Assembly: GCA_017380575.1 (NCBI GenBank)
Contig: JAFODS010000069.1
Span: 42,358 to 106,357 of the forward strand
Length of the DNA stretch: 64,000 bases
Direction of reading: 5' to 3'
Source of the DNA: Clostridia bacterium
GTDB lineage: Bacteria > Bacillota > Clostridia > Oscillospirales > Acutalibacteraceae
Made by a program: the position numbers and the translations under genes. Below, in pieces: positions 1 through 64,000 of the stretch. The number at the start of each line of letters is the position of its first letter. The stretch's first letter is position 1. The notes beneath the pieces are model-generated. The model saw only the letters and a program-made list of their open reading frames with translations, did no database searches and was not told the DNA's origin.

Positions 1-1131
1 GATGTCGTTAAGGATTACATAAAAATCCTCATCATCAACAGCACCCTTCTGCGGAGCCTTCTGTGCGCTTGTTACAACGGGAGGCTCGATCGGAGCAGTT
101 GTTGCAGAACGCATCGGAGCTGCAGGAGCTGCAGTTGCCTTAAAAGCAGGGATTGAACCGAAATCTGCTTCTGAACCGCTGTCAAAACCTGTTGCAACAA
201 CAGTGATAACGATTTCGTCTTCGAGTTTTGAATCGAAAGCAACACCCCAAGTGATGTTTGCATCCGGATGTGCCTTATCTGTGATTGACTCACAAGCTGT
301 TTCGATTTCTTCAAGACCGATGTCAGGTGAAGATGTGATGCTGATGATAACACCCTTAGCACCTGCGATTGATGTTTCAAGAAGCGGGCTTGATGTAGCC
401 ATTTCAGCTGCCTGAAGGCTCTTATCCTTACCCTTAGCTGTACCAACACCCATATGAGCGTAGCCAGCATCTCTCATTACGCTGCAAACGTCAGCGAAGT
501 CGAGGTTAACAAATCCCGGAACCTTGATAAGCTCAGAAATGCTCTTAACACCCTGTGAAAGAACTTCGTCAGCAACAAGGAATGCCTCTGAAAGAGTCTT
601 GCAACGGTCGCTGAGGAGCTTAAGACGATCGTTAGGAATAACGATAAGGCTGTCAACGTGCTCTGAAAGACGAGCGATACCCTGCTCAGCAAGTGTGCTT
701 CTCTTCTTGCCTTCAAACTTGAAGGGCTTTGTAACAACACCAACAGTAAGGATGCCCATTTCCTTAGCGATCTGAGCTACTACGGGAGCTGCACCTGTAC
801 CTGTGCCGCCGCCCATACCTGCGGTGATAAATACCATGTCTGTGCCTTTAAGGATTGCAGCGATTTCCTCTTTGCTCTCCTCTGCAGCCTTTTCACCAAC
901 CTCGGGACGGCCGCCTGCGCCCTGACCGCGAGTTGACTTCTCACCGATCTGAATTCTGTGAGTTGCCTGTGAATTAACAAGAACCTGCTTGTCTGTGTTT
1001 ACAACGATGAACTCAGCACCCTGCATACCCTGTGCAATCATTGTGTTAACAGCGTTACCGCCGCCGCCACCTACACCGATAACCTTTATCTGAACGGTGC
1101 TTTCAAAATCGTTATCAATTTCAAATGCCAT
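1..1131 (-). CDS. ftsZ: Cell division GTPase FtsZ (C-terminus cut by window edge)
   Basis: FtsZ is the tubulin-like GTPase that forms the cytokinetic Z-ring. The reading frame opens with [21 protein letters not shown] at 1131 behind a GGAGGTC ribosome site and stays open for 377 codons to base 1. The glycine-rich nucleotide loop appears early ([16 protein letters not shown]), and the tubulin signature [12 protein letters not shown] lies about 110 residues in. After the GTPase core there is a short Ala/Pro-rich linker and then [12 protein letters not shown] at the window edge. I take this to be at or just before the conserved C-terminal tail peptide, so few residues should be missing. It is the last gene of the dcw cluster seen here, but a 138-bp gap and its own promoter separate it from ftsQ. 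Confidence 0.97.
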
Positions 1132-1174
1132 TTTATTGACCTCCGTTTTTAAAATCTATAGTAATACATTTGCT

Positions 1175-1203
1175 ATAATATCATACTTTCATATAGATTT
1201 CAA
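1175..1203 (-). promoter_or_regulatory. Promoter for ftsZ
   Basis: On the minus strand TTGAAA (1198-1203) and TATTAT (1175-1180) are separated by exactly 17 bases. This is a good sigma-A-type promoter about 40 bases upstream of the ftsZ ribosome site. It implies ftsZ can be transcribed apart from the upstream dcw genes. Confidence 0.7.
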
Positions 1204-1269
1204 GCAAATTTATTATAAAAAGTTAAAATTTTTGTAATCTTTAATACCAATTCGGCATTAAACAAAGAT

Positions 1270-2256
1270 TTATGCTACAGTAGTATTTCCCTCGGTATTT
1301 TCCTGACTCGGTTGTGTGGAAGTTTCTTCGTTTTCTTCCTCTTTCTGAGTCGTTGTTTCGCCATTTTCCTGTGCTACCGTATCTGTTGTCAGTTCTGTTA
1401 TCGGTTCCGTTGTTTCTTCCTCAACGGGAGGTTCAAGCGAATCAAGCGGATTAACAAAAACCTTCTTAGGAATTGTAAGGTTCACTTCGGCAATCAGCTC
1501 AGGGTTTCTTTCATTTTCCTGTTCAATAGCCTTGATTCCGCCTCTGATTTTTTCGGTAAGATTATCCGAAGCTCCGAGAAGAAGTCTTAATCTGCCCTGA
1601 TATATAAGCTTGATTGAGCTCTGCTGAGTAAGATCCATTTCGGTTATGTCCTTGAACATTCCTGCAGCCGTAAGCTCAGAAACAAGCTGATCGTAAATCT
1701 TCTTTTCATCTTCCTCCGAAAAAGCAAAAGCTTCACCCGGAGTTGCTGTTGCCCCTCCCTTAAGCTTAAGAAGCATAAGCTTGCTGTTTTCGGGAAGATT
1801 ATTCTGCACCGCAAGCGTTTTGCCCTGTGCATCTGCGATTATACAACCGTCATCCGATGCAATAACAATTGCCGCCTTTGTTTCGGTGATTTTTATTGTA
1901 ATCTTGCCTGAAATTGTTTTGGAGATAGCCGCATCCATAACATACGGAAGACTTTTTTCGATACGCTCTTCAACCTTTTTAAAGTTCGTGCGTACCATAT
2001 TATCTCCGACATTAAGGCCCGATGCCATAACAATTTCTTTTTCACCGTATGTTGTACCCGTACCGGCAATTTTGATTGAGCTTATATTAAAAAGCACGGT
2101 CATACTAAGAGCAAGCACAACTGCAACAACGCCCAACGCTATACAGACCGCACTTAATATCTTACGGTTTCTTTTAACAATTTTCAGCCTTTTTTCGTAT
2201 CTCTCTCTCGCTTCGGGTCGCATTCTTGCAACCTGTTCGGGTGAAAGCTCTTTCAT
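1270..2256 (-). CDS. ftsQ: Cell division protein FtsQ/DivIB
   Basis: This is a bitopic divisome protein that bridges FtsL/FtsB-type proteins and the septal synthase. The 328-residue product has a basic cytoplasmic N-terminus (about 1-33) and one membrane segment (about 34-56). A POTRA-like domain follows, beginning FNISSIKIAGTGTTYGEKEI, and then the FtsQ domain with repeated ITE/IKI beta-strand patterns. The last about 55 residues are a low-complexity Thr/Glu/Gln tail, longer than in most DivIB proteins and presumably extracellular. Its ATG overlaps the murA stop as ATGA, so the two genes are translationally coupled. Confidence 0.9.
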   Translation of the reverse strand: MKELSPEQVARMRPEARERYEKRLKIVKRNRKILSAVCIALGVVAVVLALSMTVLFNISSIKIAGTGTTYGEKEIVMASGLNVGDNMVRTNFKKVEERIEKSLPYVMDAAISKTISGKITIKITETKAAIVIASDDGCIIADAQGKTLAVQNNLPENSKLMLLKLKGGATATPGEAFAFSEEDEKKIYDQLVSELTAAGMFKDITEMDLTQQSSIKLIYQGRLRLLLGASDNLTEKIRGGIKAIEQENERNPELIAEVNLTIPKKVFVNPLDSLEPPVEEETTEPITELTTDTVAQENGETTTQKEEENEETSTQPSQENTEGNTTVA

Positions 2257-3512
2257 AAATTATCCTTCCTTCGGATTACTGCTCCAATTGCAGAAAGATT
2301 TTCCGCAAAAGCTGCATATCCCCTGTCTATGTAACTGATTTTTTCAACCGTTGTCGTTCCTTCGGCACAAAGCCCCGCAACTACGAGTGCCGCACCTGCA
2401 CGAAGGTCTGTTGAATTAACAAATGCACCCTGCAGGTGTTCAACGCCGTTAACGACGGCAATTTTATCCTGAGCCTTGATATCCGCACCCATCCGTCTTA
2501 ATTCACCGATGTGTTTGAAACGGTTTTCAAAAATATTTTCACTTATAATCGTTATTCCCTTTGAAACTGAAGCAACAGCCATCATTATTGCCTGACAGTC
2601 CGTCGGAAAACCAGGATACGGCATTGTCTGTATTCTTTCAAAAGCCTTCAGTCTTTCGGGAGATGTTATTCTTAACTGTTTACCTGAGGTTTCAATTCTG
2701 CACCCTGCCTGTTCAAAGGCAGAAAACACGGGAGTTATGTGCGACGGTATTACCTCGTCAACAACCACAGTTGAACCCGTAACCGCTGCAGCAGCCATAT
2801 ATGTACACGCTACAATTCTGTCGGGCATAATCGCATACTGAGAAGAGTTGAAGCGTTCAACACCCTCAATAACCACGGTACTTTCCCCCGCACCTGAAAT
2901 TCTTGCTCCGCAGGAATTCAGAAACATCGCAAGATCAACAATTTCAGGCTCTCTTGCGGCATTGATTATTGTTGTTACCGTGCCCGATTTCACGCTTGCA
3001 AGAATAATGTTTTCCGTAGCACCGACACTCGGAAACGGAAGAACTATCTTTCCGCCTTTTATTCTTCTGCATGTACAGCGGATTTCACCGTGGGATTCGG
3101 AAATATGCACACCGAGCTTCCGCATGGAAGTAAGATGTATGTCGATAGGACGAAGCCCTATGTCACAACCTCCGGGAGCCGATATCACAGCCTCACCAGT
3201 TGCACTTAACAATGCACCGAGAAAAATTATTGACGAACGCATTTCGCGCATAAGCACATCGCTTATTTTTCTTTGACTGAGGTTGCCTGCATCGACAAAA
3301 ACCATTTCATCGGCACGTTGAACCTTACAGCCTAAGCACCTGAGTATTCTGATAGTTGAATCAATATCGCTCAGCTGAGGACAATTATGTATTACACAGG
3401 GTTTTCCGACCGCAACAGTAGCGGCAAGAATCGGCAAAGCACTGTTTTTAGCACCCTGCGTTTTTACCGTTCCGCCAAGGCGGTTGCAACCCTCGATTAT
3501 GTACTGTCCCAT
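2253..3512 (-). CDS. murA: UDP-N-acetylglucosamine 1-carboxyvinyltransferase MurA
   Basis: MurA transfers enolpyruvate from PEP to UDP-GlcNAc, the first committed step of peptidoglycan precursor synthesis in the cytoplasm. At 419 residues it has normal family length. The N-terminal KTQGAKNSALP contains the conserved Lys22-Asn23 pair. The loop APGGCDIGLRPID carries the catalytic, fosfomycin-sensitive Cys (C116). Repeated inside-out alpha/beta motifs span the protein. It sits between murG and ftsQ, where Bacillus-type clusters carry murB, and overlaps ftsQ by 4 bases. Confidence 0.97.
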   Translation of the reverse strand: MGQYIIEGCNRLGGTVKTQGAKNSALPILAATVAVGKPCVIHNCPQLSDIDSTIRILRCLGCKVQRADEMVFVDAGNLSQRKISDVLMREMRSSIIFLGALLSATGEAVISAPGGCDIGLRPIDIHLTSMRKLGVHISESHGEIRCTCRRIKGGKIVLPFPSVGATENIILASVKSGTVTTIINAAREPEIVDLAMFLNSCGARISGAGESTVVIEGVERFNSSQYAIMPDRIVACTYMAAAAVTGSTVVVDEVIPSHITPVFSAFEQAGCRIETSGKQLRITSPERLKAFERIQTMPYPGFPTDCQAIMMAVASVSKGITIISENIFENRFKHIGELRRMGADIKAQDKIAVVNGVEHLQGAFVNSTDLRAGAALVVAGLCAEGTTTVEKISYIDRGYAAFAENLSAIGAVIRRKDNL

Positions 3513-3575
3513 ATACTCACCCTTTCGGAAATATCATCTGTTGTCAGTTTATGATATAGCCGAAAAAGTGTTAAT

Positions 3576-4706
3576 TTATTTAACTATTTCACAAATGCAG
3601 GAAACGATTCGCTCTGTTGCATCGTAGATAGCCATCTTCTTTGCATTCGCACCAAGCTCTTCGAGTCTGCTTCTGTCTGCGAGCAAGCTGTCGATTTCCT
3701 TGATAAGACGCTCACCTGTAAAATCTTTTTCTTCGATGAGTATTGCCGCGTTATTCTTGACAAGCTCCATCGCATTATAATACTGGTGATTTTCAGCCGC
3801 ATACGGATACGGCACAAGAATTGAAGGCTTACCCATTGCCTGAATTTCGCTGAGTGAGCTTGCACCTGCACGGCAGATTACAAGGTCTGCAGCTGCCATA
3901 CAACGGTGCATATCGTTGATATATTCACGAAGCATAATATGCTTGTTTTCTTCGAGATTAATATTCTTTTCTTTTTCTATAACATCAAACATTCCTACAC
4001 CTGCTTTACCTGTTGCATGCAGGAAGTAGCAATCCTTACGTTCATATCTTTCTTCAATAAGCTGAGTTACGGCATTGTTGATAACTCTTGCACCGAGGCT
4101 ACCGCCCATTGAAAGAATCACCGGACGTTCATCCACACCGAGTTCGGCACGTGAAAACTCACGGTCAGCATTGATAAGCTCTCCTCTTACGGGAAGACCT
4201 GTTACAACACACGGATTTTTCGGTTGCATATACTTTTCAGCTTCAGGAGCTGTTAGCATAACCTTATCAACAAGCTTTGCAAGTGCCTTGTTTGTTACAC
4301 CCGGAAAAGCATTCTGCTCGTGAATTGCCGTCGGGATGCCGAGCTTACAAGCAGTTCTGAGAACAGGACCGCCAACGTAACCGCCAAAGCCGAGAACAAC
4401 ATCGGGACCGAATTCCTTGATTATCTTCTTCGCCTGAGAAGATGATTTCACAAGCTTGATTACAGTACCGATATTCTGTTTGATTCCGCTCGGTGTCAGG
4501 TCACGGCTGAAGCCCTGAATATCTATTGTTTTAAAATCATACCCTGCGGCAGGCACAAGCTGTGCTTCCATTTTAACAGCTGTACCGACAAAAAGAATCT
4601 GTGCCTTCGGATAGTTTTCTCTTATATAACCTGCAACTGCGAGTGCGGGATTGATGTGACCGCCTGTACCGCCTGTTGCGATGAGGATTTTTTTGTTGTT
4701 TAACAT
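3576..4706 (-). CDS. murG: UDP-GlcNAc:lipid I N-acetylglucosaminyltransferase MurG
   Basis: MurG is the GT28 enzyme that converts lipid I to lipid II at the inner face of the membrane. The N-terminal ATGGTGGHINPALAVAGYI motif is the lipid-I-side glycine loop. The donor-binding half carries ILSMGGSLGARVINNAV and later CRAGASSLSEIQAMGKPSILVPYPYAAENHQ. A GTG at 4715 overlaps the ftsW stop, but AGAGGTG sits directly on it. The ATG at 4706 has that ribosome site at proper spacing, so I start there, giving 376 residues. Confidence 0.95.
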   Translation of the reverse strand: MLNNKKILIATGGTGGHINPALAVAGYIRENYPKAQILFVGTAVKMEAQLVPAAGYDFKTIDIQGFSRDLTPSGIKQNIGTVIKLVKSSSQAKKIIKEFGPDVVLGFGGYVGGPVLRTACKLGIPTAIHEQNAFPGVTNKALAKLVDKVMLTAPEAEKYMQPKNPCVVTGLPVRGELINADREFSRAELGVDERPVILSMGGSLGARVINNAVTQLIEERYERKDCYFLHATGKAGVGMFDVIEKEKNINLEENKHIMLREYINDMHRCMAAADLVICRAGASSLSEIQAMGKPSILVPYPYAAENHQYYNAMELVKNNAAILIEEKDFTGERLIKEIDSLLADRSRLEELGANAKKMAIYDATERIVSCICEIVK

Positions 4707-4711
4707 TTTTG

Positions 4712-5944
4712 TCACCTCTTAGGATTTCTCGGGCCTGTTCTTGAAACACCAAGAACGAGTCCCATTTCCACCATAAGTATTACTAATGCCGTTCCGCCGT
4801 AGCTGAAAAACGGAAGCGAGATACCTGTATTCGGAATCATATCCGTAACAACAAGAATATTCAGAACAGACTGAATTCCTACCTGAAGGGAAATTCCGAG
4901 AACGAGCAATCTTTCGTACATACTCTTTGTTTTTGCCGCAATCATAAAACCTCTTGCAACAAGAGCAAGGAACATAAGAATAATTATCATACTGCGGAAG
5001 AAACCGAGTTCTTCACCGACAATTGCAAAAATGAAGTCATTGTGAGGTTCAGGAATGTAAAGGAATTTCTGTCTTGAATTTCCGAGACCGAGACCGAAGA
5101 GTCCGCCCGAGCCGAGAGCGTAAAGCGACTGGTTGGTCTGCCATCTTGTGCCTGTGTCTGTATAATCTTTTTCAAAGAAGCCTGTGATTCTCTTGAGCTG
5201 ATAAGGACTGAGAATCTGTTCACGGAAGATTACGAAAACAGCAATCAGAAGTACACCCGCCGCAAAGCCGAGGATAAACCATCTTCTGTCCATACCGCTG
5301 AGGAAAAGGATTCCGATACCCATTGCAAAAATCATTACGAAACAGGAAAGATGACTTTCAGCGAAAACAAGAAGACTTACGACAATAACAATTCCGAAAT
5401 AAAGAAGAGGAGCAAACATATTCTGATCAAGGAATTTCTTGCCCTTTTCAAGTCCCCACGAGAGTCCGATTATCATCGCAAGCTTTCCGATATCTGACGG
5501 TTGGAAGGACGATGCTGTTCCGGGGATCGGCATCCAACGTTTGATGTCGGGATTTTCAGGAACAGGTACATAATAGAAGAGAACCGCGACAAGCAGTACA
5601 AAACCGACCACGCTGATAGGTATTGCAAACTTCTTTATAAACTGCGGATTGATTTTTGAAATTATAAACATTACAACAAGTCCGAACAGTGCAAAAGTTC
5701 CCTGCTTTGCAACATAGTGATACGGATCATTATTATGGAATCTGCCCCAGACATAGCTTGCAGAAGCCATCATAATTAGTCCTGTTGTGAGAAGTGCGAT
5801 AACAAGGAAAAGATATATTATGTCAAAACCGCCGTCGACGAAAACCCTTACGCCACCTATGGTCAGATTCCAGAACGGACTTCTTTTTTTAGCAGTTTTT
5901 TTGTTTTCTTCCCGGGCTGTTTCTCTGAGCTCTGACGTAGACAT
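4712..5944 (-). CDS. ftsW: SEDS-family peptidoglycan glycosyltransferase FtsW/SpoVE
   Basis: This is a polytopic lipid II polymerase of the SEDS family, which works with a class B PBP at the septum. The 410-residue protein has a charged cytoplasmic N-terminus of about 38 residues. About ten membrane segments follow, with family signatures such as FQPSDIGKLAMIIGLSWGLEKGK in the middle and FIFAIVGEELGF and FFSYGGTALVILMVEMGLVLGVSR near the C-terminus. The likely partner is the PASTA PBP in the same cluster. I cannot separate FtsW from sporulation-specific SpoVE by sequence alone, but the dcw location favours the division enzyme. Confidence 0.92.
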   Translation of the reverse strand: MSTSELRETAREENKKTAKKRSPFWNLTIGGVRVFVDGGFDIIYLFLVIALLTTGLIMMASASYVWGRFHNNDPYHYVAKQGTFALFGLVVMFIISKINPQFIKKFAIPISVVGFVLLVAVLFYYVPVPENPDIKRWMPIPGTASSFQPSDIGKLAMIIGLSWGLEKGKKFLDQNMFAPLLYFGIVIVVSLLVFAESHLSCFVMIFAMGIGILFLSGMDRRWFILGFAAGVLLIAVFVIFREQILSPYQLKRITGFFEKDYTDTGTRWQTNQSLYALGSGGLFGLGLGNSRQKFLYIPEPHNDFIFAIVGEELGFFRSMIIILMFLALVARGFMIAAKTKSMYERLLVLGISLQVGIQSVLNILVVTDMIPNTGISLPFFSYGGTALVILMVEMGLVLGVSRTGPRNPKR

Positions 5945-5978
5945 AAAACCACTTCTCCTTTCAAAGATTTGTTTAAAA

Positions 5979-7010
5979 TTATACTGTAAAACCGCCGTAA
6001 TACATTACGACTACACCTATTATACCCGCAATAAGGTTTACTGTGCAGAAAACTGCATCAATTTTCTTCTCGCTCCAACCGCACATTTCAAAGTGATGGT
6101 GAATAGGAGCCATTTTGAAAATACGTTTACCGTGAGTAATTTTATAATAGCCGATCTGAATAACGTCAGAAAGTGCTTCAATAACATAGATAAAGCCTGT
6201 AAGAATAAGGATAACAGGACAATCAAGTGCATAAGCGATTGCAACAACCATACCGCCGAGGAACATTGAGCCTGTATCGCCCATAAATACCTTTGCAGGG
6301 AATTTGTTCCAGATAAAGAATCCGATACAACCGCCAAGGAGAGCCGCCGCAAGAACGCCCACACCGAGGAACTTGTGAATAACGGCAATTGCGATAAACG
6401 AAACTGCAGCCGTTGCAGTAACGCTTGAGCAAAGGCCGTCAATACCGTCTGTGAAGTTTACGGCATTGATAGCACCGTAAATTACACAAACACCGAGAAC
6501 CCAGAACCAGATTCCGAGATCAACCTTACCGATAAAAGGAATGAACATATACGGATCCTTACCCATTGCAAGGAAAAGACTTGTAAGATAGCCTGCACAG
6601 ATAGCAACCTGAGCGATTGACTTCTGAACAATTGAAAGACCAAGGTTACGCTTTTTTACAACCTTGATATAGTCATCTGCGAAACCGACAAGACCGAACA
6701 TAAGAGCCATTATAAGTCCTGCCCAGATTTTTGTATTCATATCGCCTGTAAGCTCAAGCTTATTGCCTGTAACATAATTCACAACAAGCATAGCAGCTGC
6801 TGAGAAGAAAATACCGATAATAAACATTATACCGCCCATTGTCGGTGTACCCTGCTTACTCTTGTGCCATTTCGGACCTTCTTCAAGGATTGTCTGACCG
6901 AATTTGAGCTTTCTGAGCCACGGAATAATACCAAAGCCGAGGATTGCTGTTATACCGAGTGCCGCAACACCGCTTAAAATCATTGTAAGAATACTGTTCA
7001 TTTTCTTCAC
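5979..7010 (-). CDS. mraY: Phospho-N-acetylmuramoyl-pentapeptide transferase MraY
   Basis: MraY transfers phospho-MurNAc-pentapeptide onto undecaprenyl phosphate to make lipid I in the membrane. The 343-residue polytopic protein shows GPKWHKSKQGTPTMGGIMFI, the GFADDYIKV aspartate loop, NAVNFTDGIDGLCSSVT, FMGDTGSMFLGG and the signature APIHHHFEMCGWSE near the C-terminus. The frame opens with GTG at 7010, with an in-frame ATG at 7001 as the alternative. The ribosome site is unusual because a hairpin separates it from the start. murD, which often follows mraY, is absent and ftsW comes next. Confidence 0.95.
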   Translation of the reverse strand: MKKMNSILTMILSGVAALGITAILGFGIIPWLRKLKFGQTILEEGPKWHKSKQGTPTMGGIMFIIGIFFSAAAMLVVNYVTGNKLELTGDMNTKIWAGLIMALMFGLVGFADDYIKVVKKRNLGLSIVQKSIAQVAICAGYLTSLFLAMGKDPYMFIPFIGKVDLGIWFWVLGVCVIYGAINAVNFTDGIDGLCSSVTATAAVSFIAIAVIHKFLGVGVLAAALLGGCIGFFIWNKFPAKVFMGDTGSMFLGGMVVAIAYALDCPVILILTGFIYVIEALSDVIQIGYYKITHGKRIFKMAPIHHHFEMCGWSEKKIDAVFCTVNLIAGIIGVVVMYYGGFTV

Positions 7011-7037
7011 TTGCGTACTGAAGTACGCTACCCCTTT
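7008..7037 (-). promoter_or_regulatory. Ribosome-binding region of mraY split by a hairpin
   Basis: On the minus strand AAAGGGG (7031-7037) is followed by TA and then a perfect 6-bp hairpin GCGTAC-TTCA-GTACGC (7013-7028). AA and the GTG start come next. Linear spacing from Shine-Dalgarno to GTG is 20 bases. Folding the hairpin would reduce it to about 4, so the stem may bring the ribosome site into register. Confidence 0.45.
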
Positions 7038-7045
7038 CTTTAAAC

Positions 7046-8404
7046 TCAGTTCATTCTGCCGTAAAGGTTGTTTATTACATCTTCAAGTGCCATACCGCGG
7101 CTTGCTTTGAAAAGAACTGCATCACCTTCACCGAGAATTTCAAAAAGAGCATCTGCAAGCTCATTTTTATCAAGGAAGCTCTTTACAACAGGAACACCGC
7201 ATTCAGTTGCCTTTGCCGCAGTTTCAAGTGACCTTTCACCGTAAGTCATAAGAACATCTATCTTATTCTTTGCTGCAACAAGACCTGCATTTCTATGAGC
7301 TTCAACGCTGATTGTGCCAAGCTCAAGCATATCACCGAGAACAGCAATTTTTCTGTTCGCATTTACTGTTGAAAGCATCTTGAGAGCTGCCTGCTGAGAA
7401 TCGGGACTTGCATTGTAACAGTCTTCGATAAATCTTATTCCGTTGACTACCTTCACACGCTGACGCATTCCCGAGGGCTCATATTTCTTAAGTCCGTCAG
7501 CCGCCTGCTGAGGTGTTACCCCAAGCTGAAGTCCTGTTCCGAAGGCTGCAAGAGCATTGTAAACGTTGTGAATACCGATTGTCGGGATTGTAACATTCTG
7601 CACCTTTTCACCGTCGTAAATTATATTAAAGTTTGTTGTGTCGTCCTTCTGAACGATATCTGTTGCTCTGAAATCACAGAACTTATCGTTGATTCCGTAG
7701 TAGAATACGGGATGATTTTCGATTTTCGCACTTGCGAGGTACGGGTCGTCACCGTTTAACATAATCGGTGCACCTTCGCGAAGACCGTCAAGAATTTCAA
7801 GCTTTGCCGCACAGATATTTTCACGTGAGCCAAGGTTTTCCATATGTGAAACACCGATGTTGCTGATTATCGCAATTGTTGGCTCTGCTGTTTTTGACAA
7901 GACAGAAATTTCGCCCTTATTGCTCATTCCCATTTCGATTACAGCCGCCTGAGTATCTTCCTCAAAACGCATAAGTGTACGCGGAAGACCGATATCGTTA
8001 TTGAGGTTACCCTCAGTCTTTATCGCATTGTACTTCTCGCTGACAACCGCCCAGGTCATTTCCTTTGTTGTTGTCTTTCCGACACTTCCTGTAAGACCCA
8101 CAACGGGAATATCAAAAGTGTTTCTTAACCAGTTTGCAAGACGGAGAAGTGCAAGTCTTGTATCGTCAACCTTTATGAACAAGCCTTCACAGTCAACGTC
8201 GTGGTGAATCATTGCGGCTGTTGCACCGTTTTCGAGAGCACTTTTTGTAAAATTATGTCCGTCAAAGTTTTCACCGTGAATTGCAATATAAAGCAAGCCC
8301 TCTTCGCACAGTCTGCTGTCTATACAGATTCCGTTAATTTCCGCCTCACCTGTTGCGGTTCCGCCTACTGCGGCGGCGATTTCACTTAACATTAATCTTT
8401 TCAT
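7046..8404 (-). CDS. murF: UDP-N-acetylmuramoyl-tripeptide--D-Ala-D-Ala ligase MurF
   Basis: MurF adds D-Ala-D-Ala to UDP-MurNAc-tripeptide, completing the pentapeptide precursor. The Mur ligase P-loop is VVGLTGSVGKTTTKEM, followed by EGNLNNDIGLP and AVIEMGMSNKGEI in the central domain. The C-terminal domain carries FIEDCYNASPDSQQAALKML and VLGDMLELG. A TTG at 8410 is in frame, but the GAGG site is correctly spaced only for the ATG at 8404, so the protein is 452 residues. murE ends 2 bases upstream. Confidence 0.96.
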   Translation of the reverse strand: MKRLMLSEIAAAVGGTATGEAEINGICIDSRLCEEGLLYIAIHGENFDGHNFTKSALENGATAAMIHHDVDCEGLFIKVDDTRLALLRLANWLRNTFDIPVVGLTGSVGKTTTKEMTWAVVSEKYNAIKTEGNLNNDIGLPRTLMRFEEDTQAAVIEMGMSNKGEISVLSKTAEPTIAIISNIGVSHMENLGSRENICAAKLEILDGLREGAPIMLNGDDPYLASAKIENHPVFYYGINDKFCDFRATDIVQKDDTTNFNIIYDGEKVQNVTIPTIGIHNVYNALAAFGTGLQLGVTPQQAADGLKKYEPSGMRQRVKVVNGIRFIEDCYNASPDSQQAALKMLSTVNANRKIAVLGDMLELGTISVEAHRNAGLVAAKNKIDVLMTYGERSLETAAKATECGVPVVKSFLDKNELADALFEILGEGDAVLFKASRGMALEDVINNLYGRMN

Positions 8405-8406
8405 TT

Positions 8407-9843
8407 TCAAAACCTCGCCTTGTCTTCCAACAATTTTCTTATTATTTCTCTTTCGTTAAAGTATATTTTCTGTGTACCGAGTATCTGATATTTTTCGTGA
8501 CCTTTTCCTGCTATCAGCACGGTATCCCCCGCTTTCGCAGAGTAGAGTGCAGATTTTATTGCAAGCTTGCGGTCAGTAATTTTATAATAATTCTTTGCCT
8601 CTATCCCCTGAACGATTTCATCAATGATAGTTTCGGGAGTTTCGGTTCGCGGATTATCCGATGTGACAAATACAAAATCCGAATTTTCACTCGCTATTTT
8701 ACCCATAAGAGGTCGTTTTTCTTTATCTCTGTCGCCACCGCAACCGAAAACGGTAATAAGCCGTCCGTTATAAACGGTACCGAGTGTCTTAAGTGCATTT
8801 TCAAGCGAATCAGGCGTATGGGCATAGTCGATTATCACATTTATTCCGAGCTGATTTTCAACCTTTTCCATCCGTCCTGCTATGCCGTCAAAGCGTGCAA
8901 CCGCACGCACCGCTCTGTCCGTATCAACGCCGAGCGTATTTGTTACCGCCAAAGCACCAAGCGAATTATAGACCGAAAATCTGCCGAGACCGTCAAACGT
9001 AACGTAGTGTTCTTTTCCTTTGCTGTTAAGTCTGTAGCTTACACCGTCAGACGAAAGATTCAGCTTATCGGCAAAGAAATCTGCTTTTCCTTTTACTCCG
9101 TAAGTAACAACCTTGCCGACAGCGTGATTCTGCATAAACTCCGAAAATTCATCATCGGAATTTATAACCGAAACCTTACTGTTTTCAAACAAAACAGCTT
9201 TAGCTTCCGCATATTCCTGCATCGACTTGTGATAGTCAAGATGCTCGGGAGAAAGATTTGTAAAAACCGCACAGTCGAAGTTAATTCCGTAAACCCTGAG
9301 CTGTGCCAGAGCTTGTGAAGAAACCTCCATTACACAGGCTTCACAGCCTGCTATCTTCATCAGCATAAGATATCTGTGAAGATCGGCAGGATCAGGAGTT
9401 GTCAGGTCTGCAGGATATTTCTCTTTGCCGATTACGACATTCACCGTCCCGATAAGACCCGTTTTACAGCCCGAGCTTTCAAGAATCTTTCTTATTATGT
9501 AAGAAGTTGTGGTTTTTCCGTTTGTGCCTGTCACGGCAATCATACGAAGCTTTTTATGAGCTGAACCGTAAAACGCCGCACTGATTTGTGCATAAGCTTT
9601 CCTTGAATTTTCAACAATTATTGAATTTTTAATTCCGATGTCACGTTCGCATATTACGGCAACAGCACCTCTGTCCATCGCCTTCTGTGCAAAGTCGTGA
9701 CCGTCGCATCCATTTCCCCTAATGCACACAAACAATCCCGAATTTCTTACTTTTTGAGAATTTTCCGTAATGTTTGTAATTTCAGGGTCAGTTGTGTAAA
9801 CATTCTTTGTTTCAACATCCTGTAACAAAGCACTGAGCTTCAT
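8407..9843 (-). CDS. murE: UDP-N-acetylmuramoyl-tripeptide synthetase MurE
   Basis: MurE adds the third stem-peptide residue to UDP-MurNAc-L-Ala-D-Glu. The 478-residue protein contains the P-loop MIAVTGTNGKTTTSYII, LTTPDPADLHRYL, the carbamylated-lysine-region motif VMEVSSQALAQLRV, and TVFGCGGDRDKEKRPLMG in the C-terminal domain. The motif VTSDNPRTETPE contains DNPR, the signature associated with meso-diaminopimelate specificity. I therefore expect the DAP-adding form. It starts with ATG behind CGGAGGCG and is tightly coupled to murF. Confidence 0.96.
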   Translation of the reverse strand: MKLSALLQDVETKNVYTTDPEITNITENSQKVRNSGLFVCIRGNGCDGHDFAQKAMDRGAVAVICERDIGIKNSIIVENSRKAYAQISAAFYGSAHKKLRMIAVTGTNGKTTTSYIIRKILESSGCKTGLIGTVNVVIGKEKYPADLTTPDPADLHRYLMLMKIAGCEACVMEVSSQALAQLRVYGINFDCAVFTNLSPEHLDYHKSMQEYAEAKAVLFENSKVSVINSDDEFSEFMQNHAVGKVVTYGVKGKADFFADKLNLSSDGVSYRLNSKGKEHYVTFDGLGRFSVYNSLGALAVTNTLGVDTDRAVRAVARFDGIAGRMEKVENQLGINVIIDYAHTPDSLENALKTLGTVYNGRLITVFGCGGDRDKEKRPLMGKIASENSDFVFVTSDNPRTETPETIIDEIVQGIEAKNYYKITDRKLAIKSALYSAKAGDTVLIAGKGHEKYQILGTQKIYFNEREIIRKLLEDKARF

Positions 9844-9884
9844 CCAAAACGCCTCCGAAATTTTCTGTTTACACGTCCTTGATT

Positions 9885-12194
9885 TTAATGGTCCGAAACA
9901 CCTGACGTTGTTCTGAAGAATACCGTCAGAGTTGAACCGCTTTCTATTTCTTTATCTTTCGGAACGCTTTGTCTGTAAGCAACAAGTCCTGAAGCAGACA
10001 AGGCATTACCTGAAATTCTGATATTAAGACCAAGGTTTACGGCTTCATAATTCACCTGTGATACCGTCATTCCCGTAAAGTCGGGAACAATTACCTTGGA
10101 TTTTTTCGCATTTTCTTCTGTGTAGACAACAACAACGCCGTCCTGCGGAATAAACTGGCTGTATGCAGGCATCTGCGAAATAACAGTTTCTCCTCCGCCC
10201 ACAATCTTAAGCTTAAGATTTGACTCTTTAAGCGTTGCTCTTGCGTCGCTTACTGTTTTACCTGAAAGGTCAGGCACTTCAACATCGAGCTTACCTTTTT
10301 CTGACTCATTGTACTGTCTTTCAACATTGAGGAAGGTAAGTGTTTTTTCAATCACTTCCGCTGCAACAGGTGCCGCAACAGCACCGCCGCCTGTCTGTCC
10401 CTGAGGTTCGTTTACAACGATGATGATCGAAATTTCAGGGTCGTTAGCCGGTGCACAACCTGCAAAAGATGCAATATATTCGCCTGTTGCACCTGTCGGA
10501 CCAAGAACGTCTGATGTTCCTGTTTTACCTGCAACTCTGTAGCCTGCAACGTAAGAGTTTTTAGCTGTACCCTTAGTTGAAACTTCTTCCATTGAAGCGA
10601 TAATAAGATCTGACGTTGATTCAGAGATAACCTGACGTTTTACAACAGGCTTTGTTTCGCTGATAACGTTGCCCTTTTCATCAAGAGTTTTTGCCACAAT
10701 GTACGGTTGCATAAGCTTTCCGTCATTGACAACAGCATTGATTGCATTAAGCACCTGAATCGGTGAAGCCTGGAATGACTGACCGAACGAGGAACTAGCA
10801 AGGTTGACGGATGTCATATTGTCGCGAGCATGGTAGTTGATTCCTGCCTTCGGAAGGGCTTCGGCACCAAGATCGATGCCTGTTTTTTCCGTGAATCCGA
10901 ATGCTTCGAAATATTTATAAAACGTATCAACACCAAGACGTTGACCGATTGTAATAAAATACGGGTTACAGGAATTCATAAGACCCTGAGTAAGAGTCTG
11001 TGTGCCGTGACCTGAATGGTTATGGCAGTAATAACGTCTGTCCGCGATATGTATACTACCTGAGCAGTTGAATGTTTCATCGTATTCAACAACGTTTTCC
11101 TCAAGACCTGCAGCCATTGTGATTACCTTGAAAACAGAACCCGGGTCGTAAATATCGCTGACAGCTCTGTTTCTCCACTGCTGATACATAGCCTGATTAT
11201 ACGCTTTTTTTCGCTCGGTTTCGTCTTCAATCGCTGTTATATTATCAATTGTACGCTGATCATAAATTGTATAAGGATCGTTAGAATCAAACGAAGCCTG
11301 AGTTGACATTGCAAGAATCGCACCGGTATCAACATCCATTACGATACCTGTGCAGGATTTACAGTTACTTGTCTGATAACACTGATAAAGGGCTTCTTCA
11401 AGATAACGCTGAATTGTTTCGTCGATTGTAAGCACAAGGCTTGTTCCCTGTGTCGGCTCGTAAAGAGTCTGATACGCGATACTGTTCATTACGGAATTGT
11501 TAGCCTTTGTTGAAATAAGACGGCCGTCAATGCCGGTAAGAGTAGCGTTATACTTTGATTCAAGTCCCGAAAGACCGACGTTGTCTGTACCTACACAACC
11601 GAGAATCTGTGAAGCAAGTGTCGAATACGGATAATATCTCTTCACATCATCCTCAACACTGATAACACGAGAAAAATACCACGGTTTCTCACCTTTTACA
11701 CCTGTTTCATATGAGGTTTCAAGGAAAGCAAGAACCTTATCACGAATATCTTTTTCAACCTTGTTTGCAAGTGCAAGGTTGTTGTATCCCGTTTTAGTTG
11801 CCTTTTCGACAATTGTTTCGCGTTCGATGCCGAGAATTTCAGACATCGTATCAAAAACGATATTCTTTGCCGCTTCGGGGAAATGCTGCAATTCGCTCGG
11901 ATTCATCGTAATTTTCCACGCAGATGCACTCTGAGCGAGAACAGTCATATTTCTGTCGTAGACTATGCCTCTGTTTGCAGGTACAACTGTATCGTTGAGC
12001 TGCTGCTGTTCAGCAAAGTGCTTGAACATATCCGCCTGAAAAATCTGTGCTTTTGCAAGGCCGATGAAAGGAAAAACAAGACCTACAACGAGAAAAACGG
12101 CAAGAACGCCCCATATCCTCGACTTAACACCTTTAGTCAGGATTTTACGGGGCTTGAAGAAGCGTATTTTCTTTAATTTAAGCTGATTTTTCAA
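9885..12194 (-). CDS. Class B penicillin-binding protein with two PASTA domains (SpoVD/PBP2B type)
   Basis: This is a membrane-anchored septal transpeptidase that crosslinks peptidoglycan and is the natural partner of FtsW. The 769-residue protein has a basic N-terminus, one membrane segment (about 27-49), a PBP dimer domain starting near PANRGIVYDRN, and a transpeptidase domain. Its motifs are S353-V-F-K356, S408-C-N410 and K557-T-G-T. Two C-terminal PASTA domains begin near VEVPDLSGKTVSDA and VIVPDFTGMTVSQV. PASTA domains on a cluster-encoded class B PBP occur in both PBP2B and SpoVD, so I leave the symbol empty. The start appears to be TTG at 12194, preceded by GGAAGG; the next Met lies after the membrane segment. 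Confidence 0.93.
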   Translation of the reverse strand: MKNQLKLKKIRFFKPRKILTKGVKSRIWGVLAVFLVVGLVFPFIGLAKAQIFQADMFKHFAEQQQLNDTVVPANRGIVYDRNMTVLAQSASAWKITMNPSELQHFPEAAKNIVFDTMSEILGIERETIVEKATKTGYNNLALANKVEKDIRDKVLAFLETSYETGVKGEKPWYFSRVISVEDDVKRYYPYSTLASQILGCVGTDNVGLSGLESKYNATLTGIDGRLISTKANNSVMNSIAYQTLYEPTQGTSLVLTIDETIQRYLEEALYQCYQTSNCKSCTGIVMDVDTGAILAMSTQASFDSNDPYTIYDQRTIDNITAIEDETERKKAYNQAMYQQWRNRAVSDIYDPGSVFKVITMAAGLEENVVEYDETFNCSGSIHIADRRYYCHNHSGHGTQTLTQGLMNSCNPYFITIGQRLGVDTFYKYFEAFGFTEKTGIDLGAEALPKAGINYHARDNMTSVNLASSSFGQSFQASPIQVLNAINAVVNDGKLMQPYIVAKTLDEKGNVISETKPVVKRQVISESTSDLIIASMEEVSTKGTAKNSYVAGYRVAGKTGTSDVLGPTGATGEYIASFAGCAPANDPEISIIIVVNEPQGQTGGGAVAAPVAAEVIEKTLTFLNVERQYNESEKGKLDVEVPDLSGKTVSDARATLKESNLKLKIVGGGETVISQMPAYSQFIPQDGVVVVYTEENAKKSKVIVPDFTGMTVSQVNYEAVNLGLNIRISGNALSASGLVAYRQSVPKDKEIESGSTLTVFFRTTSGVSDH

Positions 12195-12256
12195 CGCAGC
12201 TACCTTCCCTTCACATAAAAAAAGTAACGTAAAAATTCTCTCTATAAAATCACTCT

Positions 12257-12284
12257 AAGGGCGGATATAAATCCGCCCTTTTTA
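12257..12284 (+). terminator. Terminator-like hairpin reading on the plus strand inside the dcw operon
   Basis: AAGGGCGGAT (12257-12266) and ATCCGCCCTT (12271-12280) form a perfect 10-bp stem with an ATAA loop. It is followed by a short T-run only in the plus-strand direction. On the minus strand, the direction of the operon, the stem is followed by AGAGTG, so it should not stop operon transcription. No plus-strand gene lies just upstream. Confidence 0.5.
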
Positions 12285-12338
12285 CTGTCATAAATTTATA
12301 TGTTTTATGTAACTTGTACTATACATAATACACCTGTG

Positions 12339-12797
12339 TTACTGAGTCAACTGTGCACCGCTTTCATCCGAAATGTCAAAGTACTCAACCTGATAGCTTT
12401 CCCTTTTAACCATTCCGAGTTCTGACTGTGCATACTCTTCAATTTTATCCATTGACATCATTGAGTTATACTTCATCTTCAATGAAATATTTTCGCTTTC
12501 AACAACGCTCAATTCATTCTGCTTTTTGGTAAGGTCAATCTGAAGATTTGTCAGCTGTACATGGCAGACAATGATTGCACCGATTGTAAGAAACATTGTA
12601 AGAGCAAAAGCACAGGCTCTGATTGCCATTTTTGTGCTTTCACGTGCTTCCTGAGCTGTCTGCATTCTGCTGACAGGCTTTGTTTCAAGGAGCTTCGGCT
12701 TCTGTATTCTCTTTTTAGGCGTTTCCTGCGGTACATATGCATTCTTCTGCACATCAAACAAATCAAGATCGAGTGCAAGCATTTCGTTATTAGCCAT
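12339..12797 (-). CDS. ftsL: Cell division protein FtsL-like
   Basis: This is a small bitopic divisome protein, 152 residues. It has a long basic cytoplasmic N-terminus, one membrane segment (about residues 70-92) and an extracellular heptad coiled coil. The coiled coil runs through IDLTKKQNELSVVESENISLKMKY and ends in EYAQSELGMVKRESYQVEY. The position directly between rsmH and the class B PBP is the standard ftsL slot. Sequence identity in this family is always low, so the call rests on topology and position. It starts at ATG 12797 behind AAAGGAG. Confidence 0.85.
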   Translation of the reverse strand: MANNEMLALDLDLFDVQKNAYVPQETPKKRIQKPKLLETKPVSRMQTAQEARESTKMAIRACAFALTMFLTIGAIIVCHVQLTNLQIDLTKKQNELSVVESENISLKMKYNSMMSMDKIEEYAQSELGMVKRESYQVEYFDISDESGAQLTQ

Positions 12798-12831
12798 GGC
12801 CGTTAACTCCTTTCATTTATCTGTTTCCTTA

Positions 12832-13755
12832 TCAGAGCTTTTCAACCGCACGAAGCCGTGCACTGTGTGCTCTGAAATTTTCATCCACTTCATTCATTGA
12901 CGGAGCCTTCGATTTGAACGGTAACCTACCCTTCGGAGTGTTTCCGCATACACATACCGGAAACTGCGGTGGGCAGGTGCAACCTTCACAGAATGAATTG
13001 AAACGTTTTTTCACCATTCTGTCTTCCAATGAATGGAAGGTTATGATTGCCAATCTGCCTGAAGGATTCAGCACATCGAACATATCGTCAAGTGCTTTTT
13101 CAAGCTTTGTTAGCTCCTGATTTACTTCGATTCTTAATGCCTGGAACGTTTTTCGTGCCGGATGTCCGTCACGCTTCGCCTTCATCGGCATTGAAGCTTT
13201 TATGATTTCAACCAACTCAAAGGTTGTTTCGATCGGTTTATTTTCTCTCGCTTTAACAATGTTTTTAGCGATTGACGGAGCGAATTTTTCCTCTCCGTAA
13301 GTATAAATAATACGTCTTAATTCCGCTTCAGAGGCGTTATTTACGATATCTGCCGCACTCATACCTGACATTGACATACGCATATCAAGCGGTGCATCTT
13401 TATGGAAAGAAAAGCCTCTGGCATCGGTGTCGAGCTGATGGGAACTAACGCCCAGATCCGCCATCACACCGTCGACACCAATGATGCCAAGGTTATTGAG
13501 AACTGATCTGATATTGACGAAATTATCGTGAACAACCACGACATTCGGGTTGTTTTCAAATCTTTTTGTAAGAACCGCTATAGCTTCGGGGTCCTGATCA
13601 ATAGAAATAAGCTTTCCTGTCGTCAGTTTTTCGGCAACAGCTGAACTGTGACCGCCACCGCCTGCCGTACAGTCAACGTAAATCCCGTCAGGCTTCACAT
13701 TGAGAGCATCAACGGTTTCATAAAATAAAACGGGAATATGTTTGAAATCCGACAT
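12832..13755 (-). CDS. rsmH: 16S rRNA (cytosine1402-N4)-methyltransferase RsmH
   Basis: RsmH uses S-adenosylmethionine to methylate N4 of C1402 in the 16S rRNA decoding centre. The 307-residue protein opens with HIPVLFYETVDAL. It shows the SAM motif GIYVDCTAGGGGHSSAVAE, the family motif GVMADLGVSSHQLD, and the C-terminal HPARKTFQALRIEVNQEL and FHSLEDRMVKKRF signatures. A Cys cluster (CEGCTCPPQFPVCVCG) near the C-terminus is common in Firmicutes homologues. Its ATG overlaps the mraZ stop as TGATG. Confidence 0.96.
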   Translation of the reverse strand: MSDFKHIPVLFYETVDALNVKPDGIYVDCTAGGGGHSSAVAEKLTTGKLISIDQDPEAIAVLTKRFENNPNVVVVHDNFVNIRSVLNNLGIIGVDGVMADLGVSSHQLDTDARGFSFHKDAPLDMRMSMSGMSAADIVNNASEAELRRIIYTYGEEKFAPSIAKNIVKARENKPIETTFELVEIIKASMPMKAKRDGHPARKTFQALRIEVNQELTKLEKALDDMFDVLNPSGRLAIITFHSLEDRMVKKRFNSFCEGCTCPPQFPVCVCGNTPKGRLPFKSKAPSMNEVDENFRAHSARLRAVEKL

Positions 13756-14192
13756 CAGAACGGCAAGACAACGTCAACAACCTTATCCTTAGCAAGTTGC
13801 TGTTCGTATTCTTCCTTATCCCAGATTTCTGCACGAGGACCGATACCGATTGTAACAATTTCCTTTTTAAGGTTTGCTGCTTCAACAAACTTTGCAGGTA
13901 AAACAAATCTGCCCTGTGCATCAAGGTCGTATACCTTTGAATTTATTGAGAAATGTCTTTGAAGATCTGTTCTGTCGACCCCGTCATCAACATAGGCAAT
14001 CTTATAAACCATCTCATCCCATTCGGAAGTGACATAAAGTCGCAGACATTTTTCGTTCGGCTTGTGGTAAATGGTGAACGACTGTCCGTAGAGGGAATCT
14101 TTAATTTTTGCAGGCATAATTATACGGTTATTCGAGTCTATTGAATGAAAATACTCGCCGTTAAAGTGCATATTCTTTGCATCCTGCATCAT
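13755..14192 (-). CDS. mraZ: Transcriptional regulator MraZ
   Basis: MraZ is an AbrB-fold DNA-binding protein that forms multimeric rings and represses its own dcw promoter. The 145-residue product begins with the usual FNGEYFHSIDSNNRIIMPAKIKDSL and contains a second SpoVT/AbrB-like half with YDLDAQGRFVLPAKFVEAANL. Two consecutive ATG codons lie at 14192 and 14189. GGAGGG (14196-14201) is only 3 bases from the first and 6 from the second, so the second ATG is probably the true start. It is the first gene of the cluster and lies just downstream of a promoter with MraZ-box-like repeats. Confidence 0.95.
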   Translation of the reverse strand: MMQDAKNMHFNGEYFHSIDSNNRIIMPAKIKDSLYGQSFTIYHKPNEKCLRLYVTSEWDEMVYKIAYVDDGVDRTDLQRHFSINSKVYDLDAQGRFVLPAKFVEAANLKKEIVTIGIGPRAEIWDKEEYEQQLAKDKVVDVVLPF

Positions 14193-14229
14193 TTTCCCTC
14201 CATTTCACATCAAAATTAATGACTTTTAC

Positions 14230-14273
14230 TCCATTTACATCCATATTATAATTCCTGTTAGTCCAAAAGTCAA
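14230..14273 (-). promoter_or_regulatory. mraZ promoter with two MraZ-box-like repeats
   Basis: On the minus strand TTGACT (14268-14273) and TATAAT (14245-14250) are 17 bases apart, a near-consensus promoter. Immediately downstream, two TGGA motifs (14240-14243 and 14230-14233) recur with a 10-base period, each followed by K-rich sequence (TGGATG, TGGAGT). Ten-base-spaced TGG repeats are the established MraZ operator arrangement in other bacteria. Their position at the start site fits autorepression. Confidence 0.8.
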
Positions 14274-14339
14274 TAAAAATTATGCATTTTTTCTAAAAAT
14301 TCCGCAAAATTTTTTATGCAATTTTTGGTAAAAATAAAA

Positions 14340-14391
14340 CCTGCCGTGTGGCAGGCCAAAAAATAAGCACTATGCCCCGAAGAGCATAGTG
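14340..14391 (-). terminator. Tandem terminators of the rpoBC operon
   Basis: Two rho-independent hairpins follow rpoC on the minus strand. The first (14368-14391) is CACTATGC/GCATAGTG extended by two pairs around a UUCG tetraloop and is followed by CTTATTTTTT. The second (14340-14355) is CCTGCC-ACAC-GGCAGG followed by TTTTATTTTT. They isolate the dcw promoter from RNA polymerase operon read-through. Confidence 0.9.
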
Positions 14392-14410
14392 TATTATTGA
14401 TTATTAATGA

Positions 14411-17400
14411 TTAATCGATTTTGCTGAGAAGTTCTGCCATAACTGTGTTAGGAGCATCTTCCTTTTTCTTAAGCTGAACCTCAGAATAGCACTTCATACC
14501 TGTACCTGACGGAAGAAGTTTACCGATAATAACATTTTCCTTAAGACCCATAAGAGGATCAGTCTTACCCTTGATAGCTGCATCTGTAAGAACACGTGTT
14601 GTTTCCTGGAATGATGCTGCAGAAAGGAATGACTCTGTTGCAAGTGAAGCCTTTGTGATACCCATAAGAGTCGGGATGCATGTTGCATAGTTCGGCTCCT
14701 TGCCTTCTGCCTCTGCCTGTGCCTTAACCTTATCGTTAGCTGTGTAGAATTCGTGCTTCTCAACAACTGAACCCGGAAGGAAGTTTGTATCGCCGGCATC
14801 GTCAATCTTAACCTTACGCATCATCTGACGAACAATAACTTCGATGTGCTTATCGTTGATATCAACACCCTGTGTACGGTATGTTCTCTGAACTTCACGG
14901 ATAAGGTAATCGTGAACAGCTTCTACACCACGGATAGCAAGGATATCGTGCGGGTTCGGAGCACCGTCTGTAAGTGCCTGACCCTTTGTAACCTTGTCGC
15001 CTTCCTTAACGATTTCACGGAAGCCGTACGGGATAAGGTATGCCTTTGATTCGCCGTTCTCATTATCTGTGATAACAACGTGACGGCTCTTCTTGATTTC
15101 TTCGAATGAAACCACACCTGAAATTTCTGAAAGGATTGCGAGTGACTTGGGTTTTCTTGCTTCGAAGAGTTCTTCGATACGCGGAAGACCCTGTGTGATA
15201 TCGCCTGCGTCCTTAGCACCACCTGTGTGGAACGTTCTCATCGTAAGCTGTGTACCGGGCTCACCGATTGACTGAGCAGCGATGATACCAACAGCCTCAC
15301 CTACTGTTACAGGTTCACCTGTTGCAAGGTTTGAACCGTAGCACTTGATACATACGCCGTGCTCTGCCTTACAAGTAAGGAGTGAACGGATAACAACTGC
15401 AGCTGATGAGCCTTCCTCTGCCTCGCCTGCATCAATCTTAGCCTGATGTTTAGCCTTAGCATGGTCAGCAACAACCTTTGCTTCGATGTCTGTCATCATC
15501 TTGTCCTTAGACATAATGACTTCGCCTGTATCTGTATCAATATAATCGTTGAGGAGATAACGTCCTGTAAGACGCTCTGCAAGGTCAACGATCTTTCTGT
15601 TGCCGTGGAAGATATCGTAAACTTCGATACCCTCATCGCAACCGCAATCTTCATCGTGGATGATGCATTCCTGTGAAACGTCAACAAGACGACGTGTAAG
15701 GTAACCTGAGTCAGCTGTACGAAGAGCTGTATCGGCAAGACCTTTACGAGCACCACGGGAAGAAATGAAGTATTCAGAAATATTAAGACCTTCACGGTAG
15801 TTAGCCTTGATGGGTACTTCGATTGTCTTACCTGCTGTGTTAGCGATAAGACCACGCATACCTGCAAGCTGACGAAGCTGTGAATCGTTACCACGGGCAC
15901 CGGAATCAAGCATCATATTGATCGGGTTGTACTTGTCAAAGTTAGCCTTGAGTTCCTTAGCAACTTCCTGTGTACAAGCTTCCCATACTTCGATGATTCT
16001 GTCTGAACGTTCTGACTCAGTGATAAGACCGCGGTCATAGTTTCTGCTGATTTTATCAATCTTAGCTTCTGCTTCTGCAAGAAGTTCAGCCTTCTTCGGC
16101 GGAATTGTTGCGTCGCAGACAGCAACTGTGATACCGCTTCGTGTTGAATGTGTATAACCCTGAGCCTTGATATTATCAAGCATTTCAGCTGCAACTGCTG
16201 TACCGTGAACACGGATACATCTGTCGATAATCTTACCGAGGTTACCCTTCTTAACAAGGAACTCAACCTCAAGTCTGAACATGCTGTCGATATCTTCAGG
16301 ATTACGCTCAACAAAGCCGAGGTCCTGAGGAATCGGGTTGTTGAAAATAATCTTACCAAGAGTTGTAGGAACAAGTCTTGTATATTCAACGCCGTTGATT
16401 GTCTTTGTCATACGGACTTTGATTGATGAATGAAGAGTGATTGTTCCGTCGTCGTAAGCCATAGTAGCTTCATCAACGCTGCGGAAAGCCTTACCCTCAC
16501 CGGGTTCACCCGGCTTTTCAAGTGTAAGGTAGTATGAACCGAGGATCATGTCCTGTGTAGGAACAGCAACAGGACGTCCGTCTGAAGGTTTCAAAAGGTT
16601 ATTAGCAGCAAGCATAAGGAAGCGAGCCTCAGCCTGTGCTTCTGCTGAAAGAGGTACGTGAACGGCCATCTGGTCACCGTCGAAGTCAGCGTTGAAAGCT
16701 GTACATACGAGCGGATGAAGCTTGATTGCTCTACCCTCTACAAGAACGGGTTCAAAAGCCTGGATACCAAGTCTGTGAAGTGTCGGAGCACGGTTAAGCA
16801 TTACCGGGTGATCCTTGATAACGATTTCAAGTGCGTCCCATACTTCGGGATGTGCCTTTTCAACCATCTTTCTTGCAGACTTAACGTTACCTGCCTTTTC
16901 TGTTTCAACAAGACGCTTCATTACGAAGGGCTTGAAGAGTTCGAGTGCCATTTCCTTGGGAAGACCGCACTGATAAAGCTTGAGTTCAGGACCAACAACG
17001 ATAACTGAACGGCCTGAGTAGTCAACACGCTTACCGAGAAGGTTCTGACGGAAACGACCCTGCTTACCTTTAAGCATATCTGAAAGAGACTTGAGAGCTC
17101 TGTTGCTCGGACCTGTAACAGGACGTCCGCGACGGCCGTTATCGATAAGAGCATCAACAGCTTCCTGAAGCATTCTCTTTTCGTTACGAACGATGATATC
17201 GGGAGCACCGAGTTCAAGAAGCTTCTTAAGACGGTTGTTACGGTTGATAACACGACGGTAGAGGTCGTTGAGGTCAGATGTTGCAAAACGTCCGCCGTCA
17301 AGCTGAACCATCGGTCTGATTTCCGGAGGAATAACCGGAACAACGTCAAGAATCATCCATTCAGGCTTGTTGCCTGATGTACGGAAAGCTTCGATTACTT

Positions 17401-18028
17401 CAAGACGCTTGAGAGCCTTAGCTCTCTTCTGACCTGAAGAATTGAGAAGCTCTTCACGGAGTTCTACTGCAAGTGACTCAAGGTCAACTTCTGCAAGAAG
17501 CTCTTTAATAGCTTCAGCACCCATACCTGCCTTGAAGTCATCTTCATATCTTTCACGGTATTCTGTGTAAGCTTTTTCATCAAGAATCTGCTTCTTTTCA
17601 AGCGGTGTGTCACCCGGATCAGTTACGATGTAAGATGAGAAGTAAAGAACCTTCTCAAGATTACGGGGTGTAACGTCAAGTACAAGACCGATTCTTGACG
17701 GGATACCCTTAAAATACCAGATGTGAGAAACAGGTGCTGCGAGTTCGATGTGACCCATACGTTCACGACGAACCTTAGCCTTTGTTACCTCAACTCCGCA
17801 TCGGTCACAGACGATGCCCTTGTGGCGTACTCTCTTGTACTTACCGCAGTGACATTCCCAGTCCTTTGTGGGTCCGAAGATCCTTTCGCAGAAAAGACCG
17901 TCTTTTTCGGGTTTAAGGGTACGATAGTTTATTGTTTCGGGCTTTGTTACTTCACCGTAAGACCATTCTCTAACCTGGTCAGGTGAAGCAAGTCCGATTT
18001 TTATTGATTCAAAGGTATTGTTTTCCAA
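14411..18028 (-). CDS. rpoC: DNA-directed RNA polymerase subunit beta'
   Basis: This is the largest core RNA polymerase subunit and carries the catalytic magnesium site. The 1205-residue protein starts with [23 protein letters not shown]. It shows the N-terminal zinc site [20 protein letters not shown], the bridge/rudder region [21 protein letters not shown], and the invariant [12 protein letters not shown] catalytic loop. A second zinc cluster includes [19 protein letters not shown] and [25 protein letters not shown]. Length is typical for Firmicutes without large lineage insertions. It follows rpoB after about 50 bases. Confidence 0.98.
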
Positions 18029-18079
18029 AATAACTGCCCCTTTTCCTTAAATCTATATCAATTGTGTAGCAAACGCTGA

Positions 18080-21000
18080 TTATTCGTAGTCGTCCTCTGC
18101 ATCCATATCCATGCCGAAATCATCTTCATAGCTTTCAGCGAACATATCTGCGAACTCGTCGATTTCCTCATCGTTTGCGATAGGATTGCCCTCTTCATCT
18201 TCAAGCTCATAACCTTCGGCACTTTCAGCATCGTTTACGTGTGTGAATGCCTTGTCATCTGAAGGAGCAAAGCCCATATCGTCGTCAAAGTTCTGCTTGA
18301 GGTCAATCTCCTGCTGATCCTTATCGTATACACGAACATCAAGACCGAGTGACTGGAGTTCCTTAACAAGAACCTTGAAGGATTCGGGAATACCTGACTG
18401 CGGGACATTGTTGCCCTTTACAATAGCTTCATAAGTCTTTACACGACCAACAACGTCGTCAGACTTAACTGTAAGAATTTCCTGAAGAGTGTAAGCTGCA
18501 CCGTAAGCTTCAAGTGCCCAAACTTCCATTTCACCGAAACGCTGACCACCAAACTGAGCTTTACCGCCGAGAGGCTGCTGTGTAACGAGTGAGTAAGGAC
18601 CTGTTGAACGAGCGTGAATCTTATCATCAACAAGGTGCAACAGCTTGAGGTAATACATGATACCAACTGTTACAGGGTTATCGAAGCGACGGCCTGTACG
18701 TCCGTCGATAAGGATTGACTTACCGTCTTCACTGAGACCTGTTTCACGGAGAGCTGCTCTGATATCTTCCTCGTGAGCACCGTCGAAGACCGGAGTCATA
18801 ACCTTCCAGCCGAGGTGACGTGCTGCGAAACCGAGGTTAACCTCAAGAACCTGACCGATGTTCATTCGGGAAGGAACACCGAGGGGGTTAAGAACGATAT
18901 CAAGCGGAGTACCATCCTCGAGGAAAGGCATATCTTCCTGCGGAAGGATTCGAGAAACAACACCCTTGTTACCGTGACGACCAGCCATCTTGTCACCTAC
19001 AGAAAGCTTACGCTTCTGAGCGATGTAGCAGCGTACAACCTTGTTTACGCCGGGGCTGAGCTCGTCGCTGTTCTCTCTTGTGAACACTTCAACGTTAACA
19101 ACGATACCGTATTCACCGTGAGGAACTCTGAGTGATGTATCACGTACTTCCTTAGCCTTTTCACCAAAGATAGCACGGAGAAGTCTTTCTTCAGGAGTAA
19201 GCTCTGTTTCACCCTTAGGTGTAACCTTACCAACGAGGATATCGCCTGAGTGAACTTCAGCACCGATACGAATGATACCTCTTTCGTCGAGGTCTTTAAG
19301 AGCGTCATCACCTACGTTCGGGATATCTCTTGTAATTTCTTCAGGTCCGAGCTTTGTATCTCTTGACTCTGTTTCATACTCTTCAATATGGATTGATGTG
19401 TAGACGTCATCTCTTACGAGCTTTTCATTGATGAGAACGGCGTCCTCGTAGTTGTAGCCTTCCCATGTCATGAAGCCAATAAGAGCATTCTTACCAAGTG
19501 AAATTTCACCGTGGTCAGTTGCGGGACCGTCTGCGATAACATCGTCTTTTTCAATGTGCTGGCCGATAGCAACGATCGGCTTCTGATTGATACATGTACC
19601 CTGGTTAGAGCGCATGAACTTTGTAAGATTGTATCTGTCGATCTGACCGTCAATATCCTTCTGAATTTCAATGAAATCAGCATTTACGTGGATAACTGTA
19701 CCTGCGTTACGGCAAAGAACAACTGTACCTGAGTCAACAGCTGCCTTATATTCCATACCTGTACCAACGATCGGAGAATCTGTCTTAAGAAGAGGCACTG
19801 CCTGACGCTGCATGTTTGAACCCATGAGTGCACGGTTTGCGTCGTCGTTCTCAAGGAAAGGAATCATGGCTGTAGCAACAGAAACGAGCATCTTCGGAGA
19901 AACGTCCATAAAGCTGACCTTTGAATTGTCAATCTCATGGAATTCGTCACGGTAACGAGCCATGACCTTTCTTCTTACGAAGCGGCCTTCCTCGTCAAGA
20001 GGTTCGTTAGCCTGTGCAACGATGAACTCGTCTTCTTCGTCTGCTGTCATATAAACAACTTCGTCAAGAACTCTGCCGTCAACAACACGACGGTACGGAG
20101 CTTCGATAAAGCCGTACTTGTTAATTTTTGCAAATGTTGCAAGGTAAGAGATAAGACCGATATTCGGACCTTCAGGAGTCTCGATCGGGCACATACGTCC
20201 GTAGTGGCTGTAGTGAACGTCTCGAACTTCGAAGCCTGCACGGTCACGTGAAAGACCGCCGGGGCCGAGAGCTGAAAGACGGCGCTTGTGAGTAAGCTCA
20301 GCAAGCGGGTTGGTCTGATCCATAAACTGTGACAACGGAGAAGAACCGAAGAACTCCTTGATTGCCATAAGAACAGGACGGATGTTGATAAGTGACTGCG
20401 GAGTGATCTTATCTTCCTCTTCCTGTGCCTGAAGAGTCATACGCTCACGAACAACTCTCTCCATACGTGCAAGACCGATACGGAACTGGTTCTGGAGAAG
20501 CTCGCCGACTGAACGGATACGACGGTTACCGAGGTGGTCGATGTCGTCTGTTCTGCCGATACCGAAAGCGATTGAGTTGATATAGTTGATTGATGAGAAG
20601 ATATCATCAATTGTGATATGGTTAGGAATAAGGTCGTTGCAACGCTCTTTAAGAGTAGCGAAGAGAGTTTCGTCATCCTCTGCTGATTCAAGGATTTCCT
20701 GAAGAACAGCGAATGAAACCTGCTCGTTGATGCCGATCTTATCAAGCTCTTCCTCTGAGAACTGAGGAACATACGGCTTAATATCAACCATACCGTTTGA
20801 AATAACCTTGATTTCCTTGTCGTCAGCAACCTTAACGTATACAACCTGTACGCCGGCCTGCTCGATGATGATAGCCTTATCCTTTGAGACTACCTCACCC
20901 TCTTCAGCGAGGATTTCGCCTGTGAGAGGAGCAATAACGGGCTGAGAAAGAGTTGCACCAACGATTCTGTCGAAAAGAGAAAGCTTCTTATTATACTTAT

Positions 21001-21820
21001 ATCTGCCGACTCTTGAAATATCGTAACGGTACTGATCAAAGAAAAGATTGTCAAGATGAGTCTGAGCTGTTTCGAGAGTTGCAGGCTCACCGGGACGAAG
21101 CTTTTTGAAAACTTCCATAAGAGCTTCTTCTGTGTTCTGAGTTTCGTCCTTTTCGAGTGTTGCCTCGATTTTCGGGTCGTAACCGAAGAACTCACGGATT
21201 TCAGCATTTGAGCTGAGACCTAAAGCTCTGATAAATGTTGTGATATAGATTTTTCTGTTTTTATCGATACGGACGTAGAAAATATCGTTAACATCTGTTT
21301 CATACTCGAGCCATGCACCACGGTTAGGAATAACTGTGTTTGTGTAAAGCTCTTTACCTGTCTTATCATGGGTCATATCATAGTATACGCCCGGAGAACG
21401 AACAAGCTGAGAAACGATAGCGCGCTCTGCACCGTTAATGATGAAAGTACCACTTTCAGTCATTATCGGGAAATCACCCATATAAACTTCGCTTTCTTTA
21501 ACAACACCTGTTTCCTTGTTAAGCAAACGAGTCTTAACGCGCATAGGTGCAGAATAGGAAGTATCGCGTTCCTTACATTCTCTGATTGTGTACTTCGGCT
21601 TGTCGTCCATTCTGTAATCGACAAACTTAAGCACCCAGTTACCTGTGTAATCGGTAATGTCTGCGATGTCTCTGAATACCTCTTTGAGACCGACATCCAA
21701 GAACCACTGATACGAGTCTTTCTGGATTTCAATGAGGTTTGGCATACTCATAACCTCTTTGATTTTTCCGAAACTCATTCGGGTCTTGCCACCCCTTGTT
21801 ACGGGAGAAACATTCACCAT
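18080..21820 (-). CDS. rpoB: DNA-directed RNA polymerase subunit beta
   Basis: This core RNA polymerase subunit forms one pincer and the rifampicin pocket. The 1246-residue protein contains [25 protein letters not shown] followed by [22 protein letters not shown], the rifampicin-region signature. It also has [18 protein letters not shown] and, near the C-terminus, [24 protein letters not shown]. The last about 65 residues form a highly acidic tail ending AEDDYE. No rplJ/rplL genes precede it here; its upstream neighbour is an intergenic repeat island, and it has its own promoter. Confidence 0.98.
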
Positions 21821-21949
21821 TGACTAACCACTCCGTTCTTTTTATTTTCGTCCGTGTTTGTTGTGAATTTACTAGTAATTCCGACTGAAAAGCCCTTATT
21901 TTTTGGCATAGTTTGCCCTACCCAAAAATACCCAAGGACATTTCAATCC

Positions 21950-21979
21950 ATTATAATAGTTGTAACATTATAATACAAC
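21950..21979 (-). promoter_or_regulatory. rpoB promoter with an internal inverted repeat
   Basis: On the minus strand TTGTAT (21973-21978) and TATAAT (21950-21955) are 17 bases apart. A 6-bp inverted repeat GTTGTA-N9-TACAAC (21959-21979) lies across the -35 element and spacer. It could be an operator, but it could also be chance in AT-rich sequence. The 5' leader to the rpoB ATG is about 120 bases. Confidence 0.6.
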
Positions 21980-22086
21980 CTTTTAAAGATGTCAAGCGGT
22001 ATTTTGAAAATTTTCGGAAATATTTTATGATAAGTCTGTAGGCAAAATTATTAATGTATATAGTAGAAATTTTTTCTGTTGCAAAA

Positions 22087-22590
22087 AAATGCCAAATTTG
22101 GGTTTGTTGAGATGTTTTGTGTTACGCAATTATTTAGGTTTCGTAGTATCTCATAGCGCCCCTGAAAGGGGAGCTGGCACGGCTATGCCGTGACTGAGGG
22201 GTGTTGCGTAGCAACAAAAGTTCAAAAGCTTATTATTCAAAGCCCTTCGGGCACCCCTTTGTCGTTTCACGACATTTCCCCTTTCAGGAGAAATAGCTCG
22301 ATTTTTATATTTACAAAAGAATTCAAACATACCGACAAATTCGGGTTTGTGGAGTTCTTTGATTCCGCACAATCTATCTCTGTGCGCGTAGGGAGCGGCC
22401 TCCCGGACGGTCCGCAGATTCTGCTGAGTTAACGGACGGTCGAGGACGCCCGTCCCTACGCAGTTGACTGAAATAAGGTTCGTAGGGGCTGATATTATCT
22501 GACCGACATTTTGCACATTTCTGACGGGACGTCGAGGACGTCGTCCCCTACAATAATAATTTGAAAATTGCTCCACAAACCCGAATTTGT
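22087..22590. repeat. Intergenic repeat island 1
   Basis: This non-coding island lies between rpoB and the LRR-dockerin gene. It contains three copies of a palindromic unit whose core reads AAATTCGGGTTTGT (variant near 22093-22107, direct at 22335-22350, inverted at 22575-22590). The direct and inverted copies bracket the segment 22335-22590. A run of G/C-rich hairpins (22157-22290) includes CACGG-CTAT-CCGTG and GTTGC-GTA-GCAAC. Two modules bounded by CGTAGGG and CCCTACG-type ends span about 22385-22455 and 22478-22550. The same three families recur together at 41,806-42,200 and 63,505-63,983. Short open frames across it are not credible genes. Apart from the rpoB promoter, I see nothing else in 21,821-22,598. 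Confidence 0.75.
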
Positions 22591-22598
22591 TAAACAAA

Positions 22599-22621
22599 AA
22601 GACCACCGCGAGGGTGGTCTT
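22599..22621 (-). terminator. Terminator of the LRR-dockerin gene
   Basis: On the minus strand AAGACCACC-CTCGC-GGTGGTCTT is followed by TTTGTTT directly after the stop codon. It is a 9-bp perfect stem with a U-rich tail. Confidence 0.9.
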
Positions 22622-22626
22622 AGTTA

Positions 22627-24333
22627 TTATAATGTTTCAATTGAACCTACTGAGAACTTAAGGATTTTAAGTGCATCAGATGAGTTTATGTTTCCGTCCT
22701 TAGTAACATCAGCTGCAGCAAGAGCTTTTTCATCAAGCTGAATACTTCCGACAGCATGCTTCAAAACCAATAAAGCATCGGATGAATTAATCATATCATC
22801 GCAGTTAAGGTCACCGATGTTGTATGTCACTTCAGTTTCCGGACCTGTGCTTTCAAAATAAATATCACCAATAAGAAGTTCAACGTTGTCGGAAGCAATA
22901 TAAATGCTATCCCACATTCTCTCGGTACCTTCATAATAAACATCCTTGATTCTACTACAGCCATTGAATGCACCGACATCAATAGTCTGAATATTAGCTG
23001 AAAGAATCACAGTCTTGATTCCTCGACAACCGCCAAATGCACCCTTACCGATTGTCTTCACACCTTTACCTACCTTCAATGTTTCGATGCCGTAACAGCC
23101 ATAAAAAGCTTCTTCTCCTATACTTGTAACACTATCAGGAATAGTTATGCTATTTATTTTGTCACAAGTATAGAATGCACGACCACCTATGGTTTTTACA
23201 CCTTCGGCAATTTTCACTTCAGTAAGTCTTAAACATTCATCAAAAGCTCCATATTCAATATTTTCAACGCTACCCGGAATATAAATTGATTCAAGTGACT
23301 CACAATACGCGAAAGCACTTTCACCAATGTCACCAACACCGTCAAACAAATTTACTGTTTTGAGGTTGAGGCAAGAGAAGAATGCACATGCATCTATATA
23401 AGTACCACCGCCTGAAATCGTTACTGTTTCAAGATTTTCGCAACTAGAAAAAGCACTGTCCTCAATTGTTTTGACGCTCGTGGGAATAGTTACCGATCTC
23501 AATGAATCAACTGCTCCAAAAGAAACTCTTGCAATCGTTTCAACTCCTTCAGGAACTGTATAATCTGAAATTACACTACCACCCGGGTATTGAAGCAACA
23601 ATGTTTTATTCTTATCAAACAACACACCGTTCTTATCACTTGAATAAAATTTATTGTTCGCATCAACGGTTATTTTTTTGAGCGATTTACAACCTGTAAA
23701 AGCACCTTCTCCGATGCTTTTTACGCTTGCAGGAATTGCTATTTCTAAAATACTACCACACGAAACAAAAGCACTTGGTGCAATGGTTTCAAGTCTATTA
23801 CCAAATATGACTGTAGTAAGGCCGTAGCATGACATAAATGCAAAAGAATCAATAGTTTTCACACCGTTACCGATGTCTATTTTTTCAAGTTTCATACTAC
23901 CCGAAAAAGCCATGTTACCGATAAATTCAACGCTATCTGGAAGTGTGATGTTAGTAATAGCTGTCGAACACAATGCATCATCGCCAATTCTCGTGACGCT
24001 ATTAGGAATCGTAATGTTATACAAGTTTTCGCAACCACCAAAGGCATTGTTACCAATAGTTGTAACACCGTCTTCGATTATTACCGTTTTGATGTACGCT
24101 CTAAGATCTTCCCATGGTAAGGAATCGTCATATTCCCAATCAACATAATTCCCATACCCATCATTTTTTCCCATAGCACCCTCACCGCTTACAACGAACT
24201 CGCCTGTCGCAGCGTTGAATGACCATGTAACATTTTTACCGCATTTTCCGCCTAACGGTGCCGCCGTAGCTAAAAAGGTCGTCATTGTCAGTAACATTAC
24301 TACAACTAATAAAATTGAAACAATTTTTTTCAT
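22627..24333 (-). CDS. Secreted BspA-type leucine-rich-repeat protein with C-terminal type I dockerin
   Basis: This is an exported surface or cellulosome-type protein of 568 residues. The start is ATG 24333, ideally spaced from GGAGGTG; an upstream in-frame ATG at 24363 has no such site. A signal peptide (KKIVSILLVVVMLLTMTTFLATAA) is followed by about 17 LRR_5-type repeats of the form SVTSIGEEAFYGCYGIETLKV, which in other proteins form an adhesive solenoid. The last about 65 residues hold two calcium-loop/helix repeats (DLNCDDMINSSDALLVLKHAVG and DVTKDGNINSSDALKILKFSVG), a type I dockerin duplication. By family knowledge a dockerin docks onto a cohesin, so this protein should be attached to a scaffoldin encoded elsewhere. 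No enzymatic domain is visible. Confidence 0.92.
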   Translation of the reverse strand: MKKIVSILLVVVMLLTMTTFLATAAPLGGKCGKNVTWSFNAATGEFVVSGEGAMGKNDGYGNYVDWEYDDSLPWEDLRAYIKTVIIEDGVTTIGNNAFGGCENLYNITIPNSVTRIGDDALCSTAITNITLPDSVEFIGNMAFSGSMKLEKIDIGNGVKTIDSFAFMSCYGLTTVIFGNRLETIAPSAFVSCGSILEIAIPASVKSIGEGAFTGCKSLKKITVDANNKFYSSDKNGVLFDKNKTLLLQYPGGSVISDYTVPEGVETIARVSFGAVDSLRSVTIPTSVKTIEDSAFSSCENLETVTISGGGTYIDACAFFSCLNLKTVNLFDGVGDIGESAFAYCESLESIYIPGSVENIEYGAFDECLRLTEVKIAEGVKTIGGRAFYTCDKINSITIPDSVTSIGEEAFYGCYGIETLKVGKGVKTIGKGAFGGCRGIKTVILSANIQTIDVGAFNGCSRIKDVYYEGTERMWDSIYIASDNVELLIGDIYFESTGPETEVTYNIGDLNCDDMINSSDALLVLKHAVGSIQLDEKALAAADVTKDGNINSSDALKILKFSVGSIETL

Positions 24334-24382
24334 TTTAACACCTCCATTTTTTACAAATCCCATTTAATTAAGGATTTCTTGC

Positions 24383-24411
24383 ATAATATCATACTTCTGG
24401 AAATTTTGCAA
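24383..24411 (-). promoter_or_regulatory. Promoter of the LRR-dockerin gene
   Basis: On the minus strand TTGCAA (24406-24411) and TATTAT (24383-24388) have 17-base spacing. The region between here and the phosphohexomutase stop also holds a fragment reading CGTCCCCTAC (about 24476-24485), resembling half of the repeat-island module. Confidence 0.6.
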
Positions 24412-24503
24412 ATTTTGTTGCAACATACACCTTGCCCTTACGATTTTATTTGCTTAATTAAAACATACTTACGCTCGTCCCCTACAAAATTTATTGCAAA
24501 TTT

Positions 24504-26021
24504 TTATGCATCAATAAACTTCTCAATCGGTGTCAGGTCAAGGAGGTCGAATTTTCTGATGAACTCATAGAAATCCTTTGCGATTTTCATAACTCCGCCC
24601 TCTTCGTTGCTTTCGATGTTAAGGGGCATAATCGGGTCGTGGACGCTGAGACGGAGAAGAAGCCAGCCGTTACCGTTTTCGGAATCTGCTGAAATACGCA
24701 TACCCTCGCGGTTATCGTCGGCAATCTTCCAGCCTTCTCTGCCGTTATAATACTTTTCAAGCTCTGCGATAACGTTCTCACCGTATGACTTGAAATCTTC
24801 ACAATTGATTGCAAAACGCAATTCCTTCTCTTCAACAGGCTGTTCAAGAGGAGCAAGGATATCCTGAAGCGCGTTTCCTGTTTTATCTCTTGCGATGAGG
24901 ATAACGATTTTTGTCATAAGGTATGCACCGTCATCAAGGTAGTAATTCTCCTTGAACGCGGCGTGGCCTGAGGTTTCGATTGCAAGAGGGCAGAATGTTC
25001 CGTTGTTATTAAGCTCAATCTGCTTGTTGATAACGTTCTTATATCCCCTCTTGAAGCGGTAATGCTCACCGCCGATTGATTCGATATAAGTTTTAAGTCC
25101 GTCGGAAGTTACGGAGTCGGTTACAATCACACCGCTGTCGTGACCCTCAAGTGCAATATATGAAGCGAGTGCAACAAGACGGTTACGGTTGATTTCCTCA
25201 CCGTCACGGTCAACGCATCCTGCACGGTCAACGTCTGTGTCAAAGATTATACCGAAATCTGCCTTGCTGTTTATAACCGCTGAACAGATTGATTTCATTG
25301 CATCTGCATTTTCGGGATTCGGAATATGATTCGGGAACATTCCGTCAGGCTCAAGGAACTGACTGCCTTCTGTATCCGCACCGAGAGGTTTAAGAACATT
25401 CTCCGCATAGAATCCGCCGACGCCGTTACCTGCATCGACGATGATTTTAAATCCATCAAGTGGCTTTTCGTAGTTTTCGGCATTTACGCCTTTCTTAATC
25501 ATCTCGCGAAGGTGAGCCGCATAATCAGACATATAGTCTACATCCGTAAGCTTTGCGCTGTCGGCAACAATGCCGTCGATATTTATACTTTCCGCTTTTT
25601 CAAGAAGCGTTGCGATGTCACTTCCCTCAAGACCGCCGTCGGGAGTAAAGAATTTAAGTCCGTTTCTTTCCCACGGGTGGTGGCTTGCTGTTATCTGTAC
25701 CGCACCGTCACACTTAAGGTCAAGGCTTGACATAAACATTGCAGGTGTTGAAGCAAGACCGCAGTTTTTTACACTTACACCGAGAGAGGAAAGTGTATCG
25801 GCAACAGCTTTGATGATTCGCGGACCTGATACACGTGAATCCCTGCCCACGGAAACGCTGAGCTCCGCAAAATCTTTATTGTTTCTTTCCGAAAGCCATT
25901 GTGCAAAAGCAACTGTTATTTTTGAAACGACCTTATCACTGAGGAAAAGCTTTTCTTCTGAATACTCAACAGCACCGTAGCCTCTTATATCAGTACCGCT
26001 TTTAAAACCCTTTAAACTCAT
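24504..26021 (-). CDS. Phosphohexomutase (phosphoglucomutase/phosphomannomutase family)
   Basis: This cytoplasmic alpha-D-phosphohexomutase would interconvert hexose 1- and 6-phosphates via a phosphoserine enzyme. The 505-residue protein has the active-serine loop QITASHHPWERNG (Ser113; the usual Asn of TASHNP is His), the metal loop FDTDVDRAG, a sugar-binding loop LAIETSGHAAFKENYYLDDGAY and a C-terminal phosphate-binding domain. The exact substrate (glucose, mannose or glucosamine) cannot be read from the sequence. It starts at ATG 26021, overlapping the upstream stop by 4 bases, and is the last gene of the M42-led operon. Confidence 0.9.
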   Translation of the reverse strand: MSLKGFKSGTDIRGYGAVEYSEEKLFLSDKVVSKITVAFAQWLSERNNKDFAELSVSVGRDSRVSGPRIIKAVADTLSSLGVSVKNCGLASTPAMFMSSLDLKCDGAVQITASHHPWERNGLKFFTPDGGLEGSDIATLLEKAESINIDGIVADSAKLTDVDYMSDYAAHLREMIKKGVNAENYEKPLDGFKIIVDAGNGVGGFYAENVLKPLGADTEGSQFLEPDGMFPNHIPNPENADAMKSICSAVINSKADFGIIFDTDVDRAGCVDRDGEEINRNRLVALASYIALEGHDSGVIVTDSVTSDGLKTYIESIGGEHYRFKRGYKNVINKQIELNNNGTFCPLAIETSGHAAFKENYYLDDGAYLMTKIVILIARDKTGNALQDILAPLEQPVEEKELRFAINCEDFKSYGENVIAELEKYYNGREGWKIADDNREGMRISADSENGNGWLLLRLSVHDPIMPLNIESNEEGGVMKIAKDFYEFIRKFDLLDLTPIEKFIDA

Positions 26022-26698
26022 AACATCGCCCTTTCATCTGAAACTGATTTCAAGAATTTGTATATACCTTCAAAACCTTTGTATATTTCCTTAAGCTCAT
26101 CAATAAGCTTTTCGCTTTCAAGTGTCTGAAAATCTGTGCGCTGTGCGATAAAGTGCATATCCTTTATATGATAATAAGGCTCGATTTCGGGAATCGGATC
26201 ACCCGGCTTCGGCTTTTTATAAAACTCGGGAGAGTAAAGTCCGCCTACTCTTTCCGCATCCTCAACAGCCTTCAGAAACTCCTGCGGACGTTCAATCAAC
26301 GCCTTGCGGTAAAGTTCAAGATAAGTCGCATCAACCCAGAACATTCCGACACCGTATGACCAGAAATTCTGAGTAACCTCAAACCACATGCACGGATAAT
26401 TCTGCCATTCGTGCTTGTTTCGCATAAACATTATCCAGAGATTGTCACGGTAGAGATGCTTATCCTTCGAATAACGGGTATCACGGAAGAAACGCGACAC
26501 CATCTTTACGGGATCAGTCATCACCTTATCGTCAATCTCATAAATCTGCGGAACGATTTCAGCGGCAATCTGCCTCATCGGGATTGTGAATCCTTCCTTG
26601 AGTTCCTGCTTGTGCTCTTCGTAAAACATACGGCTGTTTTCGAATCTGTTCTGAGCTGCAAGGAAAAGCACATCAGGTTTTATTCCGTTATAAGCCAA
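26018..26698 (-). CDS. DUF2461 family protein
   Basis: This is a 226-residue cytoplasmic protein of unknown function. It resembles the DUF2461 (TIGR02453) family, with the N-terminal NRFENSRMFYEEHKQELKE segment, a central motif FRDTRYSKDKHLYRDNLWIMF and the aromatic-rich WFEVTQNFWSYGVGMFWVDATYLELYR. It has no signal peptide or membrane segment. It is sandwiched, with near-zero spacing, between the aluminium-resistance-family PLP gene and the phosphohexomutase, so all three are co-transcribed. No biochemical role is established for the family. Confidence 0.8.
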   Translation of the reverse strand: MAYNGIKPDVLFLAAQNRFENSRMFYEEHKQELKEGFTIPMRQIAAEIVPQIYEIDDKVMTDPVKMVSRFFRDTRYSKDKHLYRDNLWIMFMRNKHEWQNYPCMWFEVTQNFWSYGVGMFWVDATYLELYRKALIERPQEFLKAVEDAERVGGLYSPEFYKKPKPGDPIPEIEPYYHIKDMHFIAQRTDFQTLESEKLIDELKEIYKGFEGIYKFLKSVSDERAML

Positions 26699-27961
26699 TT
26701 AAATCAGTCCTCTTTCTGCCATTTTCTGTGCTGCAAGCATTATACCCATTTTTGCACTATGGAAGTTAAGTCCGCCCTGCATCCATGCCGCGTAAGGCTC
26801 CCTGAGCGGAGCATCGGCTGAAAGCTCGATTGAAGCACCGCCTATGAATGCACCTGCCGCCATAATAACCTTACTGTCATAACCGGGCATATCCCACGGT
26901 TCGGGAGTTACAAAGGCATCTATCGGTGCACCCGACTGCATACCCTGGCAGAATGCAATAAGGTTTTCTTCATTGCGGAGAAGGACACTCTGAACAATGT
27001 CAAAACGAGGATCAGTCGATGTCGGAGTTGTGCCGAAGCCGAACTGCTCGAAGAGTGCCGCTGTGAAATAAGCCGCCTTTATCGCCTCACCTACTGTATG
27101 CGGAGCAAAGAAGATACCCATAAACAGCTCACGGCTCATTCCGAGAGTTGCACCGACTTCCCTGCCAAGACCCGGTGTTGTAAGGCGGTATGAAATCTTT
27201 TCAACAAGGTCCGCACGTCCTGCGACGTAACCGCCTGTACGTGCAAGTCCGCCGCCTGCATTCTTGATAAGTGAGCCTGCAATGATATCTGCACCGACCT
27301 GTGTCGGTTCAATCGTCTGTGTAAATTCACCGTAGCAGTTGTCGACCATAATATCGGCATCGCTGTTAGCCTTTACAACCTTTGCAATTTCACCGATTTC
27401 TTCGCAAGAAAGACTCGGACGAAGAGAATAGCCTCTTGAACGCTGTATGTAAACAAGCTTGATTTTTTCTTTTGTAACAGCTTCCTTGATTGCTTCAAGG
27501 TCGGGCTTACCGTCCTTAAGGTCAACCTGCTTGTAAATAATTCCGTAATCTGCAAGTGAACCGTCGCCCTTACCGTCAATACCGATAACAGAATGAATTG
27601 TATCGTACGGAGTGCCTGTTACACAGAGCATAACATCACCCGGACGAAGCATACCGTAAAGGGCAACCGCGAGAGTATGAGTACCGCAGGTGAAGTTGTG
27701 ACGTACGAGGGCGTCCTCTGCTCCGACAATTTCCGCAAAGACTTTGTCAATAACCTCGCGTCCTCTGTCGCCGTAACCGTAGCCTGTGCTTTCAGCAAAC
27801 ATACTTTCACTTACATGGTTATTGATAAAAGCCGAAAGAACCTTCTGCTGATTATACTCTGCAATTTCATCGGTGGTTGTAAACTGAGGCTTTATAAGCT
27901 CAAGTGCCTTTTCAGCCGCATCGCTTACCTTCTGATCTATCTTAAAAAAGTTTTGTTTCAT
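26699..27961 (-). CDS. PLP-dependent enzyme of the aluminium-resistance/methionine gamma-lyase-like family
   Basis: This 420-residue PLP enzyme matches COG4100, often named aluminium resistance protein or cystathionine beta-lyase-like. Visible motifs are FAESTGYGYGDRGREVIDKVFAEI near the N-terminus, HNFTCGTHTLAVALYGMLRPGD, the cofactor Asp region DIMVDNCYGEFTQ, and the likely Schiff-base lysine in AGSLIKNAGGGLARTGGYVAG. The physiological substrate is uncertain; a sulfur amino acid lyase role is inferred from family membership only. It overlaps the upstream GNAT gene by 20 bases. Confidence 0.85.
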   Translation of the reverse strand: MKQNFFKIDQKVSDAAEKALELIKPQFTTTDEIAEYNQQKVLSAFINNHVSESMFAESTGYGYGDRGREVIDKVFAEIVGAEDALVRHNFTCGTHTLAVALYGMLRPGDVMLCVTGTPYDTIHSVIGIDGKGDGSLADYGIIYKQVDLKDGKPDLEAIKEAVTKEKIKLVYIQRSRGYSLRPSLSCEEIGEIAKVVKANSDADIMVDNCYGEFTQTIEPTQVGADIIAGSLIKNAGGGLARTGGYVAGRADLVEKISYRLTTPGLGREVGATLGMSRELFMGIFFAPHTVGEAIKAAYFTAALFEQFGFGTTPTSTDPRFDIVQSVLLRNEENLIAFCQGMQSGAPIDAFVTPEPWDMPGYDSKVIMAAGAFIGGASIELSADAPLREPYAAWMQGGLNFHSAKMGIMLAAQKMAERGLI

Positions 27962-28706
27962 CTGTAATTAAACTCCATTCGTCTTTCACTGTAAATCCGA
28001 TTGATTTATAAAAATCAACTATACTGTCATTTTTGCAAAGAAGCTCAGTTCTTTTTCCGTCTGCAAGTTCTTGGTTTGCAAGCCGCGTTACCAATGCACC
28101 TGCAATTCCCCTGCCCCTGTATTCGGGCGAGGTTGCAACAGCTCCGAGCAAAGCCGCCTTATCTGTACGGAAAAGAACCATTGCACAGCCTGCCGCATTG
28201 CCGTCAATTTCCGCCACAATAGGTTCAGCCGTATTGCGGTTTATACGGAAGGTTGTGTCCGAAAGCCACGGGAGATACTCCCCGACACCCGTAAGATTTG
28301 CCGCTTTTATAATATTGTAAATTTCTTTCAGTTCGTAATCATTTTTAAGGCTTACCCGGCGGTTTTCTGTTTTATTTTCAAACCGTACAACGTAACCCCA
28401 GAGAGTTTCGTCGTCTGTAAATTCTTTTGCGACCCTGCGGTTACATTGAATTGTACTGTAGCCGACTATTTTTATAAACTGAAGAAGCTCTTCATAATCT
28501 GCATTTTCAGCCGTGACGGTCATATCACCGTCAACCCTGCTTATTGCCGCTGTTACATCGCCGTTTTCGTTTATCTGTACCCAGAATTTAACAAAATCGT
28601 AATCTGTCGAGTAACAGTTGAAATATGCCTTTATTCTTGTGCCGAAAACGTCGCGGTCACAAAAACCGAGAAAAACCTCATCGCCCTTTTCAACGCTTTT
28701 AACCAT
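27942..28706 (-). CDS. GNAT-family N-acetyltransferase
   Basis: This probable acyl-CoA-dependent N-acetyltransferase has 254 residues. The C-terminal half contains the acetyl-CoA loop VATSPEYRGRGIAGALVTRLANQEL followed by the typical LLCKNDSIVDFYKSIGFTV. The N-terminal about 130 residues are not clearly GNAT and may form a separate substrate-recognition domain. I start at ATG 28706, placed by GAGGA at good spacing; an in-frame TTG at 28724 lacks a site. The start overlaps the preceding aminopeptidase stop by 8 bases. Substrate unknown. Confidence 0.82.
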   Translation of the reverse strand: MVKSVEKGDEVFLGFCDRDVFGTRIKAYFNCYSTDYDFVKFWVQINENGDVTAAISRVDGDMTVTAENADYEELLQFIKIVGYSTIQCNRRVAKEFTDDETLWGYVVRFENKTENRRVSLKNDYELKEIYNIIKAANLTGVGEYLPWLSDTTFRINRNTAEPIVAEIDGNAAGCAMVLFRTDKAALLGAVATSPEYRGRGIAGALVTRLANQELADGKRTELLCKNDSIVDFYKSIGFTVKDEWSLITDETKLF

Positions 28707-29715
28707 TTGCAAATTCCTCAGCAAGCACTCTTATGAGTTTTGCACTTTCTTCAATATCTTCCTTTTTAAGCACACAGGACGGTGAATGAAGATAACGGCA
28801 CGGAAGAGAAACCGTAATTGTCCTGATTCCGCCTGCAGTTTTATGAATTACGCCAGCATTGTTACCGCCTGCAACAAGCGACTTCACCTGTGCTTTTATA
28901 CCGTGTGTTTCAGCAAGCTCAAACGCCCAATCAAAAAGCTCTTTCGGATAAATCGTACGTCTGTCCATAAAAGAAATTACTCCGCCATTGCCGAGCGAAC
29001 ATACTTTTTTATTTTCGGGTACATCGGCAAGGTCAGCCGCAGTTGTTGTTTCAACTACGATTGCATAATCAGGCTGAACCTTATAAAACGCTGTCTGTGC
29101 GATGCCGAAGCCGACTTCCTCTCCTGCCGCGAAATTGAAATACATATCGTACGGAAGTTCGGACTTTATCATATCAATAAGAATTGCACAGCCTGCCCTG
29201 TCATCAAGTGCTTTGCCCTTGATTAAACCGTCACCAAACTCAACAAACTCGGAATTGAAGCAAACGTAATCACCAAGCGAAACAACCTTTTCTGCCTCTT
29301 CTTTTGAGTCGGCTCCGATGTCGATATACATCGTTGAAGGCATATTAAGCTTTTCGGCAGCGGGCACCATATGTGTTGCTTTGACACCGATAACGCCTTG
29401 AATTTTATTTTCGCCTACGGTTACAGGTTTACCAAGCATCACTCTTTTATCAATACCGCCGACACGGTCAAATTCAAGTGTACCGTCAGAATTTATATAA
29501 GTTATCATCAGCCCGACCTCGTCCATATGAGCGTCGAGCATAACCTTATTTTTTGGTGTATTTTTACCTTTTTTGAAAACTATGAGGTTTCCGAGAGGGT
29601 CTGTTTCAATGCTGTCTGCATAAGCAGAAACTTCATTGATTATATAATCTCTTACGGCATTCTCCCTGCCTGAAACACCGTCAATCAAGGAAAGTTTTTT
29701 AATTGTTTCAAGCAT
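28699..29715 (-). CDS. M42-family metallo-aminopeptidase
   Basis: This is a di-metal aminopeptidase of the M42 (glutamyl aminopeptidase/TET) family, which trims peptides in the cytoplasm, usually as a dodecamer. Metal-site motifs are all present: MLDAHMDEVGLMIT, KALDDRAGCAILI, AAGEEVGFGIAQ, VVETTTAAD and, near the C-terminus, PCRYLHSPSCVL. The start is ATG 29715, correctly spaced from AAGGGG; an in-frame GTG at 29724 sits too close. At 338 residues it is full length. It overlaps a second M42 gene by 8 bases. Confidence 0.92.
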   Translation of the reverse strand: MLETIKKLSLIDGVSGRENAVRDYIINEVSAYADSIETDPLGNLIVFKKGKNTPKNKVMLDAHMDEVGLMITYINSDGTLEFDRVGGIDKRVMLGKPVTVGENKIQGVIGVKATHMVPAAEKLNMPSTMYIDIGADSKEEAEKVVSLGDYVCFNSEFVEFGDGLIKGKALDDRAGCAILIDMIKSELPYDMYFNFAAGEEVGFGIAQTAFYKVQPDYAIVVETTTAADLADVPENKKVCSLGNGGVISFMDRRTIYPKELFDWAFELAETHGIKAQVKSLVAGGNNAGVIHKTAGGIRTITVSLPCRYLHSPSCVLKKEDIEESAKLIRVLAEEFANG

Positions 29716-30730
29716 CGAGACCACCCCTTAAAATGTATTCTGCAATAAGTTTTGCACAGTTTTCAACGTCGTTGACACTTATAACCTCAACGCCCGTATG
29801 CATATTTCTTAACGGAATTGAAACAAGGCCTGTTTTTATACCGCCTTTTGAAAGTGCAATATGGTCTGCATTCGTGCCTGTCGCATCACTCATAAGCTCA
29901 AGCTGATACGGTATTTCCTTTTCCTTTGCAAGAGCTTCAAGCTTTCTGCTCATATCGTAGCAAAGCACGGGAGAAAAGCCTATCATCGGACCTTTATCGA
30001 GCTTTCCGCACTTCTTTGACGGCATATCTGGAGCATCCGCAAAACTGACATCAACGCTTATGCATTCATCAGCTTCAATAAGAAAGCTTCCGTTGACAGC
30101 ACCCGTACCGCCCGTTTCTTCCTGACCGGAGAAAAGGAGCTTGACTGTCGGGTGATTCGGGTTTTCTGCGACAATTTCTGCCGCTCTGATTATAACGGCA
30201 CAGCCAGCTCTGTCATCAAGAGCAGCACAGGATATTCTTTCGTTAAGAAGCTCGGAAACAGGAGTTCTGACAGTAATCCTGTCACCCTGAGAAATGAGCT
30301 TTTTTGCTTCTTCTTTAGTAAGTCCCGTATCAACGAGCATATCGTCAAAATCCTTTGCCTTGCCTGCATCGTCCGCCGTAACAAGGTGCGGAGGTGTTGA
30401 AGTGATTACACCGTATACAGGTTCTTTTCCCCATACAGTTACATCCTGAGCTGCAAGGACACGTGCGTCCATACCTCCGCATTTTGCAACGCGAAGGAAT
30501 CCTCCCTCCTCAATCCCGGTAACAATCAGTCCGATTCTGTCCATATGGGCATCAAGAAGAAAGGTTTTGCCGTTTCCTTCAAGGGTAGCAATAACGTTAC
30601 CTGTTCTGTCATTTTCAGCAGTCATTCCCGACGGGAGCCATTCTTTTATTTTATCGGATATATCCCACTCTGCACCCGGTGTACCGTTTGCCTGTGAGAG
30701 TTCAATTATCATTTTCTTGAGTTCTGACAT
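29708..30730 (-). CDS. Second M42-family metallo-aminopeptidase
   Basis: A diverged paralogue of its downstream neighbour, 340 residues. Metal motifs are LLDAHMDRIGLIVTG, AALDDRAGCAVII and FSGQEETGGTGAVN, with PLRNMHTGVEVISVND at the C-terminus. In the first motif the Glu of HMDEVG is replaced by Arg, while the metal ligands themselves are kept. I start at MSELKKMI (30730) behind AAAGGAAACGG. An open frame continues 21 codons further upstream but runs through the promoter. Tandem M42 genes suggest aminopeptidases of different specificity. First gene of the operon reaching to 24,504. Confidence 0.9.
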   Translation of the reverse strand: MSELKKMIIELSQANGTPGAEWDISDKIKEWLPSGMTAENDRTGNVIATLEGNGKTFLLDAHMDRIGLIVTGIEEGGFLRVAKCGGMDARVLAAQDVTVWGKEPVYGVITSTPPHLVTADDAGKAKDFDDMLVDTGLTKEEAKKLISQGDRITVRTPVSELLNERISCAALDDRAGCAVIIRAAEIVAENPNHPTVKLLFSGQEETGGTGAVNGSFLIEADECISVDVSFADAPDMPSKKCGKLDKGPMIGFSPVLCYDMSRKLEALAKEKEIPYQLELMSDATGTNADHIALSKGGIKTGLVSIPLRNMHTGVEVISVNDVENCAKLIAEYILRGGLDA

Positions 30731-30764
30731 ATAACCGTTTCCTTTCAGATTACATATATGGAAT

Positions 30765-30793
30765 ATTATACAATTAAACAATAAAATGTGCAA
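30765..30793 (-). promoter_or_regulatory. Promoter of the M42-GNAT-PLP-DUF2461-phosphohexomutase operon
   Basis: On the minus strand TTGCAC (30788-30793) and TATAAT (30765-30770) are 17 bases apart. It lies back to back with the plus-strand promoter of the LCP gene, the two -35 boxes being only 4 bases apart. Confidence 0.65.
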
Positions 30794-30797
30794 TATG

Positions 30798-30826
30798 TTG
30801 ATTTTCTTTTTTGAATAAGTTATAAT
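30798..30826 (+). promoter_or_regulatory. Promoter of the LCP gene
   Basis: TTGATT (30798-30803) and TATAAT (30821-30826) are separated by 17 bases, 25 bases upstream of the ATG and with a strong AAGGAGG ribosome site in between. Confidence 0.75.
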
Positions 30827-30851
30827 GGTTTCGTTCTAAGGAGGTATCCGT

Positions 30852-31958
30852 ATGGATGAAAACAAATATCAGGTAATTGACCCTGACAGCGAAAAATATA
30901 AACTTACCGCAAAAGATATTCTTGACGATTCAAAAGCAAAAAAGAAGAAAAAGAGAAAAAAACGTATTCTTGTCGCCTTCATCTCGCTTTTCCTTGTTTT
31001 TGCGATTGTCTTCGGTACAGGTGCTGTTATTTTCAATAACTATCTCAACAAAATGAACTTCGGCGACGCTACAGGCGAGGTTGACCCTTCCATTGAGGCA
31101 GAAGAATCGCTTGAATTTGAAAATCAGGCCGATGCCGACGCTGATATCCGTGCAAACCTTGACGATAATGTACTCTGGTATGACGACAGAATTTACAACA
31201 TTCTTCTTGTCGGTGCTGACTACGGTGACCGTAAGGACGGTAAATTTGACAACTATCTTACACGTTCGGACTCAATGATTCTTCTTTCAATCAACACAAT
31301 CAACAATGTTATCAATATGGTTTCGCTTTCTCGTGCCGCTTACGTTGCAATCCCCGGACACGGAAACAAGCGACTTAATGCCGCCCACGCTTACGGCGGA
31401 GCAAAGCTTCTTGTTGAAACGATTGAACAGAATTACAAAATCCGCATTGATAAATACGTGACCGTAAACTTTGACGGCTTCCAGAGTATCGTTGATGCCC
31501 TTAACGGCGTGTCTGTTAACCTGACCGCACAGGAAGCCTCAATCATCGTAGGAAAAGCCAAGGCAGGAACATACAACCTCAACGGTGAAAAGGCAATGGC
31601 TTTTGCAAGACTGCGTTCAATCGACTCTGACCGTAAAAGAACAGGTCGACAGAGAGCCATACTTAATGCGATGGCCGTGAAGCTAAGACAGTCTTCTGTT
31701 TCTCAGCTTTTTGATCTTCTTGACGTTTTCCTTCCGCTTGTTACAACCAATTTCACAAAGACCGAGCTTATCGGACAGATGGCAAACGTTCCTCAGTACC
31801 TGAAGATGAGCATACACGAGGATGTTATTCCGTTTAATGCATTGCCACTTTCATTACGCGGTGGTGTGGAAGTTCTTATCCTTGACTGGGAAGAAACCCA
31901 CAAGCGTACACACGATCTTCTCTACCCCGGTATTGTTCCCCAATCCGCACAAGAATAA
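30852..31958 (+). CDS. LytR-CpsA-Psr (LCP) family cell-wall glycopolymer ligase
   Basis: LCP proteins transfer undecaprenyl-linked glycopolymers onto peptidoglycan on the outer membrane face. The 368-residue protein has a Lys-rich cytoplasmic N-terminus (about 30-41), one membrane segment (about 42-66) and an extracellular LCP domain. The domain contains ILLVGADYGDRK, the conserved RSDSMILLSINTINNVINMVSLSRAAYVAIPG and FDGFQSIVDALNGVSVNL, followed by KAMAFARLRSIDSDRKRTGRQRAIL. The conserved Arg and Asp residues of the pyrophosphate site are present. It is a single-gene unit with its own promoter and terminator. Confidence 0.92.
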   Translation: MDENKYQVIDPDSEKYKLTAKDILDDSKAKKKKKRKKRILVAFISLFLVFAIVFGTGAVIFNNYLNKMNFGDATGEVDPSIEAEESLEFENQADADADIRANLDDNVLWYDDRIYNILLVGADYGDRKDGKFDNYLTRSDSMILLSINTINNVINMVSLSRAAYVAIPGHGNKRLNAAHAYGGAKLLVETIEQNYKIRIDKYVTVNFDGFQSIVDALNGVSVNLTAQEASIIVGKAKAGTYNLNGEKAMAFARLRSIDSDRKRTGRQRAILNAMAVKLRQSSVSQLFDLLDVFLPLVTTNFTKTELIGQMANVPQYLKMSIHEDVIPFNALPLSLRGGVEVLILDWEETHKRTHDLLYPGIVPQSAQE

Positions 31959-31991
31959 AAAATTTATATACCAAAAATCCAAGATACGAAA

Positions 31992-32027
31992 AATCCGAGT
32001 TGATTGAATCAACCCGGATTTTTGTTT
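31992..32027. terminator. Bidirectional terminator between the LCP gene and ftsH
   Basis: A hairpin with outer stem AATCCG/CGGATT and inner stem GTTGA/TCAAC (31992-32020) has TTTTGTTTT on the plus side and an A-run on the other, giving TTTTTCG for minus-strand transcripts. It serves convergent genes and abuts the ftsH stop codon. Confidence 0.8.
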
Positions 32028-34015
32028 TATTCTTCTGTTTCTGCTGTTTCTTCTGCAGGAGCATCTGTCTTAATTTCATCAACAGCTTCAAGAACTTCAT
32101 GTGGTTCATCATCGATTTCGAGTGTACCTTCCATAAGCTTTCTGAACTTTTCACCGTCAATTTTTTCGTTCTTTACAAGATACTCTGCAAGGCTGTCCAG
32201 CTCATCTCTGTGCTGAGTGAGAATTTCTTCTGTTCTCTTATATGCATCAGAAATAGTCTTCTTAATTTCTTCATCAATTGCCATTGCAGTTGCTTCAGAA
32301 TAGTTCTTAGAGTGACCGTAATCTCTGCCGAGGAAAACCTGATCGTTATGACCTGCATAACATACGGGGCCGAGAGCGTCGCTCATACCGTATTTTGTAA
32401 TCATCTTCTTTGCAATTTCGGTTGCTCTTTCAATATCATTTGAAGCACCCGTTGAAACGTCACCGCGGACAATCTGTTCAGCAACTCGTCCACCGAGAAG
32501 AGAAACAAGCTCGTCGAGCATTTCGCTCTTATACTTATAAGTCTTGTCCTCTGTAGGGATATAAAGTGTGTAACCGCCTGCCATACCGCGAGGAATGATT
32601 GAAACCTCGTGAACAGGATCCTGAGATTCAAGATAATAGCTTGCAACAGCGTGACCCGCTTCGTGGAAAGCTGTCATTCTCTTTTCCTTCTCACTCATCT
32701 TGTGAGATTTCTTTTCAGTACCGATAACAACCTTACGTGTTGCTTCTTCGATTTCAGCCATTGTGATTGCTTTCTTGTTTCTTCTTGCAGCAAGTAAAGC
32801 CGCTTCGTTAAGAAGGTTTTCAAGGTCTGCACCGACAAAGCCTGCTGTTGAATTTGCAATAACCTTAAGGTCAACATCCGGAGCAAAAGGCTTACCCTTT
32901 GCATGCACTTTAAGGATAGCTTCTCTGCCTGTTGCATCGGGATATCCCACCGTAACCTGACGGTCAAAACGTCCCGGACGAAGAAGTGCGGGGTCAAGGA
33001 TATCCGGGCGGTTTGTTGCCGCGATTATGATAACGCCTTCATTTTTTCCGAAGCCGTCCATTTCAACAAGGAGCTGGTTGAGTGTCTGCTCTCTTTCGTC
33101 GTGTCCGCCACCCATACCTGCGCCACGCTGACGGCCGACAGCATCAATTTCATCGATAAAGATTACTGACGGTGATTCCTTCTTTGCCTGATTGAAGAGG
33201 TCACGCACTCTTGAAGCACCGACACCGACATACATTTCAACAAAGTCAGAACCCGAAATTGAGAAGAACGGTACATCTGCCTCGCCTGCAACAGCTCTTG
33301 CGAGAAGGGTTTTACCTGTACCCGGAGGGCCTACAAGAAGCACACCCTTCGGAATTCTTGCACCGAGTGAATTGAACTTTGCAGGGCTCTTAAGGAAGTC
33401 AACCATTTCGCTAAGTTCTTCCTTTTCTTCATCAGCACCTGCAACCTGATCAAATGTTGTCTTATTTTTCTCATCCTTCTGCTTCTTTGCATTGATTTTG
33501 CCGAAGTTGAGAGTTCTGTTCATATCTCCGCTTGCGGAATTCATTCTCTTCATCATAAAGAAGAAAAGACCGACAAGAAGACCCATTGTAAGAAGTGACG
33601 GAAGAAGATTTACAAGCCACGAGCCTGCTGAGCCTGAAATGAACTCGTATTCGATCATATCTTCTTTCGAAGCTTCTTTGTTATGCTCACGGACAATCTC
33701 GTTTACGTCGTTAACAAAGATGTTAACATTAGGAACACGGTATTCCATCTGCTTCTGATCTTCACCGACAAGCGTGTATTTAAGAGTACCGCTGCTGAGG
33801 TTAAGCGAGAATTTATCCACCTTACCCTCATCAAAGTACTGAATGATCTCGTAATACTCTACCTTGTCCTTACCGTTTTCCATTCCACCGCTTGCAAGGC
33901 TGATTGCACCGAACATTATAAGAGGAATAAGAATGTACGGAAGGAAAGCAAAAATACGTTTTTTATTCGGCTTTCCGTTTTTCTGATTGTTTGGTTTGTT
34001 GTTCAAATGATTCAC
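32027..34015 (-). CDS. ftsH: ATP-dependent zinc metalloprotease FtsH
   Basis: This is a membrane-anchored AAA+ protease for quality control of membrane and regulatory proteins. The 662-residue protein has two membrane segments (about 21-42 and 134-154) flanking an extracytoplasmic domain. The AAA module has Walker A GPPGTGKT (229-236), Walker B VIFIDEID and the SRH around [21 protein letters not shown]. The M41 protease domain carries HEAGH (451-455). An acidic tail ends AEETAETEE. It lies directly downstream of tilS, a conserved Firmicutes pairing. Confidence 0.97.
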
Positions 34016-34029
34016 TCCTGTCAGCAGAA

Positions 34030-35349
34030 TCAGACTTCTGCTACATCTTCAATTAAAAGTATTTTTTCTGTTTTTTCTGTAATTTTCGCTCTGTCTGCAC
34101 AGCCCAGCTTTTCAACCCACAGAATCCCCTCATCATCAGCAAGTATCATAAGAGAATTTCTGTTTTCCAGATGTTTTTCATTGAAAAGCTTTTTAAGCGT
34201 TTTTGTGCATGAGCTTCCCGCAAGGCGTATCCTGTCCCCTGCGCGTCTGTTGCGCAGAACACATTTACCCGCGACCGCATCATAGTCTAACACGTTTTTG
34301 TGAATAAACTGTTTCAGCGGTAAATCGTTTTTATTAAAAACTGTTGCTTTTATTACCCTTTTCCCGAATGAAGCTTTCAAGGATGAAAAATCATATTCCC
34401 ACTCTTCTGCTTCCTCGGATTGCGGATTGATAACCATAACCGAATTTCTGACACTTATAACCGTGTCACCGATAATCTGTACCGTTCCGCCCTTAAGTAT
34501 ATCTTCAACCATTTTAAGGTGAACAAGCTCGGGCTTCACGTCTGCTTCGGTACTGATTATTTTATAAAGAACCCTTTTACGTAATGACGGATGCTGAGCA
34601 TTGATTACATCAGCATTATAACCGTTTTCCGTTTTTGCTTTTTCAAAAACATTTTCTGTCATTTCACGGAAGAAATCTTCATCCTCGTTAGCCGATTCAA
34701 TAAGCCTTGAAACAGCCTTTTCGAACGAAGGATTGATTTTCTTAAGTTCAGGAATAACATTAAGACGGATTCTGTTTCGTGAATACACATCGTCAAAATT
34801 CGTATCGTCTGTCACGAACGGCATCGAATTAAGTCTGCAGTATTCTTCAACATCTTCGCGTGTGCAATCAATAAGCGGTCTGATTATATTACCCCTGACG
34901 GCAGGAATTGAGCAGATTCCCTTAAGCGATGCACCGCGTGTTTCGTTAAGAAGCAGTGTTTCGCATCTGTCGCTGAGGGTGTGTGCCGTTGCTACAAGAC
35001 ATTCACCGAGAGAGGCAAACGCTTCGTATCTTACCTGACGTCCGCATTCCTCAAGTCCGAGTCCCCTCTCCTTCGCAAGAGAAGGCACATCGAAATGAAA
35101 CGTATGAAGAATCACATCAAGCTTTTCACACTCTGCTTTAACGAATTTTTCGTCCCTGACTGCATCCTCGCCCCTTATACCGTGGTTGACGTGGCATGCT
35201 TCAACAGCCATACCGTATTCATCTTTCAGCTCACAAAGTGCATAAAGAAGTGCCATTGAGTCGGCACCGCCTGAAAGAGCAACAACCACTCTTTTACCGT
35301 TGACGGGCATATTATAACGGGCAACGGTTTCCCTGACCTTACATATCAT
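34030..35349 (-). CDS. tilS: tRNA(Ile)-lysidine synthase TilS
   Basis: TilS attaches lysine to C34 of the CAU-anticodon tRNA-Ile in an ATP-dependent reaction, switching it to read AUA. The PP-loop [18 protein letters not shown] lies at residues 20-37 of the protein begun at ATG 35349. The longer frame opening at 35442 would lie entirely inside dnaB, and GGAG precedes 35349. Later motifs include [40 protein letters not shown] and the C-terminal [27 protein letters not shown]. The gene overlaps the dnaB stop by 11 bases and leads into ftsH. Confidence 0.93.
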
Positions 35350-36715
35350 TTCTGAGCTTCTCCAATGACATAAAGAGAGTATAGTCACCGTCCCAGACCA
35401 TTTCAACAGTATCTGTTCTTCCGTGACGGTTTTTAGCAACAATTACCTCAACCTTATTTGCAAGGTTCTGATCCTGCTCCTGATCGTCATCCTCTTTTTC
35501 GCTCGAGTAATAATCTGGTCTGTAAAGCATCATAACGATATCTGCGTCCTGCTCGATTGAGCCTGATTCACGAAGGTCTGCAAGCTGCGGACGGTGCGAG
35601 CCGCCTCTGCCCTCAGTACCACGCGAAAGCTGAGCACAGCAGATTACGGGAATTGCAAGGTCTTTTGCCATAAGCTTAAGCTCTCTTGTTATTTCACTGA
35701 CCGCCTGAACACGGTTTTCCGTTTTTCCTGCAGGACGGATAAGTCCGAGATAGTCGATAATTACACACTCGACACCCTTAAGACGGCGGATTCGTGCTTT
35801 CATTTCCGGCACCGTAATTGAGCTTGTATCGTCAAAATAAAGTTCAACGTTGCTAAGTGCATTTGTCGCCATTCCGAGCCTCTGCCAGTCCTCGGCATCA
35901 AGCTCGCCCGTTCTCATTTTTGATGAATTGACACGTGCTTCGGTTGCAAGAACACGCATTGCAAGCTGTTCCTTGGTCATTTCAAGAGAGAACATAAGCA
36001 CTCTTCTGTTACCGACTACCGCAACGTTTCTTGCAAGGTTCAGAGCAAAGCTCGTTTTACCCATCGCAGGACGTGCACCGATAAGGATAAGGTCAGATTT
36101 ATGAAGACCCGTAAGCACGTTATCAAGATCGGAATAACCTGTCGGATAACCTTTGTAAAGGTCCTTATCGGGTGAAGTGAGATGCTGAAGCGTTGTATAA
36201 ACATCGCTTATGATAATATCACCGATCTTTGACGGAGCGTTTGTCTTTCTGCCCTGTCTTATGTTATATATTTTCTGCTCTGCAGATTCAAGAAGCTCGT
36301 CCGCTGTCTGCTCCTGAGAAGCAGCTGCATCGATTGTTTCCTTTGATGCATTGATAAGCGAACGTATGTAAAACTTCTCTTTTACAATTTTGGCGTAAGA
36401 TTCAACGTTTGCGGTTGAGGGTACAACCTGTGCAAGCTGGAAAAGATAATTCTTACCTGCAGCAGTATCGTAAACCTTGTCCTTTACGAGCATATCAAGC
36501 ACAATAAGCGGGTCGATTTTGCCGCCCGTTGCTTCAATTGTAGCCATTGCCGTAAAGATTGCCTTGTGCTGCGGAAGGTAGAAATCGTCTGAACTAAGAA
36601 GCACCTGCACCTGCGGCATGCAGGCAGGGTCAACAAGCAGAGAACCAAGCACAGCCTGTTCCGCCTCAATGCTGAAAACAGAATCTGTTACGTTATAATT
36701 ATTAAGACTTTCCAT
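35339..36715 (-). CDS. dnaB: Replicative DNA helicase DnaB
   Basis: This is the hexameric 5'-3' helicase (DnaC in Bacillus nomenclature) that unwinds DNA at the fork. The 458-residue protein has the N-terminal helical domain (SIEAEQAVLGSLLVDP) and a RecA-like domain. The latter carries Walker A GARPAMGKTSFALN, the segment ECVIIDYLGLI, VICCAQLSRGTEGR, and RESGSIEQDADIVMMLYR. Full length. It follows rplI by 14 bases, the usual Firmicutes arrangement. Confidence 0.96.
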   Translation of the reverse strand: MESLNNYNVTDSVFSIEAEQAVLGSLLVDPACMPQVQVLLSSDDFYLPQHKAIFTAMATIEATGGKIDPLIVLDMLVKDKVYDTAAGKNYLFQLAQVVPSTANVESYAKIVKEKFYIRSLINASKETIDAAASQEQTADELLESAEQKIYNIRQGRKTNAPSKIGDIIISDVYTTLQHLTSPDKDLYKGYPTGYSDLDNVLTGLHKSDLILIGARPAMGKTSFALNLARNVAVVGNRRVLMFSLEMTKEQLAMRVLATEARVNSSKMRTGELDAEDWQRLGMATNALSNVELYFDDTSSITVPEMKARIRRLKGVECVIIDYLGLIRPAGKTENRVQAVSEITRELKLMAKDLAIPVICCAQLSRGTEGRGGSHRPQLADLRESGSIEQDADIVMMLYRPDYYSSEKEDDDQEQDQNLANKVEVIVAKNRHGRTDTVEMVWDGDYTLFMSLEKLRNDM

Positions 36716-36729
36716 AAGTCTTACCTCTC

Positions 36730-37173
36730 TTATTCCTCTGTTACCATTACGGTAAAGTCAGCTGTTACACCCTGATAAAGCTTAGCTGTTACTGCATAGC
36801 TTCCGAAAGCCTTGATGTCGGGTGATGTAATCTTTCTTTTGTCGATATCGATTGAGTACTCTTTTTTAATGCACTCTGCGATTTCCTTTGATGTAACTGA
36901 ACCGAAAAGACGGCCGCCCTGGCCTGCTTTTGCCTTGATTTTGATTGTCTTGCCTGCAATCTGAGCCGCAGCCTTCTTTGCTGCATCTGTTTCAACAGCA
37001 ATCTTATGCTTCTTTGAGTCTTCTCTGTTTTTAAGCTCTGTCATTGCCTGTGAGTTTGCCTCGATTGCAAGATTTCTCGGGAAGAGATAGTTTCTTGCAT
37101 AACCGTCAGATGTGTTAACAAGCTCACCCTTTTTACCGAGTGACTTTACATCCTGCTGTAAAATAACCTTCAT
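36730..37173 (-). CDS. rplI: 50S ribosomal protein L9
   Basis: L9 is a two-domain protein bound to 23S rRNA near the L1 stalk. The 147-residue product begins [20 protein letters not shown] with the signature [18 protein letters not shown] long central helix connects to the C-terminal domain ([13 protein letters not shown]...[17 protein letters not shown]). Normal length. Confidence 0.97.
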
Positions 37174-37184
37174 TGTATATTACC

Positions 37185-39170
37185 TCATTTCTTACTGTTT
37201 TCTTCGTTGTAGCGGTCAATGCTTTCAAGAAGCTTTTCCGCTGTTTTTTCAATATCTGTATCCTTAAGCTGTGCCGCAGCCATTGTCTGATGTCCGCCGC
37301 CGCCAAAGTATTCCATTATAATCTGTACATTGACATTGCCGAGAGAGCGTGCTGAAATGCAGACCATACCATCCATTTCAAACACGACAAACGAAGCGTC
37401 AACTCCGCTTATGTTAAGAAGCTCGTCCGCCGCCTGTGAGCTTACCATACGGATTTCTTCGGTCTTTTCACCGTTTATCGCGATTGCACAGTTTTTATAC
37501 TTCCTTGCACCGCTGATAATCTTATTCTTAGTATGATAGTTCTCAATATCATTTGAGAAAAGCTTCTTTACCCTTACGGTTTCGGCACCCTGACCCTTAA
37601 GGTATGCCGCCGCTTCAAAGGTTTTTGTTCCTGCTCTGAGGATAAAATTCTTTGTATCAAGCATAATTCCCGACATAAGTGCATCAGCCGTGAATGAGCC
37701 GATCTGCGTGATTGCGGGAATATATTCCGTGAGCTCCGTCACCATTTCGCAGGCTGAGGAAGCACTCGGATCGTGGAAGAAAATCACCGCATCCTTGATA
37801 TAGTCAACCGCTTTTCTGTGGTGGTCAATTACGACGACCATCTTTGCCTTTTCAAGAAGCTCTTCACTTTCGACAAACTTCGTTATATGAGTATCGACAA
37901 CAACAAGCAGATTTTTCTTGCTCTGCGACATTTTCTTCTTTGCTTCGTCAATCGTAACAACAAGACCCGGCATTACTTCATCCGCTTTATCAAGCAGATT
38001 TTTCGCCATTGAATTGTCCCTGTTAGTCGCGATATAAGCCGGTTTATCAAAAGCCTGAGCGATTTTAGCAACACCGATTGCCGCACCGATTGCATCAAAA
38101 TCAGGAAATCTGTGTCCCATTACAATAAGGTTATCGCAACCGCGGATAAGCTCGGTCAATGCAGCAGCAACAGTTCTTGACTTGACCTTCGTTGTGCTTT
38201 CAACACTCTTTGAAATACCGCCGAAAAATTCATAGTCATCCTTGTTTTTAACAACCGCCTGATCGCCGCCTCTGCCGAGAGCCATATCAAGAGCAAGCTT
38301 TGCATTCTTCTCACAGTCAGGAAGAGTTGAGCCCATACCGACACCGATTGAAAGAGTAACACCGACGAATTTATCGTCATAAGTATATTCTCTTACGGAA
38401 TCGAGCAGGTCGAAACGACGTTCAACCATATCGTCAAGCTCACGTTTTTCGGCAACAACAAAAAACTTCGAATCACCGAACTTGCTGATAAAGCATTTGT
38501 AGTCCTTGACCCATGTTTCGATAAGCTTTTCAACACCGTTTCTTATCGCCGCGCAGTCGCTTTCTCTGTAATCCTGCTGAATTTCAGCCATATTGTCAAT
38601 CGTCATAATAAGGATTGACGGACGGGACTTCACATACTCATCAGCTATTTTCAGATATTTTGTAACATCTACAAAATAAAGAACAACTACATCCTCGCTG
38701 CCTTTTTTTGCATTATGGGAATAAACCTTGAAATTTTTGTCATCTGTATCAATTATCACACCTGTTTCAGATGCATTGATAATTGTATCCATTCCCATTT
38801 CATTGAACGTTGCAGTCAGTTCGCTGTAGCCTGTAGGATTGGAACCGATAACTGATTTTTCAAAAAGGTTGTTGTACCATATAATTTCACCGTCATTCTT
38901 GCATACGGCAATCGGAAGCGGGAAATTATTTGAAGCTTTTCCTCCGATAAAATCGAGGTTTGATGAAATATGACTGAGAAGCTTCTGCTTTCTTGCGTTA
39001 AAAACATCGAAGTAAGCAAAGGTCAGCGCTACAACAGCAAGAAGAATTATAAGCTCAACAATTGCAAGCCACTTACTTGCCGTAAAAAACGTTATTATAA
39101 CGAACAGTAATGCAAGCACTACTGCCACCGCAAACACAGGAAAGTTGCGAAGCAACGTTTTCAGCTTCAT
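37185..39170 (-). CDS. gdpP: DHH-family cyclic-di-AMP phosphodiesterase GdpP
   Basis: GdpP degrades c-di-AMP, an essential second messenger in Firmicutes linked to cell-wall and potassium homeostasis. The 661-residue protein has two N-terminal membrane segments (about 10-50), a PAS-like domain (around FPLPIAVCKNDGEIIWYNN), a degenerate GGDEF domain and the DHH/DHHA1 catalytic module. That module shows MGHRFPDFDAIGAAIG, VVVDTHITKF, MVVVIDHHRK and the substrate-site FGGGGHQTMAAAQL. The first DHH-region motif reads FDAIG where MDSIG is common. It is wedged 2 bases after the RNase J gene and leads into rplI. Confidence 0.94.
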   Translation of the reverse strand: MKLKTLLRNFPVFAVAVVLALLFVIITFFTASKWLAIVELIILLAVVALTFAYFDVFNARKQKLLSHISSNLDFIGGKASNNFPLPIAVCKNDGEIIWYNNLFEKSVIGSNPTGYSELTATFNEMGMDTIINASETGVIIDTDDKNFKVYSHNAKKGSEDVVVLYFVDVTKYLKIADEYVKSRPSILIMTIDNMAEIQQDYRESDCAAIRNGVEKLIETWVKDYKCFISKFGDSKFFVVAEKRELDDMVERRFDLLDSVREYTYDDKFVGVTLSIGVGMGSTLPDCEKNAKLALDMALGRGGDQAVVKNKDDYEFFGGISKSVESTTKVKSRTVAAALTELIRGCDNLIVMGHRFPDFDAIGAAIGVAKIAQAFDKPAYIATNRDNSMAKNLLDKADEVMPGLVVTIDEAKKKMSQSKKNLLVVVDTHITKFVESEELLEKAKMVVVIDHHRKAVDYIKDAVIFFHDPSASSACEMVTELTEYIPAITQIGSFTADALMSGIMLDTKNFILRAGTKTFEAAAYLKGQGAETVRVKKLFSNDIENYHTKNKIISGARKYKNCAIAINGEKTEEIRMVSSQAADELLNISGVDASFVVFEMDGMVCISARSLGNVNVQIIMEYFGGGGHQTMAAAQLKDTDIEKTAEKLLESIDRYNEENSKK

Positions 39171-39172
39171 CT

Positions 39173-41071
39173 TTACACCTCCATAATTATCGTAAGAATC
39201 ATAGGACTCCTCTTTGTCCTTTCATAAACAAAACGTGAAATCTCATCCCTTACAGCGGATTTGATTGCATTCCAGTCGTGAGTATTATTCGCAAGACAGT
39301 TTTCGATTGCATAACGTGCAACCTCGCGTGCATCGTCGATAAGCTCTTCGGATTCCTTAACATATACGAATCCTCTTGTGAGGATATCGGGACCTGTCAC
39401 GATGTAACCCGAATAGCTGTCGATGGATGCTGCAACAACGATAAGTCCGTCCTCGGCAAGTCTTTTTCTGTCACGAAGAACAACGTCACCGACATCGCCG
39501 ACACCTGAACCGTCAACAAACACCTGACCTGCGGGAATACTTTCGCCCTTCTTTATCCAGAGCTTGTTCATTTCAACCTGAACACCGTTGTCAGCGATAA
39601 AGATATTTTCAGACGGTATACCCATACTTTCAGCAAGCTGAGCGTGCTTTCTTATATGCTTCTGCTCACCGTGAACGGGTATGAAATATTTCGGTTTGAT
39701 TATACCCATCATAAGCTTAAGCTCTTCCTGACAGGCGTGACCCGAAACGTGGACACCGTTTGCCTTTTCATATATAACATCGGCACCGAGCTTGAGAAGC
39801 TCATTGATAACCTTGCCGATTGTTTTTTCGTTACCCGGAATCGGGGTTGCAGAGATGATTACGCAGTCATTCGGTCCGACAGCAACTTTTCTGTGACCTG
39901 AAAACGCCATTCTTGAAAGTGCAGACATCGGTTCGCCTTGACTGCCCGTTGTAACAAGCACCATCTGCTCTGCGGGATATTTATTGATAAGATCAAGGTT
40001 TACAAGTGTATTTTCGGGAATTTTGAGATATCCGAGCTCACTTCCGATTGCAACAACGTTTTCAAGGCTTCTGCCTGAAAGTGCAACCTTTCTGCCCATC
40101 GCGTGAGCCTGGTCAATAATCTGCTGAACGCGGTGAACATTAGAGGCAAATGTTGCAATAATTATTCGCCTCTGCCCTGCTCTTTCAAAAAGAGTACGGA
40201 GCGATTCGCCAACCTTCTTTTCACTTTCGGTATATCCCGGTCGCTCTGCATTTGTTGAATCGGAAAGCATACAGAGTACACCCTTCGCACCGATTTCTGC
40301 AAAGCGGTTAAGATTTATCATATCACCGTCAATCGGAGTGCTGTCAATTTTGAAGTCGCCCATCTGCACGATTGTACCTGCACCGCATTCAATTGCAAAA
40401 GCGAGTGAATCGGGAATTGAATGGTTGACGTGAATTGCTTCTACGCTGAAGCCACCGAGTCTGATTACATCACCCGGCTTGATGACATTAAGCTTTACGG
40501 CACCCTTAAGATGATGTTCCTCGAGCTTTGCTTCAACAAGTCCGATTGTAAGACGTGTACCGTAAACAGGGATGTTCACGGTCTTGAGCATATAGGCGAG
40601 TCCGCCGATATGATCCTCGTGGCCGTGAGTGATTACGATACCCTTAATTTTCTCGATATTCTTTTCAAGATATGTGAAATCGGGAAGCACAAGGTCAACA
40701 CCGAGCATATCGGGGTCAGGGAAAGCAAGACCGCAGTCAACGAGGATGATTTCGTTATCGTACTCGTAAACCGTGATATTCTTTCCGATTTCGTTGATAC
40801 CTCCAAGGAATCCTATTCTTACCGGCTTCAGATTTTCAGGTTTATTGGCACGTCTGTTGTTTTTGTTAACCTGTTTCTTATCTGTTTTTGGGTTTTTACG
40901 GGGATTGGATTTTTTGAAGTTTGACTGTTTTTTCTGCGGATTTGCATTTTCAGTCTGTTTATTCTGTTTTGTCTTATTCTTAGAAGAAGCCTTGCTGAAA
41001 TATTTATTTTTCTTCAGCTGTTTTTTCTGTGTCTGCTTCTGACCTTTTTCGGTCTTTTCGTTATTCGGCAT
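39173..41071 (-). CDS. rnj: Ribonuclease J with a long basic N-terminal extension
   Basis: RNase J is the metallo-beta-lactamase/beta-CASP ribonuclease with 5'-exo and endo activity that drives mRNA turnover in Firmicutes. The core begins near residue 83 (VRIGFLGGINEIGKN) and carries the metal motif HGHEDHIGG (H149, H151, D153, H154). The beta-CASP region LSGRSLENVVAIG follows, then HVSGHACQEELKLMM and FIPVHGEQKHIRKHAQLAE. The first about 80 residues are a low-complexity Lys/Asn/Gln tract absent from most homologues, likely disordered and RNA-binding. The start ATG at 41071 has GGAG somewhat far upstream (12 bases). It is the first gene of the operon down to ftsH. Confidence 0.93.
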   Translation of the reverse strand: MPNNEKTEKGQKQTQKKQLKKNKYFSKASSKNKTKQNKQTENANPQKKQSNFKKSNPRKNPKTDKKQVNKNNRRANKPENLKPVRIGFLGGINEIGKNITVYEYDNEIILVDCGLAFPDPDMLGVDLVLPDFTYLEKNIEKIKGIVITHGHEDHIGGLAYMLKTVNIPVYGTRLTIGLVEAKLEEHHLKGAVKLNVIKPGDVIRLGGFSVEAIHVNHSIPDSLAFAIECGAGTIVQMGDFKIDSTPIDGDMINLNRFAEIGAKGVLCMLSDSTNAERPGYTESEKKVGESLRTLFERAGQRRIIIATFASNVHRVQQIIDQAHAMGRKVALSGRSLENVVAIGSELGYLKIPENTLVNLDLINKYPAEQMVLVTTGSQGEPMSALSRMAFSGHRKVAVGPNDCVIISATPIPGNEKTIGKVINELLKLGADVIYEKANGVHVSGHACQEELKLMMGIIKPKYFIPVHGEQKHIRKHAQLAESMGIPSENIFIADNGVQVEMNKLWIKKGESIPAGQVFVDGSGVGDVGDVVLRDRKRLAEDGLIVVAASIDSYSGYIVTGPDILTRGFVYVKESEELIDDAREVARYAIENCLANNTHDWNAIKSAVRDEISRFVYERTKRSPMILTIIMEV

Positions 41072-41183
41072 TAAACAAATATTCTCCTGTTCATATATTT
41101 CGCCTGTGAATTTATGTAAAGTTCAAAATTAGTCTTTTAATAAAAATCCTGCTACTTTTCCATTGTCATTTTTATGTCATTAT

Positions 41184-41213
41184 ATAATACTATATAACAC
41201 CGCGAATTGTCAA
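41184..41213 (-). promoter_or_regulatory. Promoter of the RNase J-gdpP-rplI-dnaB-tilS-ftsH operon
   Basis: On the minus strand a perfect -35 TTGACA (41208-41213) and TATTAT (41184-41189) are 18 bases apart, with a roughly 110-base leader to the RNase J ATG. Confidence 0.7.
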
Positions 41214-41255
41214 CCGCTGAAAGATATTATTGGTATAAAAGTTTTATAATAAACA

Positions 41256-41284
41256 TTGTTTTTACATTTGGTTTATGTTAAAAT
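41256..41284 (+). promoter_or_regulatory. Promoter of rnhA
   Basis: TTGTTT (41256-41261) and TAAAAT (41279-41284) have a 17-base spacer, 39 bases upstream of the ATG. The match is moderate. Confidence 0.5.
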
Positions 41285-41323
41285 TGATGCATAAAATCGT
41301 CACCGATTTAAGGAGGAGCAACT

Positions 41324-41764
41324 ATGAAACAGGTGGACATTTTCACCGACGGAGCTTGTTCGGGCAATCCCGGACCGGGCGGTTGGGGTGCAATTTTAAG
41401 ATATAAGGGTACAGACAAAGAAATAAGCGGCGGTGAGGCACAGACAACCAATAACCGTATGGAGCTGACAGCAGTTATTGAGGCTCTTAAGCTTCTGAAG
41501 GAGCCCTGCGAAGTTACTCTTTGGACAGATTCAAAATATGTTGCAGACGGGCTCGGCAAGGGTTGGGCGGCAGACTGGAAGAAAAACGGTTGGAAAAAAG
41601 CCGATAAAAAACCTGCTCTGAACCCCGATTTATGGGACGAGCTTCTCAGTCTTAACGATAAGCATACCATTACGATTCAGTGGATTAAGGGACATGCATC
41701 GCACCCCGAAAACGAGAAATGCGACAGAATAGCTGTTGCCGAGTCACAGAAGTTTATAAAATAA
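41324..41764 (+). CDS. rnhA: Ribonuclease HI
   Basis: RNase HI cleaves the RNA strand of RNA-DNA hybrids. The 146-residue protein shows the catalytic Asp in [22 protein letters not shown], Glu in [14 protein letters not shown], Asp in [16 protein letters not shown], and the basic handle [43 protein letters not shown] contains the remaining His and Asp. Full-length E. coli-type enzyme without an N-terminal hybrid-binding domain. It starts behind AAGGAGGAG and is a single-gene unit. Confidence 0.96.
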
Positions 41765-41772
41765 TCCAACAG

Positions 41773-41801
41773 CAAGGACGGTTTTCCGTCCTTGTTTTTT
41801 T
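41773..41801 (+). terminator. Terminator of rnhA
   Basis: CAAGGACGG-TTTT-CCGTCCTTG forms a 9-bp perfect stem followed by seven T residues. Confidence 0.93.
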
Positions 41802-41805
41802 AGAA

Positions 41806-42200
41806 AAATTCGGGTTTGTGGGGTTGTTTTAGCACAATTATGAAATCAAGCAAAGCCTCCCTTGCCTAAAGGGAGGTGGATTTTGCGAAGCAAAAGACGG
41901 AGGGATACTTTGCAGAAAAATATTGAAATTTCATAGTTTTCTCTGAAAATATCCCCCAGTCACGACTTCGTCGTGCCAGCCCCCTTTAGGGCAAGGGGGC
42001 CTAACATCTGCACTATAGAAGAACTCCACAACCCGAATTTGTATGGATGATTTGAAATAACAAACGTAGGGGCGATTCACGAATCGACCGTTTTATAACA
42101 CAAAAATGAATGGGACTTCGAGGACTTCGTCCCCTACACGGTTATTTGGAACAGAGTTCGTAGGGCATACCCTGTAACAAGGGTTCAAAACACCTATACA
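41806..42200. repeat. Intergenic repeat island 2
   Basis: The AAATTCGGGTTTGT unit occurs directly at 41806-41819 and inverted at 42028-42042, bracketing a 237-base element. Each copy continues inward with matching bases (TTTGTGGGGTTGTTTTAG against GAAGAACTCCACAAC). Inside is a CTCCC/GGGAG hairpin and variable mini-hairpins: TTTTGC-GAA-GCAAAA (41881-41895) and CACGAC-TTC-GTCGTG (about 41961-41975). A closing CCCCCTTTAGGGCAAGGGGG follows. After the element, modules beginning CGTAGGGG and ending CCCCTACA (about 42064-42137) repeat, as in the other two islands. No gene is visible; 42,200-42,373 is AT-rich sequence without recognisable structure. Confidence 0.75.
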
Positions 42201-42373
42201 AACCTGTTTTGTTTTTCAACAAAAAACCGCACAGATCAGATTTTTCGGCTGTAAAAACGGTAACTTTAATAATTTAAATTAACGAATTGTGACTTTTGTA
42301 CAAAATAAAACTAAAATATTAGTTATGTCTGCAACTTTTTTAGCTTTTTGGCACAAAAAATCTATGAATATAT

Positions 42374-42402
42374 TTGACTTTTATAATTAGTTTTGTTACA
42401 AT
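42374..42402 (+). promoter_or_regulatory. Promoter of the SCP2-aminotransferase-transketolase operon
   Basis: TTGACT (42374-42379) and TACAAT (42397-42402) are 17 bases apart, leaving a leader of about 55 bases before the TTG start. It is the only promoter I can see upstream of the five-gene cluster. Confidence 0.7.
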
Positions 42403-42464
42403 GAAACAGCAAATATGCTTCGTGTAAGTTTAATATGCACACTAAAGCACAAGGAGGAATTACT

Positions 42465-43223
42465 TTGACAGATGCAAAAACATTAGCATATATAAATATG
42501 TATGCTATACTCGGCACACTTGAAAATTTGTGCGAGCTTGACCCCAAGGCAAGTGCTCTCCTCGCTGAACGTAAGCCTATTTCTATCGGCTTCGAAGTTA
42601 AGGACGGCCCTTCTGCTACTCTTACTTTCAAAAACGGCAAGTGCCGTATGGAGCAGGGTATCAGCGATTGCGATATCAAACTCCCCTTCTCATCATGCGA
42701 AAAGTTTAACGGCATGATCGACGGTACTGTTACACCTATCCCCTCAAAGGGATTTATTCACATCAAGTTCCTTCTGGATACTTTCACAAAGTTGACAGAC
42801 ATCCTCACAGCTTACCTTCGTCCGAGCGAAGAGGATCTTCAGGATGAGGAGTTCTTCAGAATCAGCACATCTCTCCTCTTCTATACAATTTCAGTTGCGA
42901 TCTCACAGATCGGTAACCACGACGATATCGGTAAGTTCTCTGCTGACCACATCGTTGACGGTGACATCAAGATGTCTATCAAGGGCGGCCCGGCTTCAAC
43001 AGTACGTGCTAAGAACGGTCACCTTGTTACAATCAAGCAGGCTCCCGAAGAGCCGCGTGCAATTATGGAATTCGGCAGCATGAAGCTTGCTCACGATCTC
43101 TTTGACGGCAAAGTTAACGCTGTTGCTCAGATCGGTGAAGGCACAATTGCTATGCACGGTATGATCAATATGATCGATAACCTCAACCGTATTCTTGACA
43201 GAGTTGCACTTTATCTTGCATAA
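42465..43223 (+). CDS. Tandem SCP2-like (sterol-carrier-protein-fold) protein A
   Basis: This is a 252-residue soluble protein of unknown function. The only well-spaced ribosome site (AAGGAGGAATTAC) points to TTG at 42465; an ATG 30 bases upstream lies before that site. I read two SCP2-like halves. One covers about residues 30-115 (ISIGFEVKDGPSATLTFKNGK...DIKLPFSSCEKFNGMIDG). The other covers about 160-250 (IKMSIKGGPASTVRAKNGHL...IMEFGSMKLAHDLFDGKVNA). Each ends with the typical dG-x-kG strand/helix pattern. SCP2 folds hold hydrophobic ligands, but no ligand can be assigned. It is a distant paralogue of the fifth gene of the operon. No catalytic motif, signal peptide or membrane segment. Confidence 0.7.
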   Translation: MTDAKTLAYINMYAILGTLENLCELDPKASALLAERKPISIGFEVKDGPSATLTFKNGKCRMEQGISDCDIKLPFSSCEKFNGMIDGTVTPIPSKGFIHIKFLLDTFTKLTDILTAYLRPSEEDLQDEEFFRISTSLLFYTISVAISQIGNHDDIGKFSADHIVDGDIKMSIKGGPASTVRAKNGHLVTIKQAPEEPRAIMEFGSMKLAHDLFDGKVNAVAQIGEGTIAMHGMINMIDNLNRILDRVALYLA

Positions 43224-43238
43224 GGGAGGAAATTAACT

Positions 43239-44504
43239 ATGGCTAACATCAAAATTAATCAGTACGACAAAAGCCGTGAGCTTTTCCAGCGTGCTACCAA
43301 AGTAATCCCTTCAGGTGTTTACGGTCACCTCGGCCCTGCTGAAGGTAACTTCATTCCCGTAAGTGCATGGCCTTTCTTCTCTGAGAAGGCAAAGGGTGCA
43401 TATTTCTGGGACGTTGACGGAAACAAGTTTATCGACTATATGTGTGCATACGGTCCCAACATCCTCGGTTACAATGACCCCGACGTTGATAAGGCTGCTA
43501 TGGAGCAGGCTAAGCTCGGTAACTGTACAACATCACCTTCTTACAAGATGGTTGAGCTTGCTGAATTGATGGTTGACACTGTTAAGACAGCTGACTGGGC
43601 ATTCTTCGCAAAGAACGGTAACGATACAACACAGCTTGCTATTATGGCTGCACGTAACGCTACACACAGAAAGAAGATCATCTTCGTTAACGGCTTCTAT
43701 CACGGTGTTTCTGCTGTTGTTCAGAAGATCGACTATCCGGGCGTTCTTCCCGAAGACGTTGCAAACAACCTTTATGTTGACTGGAACGACTTTGAAGCTC
43801 TTGAGAAGCTTGTTGCAGAGAATGAAGGCGAAATTGCTGCTTTCATTTCAACACCTTACCTTCACGGTAACTACTTTGACAATGTAACTCCTGCTGACGG
43901 CTACTGGCAGAAGGTTCGTAAGCTCTGTACAGAGAAGGGCATCGTTCTTATCGTGGACGACGTTCGTTGCGGCTTCCGTCTTGACCTTGCAGGTTCTGAC
44001 GCATACTACGGCTTTGAAGCTGACCTTATCTGCTTCTGTAAAGCTATCGCTAACGGTTGGAACATCTCCTGCCTCTGCGGTAAGGAATTCCTCAGAGATG
44101 CTGTTTCCGGCATGTCTTACACAGGTTCTTACTGGATGAGTGCTGTTCCGTTCGCTGCAGCTATTGCAAACATCAACAAGATGAAGGAACTTAACCTTCC
44201 GGCAGTACTTAAAGAAAAGAGCGTTAAGCTTCTTGACGGTCTTAAGGCTGCAGGTACAAACAACGGTTTTGACCTCGTTTGCTCAGGTGAGCCCGCACTC
44301 TTCTATATGCGAATAGCTAACGACGATTCAATGATGCTTCATCAGGAATGGATTGCTGAGTGTGTTAAGAGAGGTATCTTCTTCTCCAGCCATCACAACC
44401 ACTTCATGAACTATGCAGTATCAGATGCTGACATCAAGCACACAATTGAAGTTGCTGACGAAGCTTTCAAGATTGTTAAGAAGGCTCATCCCGAAGCATT
44501 TTAA
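43239..44504 (+). CDS. Class III PLP aminotransferase (glutamate-1-semialdehyde aminomutase-like)
   Basis: This fold-type I PLP enzyme has 421 residues. The glutamate-1-semialdehyde aminomutase/omega-transaminase pattern is clear. Substrate-side YFWDVDGNKFIDYMCAYGPNILGYNDPDV is followed by AFFAKNGNDTTQLAIMAARN and NGFYHGVSA. The cofactor Asp is in VLIVDDVRCGFRLD (D240), and the Schiff-base lysine is in LICFCKAIANGWNISCLCGK (K268). Automatic pipelines may call it hemL, but no other tetrapyrrole gene is near and it is embedded in a transketolase operon. I infer it aminates the ketone product of the neighbouring transketolase. Spacing to the SCP2-like gene is 15 bases, behind GGGAGG. Confidence 0.85.
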   Translation: MANIKINQYDKSRELFQRATKVIPSGVYGHLGPAEGNFIPVSAWPFFSEKAKGAYFWDVDGNKFIDYMCAYGPNILGYNDPDVDKAAMEQAKLGNCTTSPSYKMVELAELMVDTVKTADWAFFAKNGNDTTQLAIMAARNATHRKKIIFVNGFYHGVSAVVQKIDYPGVLPEDVANNLYVDWNDFEALEKLVAENEGEIAAFISTPYLHGNYFDNVTPADGYWQKVRKLCTEKGIVLIVDDVRCGFRLDLAGSDAYYGFEADLICFCKAIANGWNISCLCGKEFLRDAVSGMSYTGSYWMSAVPFAAAIANINKMKELNLPAVLKEKSVKLLDGLKAAGTNNGFDLVCSGEPALFYMRIANDDSMMLHQEWIAECVKRGIFFSSHHNHFMNYAVSDADIKHTIEVADEAFKIVKKAHPEAF

Positions 44505-44562
44505 TTAAATCGGCTGTATAATATTAAACATTATATAAATATACTTTTAGGAGGAAGCACCT

Positions 44563-45432
44563 ATGGCATTAACCAAAAAGGAATGGTTAGCTCTTGAAAA
44601 GAAAGCTCACGAGCTCCGCAGACTTTGCCTTGATACAACTTTCTGGGCAGGCAGCGGCCACATCGGCGGCGGTATGAGCGTTATGGACATGATGACCATT
44701 CTCTATCACAAGTATCTCAACATTAAAGTTGACGACCCGAACTGGGAAGACAGAGACCGTTTCATCCTTTCAAAAGGACATTCAGGTATTGCTTATGCAC
44801 CTGTTCTTGTTGACAAGGGATTCAACGATCCTGAGCAGCTTAAGACATTCAACCTTACAAACTCAAAGATGGGTATCCACCTTGACTCAAATAAGGTTAT
44901 CGGTGTTGACGCTTCAACAGGTTCTCTCGGTCACGGCCTTTCAATCGCTCTCGGTACAGCTCTTGCAGCTCGTGTACTCGGCAAGGATTACAAGACATAC
45001 TGTATCCTCGGCGACGGTGAATGCGACGAAGGTTCAAACTGGGAAGCAGCTATGGCTATCAACGCTTTCAATGCTACAAACGTTATTTCTTTCGTTGACC
45101 GTAACAAGTGTATGATCGACGGCCGTACAGAAGACGTTATGCCTCTTGAGCCCTTCTGCGACAAGTGGCGTGCATTCGGCTTCCACGTAATCGAAGTTGA
45201 CGGTCACAACCTCAACGAGCTTTCAGAAGCTATCGACTACGCTCTCGGCGAGCCTGACGCACCTGTTATGATCGTTGCAAACACTGTTAAGGGCGAAGGT
45301 ATCGACTTCATGGCTGATGACTATCATTGGCATTACGGCGCTATCGACGCTGAGAAATATGAGCTCGCTAAGAAGAGCCTTGACAATTATTATGAGAAGC
45401 GTAAAGCTCGTGCAGAAAAGGAGGGCATCTAA
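44563..45432 (+). CDS. Transketolase, N-terminal (TPP-binding) subunit
   Basis: This is the first half of a split transketolase, 289 residues. It carries the thiamine-diphosphate/Mg site GDGECDEGSNWEAA (150-163) ending at N181 in VDRNKCMID. The active-site histidines are in WAGSGHIGGGMS (H33), SKGHSGIAYA (H73) and SLGHGLSIAL (H124). The region after IDYALGEPDAPVMIVANTVKGEG is typical of the family. Transketolase moves a two-carbon ketol unit between a ketose donor and an aldehyde acceptor. The next gene encodes the complementary half 2 bases downstream, so the pair should form one heteromeric enzyme. Location suggests a specialised acceptor rather than, or as well as, pentose phosphates. Confidence 0.93.
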   Translation: MALTKKEWLALEKKAHELRRLCLDTTFWAGSGHIGGGMSVMDMMTILYHKYLNIKVDDPNWEDRDRFILSKGHSGIAYAPVLVDKGFNDPEQLKTFNLTNSKMGIHLDSNKVIGVDASTGSLGHGLSIALGTALAARVLGKDYKTYCILGDGECDEGSNWEAAMAINAFNATNVISFVDRNKCMIDGRTEDVMPLEPFCDKWRAFGFHVIEVDGHNLNELSEAIDYALGEPDAPVMIVANTVKGEGIDFMADDYHWHYGAIDAEKYELAKKSLDNYYEKRKARAEKEGI

Positions 45433-45434
45433 TT

Positions 45435-46454
45435 ATGGCAGGCGGACTTACATATACAGCTCTTGAATCCACTGAGCTTTCTACTGCTGAAATTTACGGT
45501 CAGACTCTCGTTGAGCTCGGCCGTGAGCATAAGGAAATCGTTGGTCTTACAGCTGACCTTGGCGGTTCAACAAAGATCGGCGTATTCGGCAAGGAATTCC
45601 CTGACCGTTTCTTCAACGTAGGTATTGCTGAGCAGAACATGTTCGGTATTGCTGCAGGTATGGCAAAGGCAGGTCTTGTTCCTTTCGTTTCAACATTCTC
45701 AATCTTCGCTGCTCTTCGTTCTGCTGACCAGATTCACACAGACATCTGCTATCAGAACGTAAACGCTAAGATTATTGCTACACACTCAGGTACATCTTTC
45801 GGCCAGGCAGGTTCAACTCACCACGCAATCTGCGATATGGCTGTTATCCGTTCAATGCCTAACATCACACTCATCTGCCCTGCAGACGGTGTTGAAACAG
45901 CTGAAGCTGTTCAGGCTGCTTACGATAACTTCGGCCCGTACTACATCCGTATTAACCGCGGTTTTGACCGTGTTCTCTACGGTAAGGATTACGGCAAGGA
46001 GTACAAGTTTGAAGTTGGTAAGGCAATCGAAGTTAACCCCGGTACAGACATTACTGTTATCGCTTGCGGTTCTTGCGTTTACCAGGCTTACCAGGCCGCT
46101 AAGTTCCTTGAGAACGCTGACGGACTTAAGGTTCGCGTTCTTGATATGCATACAATCAAGCCTCTTGATAAGGAAGCTGTTCTTAAGGCTATCCAGGAAA
46201 CACGCCGTATCATCACAGTTGAAGACCACACAATTCTTGGCGGTCTCGGCTCTGCTGTTGCAGAAGTTATGGCTGAAGCAGGTAAGGGTTGTGCATTCAC
46301 ACGTCTTGGTCTTAATGACCAGTTTGCTCCTATCGGCCTTCACGAAGACATTATGTCAATGCTCGGTATCGACTGTAACGGTATCGTAAACGCTGTTCGT
46401 GAAGCTATGAACAAGGACTTCGAAGAAGACGACGATTGGGACGACGAAGTATAA
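45435..46454 (+). CDS. Transketolase, C-terminal subunit
   Basis: This is the second half of the split transketolase, 339 residues. It has the pyrimidine-binding domain with the TPP-activating Glu in FFNVGIAEQNMFGIAAG (E66) and VSTFSIFAALRSADQIHTDICYQ. The segment HSGTSFGQAGSTHHAICDMAVIRSMPNITLICPADGVE follows, and then the C-terminal domain (VIACGSCVYQAYQAAKFL, VEDHTILGGLGSAVAEVM). An acidic tail (EEDDDWDDEV) is unusual for the family and could mediate contact with a partner. It is translationally close-coupled to the N-terminal subunit. DXS is less likely because the two-gene split and motif spacing follow transketolase. Confidence 0.93.
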   Translation: MAGGLTYTALESTELSTAEIYGQTLVELGREHKEIVGLTADLGGSTKIGVFGKEFPDRFFNVGIAEQNMFGIAAGMAKAGLVPFVSTFSIFAALRSADQIHTDICYQNVNAKIIATHSGTSFGQAGSTHHAICDMAVIRSMPNITLICPADGVETAEAVQAAYDNFGPYYIRINRGFDRVLYGKDYGKEYKFEVGKAIEVNPGTDITVIACGSCVYQAYQAAKFLENADGLKVRVLDMHTIKPLDKEAVLKAIQETRRIITVEDHTILGGLGSAVAEVMAEAGKGCAFTRLGLNDQFAPIGLHEDIMSMLGIDCNGIVNAVREAMNKDFEEDDDWDDEV

Positions 46455-46474
46455 TTTGAAAGGGTGGTTTACAA

Positions 46475-47278
46475 ATGGCAAACGAAGTTTTATTGACCAA
46501 TAAAATCTTCCTCAATGCTGCTTTACCTCTCCTGAAGGTTATTGCAAATGACGTTCCGAGCCTTGCTAAGAAGTTCGAGAAGATTCATTGTATTTATCAG
46601 GTAAGTGCTCTTGATCCCTCTGCTCCCGACGGCAAGTATGCTACTCACTTCACAGTTAACAACGGTGAATGGAAAGTATGCGCTGATAAGGTTGCAACAA
46701 ACGCTCACATCGAGCTTGAGTTCAAGAACATGGAAACAATGAACGCATTTTTCAAGGGAAAAATCGGCCCCTCTACTCTTCCTAAGATGAAGGGCGTTGT
46801 TAAAAAGCCTTTGGAGTTTGCAGCATTTATGATGGTTCTCCTCAAAATGTCTTCACTTCTTACAATCACAGAGGCTCCCGCAGATGAGGAAACTCAGAAG
46901 CTCGCAGTTAAGTGCTTCTTCTACCTTCTTTCATCAGGTATCAGCCAGCTCAACAAGCACGGACACGAAGGTGTTCACGATTGGGCATCAAAGAGCCCTG
47001 ACCGTGTTTATGCATGGGCAGTTGACGGTTATCCTGAAGTTTCTGCTTTCCTTCGCGTTAAGGCAGGTAAGACACGTTCAGGCCGCGGCACATACAAGAG
47101 AGCTATGCCGTTCTTCACAATGAGATTTGACTCTCTCCCGAGTGCATTGGGCATTCTTCTTTCAACAGACGATATGCTTGAATCCACAAAGAGAGGTAAG
47201 CTCATCATGGACGGTGCTCCCGAATTCGGTGCACAGATCGGTGATTTCATGATGCAGGTCGGCGATTACGCTAAATAA
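46475..47278 (+). CDS. Tandem SCP2-like protein B
   Basis: A 267-residue soluble protein that mirrors protein A at the other end of the operon. Its first half (residues about 40-130) contains THFTVNNGEWKVCADKVATNAHIELEFKNMETMNAFFKGKI. The central helices FFYLLSSGISQLNKHGHEGV align by eye with LLFYTISVAISQIGNHDDIG in protein A. The second half (YPEVSAFLRVKAGKTRSGRG...FFTMRFDSLPSALGILL) repeats the SCP2 strand pattern. Function unknown; a lipid-carrier or scaffold role is inferred from the fold. It ends the transcription unit just before a strong terminator. Confidence 0.7.
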   Translation: MANEVLLTNKIFLNAALPLLKVIANDVPSLAKKFEKIHCIYQVSALDPSAPDGKYATHFTVNNGEWKVCADKVATNAHIELEFKNMETMNAFFKGKIGPSTLPKMKGVVKKPLEFAAFMMVLLKMSSLLTITEAPADEETQKLAVKCFFYLLSSGISQLNKHGHEGVHDWASKSPDRVYAWAVDGYPEVSAFLRVKAGKTRSGRGTYKRAMPFFTMRFDSLPSALGILLSTDDMLESTKRGKLIMDGAPEFGAQIGDFMMQVGDYAK

Positions 47279-47288
47279 GATAATTTTA

Positions 47289-47320
47289 AACGGTATCGGA
47301 GAAATCCGATACCGTTTTTT
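47289..47320 (+). terminator. Terminator of the SCP2-aminotransferase-transketolase operon
   Basis: AACGGTATCGGA (47289-47300) and TCCGATACCGTT (47305-47316) form a 12-bp perfect stem capped by a GAAA tetraloop and followed by a T-run. It fixes the end of the five-gene unit. Confidence 0.95.
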
Positions 47321-47321
47321 C

Positions 47322-47351
47322 TTGCAATTTACATTATTTTCGTGTTATAAT
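47322..47351 (+). promoter_or_regulatory. Promoter of the PfkB-family kinase gene
   Basis: TTGCAA (47322-47327) and TATAAT (47346-47351) have an 18-base spacer and lie directly after the previous terminator, 33 bases before the ATG. Confidence 0.65.
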
Positions 47352-47383
47352 TCACATATCAAAATAATCGGAAGTGATAATTA

Positions 47384-48277
47384 ATGAAACATTATGAATC
47401 AATAATCATCGGTCACATTTCACTTGACCATAACACTGACCATCTCGGTAATTCTGCTGACATTATGGGTGGTGCAGTTACATATTCATCTGCTTCTGCA
47501 TACGCTCTCGGTCACAAGGTTGCCGCAGTAACAAAGCTCAATGAAGCTGATGTTTACAGACTCGATTCACTTACAATTCCCAGAGAGGATGTTTACTGCA
47601 TCTTCTCACCTTCTTCATACAATATGGATAATCAGTATTTCACAGCTGATAAAGAGAGAAGAAAGTGTATGTGTATGAGTATGGGTACACCTTTCACTAT
47701 TGAAGATATTCCTAAGGATATCAGCGGTGACATCTACCATTTCGCAGGTCTTGTTTACGGTGACTTCTCAAGCGAAATGATCAAAGAAGCTTCAAAGCTC
47801 GGCAAGGTTGCTGTTGACGTACAGGCTTGTCTTCGCCACGCCAGTGACGATCACACTATGTATTTCGAAGATTGGGCAGACAAAATGGATGTGCTCCCCT
47901 ATATCGATTTCCTCAAAACCGATGCTGCTGAGGCCGAAATCATGACAGGACTTGAGGACAGATATGAGGCAGCAAAGCTTCTTCACTCCTGGGGTGCAAA
48001 GGAAATTATGATAACTCACAATACCGAGGTTATCATTTACGACGGTAAGGATTTCTATTCAGTACCTATCAGAGCAAGAAACCTTTCGGGCCGTACAGGC
48101 AGAGGCGACACAACGTTTGGTGCTTACATAACAGAAAGACTCTCACATTCCATCAAAGACGCTCTGCTTTATGCTACAGCTACCGTTTCAATCAAAATGG
48201 AAACTCCCGGTCCGTACAAAGGAACGAGAGCCGACATTGAAAATTATATTGATGAGCTTTACAGCGATATTAAATAA
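47384..48277 (+). CDS. PfkB-family carbohydrate/nucleoside kinase
   Basis: This is a ribokinase-superfamily kinase, 297 residues. The N-terminal GHISLDH and glycine motif IMGGAVTYSSASAYALGHKV form the substrate lid region. FLKTDAAEAEIMTGL is the usual hinge segment, and GRTGRGDTTFGAYI is the DTxxxGD signature containing the catalytic Asp (D242). The lid sequence is distinct from ribokinase, fructokinase or adenosine kinase, so the substrate is open. It is separately promoted but lies only 105 bases after the transketolase cluster, in the same direction and with similar codon choice. It may phosphorylate a donor sugar or the product of that pathway. Confidence 0.85.
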   Translation: MKHYESIIIGHISLDHNTDHLGNSADIMGGAVTYSSASAYALGHKVAAVTKLNEADVYRLDSLTIPREDVYCIFSPSSYNMDNQYFTADKERRKCMCMSMGTPFTIEDIPKDISGDIYHFAGLVYGDFSSEMIKEASKLGKVAVDVQACLRHASDDHTMYFEDWADKMDVLPYIDFLKTDAAEAEIMTGLEDRYEAAKLLHSWGAKEIMITHNTEVIIYDGKDFYSVPIRARNLSGRTGRGDTTFGAYITERLSHSIKDALLYATATVSIKMETPGPYKGTRADIENYIDELYSDIK

Positions 48278-48292
48278 TCATATATAAAATAT

Positions 48293-48324
48293 GAATCCCG
48301 AAGATAATTCGGGATTCTTTCTTT
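48293..48324. terminator. Bidirectional terminator between the PfkB kinase and the DMT transporter
   Basis: GAATCCCGAA (48293-48302) and TTCGGGATTC (48308-48317) form a 10-bp stem followed by TTTCTTTTT on the plus side. The genes converge here. Confidence 0.85.
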
Positions 48325-49206
48325 TTATATACTCAATACAGTTATGCTTATTGCCGCAAGGATTATACCGATAACCTTCAGAAGCTGAGGTTTTTCTTTG
48401 AAGAATATAAACGAATAAATTGCCGAGAGCACCAATACGCCACCGTTTTCAACAGTATATAATACTGCGGTGTTGATCATCGGAATGACAAGCACAAGTA
48501 TATTGATTGCAAGTGCCGCACTTGCAAGACACAACGCCAAGGGAAGGATGGATTTTTTGTTCATTCTGAAGGCTTTTAAAGTGTCTTTTTTCTCTTTGAA
48601 AGCGAGCTGAACGAATGCGATTATGCCCATAATACCGTATGTAAGAATAATCATTTCGTTCTTCTGCGAAACATCGTAATCCGACTGCATTTTAAGTAAT
48701 GTGCCGTACATACCGTTTGAAAGGAAAAGCAATGCACAGAAAACATAATAGCTCCACGGTGTACGTTCACCTTTTTTCTTGAAATCCTTATAGTTCATAA
48801 GGATAAACGAAACAAGCATAAGAGCGATTGCCGTATACTGATACCACACAAGCTTGTCTCCGAGGAAGATTGTGGTATACATCAGCGGAACAAGGATACA
48901 TCCGAAAAGCATTGCGACATTCATAAAAGCATATGAGCCTTTTGAGCTTGCTTTTATAAGCGACGTGTTGTATGTAAAAAGCACCACTGCATTCAGCGAG
49001 CCGAACAGCAACGTAATCGGTGACATATTAAACTTAAAGCCTATCCATGCCCACGTGAACAACGCAATCGCTATACTTTCAAGCACACAGAATACGGGTG
49101 ATGCGTTTTCAGGCTTGCCGGGATATTTGTTTGTATACATCGTGCAGAACAAGGTCTGCAGACTGTACAGAACTACGATTAATAAGATTAACAGTGCAGA
49201 GGTCAT
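48325..49206 (-). CDS. EamA/DMT-superfamily transporter
   Basis: This is a polytopic inner-membrane transporter, 293 residues with about ten hydrophobic segments arranged as two repeats of five, the drug/metabolite transporter layout. The second EamA repeat ends with TAVLYTVENGGVLVLSAIYSFIFFKEKPQLLKVIGIILAAISITVLSI, a family-typical C-terminus. Direction of transport and substrate cannot be read. It faces the PfkB/transketolase region convergently, so a role in that pathway is possible but not shown. It starts at ATG 49206 behind AAAGGAG and follows the small membrane protein gene by about 22 bases. Confidence 0.85.
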   Translation of the reverse strand: MTSALLILLIVVLYSLQTLFCTMYTNKYPGKPENASPVFCVLESIAIALFTWAWIGFKFNMSPITLLFGSLNAVVLFTYNTSLIKASSKGSYAFMNVAMLFGCILVPLMYTTIFLGDKLVWYQYTAIALMLVSFILMNYKDFKKKGERTPWSYYVFCALLFLSNGMYGTLLKMQSDYDVSQKNEMIILTYGIMGIIAFVQLAFKEKKDTLKAFRMNKKSILPLALCLASAALAINILVLVIPMINTAVLYTVENGGVLVLSAIYSFIFFKEKPQLLKVIGIILAAISITVLSI

Positions 49207-49228
49207 AGACTTCTCCTTTCTGAATGGT

Positions 49229-49495
49229 TCACTTTGATTTTTTGAAATCTTCTATTTGCTTCTGAAGTTGATCAATCTGATTTTGCAGATTTTTGATATC
49301 ACTTTCAACAGCTCGTAACACTTTGAATAACACAAAAAATATTAATCCAACTAATACTGAAACAGCTATTTCAATTCCAATTATATTCCCTGACTCCAAC
49401 AATTTCCATCCTCCGAAAAAAACGAGAAGATAAATACAAGTAAACGAAACTAAAATACACAGTAACACACCAAAAACATCTTTTAGTTTTTTCAT
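49229..49495 (-). CDS. Small two-span membrane protein with C-terminal coiled coil
   Basis: I do not recognise this 88-residue protein. It has two hydrophobic segments (about residues 8-28 and 38-60) and a charged heptad tail (ESDIKNLQNQIDQLQKQIEDF). The start is ATG 49495, preceded by AGGAG. An in-frame upstream start at 49543 is ruled out because a promoter lies between. It heads a two-gene operon with the DMT transporter, so it may be an accessory or assembly factor for it. Codon use is more AT-rich than its neighbours. Confidence 0.55.
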   Translation of the reverse strand: MKKLKDVFGVLLCILVSFTCIYLLVFFGGWKLLESGNIIGIEIAVSVLVGLIFFVLFKVLRAVESDIKNLQNQIDQLQKQIEDFKKSK

Positions 49496-49514
49496 TGTTG
49501 TATTCTCCTTTACA

Positions 49515-49543
49515 GTTATATCATAAACTTCTTGCCTTTTCAA
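49515..49543 (-). promoter_or_regulatory. Promoter of the small-membrane-protein/DMT operon
   Basis: On the minus strand TTGAAA (49538-49543) and TATAAC (49515-49520) are 17 bases apart. The -35 box overlaps the terminal base pairs of the adjacent CATCAT-type repeat, so the repeat's end contributes to the promoter. Confidence 0.6.
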
Positions 49544-49709
49544 TGATGCATCGCCGTTGGCGATATGATGTTATTCTTTGAATAATTATGTTGCTCCCTT
49601 TGGTCGCAATGCTGTGATGTTTACCCCTAAAAATTAGGTGAACCCGACATCATTAGCATAAGCGGCTTCATTAGTGAATCTACATCATTTGCCGAAGGCA
49701 AACATCATT
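49542..49709. repeat. CATCAT-type inverted-end repeat element (168 bp)
   Basis: The element begins AATGATG and ends CATCATT. It contains several short G/C hairpins with the same flavour, CGCC-GTT-GGCG at the left and TTTGCC-GAA-GGCAAA at the right. Multiple internal GATG/CATC steps punctuate it. It has no coding potential and lies between tRNA-Leu and the small membrane gene. It differs from the three repeat islands elsewhere in the window. Confidence 0.6.
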
Positions 49710-49716
49710 CAAAAAA

Positions 49717-49745
49717 GCCTGATTTGTCTATCGGACAAATCAGGC
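49717..49745 (-). terminator. Terminator of tRNA-Leu
   Basis: GCCTGATTTGTC and GACAAATCAGGC form a 12-bp perfect stem with a 5-base loop, followed on the minus strand by six T residues, 9 bases after the tRNA CCA end. Confidence 0.92.
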
Positions 49746-49753
49746 CTTTTTGT

Positions 49754-49840
49754 TGGTGCCGGTGACCGGGGTCGAACCGGTACGGTATCGCTACCACTGG
49801 ATTTTGAGTCCAGCACGTCTGCCAATTCCATCACACCGGC
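49754..49840 (-). tRNA. tRNA-Leu (anticodon CAA)
   Basis: The minus strand folds as a class II tRNA. The acceptor stem GCCGGTG/CACCGGC has discriminator A and an encoded CCA. The D-arm contains AATTGGCAGAC, the anticodon stem is CTGGA/TCCAG with loop CTCAAAA giving anticodon CAA, and a long variable arm precedes T-arm CCGGTTCGACCCCGG. It reads UUG codons and has its own promoter and terminator. Confidence 0.96.
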
Positions 49841-49854
49841 ACATAACGGCATTT

Positions 49855-49883
49855 ATTATAAACCAATGTTAACTAAAAATCAA
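49855..49883 (-). promoter_or_regulatory. Promoter of tRNA-Leu
   Basis: On the minus strand TTGATT (49878-49883) and TATAAT (49855-49860) are 17 bases apart and end 14 bases before the mature 5' end of the tRNA. Confidence 0.7.
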
Positions 49884-49892
49884 GTGTTTTTT

Positions 49893-50576
49893 TCAATTTT
49901 GCAAAGAGTCATATATAACTTTTGCAATTTCAACTGCCATCTTATCGATATTCTCATCAAAAGCCCTGTTATCTTCATCCGAGCTTATAAAACCAACTTC
50001 TAAAAGTATTGACGGCATATTTGTGTTCGCGTTGACGTAATAATTATTCGCGGTGCGGTCACGGTAACCGTTTTTCACTCCCCTGTCCGCAAGGCCCGTC
50101 AATTCGCTTAACTGTTTTGTAAGCTTTTTTGCTGTTGAACGTTCATCTTCCTTTTCTCTTTTGGAAATCCACGCTTCAAATCCCGTTCCCGAAGCTGAGC
50201 TGTTACGGTGTATTGCAACGAACAGGTCGCATCTTTTTTTGTTTGCAATTCTGCACCTGTCGCGAAGCGAAACTGTTTTGTCCTCTTCCCTTGTGAGAAC
50301 CGTTTTGATGCCGAGAAGTTCAAGCTCGTCCCGCACTTTAAGGGTTAATGCAAGATTATCGTCCTTCTCATATCTTTTGCCATCCGTTGACACAGCACCG
50401 ACATCGTCACCGCCGTGGCCTGCATCAAGGCAGACAATCAGTTCGTTATCATAGTGCCTTTCTGCTGTATCCGCCAGGAGCTTGACAGCGACAAGAAAAC
50501 TGACAAAAACAAGAATGACAGCGATTATTACAGCATAATTATGTTTTTTTATGTTCAAATTCATATTTATTTTCAA
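49893..50576 (-). CDS. N-acetylmuramoyl-L-alanine amidase (Amidase_3), membrane-anchored
   Basis: This zinc amidase cleaves the bond between MurNAc and L-Ala in peptidoglycan. The 227-residue protein has a short cytoplasmic start, one membrane or uncleaved signal segment (about 14-35), and an Amidase_3 domain. The zinc ligands are in CLDAGHGGDDVG (His), KRYEKDDNLALTL (Glu) and LFVAIHRNSSA (His), with the catalytic Glu in ILLEVGFISSDEDN. The start is probably TTG 50576, spaced 7 bases from AGAGG; an ATG lies 4 codons further in. It is a single gene with no cell-wall binding domain. Confidence 0.92.
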   Translation of the reverse strand: MKINMNLNIKKHNYAVIIAVILVFVSFLVAVKLLADTAERHYDNELIVCLDAGHGGDDVGAVSTDGKRYEKDDNLALTLKVRDELELLGIKTVLTREEDKTVSLRDRCRIANKKRCDLFVAIHRNSSASGTGFEAWISKREKEDERSTAKKLTKQLSELTGLADRGVKNGYRDRTANNYYVNANTNMPSILLEVGFISSDEDNRAFDENIDKMAVEIAKVIYDSLQN

Positions 50577-50602
50577 GATTATGCCTCTTTTCGAATACCG
50601 AT

Positions 50603-50631
50603 ATTATACTTTAATTAGCACCAAGCCACAA
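50603..50631 (-). promoter_or_regulatory. Promoter of the amidase gene
   Basis: On the minus strand TTGTGG (50626-50631) and TATAAT (50603-50608) are 17 bases apart, close upstream of the AGAGG site. Confidence 0.6.
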
Positions 50632-50678
50632 GGTTTTAAAGTATGATTATATCACACGTGCATTATTTTCGCAAATGA

Positions 50679-50707
50679 TTGACTTTAAACTATATTTGAG
50701 TTAGAAT
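50679..50707 (+). promoter_or_regulatory. Promoter of the phosphoesterase-PTS_EIIC_2 operon
   Basis: TTGACT (50679-50684) and TAGAAT (50702-50707) are 17 bases apart, followed by a GGGAGG ribosome site and the ATG at 50739. Confidence 0.7.
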
Positions 50708-50738
50708 ATTTTTATACCAAATCGGGAGGTTTTTTACA

Positions 50739-51962
50739 ATGAACAACACAGAAATCAAGCCTTGTCTTCGCTTTATGGTTGTCAGCGATATTCACATCCA
50801 AGACGAACATTCAGTTGAGAGAGAGCGTTTTGAAAAAGCTATCCGTGATGCATACAGCATCGCAAGAAGTAATAAATATTATCAGAAACTTGATGCACTC
50901 TGCATAGTAGGTGACTTTGCGACAAGAGGCACTCCCACACAGTTCAAGGCTGCAAGAGACATTGTTGATGCTAACGTTGACCTTAACGAAACTCAGGTTA
51001 TTGCTTCAATCGCAAGCCACGAGTTTATGCACGACGGTGTTGAGGCAGGTTACAGGAATTTCCAGGAAATTTTCGGCGGTACACCCGACACACACGCTGT
51101 TATAAACGGTTTCCACTTTGTTTCAATCACTCCGTCACAGGGTTGTAACTACCACGACGATAAAAAAGAGTGGATGGCAAAGGAGCTTAAAGCTGCAGCA
51201 GAAGATGGCAGAAAGAAGCCTATCTTCGTTTTCCAGCATCCGCATAACTCAGGCACTGTTTACGGAAGCATCCTCTGGGGTGAGGACGATCTTATTCCCA
51301 TTTATATGCACTATCCGCAGATCATTCATTTCTCAGGTCATTCACACGCTCCTATCAACGATCCGCGTTCAATTCATCAGCAGCATTTCACATCTCTCGG
51401 TACAGGTACACTCAGCTACTTTGAGCTTGACGAATTTGATAAGATTTACAGCACTATCCCCACAAACAAGGAAAAGGCTGCACAGATGCTTATTGTTGAG
51501 GTTGACGAGCAGAACCGTGTACGTGTTTATCCCTATGATGTTCTTTCAGGTAATTTCTTCCCGTATGTATGGGAGATTGACACTCCGTCAGACCCGACAA
51601 CATTCAAATATACAGGCGAAAGATATAAGACAACTGCCGCACCGTACTTCAACGACGGTGACGTGCCGATGATTTCAGACGTAACAGCCACTTCATTCAG
51701 AGTTGACTTCAAGCAGGCAAATCCTGCTGAAGGTGACAAGTACGTCAACAGCTACGATATTATCGTAAAGAACGCTGAAAACGATATCATCAGACAGTAC
51801 AGTATATGGTCTGAGTATTATTTTTATGATATGCCCGAAACTCTCGGTGTTGATGTTAACGACCTCACTTCTGACAGCGACTATACAGTCGAAATAAGAG
51901 CTAATAGCTTCTGGATGACATCTTCAAAAGAAAACATTATTGCAAAGGTGCATACCAAATAA
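50739..51962 (+). CDS. Calcineurin-like metallophosphoesterase with C-terminal beta domain
   Basis: This predicted di-metal phosphoesterase has 407 residues. The metallophosphoesterase blocks are FMVVSDIHIQD (D17, H19), ALCIVGDFATRG, IASIASHEFMH in place of the usual GNHD/E, VFQHPHNSG and IHFSGHSHAPIND. The His of the third block is kept while Gly-Asn is replaced by Ala-Ser, so one metal ligand is probably changed. The last about 100 residues (DVPMISDVTATSFRVDFKQA...SDYTVEIRANSFWM) look like a fibronectin-III-type fold. No signal peptide is seen, so it is predicted cytoplasmic. It is co-transcribed with the membrane protein 18 bases downstream. Substrate unknown. Confidence 0.82.
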   Translation: MNNTEIKPCLRFMVVSDIHIQDEHSVERERFEKAIRDAYSIARSNKYYQKLDALCIVGDFATRGTPTQFKAARDIVDANVDLNETQVIASIASHEFMHDGVEAGYRNFQEIFGGTPDTHAVINGFHFVSITPSQGCNYHDDKKEWMAKELKAAAEDGRKKPIFVFQHPHNSGTVYGSILWGEDDLIPIYMHYPQIIHFSGHSHAPINDPRSIHQQHFTSLGTGTLSYFELDEFDKIYSTIPTNKEKAAQMLIVEVDEQNRVRVYPYDVLSGNFFPYVWEIDTPSDPTTFKYTGERYKTTAAPYFNDGDVPMISDVTATSFRVDFKQANPAEGDKYVNSYDIIVKNAENDIIRQYSIWSEYYFYDMPETLGVDVNDLTSDSDYTVEIRANSFWMTSSKENIIAKVHTK

Positions 51963-51980
51963 TCTCCGGTGGTGAGAAAA

Positions 51981-53042
51981 TTGAATAAAATCAAGGAATT
52001 TTTAAAACGAAAAGATATTGAATTTTCTTTAAAAAGATACGGAATTGATGCATTGAGTGCGATGGCTCAAGGTCTTTTTGCCTCACTTTTAGTCGGCACG
52101 ATTCTTTCAACTATCGGTCAGCAGTTTTCGGTTGACTTTCTTGTTGAAATCGGCGGTTTTGCTTCTGCTGTCAAAGGCAGTGCAATGGCAATTGCTATCG
52201 GTTATGCGCTCAAAGCTCCTCCGTTAGTTCTTTTTTCGCTCGCGGCAGTCGGATATTCGGCTGATATTGAGGGCGGTGCAGGCGGTCCGCTTGCCGTACT
52301 CTTTATGGCAATTGTTGCGGCAGAGCTCGGAAAGGCAGTCAGTAAGGAAACAAAGCTTGACATCCTTGTTACGCCTATCGTTACAATCATTTCCGGTTGC
52401 GGGCTTTCAATGCTTTGTGCCAAATACATCGGTATGTTTGCAAGCTCGTTCGGCAATGCAGTTATGTGGGCAACGGAGCTTCATCCCCTGCTTATGGGTA
52501 TGATTGTTTCAGCCGTTATCGGAATTGCACTTACTCTTCCGATAAGCAGTGCGGCAATCTGTGCGGCGCTCGGTCTTACAGGACTTGCAGGCGGTGCGGC
52601 TGTTGCAGGATGCTGTGCACAGATGGTCGGTTTCGCAGTTATGAGCTTCCGCGAAAACAAATGGGGCGGACTTGTTTCTCAGGGACTTGGCACAAGTATG
52701 CTTCAGATGGGTAACATTGTAAAGAATCCGCGAATCTGGATTCCGCCTACCCTCGCTTCAATTATCACAGGACCGATTGCAACCTGTGTTTTCAAGCTCC
52801 AGATGAACGGTGCTGCTGTTTCGTCAGGTATGGGTACCTGCGGACTTGTTGGTCAGATCGGTGTTTATACCGGTTGGGTAAACGATGTCGCATCGGGTGC
52901 AAAGGAAGCAATTACAGCATTCGATTGGATCGGACTTGTTTTAATCTGCTTCGTTCTTCCCGCAATTCTTTCATTTGTTTTCTGTGAAATCCTTCGCAAA
53001 ATCGGTTGGATTAAAGAAAACGATCTTAAATTAGGATTATAA
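51981..53042 (+). CDS. PTS_EIIC_2-family (PfoR-like) membrane protein
   Basis: This is a polytopic membrane protein, about 353 residues with roughly nine Gly/Ala-rich segments. It resembles the PTS_EIIC_2/PfoR family: YGIDALSAMAQGLFASLLVGTILSTIG at the start, SLAAVGYSADIEGGAGGPLAV, and GMGTCGLVGQIGVYTGW near the end. No EIIA or EIIB gene is adjacent, so classical PTS uptake is not supported here. A GTG at 51969 is in frame, but GGTGGTGA is correctly spaced for TTG 51981, which I choose. Coupling to a phosphoesterase suggests handling of a phosphorylated or signalling solute, which is inference. Confidence 0.8.
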   Translation: MNKIKEFLKRKDIEFSLKRYGIDALSAMAQGLFASLLVGTILSTIGQQFSVDFLVEIGGFASAVKGSAMAIAIGYALKAPPLVLFSLAAVGYSADIEGGAGGPLAVLFMAIVAAELGKAVSKETKLDILVTPIVTIISGCGLSMLCAKYIGMFASSFGNAVMWATELHPLLMGMIVSAVIGIALTLPISSAAICAALGLTGLAGGAAVAGCCAQMVGFAVMSFRENKWGGLVSQGLGTSMLQMGNIVKNPRIWIPPTLASIITGPIATCVFKLQMNGAAVSSGMGTCGLVGQIGVYTGWVNDVASGAKEAITAFDWIGLVLICFVLPAILSFVFCEILRKIGWIKENDLKLGL

Positions 53043-53046
53043 AAAA

Positions 53047-53073
53047 CAAGGAGTGTTCGCTGAACACTCCTTG
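53047..53073. terminator. Bidirectional terminator between the PTS_EIIC_2 and MATE genes
   Basis: CAAGGAGTGTTC and GAACACTCCTTG form a 12-bp stem with a 3-base loop, flanked by T-rich sequence on both strands. It serves the convergent genes. Confidence 0.92.
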
Positions 53074-53075
53074 TT

Positions 53076-54437
53076 TTATTTGGTATCACTGTCTTTTTTC
53101 CATTTGCCTGTTGCATAGTAAACAATACCGATAAAGAACGGTGTAAAGCCTGCGAGGGCGTCACCGAGCCAGAACCCGTAATGCTTCATATCAAGCACAA
53201 GTCCGAAAAGAACCGAAAGTCCGATTCTCATTATTATTCCGTCAAGAATAGCTGTTACAAAGTTTATCTTATAATTTCCGCTACCGTTAAGAAGAGCATT
53301 CATTATCGCTCGCATCGCACTGCCGAACAAAAGCAACACAGCGATAGGAACAAACTTTCCTGCTATTTCAAGAACTTCGGCTTCCTTGGTAAAGATACCA
53401 AAAATCTCTGAGGGAAAAAGAACTATCAGCACAGATAAAACAGAAGCAACCGAAAGCGTGATAACTGCAAGATTTTTGAGAATCCGCTTTACTCTGCCGT
53501 ACTCCTTTGCGGCAAGATTCTGACCAACCATTGTTGATCCGCCCGTATTCATAGCAGCGGAAACAAGGTTACTTATACTTGAAACCTTATTAGCAATTCC
53601 CGAAAAAGCAGAAACCTCTACACTGTAGGAATTTACCCAAGAATTTACAAAAAGCTTTGAAATCTGAATTGATGCGGTTTTAATTGCCATAGGCGTACCA
53701 AGCTTTACGAGAGCACTCAGCATTTCTTTATCCCATTTCAGGAAATCGCTTTTGCTTATATTAAGCTCAAACTGCTTCTTGTTTTTCAACAGAAACGCTG
53801 AACACGAAATAAAGCTTACAGCCTGACTGATTATCGTCGCAAATGCTGCACCCGATTCTTTCCAACCTAATAAACCGACAAAAACAATGTCAAGTATCAG
53901 GTTTAGAACAGCAGCAATACTTATAAACACAAACGGATGCTTTGAATCACCCATTCCGCGAAGTATCGCACTGACAATATTGTAACCGTATATGAACACA
54001 AGTCCGAGCATACACACGGTTGAATATCTGACAGCTCCGTCAATCGCCTCTGCAGGAGTATTCATAAGCTTCAGCATTCCGTCCTGAAAAATTATTCCGA
54101 GAACGCTGAGAACAACCGCACAGGAAAACAGGAATCCGCACATTGTTCCGACGAAACGTCCGATTTTCTTTCTCTCGCCTGCCCCGATATATCTTGCGAT
54201 AAGCACCTGACCTGCATTGGCAAAGCCCATTGATATAAACGTCAGTAAATTGGTAACGTCACCGCCGACGGAAACAGCTGAAATGCCTTCTTTGCCAAGC
54301 ACGTTGCCGACAACAATCATATCCACCATATTGTAAACAACCTGCAGAAGATTAGAGAGAAACAGTGGCCAAACAAAAACAAGCAACGGTTTTGTTATTC
54401 CGCCTTTTGTAAAATCTTTTATCTGAGTTTTTTGCAT
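53076..54437 (-). CDS. MATE-family efflux transporter
   Basis: This is a cation-coupled multidrug/toxin exporter of 453 residues with about twelve membrane segments in two homologous halves. The N-terminus ITKPLLVFVWPLFLSNLLQVVYNMVDMIVVGNVLG and SVGGDVTNLLTFISMGFANAGQVLIARYIGAGE are typical MatE signatures. The repeat half begins near LSALVKLGTPMAIKTASIQ. The start is ATG 54437. The frame is open 32 codons further upstream, but that stretch contains the promoter -10 and would place AAGAG inside the gene. Substrate not predictable. Confidence 0.9.
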   Translation of the reverse strand: MQKTQIKDFTKGGITKPLLVFVWPLFLSNLLQVVYNMVDMIVVGNVLGKEGISAVSVGGDVTNLLTFISMGFANAGQVLIARYIGAGERKKIGRFVGTMCGFLFSCAVVLSVLGIIFQDGMLKLMNTPAEAIDGAVRYSTVCMLGLVFIYGYNIVSAILRGMGDSKHPFVFISIAAVLNLILDIVFVGLLGWKESGAAFATIISQAVSFISCSAFLLKNKKQFELNISKSDFLKWDKEMLSALVKLGTPMAIKTASIQISKLFVNSWVNSYSVEVSAFSGIANKVSSISNLVSAAMNTGGSTMVGQNLAAKEYGRVKRILKNLAVITLSVASVLSVLIVLFPSEIFGIFTKEAEVLEIAGKFVPIAVLLLFGSAMRAIMNALLNGSGNYKINFVTAILDGIIMRIGLSVLFGLVLDMKHYGFWLGDALAGFTPFFIGIVYYATGKWKKDSDTK

Positions 54438-54459
54438 AAACATCTCTTCTTTCGCAGAG

Positions 54460-54488
54460 ATTATATCACAGTTTTCTTTACAAATAAA
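54460..54488 (-). promoter_or_regulatory. Possible promoter of the MATE gene
   Basis: On the minus strand a perfect TATAAT (54460-54465) has a weak TTTATT 17 bases upstream. The predicted start of transcription lies about 15 bases before ATG 54437, which supports that start choice. Confidence 0.45.
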
Positions 54489-54492
54489 GAGC

Positions 54493-54733
54493 AAGGGGCT
54501 GTAAAAAAAGTGCAGACCGCATAAAACCAGCAAAGAAAGAGTTTCTTCGAAGTTTTAATACTTGAAGAAACCCTTAAAACATAAAAATAAGTAAATATAT
54601 AAAAATTAACGTTTTATGCTATAAACAAACTTCGCCACTCGACGTACCTTTGTACGCCTTCGGGTGCCCAAAACAAAGCTTCGCTTCGTTTTGGCTCAGT
54701 TTGTTCATTCTGCGCATTTTTTCCTATCCCCTT
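54493..54733. repeat. Inverted-repeat element (about 241 bp), MITE-like
   Basis: The ends are an imperfect inverted repeat. AAGGGG...AAAAAAAGTGCAGA (54493-54516) matches the reverse complement of TCTGCGCATTTTTT...CCCCTT (54709-54733). Inside are small hairpins such as CGTAC-CTTT-GTACG (about 54640-54653) and an AAAACAAAGC/GCTTCGTTTT fold. No open frame of note spans it. It fills most of the non-coding gap between the MATE and hydrolase genes, and I see no other gene there. Confidence 0.5.
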
Positions 54734-54742
54734 AAAAAAGAA

Positions 54743-54775
54743 GAGCTGTAAAAAACAAACTGTTTTTTACAGCTC
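54743..54775 (-). terminator. Terminator of the flavin-reductase/hydrolase operon
   Basis: GAGCTGTAAAAAACA and TGTTTTTTACAGCTC form a 15-bp stem with a 3-base loop, followed on the minus strand by TTCTTTTTT, directly after the hydrolase stop. Confidence 0.88.
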
Positions 54776-54781
54776 CTTAAA

Positions 54782-55726
54782 TTATTTTTCAAGATGAGAA
54801 AAGATTTTTTCCCAAACCTTTTCATCCTGTGCTGTCATTCTGTTCCAATCAAAAGAGTCAACAAACTCTTTTTTCTGTTCAGGAGTTTTTAACGTTTTTT
54901 TCTTTTTATTTGAAGACGAAACATATTCCGCAAGATATTTTACTGCATCCTCTGTGTAGTTCGGATTGTGGTCTTTGTTACTTTCAAGAACGAACGTTGT
55001 GTTTTCTCTTTTTGAAAGCTCAGAAACAAGATAATCATAATTGATTTCCTTGTTTACCATTTTATCGTTATCCGAATAAATCAGCAAAACTTTTGCTGAC
55101 GTGTTATTAAGAGAAGCTACTGCATCACAAGTTACATAATCGGGATTGGCTTTCTTTTCAATTTCAGCTATATACTTTTTAATCGAGCCGAAACGTGCAA
55201 TCATTTTTTCAACCGAAACAAAACCTGAAAGCACAACAATATGAGTGAGGTCAGGGTGGAATGCCGAGATATTGAGAGTAGAAAATCCGCCCCAGCTGTG
55301 TCCCATTACGGCAAAGGTTTTATCTTTGTATTTGTCATCAGACTTAAGTGCCTTCAGACAGCAGTCAAGGTCACTGAGTGACTGTGAAAAACCGACAGTT
55401 GACTCCCCTTCAGATTCCATACAGCCTGTATGGTCGTATGAAAAAACTTTGTAGCCGCGACGAGCAAGCATTTCAATTTCCTTCATATAAGAAAGGTGTC
55501 CGCCGCCCATTCCGTGGTCAAAAACTATTATACGGCTCTCGCAGGGGTTATCGTAATAATAGAATTTTCCTTTGAGTGTCTGACCGTTGTTACCTTTGAA
55601 CGAAAACGGGTCTGCGTGCAAGCCTTCGAAATCCTTTTCAGAAAAATAATATGCCAAGCCCTCATCGTCATAGCGTCTGAATATAAGCTCGTTGTATATT
55701 TTTTTCACCGTGTTATAAAACAGCAT
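54782..55726 (-). CDS. Alpha/beta-hydrolase fold serine hydrolase
   Basis: This is a 314-residue soluble hydrolase. The oxyanion-region motif RIIVFDHGMGGGHLSYMKEI and nucleophile elbow MGHSWGGFSTL are clear. An acid candidate lies in LLIYSDNDKMV, and the final His is in LESNKDHNPNY. The C-terminal about 45 residues (SSNKKKKTLKTPEQKKEF...) are charged and probably outside the core. Substrate could be an ester, lipid or peptide; nothing decides it. It lies 9 bases after the flavin-reductase-like gene and is its operon partner. Confidence 0.85.
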   Translation of the reverse strand: MLFYNTVKKIYNELIFRRYDDEGLAYYFSEKDFEGLHADPFSFKGNNGQTLKGKFYYYDNPCESRIIVFDHGMGGGHLSYMKEIEMLARRGYKVFSYDHTGCMESEGESTVGFSQSLSDLDCCLKALKSDDKYKDKTFAVMGHSWGGFSTLNISAFHPDLTHIVVLSGFVSVEKMIARFGSIKKYIAEIEKKANPDYVTCDAVASLNNTSAKVLLIYSDNDKMVNKEINYDYLVSELSKRENTTFVLESNKDHNPNYTEDAVKYLAEYVSSSNKKKKTLKTPEQKKEFVDSFDWNRMTAQDEKVWEKIFSHLEK

Positions 55727-55735
55727 ATTATGACC

Positions 55736-56296
55736 TCATTTCAAAGCATTTCCGTCGCTGAAAGCCTGACCGACTCTTTCACCGAGTGTAATGTAAGTAT
55801 GATACATCGGGTCAAAGGTTATCGGATTGAGCTTTTTATAATCGATATTTCCTTTTTCGTCAAGAATACTTTCATCTGCACTGACATTGACAATTTTGCC
55901 GATAAGGCAGTCTGTTTCTTCATCGAAGCTGATAAGCTCACACTCAACAGTCATCGGCAATTCCTTAATTATCGGTGCATTGACAAATTCACTTTTAAAG
56001 GTGTGAAGCCCAGCTTTTTCAAGCTTATCAGGCACTTTATTTCCTGACTCCACGCCAAGATAATCGCATTCAACAACGTGCTTTGCATCAGCCATACTGA
56101 CGGTAAAAGCACCTGTTTTACGGATATTTTTAACTGTTTTGTGACCTGCAGAAAGGCACATTGTTATTCTGTCTGATTCAGCGATACCGCCCCATGCGGC
56201 ATTCATCGCATTCGGCACACCGTTTTCATCATAAGCTGCGACTATAAAAACAGGCTGTGGATATGTCATAGGCTTTGAGCCGAAATTCTTTCTCAT
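55736..56296 (-). CDS. Flavin reductase-like domain protein
   Basis: This is a 186-residue FMN-binding split-barrel protein. MTYPQPVFIVAAYDENGVPNAMNAAWGGIAESDRITMCLS is the family's N-terminal pattern. HKTVKNIRKTGAFTVSMAD and DYLGVESGNKVPDKLEKAGL follow. Family members reduce flavin or act as small flavoproteins in redox reactions; this one has no partner oxygenase nearby. Start behind AAAGGAG. Confidence 0.88.
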   Translation of the reverse strand: MRKNFGSKPMTYPQPVFIVAAYDENGVPNAMNAAWGGIAESDRITMCLSAGHKTVKNIRKTGAFTVSMADAKHVVECDYLGVESGNKVPDKLEKAGLHTFKSEFVNAPIIKELPMTVECELISFDEETDCLIGKIVNVSADESILDEKGNIDYKKLNPITFDPMYHTYITLGERVGQAFSDGNALK

Positions 56297-56318
56297 AAAT
56301 TACGCTCCTTTGAAAATA

Positions 56319-56338
56319 GCCTCCGTGAAAACGGAGGC
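56319..56338 (-). terminator. Weak terminator-like hairpin after the fucosidase
   Basis: GCCTCCGT-TTTC-ACGGAGGC forms an 8-bp stem on the minus strand, followed by TATTTTC. The U-tract is short, so partial read-through into the flavin-reductase gene is likely. Confidence 0.55.
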
Positions 56339-56344
56339 TTTATG

Positions 56345-57628
56345 TTACTTTGAAAGCTTGATTGTATAAAGCCAGCTACTGTCAACCGTATCGGGATTGA
56401 TTGCAGGAAAAACAACCTCTGCCTTACCGCCGTTGTCAACAATTGTAAGCTCTGCATCGCTGCCGAAAAGAGTTGCTTTGAGGTCTGCATCGTAGTCTAC
56501 GAGTTCAAGCACCTGTGAGCCGAACGGGAAACGATTGATGATTGCATAAACATCGTCACCCTTCTTAGTGTAATAAACACCGTCCTGCTGAGCCTTTGAA
56601 TAAAGGCGTGTGCCGTAGATTGCATCACCGTTAACACGGAGCCAGTCACCCATCTGAAGAAGTCTTTCTTCCATAATTACAGGGATTGTACCGTCTGCTG
56701 CAGGGCCGATATTAAGAAGGAAGTTGCCACCCTTTGAAACAAGGTCGCAAAGCATTTCAAGAAGCTCTTTTGCGCTGAGATAATCAGCAAGCTCCTCGTT
56801 ACGGTTGAATCCGAATGAACGGCCGATGCCGCGGCATTCCTCGAAAGGTCTGTCAAGCTCGACATCTTCGATTTTACGACCTGCTTCGATATAACCGTAT
56901 TCAGTAGTAAAGTTACCGCCCATACGGCCGCGTGTTTCCTTACCCCAACGGTCATTAGGAACGATGAAATCCTTTACGCTTGACTCATTGTAAAGCCACT
57001 GAAGGAATTCTGTTGAATGCCATACATCTGACGGATGCTCCCATTCACCGTCTGTAAAGAGTGTGTTCGGCTGATACTTTTCGATAAGCTCCTTAAGCAT
57101 CGGAATAAGATGCTCAGTTGCATACTCTTCGGGATTTTTAAGATAGAGAGGATGGAACCACTCATAAACTGAATGATAAACACCGAAACGCACATCAGTA
57201 TCTGCGAGCGCATCCTTGAGCTCCTGAAGGAAATCGCGGTGCGGACCGACATCAACTGTGTTCCAGTTCCACGCATAATCTGTTTTATAAAGGCAATAAC
57301 CGTCGTGATGCTTTGAAACGATGTTCATATACTTCGCACCGCTCTTCTGGAAGAGGTCTGCCCATTTTTTTGCATCAAAAAGCTCAGCCTTGAATCCGCT
57401 TACAAAATCTTCGTACTTTGTTTTGTCACCGTAAACTCTCTCGTGGAATTTGTAAGTTTCTGTTTCCTTGTCCTCAATCTGACGCATATACCATTCCGCA
57501 TAGTCACCTTTTTTAGTGTATGCAGGTACAGAATATATACCCCAATGGATGAAGATACCGAACTTGGCATCTGCGAACCATTCAGGTACTTTACGGGAAT
57601 TAAGAGATTCCCAATTATTTTCAAACAT
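56345..57628 (-). CDS. Alpha-L-fucosidase-like glycoside hydrolase (GH29)
   Basis: This retaining alpha-L-fucosidase-like enzyme has 427 residues. The GH29 fingerprints are PEWFADAKFGIFIHWGIYSVPAY, KYMNIVSKHHDGYCLYKT (H107-H108) and the predicted nucleophile Asp in NTLFTDGEWEH (D193). LLEMLCDLVSKGGNFLLNIGPAADG closes the barrel, and a small beta domain forms the C-terminus. It has no signal peptide, so it should act on short oligosaccharides already imported, such as host-glycan or plant fucosides. GTG at 57637 is in frame, but GGAGTG fits ATG 57628. It has its own strong promoter. Confidence 0.92.
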   Translation of the reverse strand: MFENNWESLNSRKVPEWFADAKFGIFIHWGIYSVPAYTKKGDYAEWYMRQIEDKETETYKFHERVYGDKTKYEDFVSGFKAELFDAKKWADLFQKSGAKYMNIVSKHHDGYCLYKTDYAWNWNTVDVGPHRDFLQELKDALADTDVRFGVYHSVYEWFHPLYLKNPEEYATEHLIPMLKELIEKYQPNTLFTDGEWEHPSDVWHSTEFLQWLYNESSVKDFIVPNDRWGKETRGRMGGNFTTEYGYIEAGRKIEDVELDRPFEECRGIGRSFGFNRNEELADYLSAKELLEMLCDLVSKGGNFLLNIGPAADGTIPVIMEERLLQMGDWLRVNGDAIYGTRLYSKAQQDGVYYTKKGDDVYAIINRFPFGSQVLELVDYDADLKATLFGSDAELTIVDNGGKAEVVFPAINPDTVDSSWLYTIKLSK

Positions 57629-57660
57629 ATTTAACACTCCGTTTCATTTGTGTTTATTAA

Positions 57661-57689
57661 AATATACCATTTTGGCGTATCACTGTCAA
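57661..57689 (-). promoter_or_regulatory. Promoter of the GH29 fucosidase gene
   Basis: On the minus strand a consensus TTGACA (57684-57689) and TATATT (57661-57666) are 17 bases apart, beginning right after the upstream GNAT stop codon. Confidence 0.75.
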
Positions 57690-58247
57690 TCAGAGTTTCT
57701 TGGCCATTACAACGCCACCAAGAGCGGAGGCAATTTCAGCAAAACCTTTTCTCTGATAGAAGCGTTGTGCTCCCTTGTTTTCTTTATCAACAATGAGCAT
57801 TACTCCCGGTATGTTCATACTTTTAAGCTTATCAAGCAAGGCATCCATCAGCTGTGAACCGTAACCCTTGCCCTGATATTCATCGAGGATATCGATGTGA
57901 AGGTGTGCAGGATATTTCTTCTTAAACGGAAGATATCCCAATGGCAGAAAATACGCTGTTAAGCTCTGCATTTTATCGATTTTCCAAAGCTCACGGACTT
58001 CGTTTTTTCGGTAATCCTTAACATACTTTGAATAATCAGGTGCACAAAGAATATAACCGACAGCCTTTCCGTTATCGTCAAGAACAAAACAAGTTTCCTT
58101 TTCGGCTCTTGCATAATAGGTTGAGTACGTCAGCGAGATTTTTCTGCCGACTTCCTCTATAGCTCTTGACTCCGGCCCTGCAGTCATTCTGCAGATGTAT
58201 TCAATATCCTTTAAATCCTTGCTTTCTGCAGGTCTTATGTAAGGCAT
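57690..58247 (-). CDS. GNAT-family N-acetyltransferase
   Basis: This is a 185-residue acetyltransferase. The N-terminal IRPAESKDLKDIEYICRMTAG starts the fold. The acetyl-CoA motif is LHIDILDEYQGKGYGSQLMDALLDKL, followed by LIVDKENKGAQRFYQRKGF. Substrate unknown. Its layout resembles GNATs annotated near glycoside hydrolases such as N-acetylglucosaminidases, but that is only a loose similarity. It starts behind AAGGAG, directly after the U32 stop codon. Confidence 0.87.
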   Translation of the reverse strand: MPYIRPAESKDLKDIEYICRMTAGPESRAIEEVGRKISLTYSTYYARAEKETCFVLDDNGKAVGYILCAPDYSKYVKDYRKNEVRELWKIDKMQSLTAYFLPLGYLPFKKKYPAHLHIDILDEYQGKGYGSQLMDALLDKLKSMNIPGVMLIVDKENKGAQRFYQRKGFAEIASALGGVVMAKKL

Positions 58248-58258
58248 AGCTTCACTCC

Positions 58259-60289
58259 TTATTCAACTCCGCGGTAAAGCAGACCTCTTGTAAAGTCACC
58301 CTTTGCTTTACCTGAGCGTATATACGAGGATATAACCTCCGCACAGGTTTCTTTATCTTCCTTTGTAAAATAAAGAAGCATAAAGTCCATATTACGGATT
58401 TCCGTAAGTCTGTCTGCCATATAAACAGGAACAGAATTAAGGATATCATTCACACCCATACGGCACTCAATCGGGAATTCAATTCCCTTACGGTCAACAA
58501 GCTTTCCGTTTCGTTTGCAGTCCTTACAGGTTTTACCGTTTTTCTGCGGACAGTTTCTTACAAGCATAAGAGGAAGTCTGCCGTAAGCAAAGATACCTCT
58601 TGACACTTCCCCGCCGATCGACTGAGCCTGCGACATTGTAAGCTCTGCCGAAAGAAGAACCTTATTCACGCCCATATCTTCAAGCACTTTAAGCGAACGT
58701 GAATTGAAGATATTTGAACCAAAGAAAGCATTTGCTTTAAGACCTGCTTTCTGGATAAGAGCAATACCGTCAAGCGTTCCTGCCCATGCTTCGGTTATAC
58801 CGTATTCCTTCGCTTCATTTAGCTGACGGAGGATTTTTTCGTATGAGCCGAAGATTCCGCGCGGTACTTCAACGCTGACACGGACAGACTTTTTAACTTT
58901 CTTTTCCTCGCCAAGAGGTACAATAACCTGCTCGATATAGTCCCAGTTTTCAGGGATTGTTTCAATATCTGAGAAACGGCAGATAAGACGTTTCTTTCCT
59001 CCCTGATGAGGCTTGACTGAAACGAACTCGTTTCTGAATTCTTTAACCGTTGAAGCCTCGGCACCTTCAAGCTTTTCAATAGCTTCACGTCTTAATTTAT
59101 TGATTTCTGAAACGGGAATAAACACTCCCTCATCAAGCTCGATATCAATTTCGCCTGCAAAGAACCTTGTTCCTCCGCACTTTTCAAGCTGAGTACGGAC
59201 TGATTCTTCCGTAGTTGCTTTATTGAGTGCAGGCTGAGGGTGAGTTTCACTTTCAACGTAAACATTCTTTCCGCCTGCCTGAGCTGCGAGGGAAATCGGT
59301 TCACCGAGAACACCCGTGAATGCAAAGTCGATTTTCGTATCTGCAACTTCTTTTTCATAGAGCTTTTCAAGCTTTTTAAGAACAGTTGCAGCAGCTGTTA
59401 CATCGTCCTTCTGACGTGTACCGAACATGCTGATACCAAGGCTGTTTTTATAATATCCGTCAGTAAAGCCTGAGCGTGAAAAAACACTTCTGAGGTCGCT
59501 TTTAAGCTCGTTATCAACAATTCCGTCAACACTGTTTCTGCACGCTTTAACTGCAGCGGCAACGTATTCGGGACGTTTCATTCTGCCTTCGATTTTGAAC
59601 GAGCAAACACCCATTTCAGCCATTTCACGGATATAATCAACAAGCGAGAGATCCTTGAGGCTGAGGTCGTGTCCCGTACCGTAAGGTGCTCCGAAAGGAA
59701 GACGGCAGGGCTGAGCACAGGCTCCCCTGTTTCCGCTTCTTGAACCGAGTACGGCCGAAAAATAACACTGACCCGAAACACACATACAAAGTGCACCGTG
59801 AACGAAGCATTCAAGCTCAATCGGAGAGTTTTCGCAAAGATTGCGGATTTCTTCCATTGAGAGTTCTCGCGGAAGCACTGCACGAGTGAAACCAAGCTTT
59901 TTAAGTTTTTTAAGACCTGCAGGAGTATGAACCGTCATCTGTGTTGATGCGTGCATCGGCATATCCGGTGCACATCTGCGGATAATATCCGCAAGGCCAA
60001 GGTCCTGAACAATTATTGCATCAACACCCGCTTCACAAGCAAGACGGACGGCATCCTGAGCATCGTCGAGCTCGCCGTCCGAAATAAGCGTGTTTAATGT
60101 AAGATGAACCTTAACACCGTGCTTGTGACAGTAATCAACAGCATTTTTAAGCTCGCTGTAATCAAAATTATCGGCATTGCGACGCGCGTTAAAATCCTTT
60201 GTTCCAAGGTAAACGGCATCTGCACCGCTTCTGACTGCAGCAATAACAGACTCCATTGAGCCTGCAGGTGCAAGAATTTCAATATTCAT
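58259..60289 (-). CDS. Peptidase U32 family protein (with DUF3656-like C-terminal region)
   Basis: U32 proteins are radical-type or collagenase-like enzymes. Characterised relatives take part in RNA or cofactor hydroxylation, so peptidase activity is not assured. The 676-residue protein begins EILAPAGSMESVIAAVRSGADAVYLG. It has the U32 signature ECFVHGALCMCVSGQCYFS, then NRGACAQPCRLPF with conserved cysteines. A long second half (about 370-676) holds CPQKNGKTCKDCKRNG, another Cys cluster that may bind a metal or iron-sulfur centre. It overlaps the zapA stop as TAATG, a conserved pairing in Clostridia. Confidence 0.9.
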   Translation of the reverse strand: MNIEILAPAGSMESVIAAVRSGADAVYLGTKDFNARRNADNFDYSELKNAVDYCHKHGVKVHLTLNTLISDGELDDAQDAVRLACEAGVDAIIVQDLGLADIIRRCAPDMPMHASTQMTVHTPAGLKKLKKLGFTRAVLPRELSMEEIRNLCENSPIELECFVHGALCMCVSGQCYFSAVLGSRSGNRGACAQPCRLPFGAPYGTGHDLSLKDLSLVDYIREMAEMGVCSFKIEGRMKRPEYVAAAVKACRNSVDGIVDNELKSDLRSVFSRSGFTDGYYKNSLGISMFGTRQKDDVTAAATVLKKLEKLYEKEVADTKIDFAFTGVLGEPISLAAQAGGKNVYVESETHPQPALNKATTEESVRTQLEKCGGTRFFAGEIDIELDEGVFIPVSEINKLRREAIEKLEGAEASTVKEFRNEFVSVKPHQGGKKRLICRFSDIETIPENWDYIEQVIVPLGEEKKVKKSVRVSVEVPRGIFGSYEKILRQLNEAKEYGITEAWAGTLDGIALIQKAGLKANAFFGSNIFNSRSLKVLEDMGVNKVLLSAELTMSQAQSIGGEVSRGIFAYGRLPLMLVRNCPQKNGKTCKDCKRNGKLVDRKGIEFPIECRMGVNDILNSVPVYMADRLTEIRNMDFMLLYFTKEDKETCAEVISSYIRSGKAKGDFTRGLLYRGVE

Positions 60290-60648
60290 TATAATTTATC
60301 CTTTTCTTCAAGACTTCTTCTGATACTGCGAAGATCCCTTGTCATTCTTTCAGCTTCCCTACGAGCCATTTCAGCTTCGGTCTTTGCTCTTGCCGCATCT
60401 TCCATATAAACCTGAATCTGAGCCTTAAGATAATCGGCATTTCTTTCTGCCTGATGGTATCTGTCCGCAAACTCAAGGGCACAAAGTACAGATGCCTGTA
60501 CCTGAGAAAGACGAGGATGCTGACGGAGCAAATCAGTAATGATTTCATCAACCTCTTCGCCAAGATTTCTCATTTCGCTGACATCACCGTCAGTGGTAAG
60601 ATGATAGTCAAGGCCACCGATAGTGAGCCTCACCTTATTTTTTTCCAT
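60289..60648 (-). CDS. zapA: Cell division protein ZapA
   Basis: ZapA is a small coiled-coil protein that bundles FtsZ filaments. The 119-residue product begins MEKNKVRLTIGGLDYHLTTDGD, followed by the globular domain and a long C-terminal helix (YLKAQIQVYMEDAARAKTEAE...). ATG 60648 is preceded by GGAGGG; the frame is open further upstream but without a site. With FtsZ and FtsL at the window start, it adds to the division genes present. Confidence 0.9.
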   Translation of the reverse strand: MEKNKVRLTIGGLDYHLTTDGDVSEMRNLGEEVDEIITDLLRQHPRLSQVQASVLCALEFADRYHQAERNADYLKAQIQVYMEDAARAKTEAEMARREAERMTRDLRSIRRSLEEKDKL

Positions 60649-60694
60649 AATAATCCCTCCGCAGTATAATACGCAAAAGTCCGCCAATAATTAA

Positions 60695-60723
60695 ATTGTA
60701 TAAGCGTTATACTCTTGCTTCAA
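60695..60723 (-). promoter_or_regulatory. Promoter of the zapA-U32-GNAT operon
   Basis: On the minus strand TTGAAG (60718-60723) and TACAAT (60695-60700) are 17 bases apart. Between it and the glgP promoter (60,724-60,947) the sequence is AT-rich and I see no gene or structure. Confidence 0.6.
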
Positions 60724-60947
60724 GCGATGTTTAAGGTATTATACTATAAAAAAGCGATTGAGAAAAGTGTTTTTGTGTAATTTTTTGTATTTTTCGGTAT
60801 ATTAAATTTTTCTTTACCGCCGTTAACACCCGTTATTTTGTGCAAATATAATAAATGAAATCGTTAATAAACTTTATTGAATTATATTTTTCGTCAAAAA
60901 GCACAAATATAAAGCAGAATTTTCTTATAATAATTTGTATTTTAATA

Positions 60948-60976
60948 TTGTATTTTTATACATTTAGGTATAAAAT
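60948..60976 (+). promoter_or_regulatory. Promoter of glycogen phosphorylase
   Basis: TTGTAT (60948-60953) and TAAAAT (60971-60976) are 17 bases apart, about 50 bases upstream of the ATG. Confidence 0.55.
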
Positions 60977-61028
60977 TAATACAAGATACACCGTTTGTTT
61001 GGTGTCTGATATCCCAAGGAGGTATATT

Positions 61029-63449
61029 ATGAACTACAAAATGACCAAAAAGGATGCAAAAGAGCAGATTTATAACAAACTTACTCACTTTTTCGGTGTA
61101 ACACCCGAGGAAGCTACTTACGAGCATTATTATAAAGCTATCGCTCTTATTCTCCGCGACATGATGATGCAGGGCAGAAAGGAATTTCACAACGAATCAA
61201 AAACAGCTGATTCAAAGAAGGTTTATTACCTTTGCATGGAATTTCTTATGGGTCGCTCTCTTAAGAATAATCTTTACAATCTCAATCTTACAAAGACAAT
61301 GGAATCTGCACTCAAGGATTTCGGCATAAAGCTTGAAAAGCTTTACGACTGCGAGCCCGATGCAGGTCTTGGTAACGGCGGTCTCGGAAGACTTGCTGCC
61401 TGCTACCTTGACGGTCTTGCAACTCAGGGTTACTTTGCAAAGGGTTATACAATCCTTTACGAATACGGTATCTTCAAGCAGAAGCTTGTTGACGGCTGGC
61501 AGACAGAAATGCCTGACTTCTGGCTTCCCGGCGGTGACGTGTGGCTTGTTCCGCGTGACGAAGAAGCTGTCGACATCAAGTTTGAAGGTTGGATTGACGA
61601 AATCTGGGATCACAGCTACCACCACGTTGAACAGCGTGATTGCAAGATAGTCAAGGCTATCCCGCACGATATGTACGTTGCAGGTAAGGACGGCAGAGGC
61701 ATCAGCGTGCTTCGCCTCTGGTCTGCAAAGGCACCCGGACTTGATATGGATATGTTCAATCAGGGCGACTATATGCGTGCTATGGAGCAGAACGCTATGG
61801 CTGAGGTTATCAGTAAGGTGCTCTACCCTGCTGACAATCATCCTGAAGGAAAGAGCCTTCGTTTAAGACAGCAGTATTTCCTTGTTTCATCTTCAATTCA
61901 GGATATCATTAACAATCATCTTCGTATTTACGGCAGAATCGACAACCTTGCAGAAAAGGTTGCGATCCACATCAATGATACTCATCCGACACTCGCTATC
62001 CCCGAGCTTATGCGTATTCTTCTTGACGAATGCGGTTACGGTTGGGACGATGCATGGAAGATTGTTACAGACACTATCGCATACACTAACCACACTGTTA
62101 TGGCTGAAGCTCTCGAGTGCTGGCCCGAGGATCTTTTCAAGCGTCTTCTTCCCCGTATTTACAGCATCACAAAAGAAATTGACAACCGTTTCCGCAGCTT
62201 TGTATGGGCATCAACAGGCGACGCTGACAAGGTTGAGAGAATGGCTATCGTTTCCAACGGTGTTATCCGTATGGCTAATATGTCCGTTGCAGGTTCACAC
62301 AGCGTAAACGGTGTTTCTGCCCTTCACTCTGAGATTCTTAAAGAAAGCGTTTTCAGAGATTTCCACAGCGTTACACCCGACAAATTTAAGAACGTTACAA
62401 ACGGTATCGCTCACAGACGTTGGCTCTGTCAGTCCAACCCCGAGCTTACAAAGCTTCTTACAGACCTTATCGGTGACGGCTTCATTTACGACGGTGCTGA
62501 GCTTGAAAAATTCAGAGCTTTTGCTGACGATAAGGAAGTTCTTAAAAAGCTTGAGGAAATCAAATTCCGCAACAAGCAGAAGATTGCAAAGATCGTTAAG
62601 GAAAAGAACGGAATCGACCTTGATCCCAATTCAATTTTTGACGTACAGGTTAAGAGACTTCACGAGTACAAGCGTCAGCATCTTAATGCTTTCCATATCC
62701 TTTCCAAGTACCTTGCAATCAAGGAAAATCCCGACGGTGATTTCACTCCGCACACATATATCTTTGCGGCAAAGGCAGCTCCCGGCTACTTTATGGCAAA
62801 GAAAATCATCAGCTTTATCTGTGCTCTCGGCGACCTTATCAATAACGATCCCGACGTAAGAGGCAGACTCAAGGTTGTTTACCTTGAAGATTACAACGTA
62901 TCAATGGCTGAAGCTCTTATGCCTGCTGCAGATATCAGTGAGCAGATTTCACTTTCAGGTACTGAGGCAAGCGGTACAGGTAACATGAAGCTTATGATTA
63001 ACGGTGCAGTTACACTCGGAACAATGGACGGTGCTAACGTCGAAATTCACGAGGCTGTCGGCGAGGACAACATCATCATCTTCGGCATGAGCACTCCCGA
63101 AGTAAACGATCTTAAGAGAATCGGTTACAATCCGATGAACTATTATCAGAACAACGCAGAGCTCAGAAAAGTCATCGACTTTATCAACAACGGTATCGCA
63201 GGAAAGACCTTCCCCGAAATCGGAAGCACAATCATCCACCACGACCCGTACATGGTACTTGCTGACTTTGCGGATTATAAGGCAGCTCAGGCTAAGGCTG
63301 AGGCACTCTTCAAGGACAGAGATGCATGGAACAGAATGTCACTTATGAACATTGCAGGTGCAGGCAGATTTGCTTGCGACAGAGCAATCAATGAATATGC
63401 ACGTGATATCTGGCACACAGCTCCGCTTAATCCTATTAAGAAGAAATAA
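61029..63449 (+). CDS. glgP: Glycogen/starch/maltodextrin phosphorylase
   Basis: This GT35 enzyme phosphorolyses alpha-1,4-glucans to glucose 1-phosphate with a PLP cofactor. The 806-residue protein shows YYLCMEFLMGRSLKNNLYNL and DAGLGNGGLGRLAACYLDG. It continues with INDTHPTLAIPELMR and FDVQVKRLHEYKRQHLN, then the PLP signature EASGTGNMKLMINGAVTLGTMDGANVEI containing the Schiff-base Lys. The frame is open 58 codons further upstream, but the AAGGAGG site fits only ATG 61029. The phosphohexomutase gene at 24.5-26.0 kb could use its product. Single-gene unit with its own terminator. Confidence 0.97.
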   Translation: MNYKMTKKDAKEQIYNKLTHFFGVTPEEATYEHYYKAIALILRDMMMQGRKEFHNESKTADSKKVYYLCMEFLMGRSLKNNLYNLNLTKTMESALKDFGIKLEKLYDCEPDAGLGNGGLGRLAACYLDGLATQGYFAKGYTILYEYGIFKQKLVDGWQTEMPDFWLPGGDVWLVPRDEEAVDIKFEGWIDEIWDHSYHHVEQRDCKIVKAIPHDMYVAGKDGRGISVLRLWSAKAPGLDMDMFNQGDYMRAMEQNAMAEVISKVLYPADNHPEGKSLRLRQQYFLVSSSIQDIINNHLRIYGRIDNLAEKVAIHINDTHPTLAIPELMRILLDECGYGWDDAWKIVTDTIAYTNHTVMAEALECWPEDLFKRLLPRIYSITKEIDNRFRSFVWASTGDADKVERMAIVSNGVIRMANMSVAGSHSVNGVSALHSEILKESVFRDFHSVTPDKFKNVTNGIAHRRWLCQSNPELTKLLTDLIGDGFIYDGAELEKFRAFADDKEVLKKLEEIKFRNKQKIAKIVKEKNGIDLDPNSIFDVQVKRLHEYKRQHLNAFHILSKYLAIKENPDGDFTPHTYIFAAKAAPGYFMAKKIISFICALGDLINNDPDVRGRLKVVYLEDYNVSMAEALMPAADISEQISLSGTEASGTGNMKLMINGAVTLGTMDGANVEIHEAVGEDNIIIFGMSTPEVNDLKRIGYNPMNYYQNNAELRKVIDFINNGIAGKTFPEIGSTIIHHDPYMVLADFADYKAAQAKAEALFKDRDAWNRMSLMNIAGAGRFACDRAINEYARDIWHTAPLNPIKKK

Positions 63450-63454
63450 TAGCG

Positions 63455-63485
63455 AAACCGCTCTCCACACGGAGGGCGGTTTTTG
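63455..63485 (+). terminator. Terminator of glgP
   Basis: AAACCGCTCTCC (63455-63466) and GGAGGGCGGTTT pair around an ACAC loop (12 pairs including one G-U), followed by a T-run. Confidence 0.92.
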
Positions 63486-63504
63486 CAGTTGCCTTATTGA
63501 AGAA

Positions 63505-63983
63505 CCGACAAATTCGGGTTTGTCGGGATGTTTGAAAGTCAACACCGTAGGGGCAGATATCATCTGCCCGTGGAATTTATGCGATTTTTCGGGAACATAA
63601 TATGTTTCCCTACAGGTGTGATTTCACAACATTGGTCGTAGGGGACGGGTTTCCCGTCTCGAAAAAACAGCGTTAATTTGTGGGAGCCGAAACGGCTCCC
63701 CTACGAACACGCCTGAATCTTTTTCGTATGGCACGACATTTACGACGTGCCGATACCATTCAAAAATTATGGTGTGTCGCAAGCGTCACACCCTACAAGA
63801 AGGTTTTAAACATCCTGCCAAATTCGGGTTTGTCGGGGTGTTTCATTTTTCGCAGAATCCAATACCTCCATCTGATGAGGGAGGTGGCAAAACCGCAGGT
63901 TTTGACGGAGGGAGAGATAATACGAGCTTAACTACCCCTCAGTCTCACTTCGTTCGACAGCTCCCCTGACAAGTGGAGCTACG
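63505..63983. repeat. Intergenic repeat island 3
   Basis: The palindromic unit CCGACAAA-TTCGGG-TTTGTCGG (63505-63526) opens the island, and a second copy lies at about 63818-63837. Between them is a series of modules, each a different short hairpin. They have stems GGGCAGAT/ATCTGCCC (about 63554-63572), GGGAAC/GTTTCCC (about 63592-63612), GACGGG/CCCGTC (about 63645-63658), GGGAGCCG/CGGCTCCC (about 63682-63702) and GGCACG/CGTGCC. Several are introduced by CGTAGGGG or closed by CCCCTACG. A CTCCC/GGGAG element with inner variable hairpins follows (about 63863-63983). No gene is visible from 63,486 to the window end. Confidence 0.75.
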
Positions 63984-64000
63984 CACTTTTTTAACTTGAA

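Follow-up and report, generated by a model that had tools for sequence, protein, structure and literature searches.

Five plus-strand genes, in the order SCPA, AT, TKN, TKC and SCPB, lie together in the window (the whole 64,000-nucleotide stretch of DNA analysed). SCPA (42435..43223) encodes a tandem SCP2-fold lipid-carrier-like protein, with its likely true start at the TTG at 42465, preceded by AGGAGG (42452-42457); AT (43239..44504) encodes a class III, FumI-like PLP aminotransferase; TKN (44563..45432) and TKC (45435..46454) encode the ThDP-binding chain and the pyrimidine plus C-terminal chain, respectively, of a split transketolase (TK); and SCPB (46475..47278) encodes a protein related to SCPA. 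Upstream on the same strand is a promoter-like site (TTGACT-17-TACAAT with TG ahead of the second hexamer; 42374..42402) that matched 10/12, such sites being no rarer in shuffled sequence, and downstream, also on the plus strand, is a Rho-independent terminator with a 13-pair stem and a T run (47288..47317).

The five-gene transketolase-aminotransferase operon that an earlier note had recognised here, and whose conservation it had proposed to examine, proved to be a recurrent unit: the complete order was present in 67 of 85 loci, with partial genes at contig ends scored as missing, and 17 of the 18 remaining loci were truncated by contig ends. We rejected the operon as a piece of some larger cluster, since any neighbour family (up to four ORFs on either side) was found in at most 15 of the 85 loci. 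In 12 of them a divergent GSAM-like aminotransferase and a class II aldolase lie upstream of the operon. In two loci (L043 and L055) called ORFs separate AT from TKN; each was seen once, and the two are unlike. Judging by record titles, many of the named loci are of gut origin, from ruminants and other animals, and no plasmid-borne copies of the operon were found by megablast. When 79 ORFs of the source genome (G000) were ranked by effective codon number, TKC came first, rpoC second, TKN third, AT fifth, SCPA sixth and rpoB tenth; because this codon bias is at the rpoB/rpoC level, it suggests a routine, highly expressed role for the operon.

The best PDB match of AT, and its nearest solved relative, was FumI, the Sphingopyxis aminopentol aminotransferase (6hbs; 9.9e-85, versus 3.8e-49 for the best glutamate-1-semialdehyde aminomutase, GSAM), the two being 38% identical across 403 aa. 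A tree of 36 rows placed FumI with all 29 ATs, apart from GSAM, at 100/100 support, the FumI branch being long (2.78) and its exact place inside the group unsure. Moreover, AT scored below the HemL cut-offs (204 bits vs 527 for TIGR00713; 231 vs 398 for PRK00062). Thus on these scores and the tree separation we rejected a GSAM/HemL identity, which the earlier note had named among the findings that would refute its reading. According to PMC2933618, FumI is a catabolic enzyme for which pyruvate accepts the amine at C2 of hydrolysed fumonisin B1. Its site of action is the C2 amine in a long-chain 2-amino-3-ol; it differs from the role proposed below for AT in being catabolic and in having a fumonisin substrate without a C1 hydroxyl. 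FumI-like ATs (36-39% identity; 12 of 1352 records listed) are also frequent on the plasmids of other phyla, and neither of the two contexts examined was sphingolipid-like. We know of no transketolase coupled to FumI.

The operon TK best matched the split-gene TK of Carboxydothermus hydrogenoformans (6yak/6yaj), which has the same two-chain architecture. The catalytic histidines H33, H73 and H106 were present in 83/83 TKN and H257 in 82/83 (one gap), and the catalytic positions E66, H117 and H129 in 78/78 TKC, their equivalence to E. coli residues being an interpretive assignment; with these His/Glu residues and two chains, TKN/TKC qualifies as a transketolase of the split type. A comparison of the acceptor channel, as the earlier note had suggested, gave a divided result (the duplicate G052 copy, L124/L151, and the paralogue of the source genome, L027/L135, each counted once): the R358 equivalent was never Arg (Ala 68, Ser 6 and Thr 4 of 78; A18 in the window), the D469 equivalent was Ala in 78/78 (A125) and the R91 equivalent was Asn in 83/83 (N97), while the S385, H461 and R520 equivalents were each kept in 78/78 TKC. 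Among other TKs, R358 was found in 11/13 (two gaps), D469 in 9/13 and R91 in 8/11; loss of D469 or R91 is therefore not operon-specific, as 4/13 other TKC and 3/11 other TKN are without them. The position of S385, a phosphate contact in E. coli transketolase, is Ser in 78/78 operon TKC, and Ala in the own-genome paralogue and in 10/13 other TKs. Because of this Ser, and with three of the four phosphate-site residues remaining, phosphate binding by the operon TK is not clearly lost.

The source genome encodes, besides the operon TK, a DXS and a second split transketolase that retains R358, D469 and R91. The operon enzyme is thus not a sole transketolase with the full sugar-phosphate ligand set, a combination that the earlier note had set against its own proposal. 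The C. hydrogenoformans TK, for which bulky aldehydes (e.g., phenylacetaldehyde) also serve as substrates together with hydroxypyruvate (PMC7661550), retains R358, D469 and the R91-position Arg, whereas the operon TK lost all three. According to PMC3657141, D469T and D469A improve the E. coli TK on propionaldehyde, for that aldehyde only, and the E. coli TK gives a mainly 3S product with it; D469 variants are reported to be better with aliphatic aldehydes (PMC3657141, PMC5073344).

The predicted structure of SCPA is a tandem SCP2 fold, which confirmed the fold that had been assigned to this protein from its sequence. SCPB gave a profile match to SCPA, and Pfam SCP2 was matched in 2 of its 53 members. 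In PDB profile searches, SCPA returned four chains only (E 0.17-0.97, taken as chance) and SCPB returned none. SCPA differs from UbiJ and other SCP2-domain lipid carriers in being a tandem of two related domains and in belonging to a TK-aminotransferase operon.

Across 295 genomes of the order, SCPA and AT shared a single distribution of 11 genomes, six with the TK module and five without it. All five of the latter have SPT (serine palmitoyltransferase) and KdsR, and in three (G112, G126 and G270) SPT-KdsR adjoins SCPA-AT, in two gene orders. The best PDB match of the G270 SPT copy was S. multivorum SPT (2.7e-119), and KdsR was the best NCBIfam model for two scanned copies beside SCPA-AT, at a score below its cut-off. 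At a threshold of at least 380 bits, SPT-like genes were present in 5/5 SCPA-AT genomes without the TK module, in 36/284 genomes without SCPA and in 0/6 with the TK module, a comparison for which the Fisher test takes no account of phylogeny. The absence of SPT that the earlier note had proposed to look for was observed: there was no match in the source genome, which is 88.8% complete so that the gene could be missed (5 of the 12 genomes searched were positive controls), and none in five further TK-module genomes. Such exclusion between TK and SPT largely follows phylogeny, as one evolutionary event, because the TK-context ATs form one clade (91/98), including those of G052 and of L068, a locus where SCPA-AT stands alone on its contig, and because only G257 has SPT among the own-family genomes listed (at least 25). 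The only TK genome outside the family is G052 (60% complete). At class level, a profile search found SCPA in 3/391 genomes (G000, G036 and, newly, G606), and in G606 SCPA-AT occurs without SPT and without an operon-type TKC. An orphan KdsR-like SDR is present in the source genome (C14:141411-142196; 246.6 bits vs a cut-off of 400), and no KdsR-like gene was found at E<=1e-20 in G209, G237, G265 or G145.

The SPT-KdsR neighbourhood of SCPA-AT in relatives is fresh support for a sphingoid reading, and we consider it a real possibility, a little short of an even chance, that the operon is an SPT-independent route to a long-chain 2-amino-1,3-diol, i.e., a sphingoid-like base. In such a route, the split TK would take a two-carbon ketol off hydroxypyruvate or a ketose phosphate and add it to a long-chain aldehyde that is unphosphorylated and non-alpha-hydroxylated, giving a 1,3-dihydroxy-2-ketone; the FumI-like AT would then turn this ketone, by amination at C2, into the 2-amino-1,3-diol; and the tandem SCP2 proteins, as their fold suggests, would keep hold of the lipid intermediates on their way from one soluble enzyme to the next. 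Carbon for carbon, the skeleton from TK and AT would be that from SPT and KdsR in bacterial sphingolipid synthesis (R-CHOH-CHNH2-CH2OH); SPT, however, joins serine to an acyl thioester with loss of CO2, whereas the operon would add a ketol to an aldehyde and the amine afterwards. Engineered transketolase-transaminase routes give 2-amino-1,3-diols by an identical order of reactions, but are man-made and in vitro whereas the operon is natural and conserved. More tentatively, a natural route of this kind, drawing on fatty aldehydes and a sugar ketol in anaerobic gut Clostridia, might have replaced SPT-KdsR once in this lineage, with AT and the SCP2 carrier kept. Its product may be the 3S (threo) isomer, whereas SPT and KdsR make the 3R base. 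The earlier aminodiol reading thus gains partial support, from the protein families, the TK site, the FumI kinship and the lack of detected SPT; the chemistry of the five-gene set, whether it builds or dismantles a sphingolipid-like head group, is predicted from sequence.

Several points run counter to the biosynthetic route: i) no aldehyde-forming gene was found within the operon, and LuxC, as an aldehyde source, had no match in the source genome; ii) D-erythro-sphinganine is 3R, against which the 3S preference of the E. coli TK with propionaldehyde would count by analogy; iii) the orphan KdsR-like SDR has no role in the scheme; iv) FumI-like ATs are common on plasmids of other phyla, the two contexts examined not being sphingolipid-like; v) the TK/SPT exclusion is largely one evolutionary event, and G606 has SCPA-AT with neither module; vi) the operon TK keeps the S385-position Ser and other phosphate-site residues, and D469 or R91 is also lost in some other TKs; vii) AT is superfluous for sphinganine where SPT and KdsR exist, and hence in 5 of the 11 genomes it must act otherwise, e.g., by deamination.

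Deamination leads to the opposite direction, which we hold to be unlikely yet deserving of weight: the operon would degrade or detoxify sphingoid bases supplied by the diet, the host or Bacteroidota, AT deaminating the base to the 1,3-dihydroxy-2-ketone and TK then cleaving off a two-carbon unit, which a sugar would accept, to leave a fatty aldehyde. This would account for AT beside SPT-KdsR, make an aldehyde source unnecessary and suit both the animal-gut origin of many named loci and the catabolic role of FumI itself (PMC2933618), while Ser at the S385 position would aid binding of a sugar-phosphate acceptor. However, TK could cleave the ketone only with a sugar as acceptor, a use that the missing R358 and D469 equivalents should make less favourable; a transporter or aldehyde dehydrogenase is no constant partner, given neighbour families in at most 15/85 loci; the rpoB/rpoC-level codon bias suggests a routine, highly expressed role; and a fatty aldehyde would probably be of little use to anaerobes.

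Improbable, in our view, is a water-soluble product (a short-chain amino-polyol or an aminosugar precursor) for which the SCP2 proteins are scaffold only: the three retained phosphate-site residues, the FumI-like ATs in non-lipid contexts and the upstream GSAM-like aminotransferase and aldolase in 12/85 loci fit it, but the link of SCPA-AT to SPT-KdsR, the absence of D469 and R91 equivalents from all the examined copies and the presence of an SCP2 protein plus a relative in the operon do not. About as improbable is that AT is no partner of the TK product and acts on a lipid that genomes with SPT share with those that have TK (e.g., by interconverting keto- and amino-diol pools or by a GSAM-like amine shift), TK merely supplying a ketol lipid, for although SCPA-AT is the constant pair that combines with either module, stands alone in L068 and lacks both in G606, TKN begins a median of 56 bases after AT in the operon and the two chemistries match directly.

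Among the matches listed from the open-access literature, none linked a natural transketolase to sphingoid bases, and none on SPT in Clostridia, Firmicutes or Oscillospir- could be attributed to these organisms. To our knowledge, sphingoid base synthesis begins with SPT or a related alpha-oxoamine synthase, and genomes without SPT are usually assumed not to make such bases. If the biosynthetic route is true, the operon would be a natural counterpart of the reaction pair engineered by chemists, with the very D469A change that improved the E. coli TK; if it runs in reverse, it would be a new anaerobic breakdown of sphingoid bases. In the former case, gut Clostridia could be unrecognised producers of host-active long-chain amino-diols.

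Five adjacent plus-strand genes form the operon in the window: SCPA (42435-43223, likely start TTG 42465) and SCPB (46475-47278) encode SCP2-like lipid-carrier-type proteins, AT (43239-44504) a FumI-like class III aminotransferase, and TKN (44563-45432) and TKC (45435-46454) a split transketolase. As the earlier note had described, a promoter-like site (42374-42402) and a strong terminator (47288-47317) frame them. A PfkB-family sugar kinase gene (47384-48277) lies directly past the terminator; a match adjoined the operon at just one further fetched locus (L035). The gene order, whose conservation the earlier note proposed to check, was conserved: the complete operon (five genes in operon order on a single strand, each covering at least 70% of its full length) was present in 67 of 85 loci, and 17 of the other 18 were interrupted by a contig end. 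These loci comprised the best 80 of 569 matches to an AT-alignment search, which thereby over-represent this clade, plus five operon loci from a sample of the order (own genome included); every one of the 80 was an uncultured or MAG entry under the label Clostridia or a relative, and many came from gut samples of ruminants and other animals. The eighteenth locus (L068:9205-11254) carried SCPA-AT alone, with its AT inside the transketolase (TK) clade and no TK genes in 9.7 kb of downstream contig. Upstream of the operon, a divergent class III aminotransferase occurred in 13/85 loci (~2 kb from SCPA in L069-L073, L092, L093, L095, L097, L099 and L107; farther away in L019:15051-17894 and L077) and a class II aldolase in 12/85 (within eight ORFs); the sole pair scanned (L072) was GSAM-like and aldolase-like, each under cut-off.

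The best PDB match of AT was FumI (6hbs, 9.9e-85; 38% identity over 403 residues), followed by glutamate-1-semialdehyde aminomutase (GSAM, 3.8e-49). In a 36-row tree, in which 29 hand-thinned ATs were set against FumI, a pair of GSAM sequences and four GSAM-like neighbours, the long FumI branch grouped with the ATs at 100/100, apart from GSAM. One clade (91/98) held the TK-context ATs, including that of genome G052, plus L068; ATs in the context of serine palmitoyltransferase (SPT) fell outside, and the AT of G606, a genome outside the order, paired as sister with the AT of G041, which has SPT. FumI-like ATs also occurred on plasmids (36-39% identity in the best 12 of 1352 plasmid records), neither of two contexts examined being sphingolipid-like; this wide occurrence cautions against over-reading the FumI kinship.

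Three units recombine: i) SCPA-AT, ii) TKN-TKC-SCPB (the TK module), and iii) SPT with 3-ketosphinganine reductase (KdsR). Across 295 evenly sampled genomes of the order, 11 had SCPA, the identical 11 had AT (E<=1e-60), and six of these had SCPB. The first two units were joined as the operon in G209, G237, G265, G145 and our genome, and lay on separate contigs in G052 (60% complete). SCPA-AT adjoined SPT and a KdsR-like reductase as SCPA-AT-SPT-KdsR in G112 and G126 (one genus) and as SPT-KdsR-SCPA-AT in G270, while in G041 and G036 SPT-KdsR was elsewhere in the genome. The G270 SPT best matched S. multivorum SPT in the PDB (2.7e-119); SerpalmtaseCFB scores were 516 bits (G270) and 536 bits (G112), both under the cut-off of 640, and the two adjoining KdsR-like copies scanned reached 218 and 229 bits (cut-off 400). 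SPT-like proteins (380 bits or more) were present in 41/295 genomes: 5/5 SCPA-AT genomes without the TK module and 36/284 genomes without SCPA (Fisher p = 4.6e-5, kinship ignored), and none of the six TK-module genomes (p = 0.002 for TK vs SPT among the 11 SCPA-AT genomes, kinship ignored). SPT was therefore undetected alongside the TK module, a check that the earlier note had proposed; five of the six TK-module genomes are from one family, in which SPT occurred in 1/25 genomes among the matches listed. Neither SPT nor operon-type TKC was found in G606, which has SCPA-AT. The window corresponds to C11:42358-106357 of our genome. This genome (G000; 2.52 Mb, 79 contigs, 88.8% complete) encodes an orphan KdsR-like SDR (L217:9405-10199, equal to C14:141411-142196), although SPT was undetected there.

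The nearest relative of TKN/TKC was the Carboxydothermus split enzyme. Operon positions were matched to E. coli transketolase, in E. coli numbering, by our own reading of alignments. Among 78 TKC (76 distinct) and 83 TKN (80 distinct) operon-type sequences, the R358 equivalent was Ala (68), Ser (6) or Thr (4), that of D469 Ala (78/78) and that of R91 Asn (83/83), while S385, E411, H461, H473 and R520 were retained (78/78 each). The full set of sugar-phosphate ligands, which would have spoken against the earlier note's reading, is therefore not present: R358, D469 and R91 are replaced, and S385, H461 and R520 are kept. Nor is this the only transketolase of the genome: beyond the operon, Transketolase_N matched on contig C9, a second split transketolase, and on C34, probably DXS judging by length and a weak match. 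The C9 paralogue retained R358, D469 and R91, with Ala at S385; other transketolase-like chains had Arg in 11 (2 gaps), Asp in nine and Ser in three of 13 TKC at R358, D469 and S385, and Arg in eight of 11 TKN at R91. Thus the D469 and R91 losses are total in the operon enzyme yet also found outside it, and loss of phosphate binding is not clear-cut. Non-operon TKC chains of the SPT genomes G112 (L129) and G126 (L130) carry Asn at D469 and Asp at H461. Acceptor-site roles follow PMC7661550, PMC5073344 and PMC3657141: in E. coli, D469 and R91 form a salt bridge and S385 touches phosphate (PMC5073344), and D469T and D469A reportedly raise activity on propionaldehyde only (PMC3657141). The simplest reading of these sequences is a catalytic transketolase whose acceptor site would be remodelled for an aldehyde without an alpha-hydroxyl; it may prefer a long-chain one.

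As the best reading we tentatively propose that TK would join a ketol to an aldehyde and AT would then aminate C2 of the product, giving a sphingoid-type base with the SCP2 proteins as carriers. This skeleton would be that made by SPT plus KdsR, which fits the module exchange. Its weakest points are AT in SPT genomes, the aldehyde source and the direction. LuxC had no match in our genome; plasmalogen breakdown is a possible source. The same enzymes run in reverse would break sphingoids down, which we consider less likely; FumI takes the amine at C2 from hydrolysed fumonisin B1 and passes it to pyruvate (PMC2933618). For synthesis, stereochemistry is informative: D-erythro-sphinganine is 3R and fumonisin B1 3S. 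As wild-type E. coli TK yields mostly 3S product from propionaldehyde (58% e.e.; PMC3657141), the operon product may by analogy be the threo isomer.

The enzyme families are already known, as is the TK-transaminase reaction pair from biocatalysis; no natural operon of such make-up was found among the open-access papers listed. Among 79 ORFs of at least 150 aa (104 kb of our genome: the window, L027 and L217; median effective codon number 44.3), TKC ranked 1, TKN 3, AT 5, SCPA 6 and SCPB 29, and the Pfam-identified rpoC and rpoB 2 and 10. Across loci this number was under the neighbours' median for AT (50/53), TKN (50/52), TKC (44/50), SCPA (34/52) and SCPB (36/49), suggesting a routine pathway with high expression, although the SCP2 proteins show this less clearly. 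SPT and KdsR often pair up on their own, with KdsR adjoining SPT in 17/20 loci fetched from the 36 SCPA-less genomes. In G100 (L188:5054-10692) the pair's neighbours are one short ACP-like ORF and two more that resemble, from their first residues, acyl-CoA/AMP ligases; a similar arrangement is described in Rhodobacteria (PMC9386255). The operon is a candidate system of sphingoid base metabolism, and the widespread, mostly KdsR-paired SPT-like genes of this Clostridia order suggest sphingolipid synthesis in these anaerobes.
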